Positions 1 through 6,338 of a stretch of 6,338 nt of DNA are shown here, piece after piece. Position 1 is the stretch's first letter, and every line of letters begins with the position of its first letter. Origin of the DNA: an uncultured Panacagrimonas sp. (GTDB lineage Bacteria > Pseudomonadota > Gammaproteobacteria > Nevskiales > Nevskiaceae); contig CAMLNE010000251.1 in the NCBI GenBank assembly GCA_946481265.1, positions 1 through 6,338 of the forward strand, in the 5' to 3' direction. A program made the translations under genes and the position numbers. A model generated the notes under the pieces. It did not search any database, was not told where the DNA came from, and was given only the letters and a program-made list of their open reading frames with translations.

Positions 1-224
1 CCACGGTGCATCCAGTTGCCAGAGACCGTCCATGCAATTGCGTCCGTGATAGCCGTGGATCGGCTCGCAATTTTCCGGCCCGGGTGCCTGCGAAGCGCGT
101 GCAGGCCGGGGATGCTCCGCGTGCTGGCGGATTCGCCCGGGAGTGTCCGGAACAGGCGTGCGACTTGCCCGGCGCGCGCGGAAGCCCGAAGGTTCGATCC
201 CCTATCGACCATTTCTCGAGATCC
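1..224. other. Left-edge non-coding stretch upstream of the epoxide hydrolase
   Basis: No gene is recognised here. The reading frame of the downstream epoxide hydrolase stays open to the left edge, with an ATG at 6, but the 73 residues this would add are Arg/Pro/Ala-rich. They have no hydrophobic anchor and do not resemble the start of epoxide hydrolases, so they look like spurious GC-rich translation. A GC-rich inverted repeat lies at 79-110 (arms CCCG + GCCTGC and GCAGGC + CGGG, with a 3-nt bulge). It is preceded, not followed, by TTTT at 71-74, so it is not a canonical terminator for the + strand. No convincing -35/-10 pair was found, although the promoter of the 225-2291 gene pair should lie here or further left. 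Confidence 0.6.
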
Positions 225-1367
225 ATGTCTTCTTCACTTCAGCCGTTCCGGGTGCAGGTCGCGCAGGCCGACCTCGATGACCTGCACATGCGCCTGGCGC
301 GCACCCGCTGGCCGGAGCGCGAGACGGTGAACGACTGGAGCCAGGGCGTTCCGCTGCAGGCGGCGCGCGAGCTCGTCGACCACTGGCAGCACCGCTACGA
401 CTGGCGCCGCTGCGAGGCTGCGCTGAACCGCTACGAGCAGTTCACGACGCTGATCGACGATGTGTCGATCCATTTCCTGCACGTGCGCTCGAAGCACGCC
501 GGGGCGCGCCCGCTGCTGCTCACGCACGGCTGGCCGGGCGCGGTGCTGGAGTTTCTCGACGTCATCGGACCCTTGACCGATCCGACTGCGCACGGCGGGA
601 CCGCGGACGATGCCTTTCACCTGGTGATCCCGACGCTGCCGGGCTTCGGCTTTTCCGGCAAACCGGCGGCCACGGGGTGGTCGGTCCCGCATATCGCCAG
701 CGCCTGGCACCAGCTGATGACGCGCCTGGGCTATCGCGAGTACGCGGCGCAGGGTGGCGACTGGGGGGCGGCGGTGACCACCGCGCTCGGCGCACTGCGA
801 CCGCCCGGCCTGCAGAGCATCCACGTGAACATGCCGCTGGTGCTGCCGCGCGATCCGGGCAGCGACCACACGCCGCAGGAGGCCGCGATGCTGGCCGCCA
901 TGCAGGAATACGCGAAATGGGATTCGGGCTATTCGCACCAGCAGTCCACGCGGCCGCAGACACTGGGCTACGGCCTGGCGGATTCGCCGGTGGGCCAGGC
1001 GATGTGGATCTACGAGAAGTTCTGGCGCTGGACCGATTGCGGCGGCGACCCGGCGGGTGTGCTCGGGCTCGACCGGCTCCTCGACATCATCACGCTGTAC
1101 TGGCTGACCAACAGCGGCGCCTCGTCCGCCCGCCTGTACTGGGAGAGCTACAAGAACGGCTTCTTCGCCGTGCCGCTCGAACTGCCGGTGGGATGCAGCG
1201 TCTTCGCCAAGGAGATCTACCGCGCGCCGCGCAGCTGGGCACAGCGCTGCATGTCGCAGCTGATCCACTGGAACGAGCTGGACAAGGGCGGGCACTTCGC
1301 CGCCTTCGAGCAGCCGGCGCTGTTCGTCTCCGAATTGCGCGCCTGGGCGCGCTGCATTCCGGGCTGA
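225..1367 (+). CDS. Microsomal-type epoxide hydrolase (EHN domain + alpha/beta hydrolase)
   Basis: This 380-residue enzyme is predicted to hydrolyse epoxides to vicinal diols through a covalent Asp-ester intermediate. Residues about 5-112 form the EHN N-terminal domain typical of the microsomal epoxide hydrolase family; the rest is an alpha/beta-hydrolase core with lid. Visible catalytic elements are the oxyanion-hole motif HGWPG (101-105), nucleophile Asp179 in GGDWG, lid tyrosines Tyr236 (SGY) and Tyr305 (RLYWE), acid Glu330 (FAKEIYR) and base His357 (GGHFAAFE). Glu330 and His357 are 27 residues apart, as Glu404 and His431 are in mammalian microsomal enzymes. The acid motif has Ala where the family usually has Pro (FPxE). 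The ATG at 225 was chosen because MSSSLQPFRV begins exactly where the EHN domain does; the Shine-Dalgarno is weak (GAG at 218-220). There is no signal peptide or membrane anchor, so it is probably cytosolic. It is followed at 48 nt by a GST gene and is likely in the same operon. The family is near certain; the substrate is unknown. Confidence 0.93.
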   Translation: MSSSLQPFRVQVAQADLDDLHMRLARTRWPERETVNDWSQGVPLQAARELVDHWQHRYDWRRCEAALNRYEQFTTLIDDVSIHFLHVRSKHAGARPLLLTHGWPGAVLEFLDVIGPLTDPTAHGGTADDAFHLVIPTLPGFGFSGKPAATGWSVPHIASAWHQLMTRLGYREYAAQGGDWGAAVTTALGALRPPGLQSIHVNMPLVLPRDPGSDHTPQEAAMLAAMQEYAKWDSGYSHQQSTRPQTLGYGLADSPVGQAMWIYEKFWRWTDCGGDPAGVLGLDRLLDIITLYWLTNSGASSARLYWESYKNGFFAVPLELPVGCSVFAKEIYRAPRSWAQRCMSQLIHWNELDKGGHFAAFEQPALFVSELRAWARCIPG

Positions 1368-1415
1368 GACGCTGCCCGACCGATATTTCCCTCCACCCGA
1401 ATCCGAGAACACAAG

Positions 1416-2291
1416 ATGAGCGAACCGACGTCCTACACCCCGCCCAAGATCTGGACCTGGAACAAGCAGTCCGGCGGGCAATTCGCCAACATCAATCGCC
1501 CGGTCGCAGGACCTACCCACGAAAAGGAACTGCCGGTCGGCAAGCACGCCCTGCAGCTGTATTCGCTGGGCACGCCCAACGGCGTGAAGGTGACGCTGAT
1601 GCTCGAGGAACTGCTGGCCACCGGCCATGCCGGTGCCGAGTACGACGCCTGGCTGATCCGCATCAACGACGGCGACCAGTTCTCCAGCGGCTTCGTCGAG
1701 ATCAATCCGAACTCGAAGATACCGGCGCTGCTCGACCGCTCCACGCCGATCCCCACGCGGGTGTTCGAGTCCGGCTCGATCCTGCTCTACCTCGCCGAGA
1801 AGTTCGGCGCCTTCCTCCCGGCCAGCGGACCGGTACGCACCGAGGCCCTGAACTGGCTGTTCTGGCAGATGGGCAGCGCGCCATACCTCGGTGGTGGCTT
1901 CGGCCATTTCTACGCCTACGCGCCCGACAAGATCGAATACGCGATCGATCGCTTCGCGATGGAGACCAAGCGCCAGCTCGATGTGCTGAACCGCCAGCTG
2001 GCGGACCATCGCTACCTGGCGGGCAGCGAGTACACGATCGCCGACATGGCGGTGTGGCCCTGGTACGGGGCCCTGGCGAAGGGCCTGATCTATGACGCCG
2101 GCGAGTTCCTGCAGGTCCAGGAGTACACCCACGTGCAGCGCTGGACCGACGAGATCGGCGCGCGTCCGGCCGCCAAGCGTGGCCGGATGGTGAACCGCAC
2201 CTGGGGCGAGCCGCACAGCCAGCTGTGGGAGCGGCACGACGCGAGCGATTTCGATCTGCGCACGCAGGATCGGATCGGCGAGAAACCCTAG
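1416..2291 (+). CDS. yghU: Nu-class glutathione transferase / GSH-dependent disulfide-bond oxidoreductase, YghU-like
   Basis: This 291-residue protein closely follows E. coli YghU (about 288 residues, recalled from knowledge) along its whole length, including the N-terminal extension (KIWTWNKQSGG, then FANINRPVAGPTHEK) before the thioredoxin fold. The thioredoxin-like domain covers about 45-130 with the GSH-site loop SLGTPNG (50-56), the cis-Pro motif NPNSKIPAL (97-105, Pro103) and the gamma-glutamyl-binding ESGS (118-121). The helical C-terminal domain follows, with TIADMAVWPW (207-216). There is no cysteine anywhere. That fits Nu-class enzymes, which bind two GSH molecules per subunit and use the GSH thiols themselves, giving disulfide reductase and some peroxide reductase activity but weak classical transferase activity. 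It should be cytosolic. A modest Shine-Dalgarno (GAGA, 1405-1408) sits 7 nt before the ATG. It is probably translated from the epoxide hydrolase transcript and is followed by a hairpin 22 nt after the stop. The physiological substrate is not known even in E. coli. Confidence 0.95.
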   Translation: MSEPTSYTPPKIWTWNKQSGGQFANINRPVAGPTHEKELPVGKHALQLYSLGTPNGVKVTLMLEELLATGHAGAEYDAWLIRINDGDQFSSGFVEINPNSKIPALLDRSTPIPTRVFESGSILLYLAEKFGAFLPASGPVRTEALNWLFWQMGSAPYLGGGFGHFYAYAPDKIEYAIDRFAMETKRQLDVLNRQLADHRYLAGSEYTIADMAVWPWYGALAKGLIYDAGEFLQVQEYTHVQRWTDEIGARPAAKRGRMVNRTWGEPHSQLWERHDASDFDLRTQDRIGEKP

Positions 2292-2312
2292 AGCGCGACC
2301 GGCGGGTACCGG

Positions 2313-2338
2313 GGCGCAGGCCGCAAGGCGGCTGCGCC
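2313..2338 (+). terminator. GC-rich hairpin after yghU, possible weak terminator
   Basis: Arms GGCGCAG (2313-2319) plus CCGC (2321-2324) pair with GCGG (2328-2331) plus CTGCGCC (2332-2338). This gives 11 base pairs with one bulged G and a 3-nt AAG loop. It begins 22 nt after the yghU stop. There is no T-run behind it, so it is not a textbook intrinsic terminator; it may stabilise the 3' end or slow polymerase. Confidence 0.45.
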
Positions 2339-2359
2339 AGATCCGCCGTGCGCCGGTGC

Positions 2360-2378
2360 CGTGCGCGCGGGCCGCACG
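2360..2378. repeat. Short inverted repeat in the spacer
   Basis: CGTGCG (2360-2365) and CGCACG (2373-2378) form a 6-bp perfect inverted repeat around a 7-nt loop. It could be a second small hairpin behind yghU or chance in GC-rich DNA. No T-run follows it. Confidence 0.3.
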
Positions 2379-2474
2379 CCATGCAAGGACGGGCAGGGAC
2401 ACGTCGCGCCGTTTGCCCACCCCCGCGGCGCAGACCGATGCGCAGGCCGAGGCCGTTTCCACGAGATGCGATCG

Positions 2475-2496
2475 CGGGCCGACCGCGCGCGGCCCG
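2475..2496. repeat. 7-bp perfect inverted repeat, candidate operator or hairpin
   Basis: CGGGCCG (2475-2481) and CGGCCCG (2490-2496) are perfect inverted copies separated by 8 nt. The repeat lies about 130 nt before the start codon of the monooxygenase-esterase, where a regulator could bind. It is equally compatible with a chance GC-rich hairpin; no regulator gene is visible in the window. Confidence 0.3.
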
Positions 2497-2612
2497 GAAG
2501 CGACTTGCGCGTAATGCCATGTGTTCTGCGCCTCAGGCCAAGTCTGGAAGCGCGATCGGGTGCACTGTCGTGCCATACCGGGCATCAGACCCGACATTCA
2601 GCACACGCGACC

Positions 2613-2618
2613 GAGGAG
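2613..2618 (+). promoter_or_regulatory. Ribosome binding site GAGGAG
   Basis: GAGGAG lies 10 nt before the ATG at 2629. It decides the start of the fusion gene: the frame is open upstream to an ATG at 2521, but that would add 36 residues without similarity to the family before the canonical beginning of the FAD-binding Rossmann fold. Confidence 0.8.
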
Positions 2619-2628
2619 CAACCTCCGC

Positions 2629-4230
2629 ATGAACCCTCATTTCGACGTCATCGTCATCGGTGCCGGATTCACCGGCCTGTACGCCGTGCACAGGCTGCGC
2701 GACGAACTCGGTCTGAAGGTGGTGGGTCTCGACGCCGCCGGCGGGCCGGGCGGCACCTGGTGGTGGAACCGCTACCCCGGCGCGCGATGCGACATCGAGT
2801 CGGTGCACTACTCGTACTCGTTCTCGGACGAGATCCAGCGTGAATGGAAGTGGTCCGAGCGCTATGCCGCGCAGCCGGAGATCCTGCGCTACCTGGAGTT
2901 CGTGGCCGACAAGCTGGACCTGCGCCGCTCGTTCCGCTTCGGACAACGCGTGACCTCGACGGTATGGAACGATGCCGCCGCGCACTGGACCGTGACCACC
3001 GACACCGGCGAAACGATCACCGCGCGCTTCGTCATCGCCGGCACCGGCAATGTCACGGTGCCCAAGTCGCGGGCCGAGTTCCCCGGAATCGAGCGCTTCA
3101 AGGGGCCGGTGTATGCCACCGGCCGCTGGCCGCACGAGGGCGTCGACTTCACCGGCATGCGCGTCGGCGTGATCGGAACGGGCTCGAGCGGCATCCAGGT
3201 GATTCCGCAGGTGGCCAAGCAGGCGGCGCAGCTCACCGTGTTCCAGCGCACGCCGAACTACGCCGTGGCGATGCAGAACAAAAAGCTCACTCCCGAACAG
3301 CAGGAGTGGAACGCACAGAACGCGAAGCAGTTGCGTGACAAGGCGCGGCTGCGTTTCCTGGGCGTGCCCTACGCCAACCCCGCGCCGAGCGCGCTCGAGG
3401 TCAGCCCGGAGGTGCGCAAGGCGCGCTACGAGGAACTGTGGGAGAAGGGCGGCTTCAACCTACTGGTGTCGAGCTATGCCGATCTGCTGATGGACGAGCG
3501 CGCCAACGCCACCGTGGCGGAGTTTGTCCGCGAAAAGATCCGCGGGAAGGTCAAGGACCCGGCGGTGGCCGAGATCCTGTGTCCCAAGGATCATCCCTAC
3601 GCGACCAAGCGGCCGACCGTGGAAGAGGACTACTACGAAACCTTCAATCGCGAGAACGTCAGCCTGGTCGACCTGCGCGCCACGCCGCTGCAGGAAGTGA
3701 CCGCCAAGGGCATCCGTACCAGCGATGGGGAACACGAGTTCGACGCGATCATCATGGCGACGGGCTTCGATGCCGTGACCGGTGCGTTGTTCGCGCTGGG
3801 CATCGTCGGTCGCGACGGCCTGCGCCTGCAGGATCGCTGGGCCCACGGTCCGAAAACCTACCTCGGCATCGCAAGCGCGGAATTTCCAAACCTGTTCACC
3901 ATCACCGGCCCGACCAGCGCCGTCATCCTCTACAACAACCCGCTGGCGATCGAGGACCACGTCGATTTCGCGGTCGATGCGATCAAGCATGTGCTCGACA
4001 AGGGCGCAACGACCTTCGAGGCGGACGCCGCCGCGGAAACCGCCTGGTTCAAGATGGCGAGCGACACGCTGAACATGACGCTCTTCCCGCGCGCCAACTC
4101 CTGGTACATGGGCGCCAACGTTCCCGGCAAGCCGCGCAGCGTGTTCATGTTCGCCGGCTCGGCGCCGCTGTATCGCGAGATGTGCCGGGAGGTGGTGGAG
4201 CGTGGCTATGCGGGTTTCCGCATCGACGGC
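2629..4230 (+). other. Domain: Baeyer-Villiger monooxygenase part of the fusion
   Basis: This part is as long as stand-alone enzymes such as phenylacetone monooxygenase (about 540 residues) and ends at GYAGFRIDG, matching the family's usual C-terminus (GYEGF in phenylacetone monooxygenase). In the substrate-pocket loop (427-444), Val432, Ile433, Leu434 and Tyr435 align, by my reading, with Ser441, Ala442, Leu443 and Ser444 of phenylacetone monooxygenase. A bulkier, differently shaped pocket is therefore likely. Confidence 0.85.
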
Positions 4231-5223
4231 GCACCGGCGGATCGCGTGCCGCCGATGATCCAGATCGACGCCGCCGTGGCGGGTGTCGTGGGCGCCATGC
4301 TGATGCAGGAGGTCAAGCCGCTCGAGGAGTGCTCGATCGAGGAGGCGCGAGCCGTGGTCGAGAGCTTCATCGACATGCAGAAGCCGGTGCCGGCGTCCGT
4401 CGAGCGGATCGAGACGCGCTATCCGGGACCGGCAGACACGCGCCCGGTCTATATCTACAAGCCGAAGAACGCGAAGGGCCCGTTGCCGGTGCTCGTCTAC
4501 CTGCACGGCGGCGGTTTCATCGCCGGCAGCATCGACATGTGCGCCGGCGTCTGCGGCGGCATGGCCGAGGACCTGCAGGCCATCGTGGTCGCGCCGAGCT
4601 ATCGCCTGGCGCCGGAAGCGCCGTTCCCGGCGGCCACCGACGACACGTTCGCGGCCCTGCGCTGGACGGCGGCGACGATCGCGCGCCACGGCGGTGATCC
4701 GGCGCGGCTGGTCGTGATGGGCGAAAGCGCCGGTGGCCTGCTCGCCGCCGTCGCGGCGCAGCGGGCACGTGACGAAGGCGGGCCGGCATTGAGCGGCCAG
4801 GTACTGGTGTATCCGACGATCGATATCGAGGCGGACACCCGCTCGCGGGTCGAGTACGCCGCGGGCCCGGTGCTGAAGACCCAGGCCGCGATCGGCATGT
4901 GGACGGCCTATCTCGGCGACACCGCCAAGGCCGCTTCGCCGCTGGCCTCTCCGCGCCGGGCGAAATCGCTGGCCGGCCTGGCGCCCGCGCTGGTCCTCTC
5001 CGCGGAATGCGATCCGACCCGCGACGAGGGCGAGGAGTACGGCCGCGCGATGCAGGCGGCCGGTGTCCCCGTGCGCATCCACCGGCTCGAGGGCATGGTC
5101 CACGCGGTGTTCTACATGTCGCGCCACGTCCCGCGGACCGAGGAGATCACCGAGCAGGTCGCTGCCTTCCTCGACTCGCTCGCCGCCAAACCGCGGGCCG
5201 TCGAGGCCGAGACCCTGGCCTGA
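2629..5223 (+). CDS. Fusion protein: class-I Baeyer-Villiger monooxygenase + HSL-family esterase
   Basis: This 864-residue protein joins two complete enzymes. Residues 1-534 form an FAD/NADPH Baeyer-Villiger monooxygenase: FAD Rossmann motif GAGFTG (11-16); GGTWWWNRYPGARCD (41-55) ending in catalytic Asp55; NADP motif GTGSSG (183-188); Arg207-Thr208 for NADP; catalytic Arg328 in ATKR; ATGFD (377-381); Trp492 in SWYMGANVPGKPR. The second fingerprint reads FKGPVYATGRWP (157-168), with Ala163 where the hallmark His is expected. Residues about 545-850 form an alpha/beta hydrolase of the hormone-sensitive-lipase family: HGGGF oxyanion hole (626-630), YRLAPE (658-663), nucleophile Ser700 in GESAG, acid Asp795 (AECDPTRDEG) and His825 (GMVHAV). 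The linker at about 535-600 contains the usual N-terminal cap helix of such esterases. Predicted chemistry is ketone + O2 + NADPH to ester or lactone, then hydrolysis to alcohol and acid. No signal peptide or membrane segment is seen, so it is probably cytosolic. The start is set by GAGGAG at 2613-2618. Substrate unknown. Confidence 0.93.
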   Translation: MNPHFDVIVIGAGFTGLYAVHRLRDELGLKVVGLDAAGGPGGTWWWNRYPGARCDIESVHYSYSFSDEIQREWKWSERYAAQPEILRYLEFVADKLDLRRSFRFGQRVTSTVWNDAAAHWTVTTDTGETITARFVIAGTGNVTVPKSRAEFPGIERFKGPVYATGRWPHEGVDFTGMRVGVIGTGSSGIQVIPQVAKQAAQLTVFQRTPNYAVAMQNKKLTPEQQEWNAQNAKQLRDKARLRFLGVPYANPAPSALEVSPEVRKARYEELWEKGGFNLLVSSYADLLMDERANATVAEFVREKIRGKVKDPAVAEILCPKDHPYATKRPTVEEDYYETFNRENVSLVDLRATPLQEVTAKGIRTSDGEHEFDAIIMATGFDAVTGALFALGIVGRDGLRLQDRWAHGPKTYLGIASAEFPNLFTITGPTSAVILYNNPLAIEDHVDFAVDAIKHVLDKGATTFEADAAAETAWFKMASDTLNMTLFPRANSWYMGANVPGKPRSVFMFAGSAPLYREMCREVVERGYAGFRIDGAPADRVPPMIQIDAAVAGVVGAMLMQEVKPLEECSIEEARAVVESFIDMQKPVPASVERIETRYPGPADTRPVYIYKPKNAKGPLPVLVYLHGGGFIAGSIDMCAGVCGGMAEDLQAIVVAPSYRLAPEAPFPAATDDTFAALRWTAATIARHGGDPARLVVMGESAGGLLAAVAAQRARDEGGPALSGQVLVYPTIDIEADTRSRVEYAAGPVLKTQAAIGMWTAYLGDTAKAASPLASPRRAKSLAGLAPALVLSAECDPTRDEGEEYGRAMQAAGVPVRIHRLEGMVHAVFYMSRHVPRTEEITEQVAAFLDSLAAKPRAVEAETLA
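4255..5220 (+). other. Domain: alpha/beta-hydrolase esterase part of the fusion
   Basis: From Met543 to the C-terminus this part is 322 residues, the usual size of a stand-alone bacterial HSL-family esterase, with the triad Ser700-Asp795-His825 and the HGGG motif intact. An ATG at 4255 could in principle start it alone, but the purine-rich GGCGG at 4236-4240 is 14 nt away, too far for a good ribosome binding site. Translation as one fused chain is the simpler reading. The last ~14 residues (PRAVEAETLA end) look like an unstructured tail. Confidence 0.8.
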
Positions 5224-5230
5224 AGTCGGC

Positions 5231-5260
5231 GCCGCCCCCGGACGATGTCCGGTGGGCGGC
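5231..5260. terminator. Strong convergent hairpin, probable bidirectional terminator
   Basis: GCCGCCC (5231-5237) plus CCGGAC (5238-5243) pair with GTCCGG (5247-5252) plus GGGCGGC (5254-5260). This makes a 13-bp stem with one bulged T and a 3-nt loop. It starts 7 nt after the stop of the fusion gene and lies between convergent genes. There is no T-run on either side, so it may work as a GC-rich hairpin terminator or 3'-end stabiliser. Confidence 0.65.
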
Positions 5261-5263
5261 CAG

Positions 5264-5301
5264 GCCGGCGACGCCGCCGGAACGCGGTCGGCGCTGCCGG
5301 C
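5264..5301. terminator. Second hairpin in the convergent spacer, behind the MFS gene
   Basis: Outer arms GCCGGC (5264-5269 and 5296-5301) enclose an inner stem of CGCCG + CCG (5272-5279) with CGG + CGGCG (5285-5287, 5289-5293), a bulged T and a 5-nt loop. It ends 10 nt before the stop codon of the minus-strand transporter gene, so it would be the first structure in that mRNA's 3' end. No T-run accompanies it. Confidence 0.5.
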
Positions 5302-5311
5302 GCGCGGTGAT

Positions 5312-6338
5312 TCAGGACCGCGCGGCGGCGGCCGGGACGCGCGAATGCAGACCCAGCGCGATCAGCGTCAGCGCCGCGAGGGCGAGCCAGGGCAGCAGCA
5401 GGAGATTGAGCGTCTGCCAGCCGAAGACCTGGAGCAGCGGCGCCGCCCCGAAGGAACAGGCAAGTCCCACGACGAACACCACCATGTCGTTGGTCGCCTG
5501 CGCGCTGCTCTTCTCGGCCGGCGTGTGGGTGGTGGTCAGCAAGGCCGTACCGCCGATGTAGAGGAAGTTCCAGCCGACCCCCAGCAGGACCAGCGCGCTG
5601 GCGAAGGATCCGAAGCCGGTGCCGGTCGAGGTCATCAGCACGTGCCCGCTGATCAGCATCACGCCGCTGAACATCACCGGCAGCACGCCGTACCGCGCGA
5701 TCAGCGACCCCGTGAAGAACGAGGGGAGGAACATGCCGATGACGTGCAGCTGGATCACCGTGGCCGCCGCGCCCAGGTCGTGATGGTGGTGCCCCATGGC
5801 GATCGGTGTCGCCGTCATCGCCAGGATCATCACGCCGAAGCCGGTCGCGGCACCGAACAGCGCGCCCAGGTAGGTCGGTTGCGTGACGACCTCGCGCCAG
5901 CGGCGACGCGGCGCGGCGCCGATCCCGCCGGGATCCTCCGCCGGTATGCGCAGGCGGGAAAGAACCAGGCATCCCACGGCCGACAGGCCGGCCAGGATCA
6001 GGAAGGAGCCCGCGTAGAGCGGCGTGGGCAGCGAGCCCTCCAGGCGGACCAGCGCGGGGCCGAGTAGCGCGGCAACCACGCCCCCGGCCAGCACCAGGGC
6101 GATCGCGCGTGGCCGGAACGCCTCGCTGGCGACCTCGCCGGCGGCGAACCGGTAGACCTGGGCGAAGGCCGCGTACATGCCGAACAGGAAGGTTCCCAGC
6201 GACAGGATCCACAGCGCGCCGCGGTAGATGCCGACGGCGCAGACGATGCCGCCGGCGACCCCGAGCAGGGTCCCGATCACGAATCCGGCGCGGCGGCCCA
6301 GGGTGGCCATCAGCGACGAGGCCGGGAACATCGCCACA
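5312..6338 (-). CDS. MFS transporter, partial (N-terminus beyond the right edge)
   Basis: The minus-strand frame runs from the right edge to a TGA at 5312-5314, giving 341 or so C-terminal residues of a major facilitator superfamily permease in the inner membrane. The visible part opens with MFPASSLMATLGRRAGF, which fits the loop between TM2 and TM3 (motif A with the GRR signature), so TM1 and most of TM2 (about 55-65 residues) are missing. GTG at 6337-6335 and ATG at 6331 are therefore internal, not starts. Ten hydrophobic segments follow, with a charged central loop (RRRWRE, 144-149) between TM6 and TM7. HHHH (183-186) lies in the loop after TM7. A block characteristic of this MFS group, HVIGMFLPSFFTG (198-210), is in TM8. 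The substrate cannot be inferred. It is convergent with the fusion gene, with an 88-nt spacer, so it is not in the same operon. Confidence 0.9.
   Translation of the reverse strand, partial: VAMFPASSLMATLGRRAGFVIGTLLGVAGGIVCAVGIYRGALWILSLGTFLFGMYAAFAQVYRFAAGEVASEAFRPRAIALVLAGGVVAALLGPALVRLEGSLPTPLYAGSFLILAGLSAVGCLVLSRLRIPAEDPGGIGAAPRRRWREVVTQPTYLGALFGAATGFGVMILAMTATPIAMGHHHHDLGAAATVIQLHVIGMFLPSFFTGSLIARYGVLPVMFSGVMLISGHVLMTSTGTGFGSFASALVLLGVGWNFLYIGGTALLTTTHTPAEKSSAQATNDMVVFVVGLACSFGAAPLLQVFGWQTLNLLLLPWLALAALTLIALGLHSRVPAAAARS

Follow-up and report, generated by a model that had tools for sequence, protein, structure and literature searches.

In the acetone pathway of Gordonia (acmAB) and the methyl ethyl ketone pathway of Pseudomonas (mekAB), a Baeyer-Villiger monooxygenase (BVMO) and an esterase are encoded by separate genes, and artificial BVMO cascades and fusions are built by chemists. 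One natural fusion that contains a BVMO is BVMOAf1 of Aspergillus fumigatus, which may be linked to the pseurotin enzyme PsoF. In this 905-aa protein the BVMO makes up the N-terminal 540 residues or so; the histidine of the second BVMO fingerprint is replaced by Gln there, and the truncated BVMO is active. The protein is eukaryotic, and its C-terminal portion has been described as a polynucleotide synthase domain, not an esterase (PMC3762062). BVMO-hydrolase clusters are also present in Sphingobium AntQ-1, the first of them combining a luciferase-like BVMO with a hydrolase of another family (PMC9836352). In the acmAB, mekAB and AntQ-1 clusters the same two activities have been proposed to act in sequence, but on separate chains. 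Full-text searches of one open-licence paper collection turned up no description of a natural BVMO-esterase fusion.

Here we analyse a gene in which the two are joined, located in a stretch of 6,338 nucleotides from an uncultured Panacagrimonas sp. (the window; Table 1). The single uninterrupted frame claimed in the preliminary description is borne out: frame 2629-5223(+) has 864 codons and zero internal stops, giving one chain of 864 aa, its ATG start has GAGGAG shortly upstream, and both an FMO-like domain (best stretch 7-213) and Abhydrolase_3 (622-828) score above the Pfam gathering score. A stop or frameshift was looked for near 4230-4260 and none was found; stop-free full-length fused relatives exist at 84-86% identity, in three Nevskia genomes (L001-L003) and in Nevskia ramosa (P0002). 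When the gene was compared with four copies of this kind (NG86), dN/dS was 0.14-0.18 for the BVMO half and 0.12-0.17 for the esterase half, and since the values lie within 0.12-0.18, both halves are under purifying selection.

Table 1. Features of the window and of the fused gene, with positions in the window and residues of the fused protein.
Feature	Position	Strand	Residues	Remarks
Epoxide hydrolase (EHN + Abhydrolase_1), upstream of fused gene	225-1367	same as YghU-type GST gene
YghU-type glutathione-dependent disulfide-bond oxidoreductase (GST), upstream	1416-2291			above NCBIfam cut-off
Fused gene: BVMO-like monooxygenase, then HSL-type esterase	2629..5223	+		864 aa
Monooxygenase half (FAD + NADPH domains, PAMO-like)	2629..4227	+	1-533	PAMO match, Foldseek
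First Rossmann motif GAGFTG	2659..2676	+	11-16
First BVMO fingerprint GGTWWWNRYPGARCD	2749..2793	+	41-55	intact; Asp55 = PAMO Asp66
Lys146 (PAMO position 157), varies with fingerprint His	3064..3066	+	146	Lys in 115/120 best listed fused homologues
Second BVMO fingerprint FKGPVYATGRWP	3097..3132	+	157-168	His position = Ala163 (nt 3115-3117)
Second Rossmann motif GTGSSG	3175..3192	+	183-188
Arg328 (PAMO Arg337)	3610..3612	+	328	120/120 best listed fused homologues
Joint and esterase cap segment	4228..4398	+	534-590	helices 548-559 and 570-583; model
Esterase alpha/beta-hydrolase core	4399..5178	+	591-850	Abhydrolase_3, Est8 match
HGGG oxyanion motif	4504..4515	+	626-629
GESAG nucleophile motif	4720..4734	+	698-702	Ser700; Ser in 120/120 best listed fused homologues
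Triad Asp795	5011..5013	+	795	119/120 best listed fused homologues, one gap
Triad His825	5101..5103	+	825	119/120 best listed fused homologues, one gap
MFS transporter	5312-6337	minus

Each half belongs to a known kind of enzyme. Residues 5-531 match phenylacetone monooxygenase (PAMO, 1w4x) with an E-value of 8.6e-173 in a search of PDB sequences, and a Foldseek comparison aligned the first half with PAMO entries (within ranks 1-12) at 48-50% identity and with TM scores of 0.95-0.98 by PAMO length. PAMO and steroid monooxygenase (4aos) are type I BVMOs, and it is the whole first half that matches in sequence. Common to PAMO and the first half are the first fingerprint, the Rossmann motifs and the counterparts of Arg337 and Asp66, whereas PAMO is without an esterase domain and has His173 in its fingerprint where the fused protein has Ala163. 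The strict BVMO pattern [A/G]GxWxxxx[F/Y]P[G/M]xxxD is present at 41-55, as GGTWWWNRYPGARCD. Asp55 and Arg328, the latter corresponding to the Baeyer-Villiger active-site arginine, are kept in all 120 fused homologues considered (the best 120 of 8000 scored, 793-898 aa long with at least 88% query cover, of which P0001 is the window's own protein), and Trp492 is present in 116 of these best 120.

The second half scores 224.7 bits for Abhydrolase_3 (PF07859; cut-off 25) and carries the motifs HGG(G), GxSxG, Asp and His, i.e. it is an HSL-type (bacterial family IV) esterase, with zero cut-offs reached among the NCBIfam HSL subfamilies (LipP1, 292 of 350 bits). In the PDB sequence search residues 545-833 match Est8 (4ypv; E-value 4.6e-53). 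Abhydrolase_3, HGGG, GxSAG, Asp, His and the N-terminal cap segment are shared with Est8, EST2 (1qz3) and HSL family IV; unlike Est8 and EST2, the fused protein has GESAG and is joined to a BVMO. The linker had been suggested to hold the N-terminal cap helix of the esterase itself, and we agree, as the Est8 match starts already at residue 545 and, in the model, helices 548-559 and 570-583 precede the first strand at 591. The full-length AlphaFold2 model (79-sequence alignment) has two domains, a mean pLDDT of 94.5 and a pTM of 0.91, and the joint (residues 531-590) is ordered, with pLDDT block means of 93-95; a model of P0112, from another fusion lineage, gave a pLDDT of 89.2 and a pTM of 0.84 with 22 sequences. 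A pTM of 0.91 across two domains suggests that these are held in a defined mutual arrangement.

The second fingerprint, FAGNLYHTGNWP in PAMO, reads FKGPVYATGRWP in the fused protein and fails the strict pattern FxGxxxHxxxW[P/D], with Ala replacing His and the remainder kept, a change that had been overlooked. Because this His is replaced, the protein would not be filed as a type I BVMO under a strict motif definition; by fold, sequence and active-site residues its monooxygenase half should nevertheless work like one. The 'complete' BVMO of the preliminary description therefore stands with a caveat: Arg328 and Asp55 are kept in 120/120, but the second fingerprint has lost its histidine. Only four of the best 120 listed fused homologues, and one of the 119 listed nearest unfused homologues, retain it. 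In the 79-sequence alignment 15 different residues occur at site 163, which ranks third in variability among the 533 monooxygenase sites; Gly159 and Trp167 are invariant in the same alignment. Among the fetched loci the His is found in 0/21 fused and 58/80 unfused genes (one row, with a shifted motif, was dropped), and a 77-row tree calls for a minimum of 15 gains or losses of this residue. Arrival of the His loss together with the fusion was considered and rejected, as the nearest unfused homologues are also without His (1/119 keeps it). A comparison of fusion with His loss gave p 1 over four independent pairs, and the independent fusions are too few for any association between the two to be claimed.

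In previous work, 121 BVMO sequences were curated by both fingerprints (PMC4498894), and the second has been termed a super-hallmark, with the remark that degenerate forms of it occur (PMC9044951); these surveys kept only sequences with FxGxxxHxxxW[PD] and would therefore miss a His-less branch. Mutating the fingerprint His reduces the activity of CHMO and abolishes that of HAPMO, whereas natural BVMOAf1, with Gln in its place, is active, and the same paper cites BVMOs from rhodococci whose motif is not fully conserved (PMC3762062). Since a natural His-to-Gln BVMO is active, the monooxygenase domain is probably not dead, and by this analogy the half without the fingerprint His is probably still catalytically alive. 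Variability of this His in single enzymes was already known; what is new here is a large branch that is unconstrained at the site.

The segment just before the second fingerprint, PAMO 156-159, varies together with the His across the family. Where His is missing, PAMO position 157 is Lys in 239 of 247 rows; where His is present, it is Lys in three of 34. A Pagel-type test of His against Lys gave a likelihood ratio of 31.9 on 281 rows and 19.7 on 156 thinned rows; on the thinned tree this dependence ranks fifth of the 250 columns tested (421 being eligible), with the 95th percentile at 16.7 and position 159 in first place, and because other columns score as well, the chi-square p is untrustworthy. 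Lys was present in 10/22 unfused fetched loci without His and in 9/58 with it (Fisher p 0.008, uncorrected for kinship). Across six independent pairs on supported branches, Lys changed in the direction opposite to His in 2.4 on average and in parallel with it in 0.1 (median p 0.5, at low power). We regard a His-Lys swap as suggestive only, a lead from sequence comparison and not a result.

Rarity of the architecture, which had been supposed earlier, is rejected, and the two parts are not always separate genes among homologues. Both Pfam families were detected in 120/120 of the best listed homologues, i.e. all are fused, and these come from Pseudomonadota and Actinomycetota, the fused homologues including Nevskia, Panacagrimonas, Zavarzinia, Bradyrhizobium, Rhodococcus, Gordonia, Pseudonocardia, Streptomyces and Solirubrobacterales. 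Of the 85 Nevskia-order genomes, nine have a full-length fused gene (E-values up to 1e-180), and a fused gene is present in eight of 299 genomes spread over Pseudomonadota, with at most three candidates scored per genome. This is a real and recurrent bacterial BVMO-esterase architecture, apparently undescribed.

Trees built on the monooxygenase half show three separate groups of fused proteins. F1, to which the window's protein belongs, accounts for 115 of the best 120 listed; F2 comprises the other five (P0110, P0112 and P0115-P0117), nested with the unfused P0142; F3, which emerged from genome searches (loci L041-L046 and L061, found in 4/150 genomes of the order of G372), is 43-45% identical to the window's protein; its esterase carries GWSAG, and the His site is occupied by Phe. 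Pfam confirmed both domains in members of all three. A single origin of the fusion was rejected, an AU test excluding one fused clade with p 4.7e-75 (77 rows, quick tree), and the esterase tree agrees, placing F2 among unfused esterases, F3 with the esterases of plasmid pairs and F1 alone with some fragments. From these trees, bacteria seem to have joined a BVMO to an esterase on about three occasions, with the same domain order, BVMO first, in the recurrent fusions; less probably, one early fusion was followed by many later splits. Three proteins inside F1, P0122-P0124 (561-573 aa), end just after the esterase-cap stub, probably because the esterase was later lost or split off.

Separate-gene counterparts, also proposed earlier, do exist: annotated BVMO and alpha/beta-hydrolase genes are neighbours at plasmid loci, which were chosen because both halves matched, and at one plasmid locus a dehydrogenase gene sits between the two. 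Of 69 unfused BVMO loci chosen without regard to such a neighbour, only 12 had an esterase-like gene within about 1.6 kb, so that an esterase is not a constant neighbour of the BVMO family, and five of these 12 are plasmid pairs again. In a Nocardia farcinica plasmid record (L031, 5992-8589) a BVMO that keeps the His and an esterase lie in frame with one stop between them, and tblastn gives one unbroken match across this near-fusion pair; the neighbouring frames resemble steroid-catabolism genes. Arthrobacter PAMC25564, Arthrobacter NPDC089319 and Rhodococcus ABRD24 occur in both unfused lists on equal-sized contigs, on which the two genes may be adjacent. Fusion of neighbouring genes would be the natural route to the joined form.

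The surroundings of the fused gene are variable. In the window, the epoxide hydrolase and YghU-type GST genes, directly upstream, share a strand with 48 bases between them, possibly as a detoxification pair, and 337 bases separate the GST-like gene from the fused-gene start; no sigma-70-like promoter was found within 2200-5400, and a search of the window for tRNA genes found none. Neither these two genes nor the MFS gene was met again when ten further fused loci were compared. Among the 11 loci including the window, several of which come from close kin, an AraC-type regulator adjoins the fused gene in five (L002, L034, L035, L036 and L037; Pfam was run on L002) and a SnoaL_4 protein in four (L001, L002, L034 and L036); all of these are from Nevskia-order genomes, and both genes are absent from the window. 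The neighbours in the 11 loci give no consistent answer as to the pathway.

We consider it probable, at roughly two chances in three, that the protein is a bifunctional ketone-breakdown enzyme, a chain that came out of one of about three gene fusions and is built on a BVMO scaffold without the fingerprint His. With NADPH, FAD and O2, the N-terminal half would place an oxygen atom beside a carbonyl (the Baeyer-Villiger reaction), and the HSL-type esterase would convert the resulting ester or lactone to an acid and an alcohol, or to a hydroxy acid; this hydrolysis would remove the product and make the two steps irreversible in effect, and the physical link between the halves would confine a labile or inhibitory ester to their vicinity. 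The assignment of ketone to ester or lactone and then hydrolysis follows from the two families and their kept active-site residues, and the earlier view of two domains acting consecutively in one chain is supported to this extent, as both domain families are present with their catalytic residues; both activities, and their order on one substrate, are inferred from sequence. Channelling of the lactone or ester and relief of product inhibition would be compatible with the well-packed model. In a variant that we find rather improbable, the protein represents a recurrent architecture on a BVMO branch freed from constraint on the His, with the two active sites fixed relative to each other, in which the PAMO 156-159 segment, with Lys146, partly replaces the His and the esterase offsets an altered product release.

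The main rival is that the monooxygenase half no longer performs the Baeyer-Villiger reaction but N- or S-oxygenation, or acts as an NADPH oxidase, the His loss marking the change of function and the esterase taking a pre-esterified substrate. The His is indeed absent from 116/120 of the best listed fused and 118/119 of the listed nearest unfused homologues, and its mutation harms CHMO and HAPMO; however, Asp55 and Arg328 are kept in 120/120 and Trp492 in 116/120 of the best listed fused proteins, an esterase partner suits ester-forming chemistry, and BVMOAf1, with Gln, oxidises a bicyclic ketone, although sulfides are also among its substrates and neither cyclohexanone nor phenylacetone was accepted (PMC3762062), so that we judge this reading unlikely. 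One may also consider that two independent activities share a chain for co-expression only, with no metabolic link beyond dosage, as separate BVMO/esterase pairs exist and P0122-P0124, within the fused clade, end after the cap stub as if the esterase can be lost. Such a scenario does not sit well with the confident packing of the AlphaFold2 model, the recurrence of the fusion in the same order, BVMO first, or the similar constraint on both halves, and seems to us quite unlikely. Finally, two genes might have been read as one through a sequencing or assembly artefact, and the Nocardia farcinica pair, in frame with a single stop between, illustrates how a miscalled stop could mimic a fusion. This was rejected on the strength of the stop-free fused relatives and of dN/dS on both halves, and with stop-free full-length fusions in 9/85 Nevskia-order and 8/299 Pseudomonadota genomes and in named isolates, its probability is negligible.

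Natural BVMO-esterase fusions in more than 100 sequence clusters offer material for tests of channelling and product inhibition. The finding on the fingerprint His bears on how BVMOs are recognised, and natural variants with about 15 residue types at this site make the role of the His testable.
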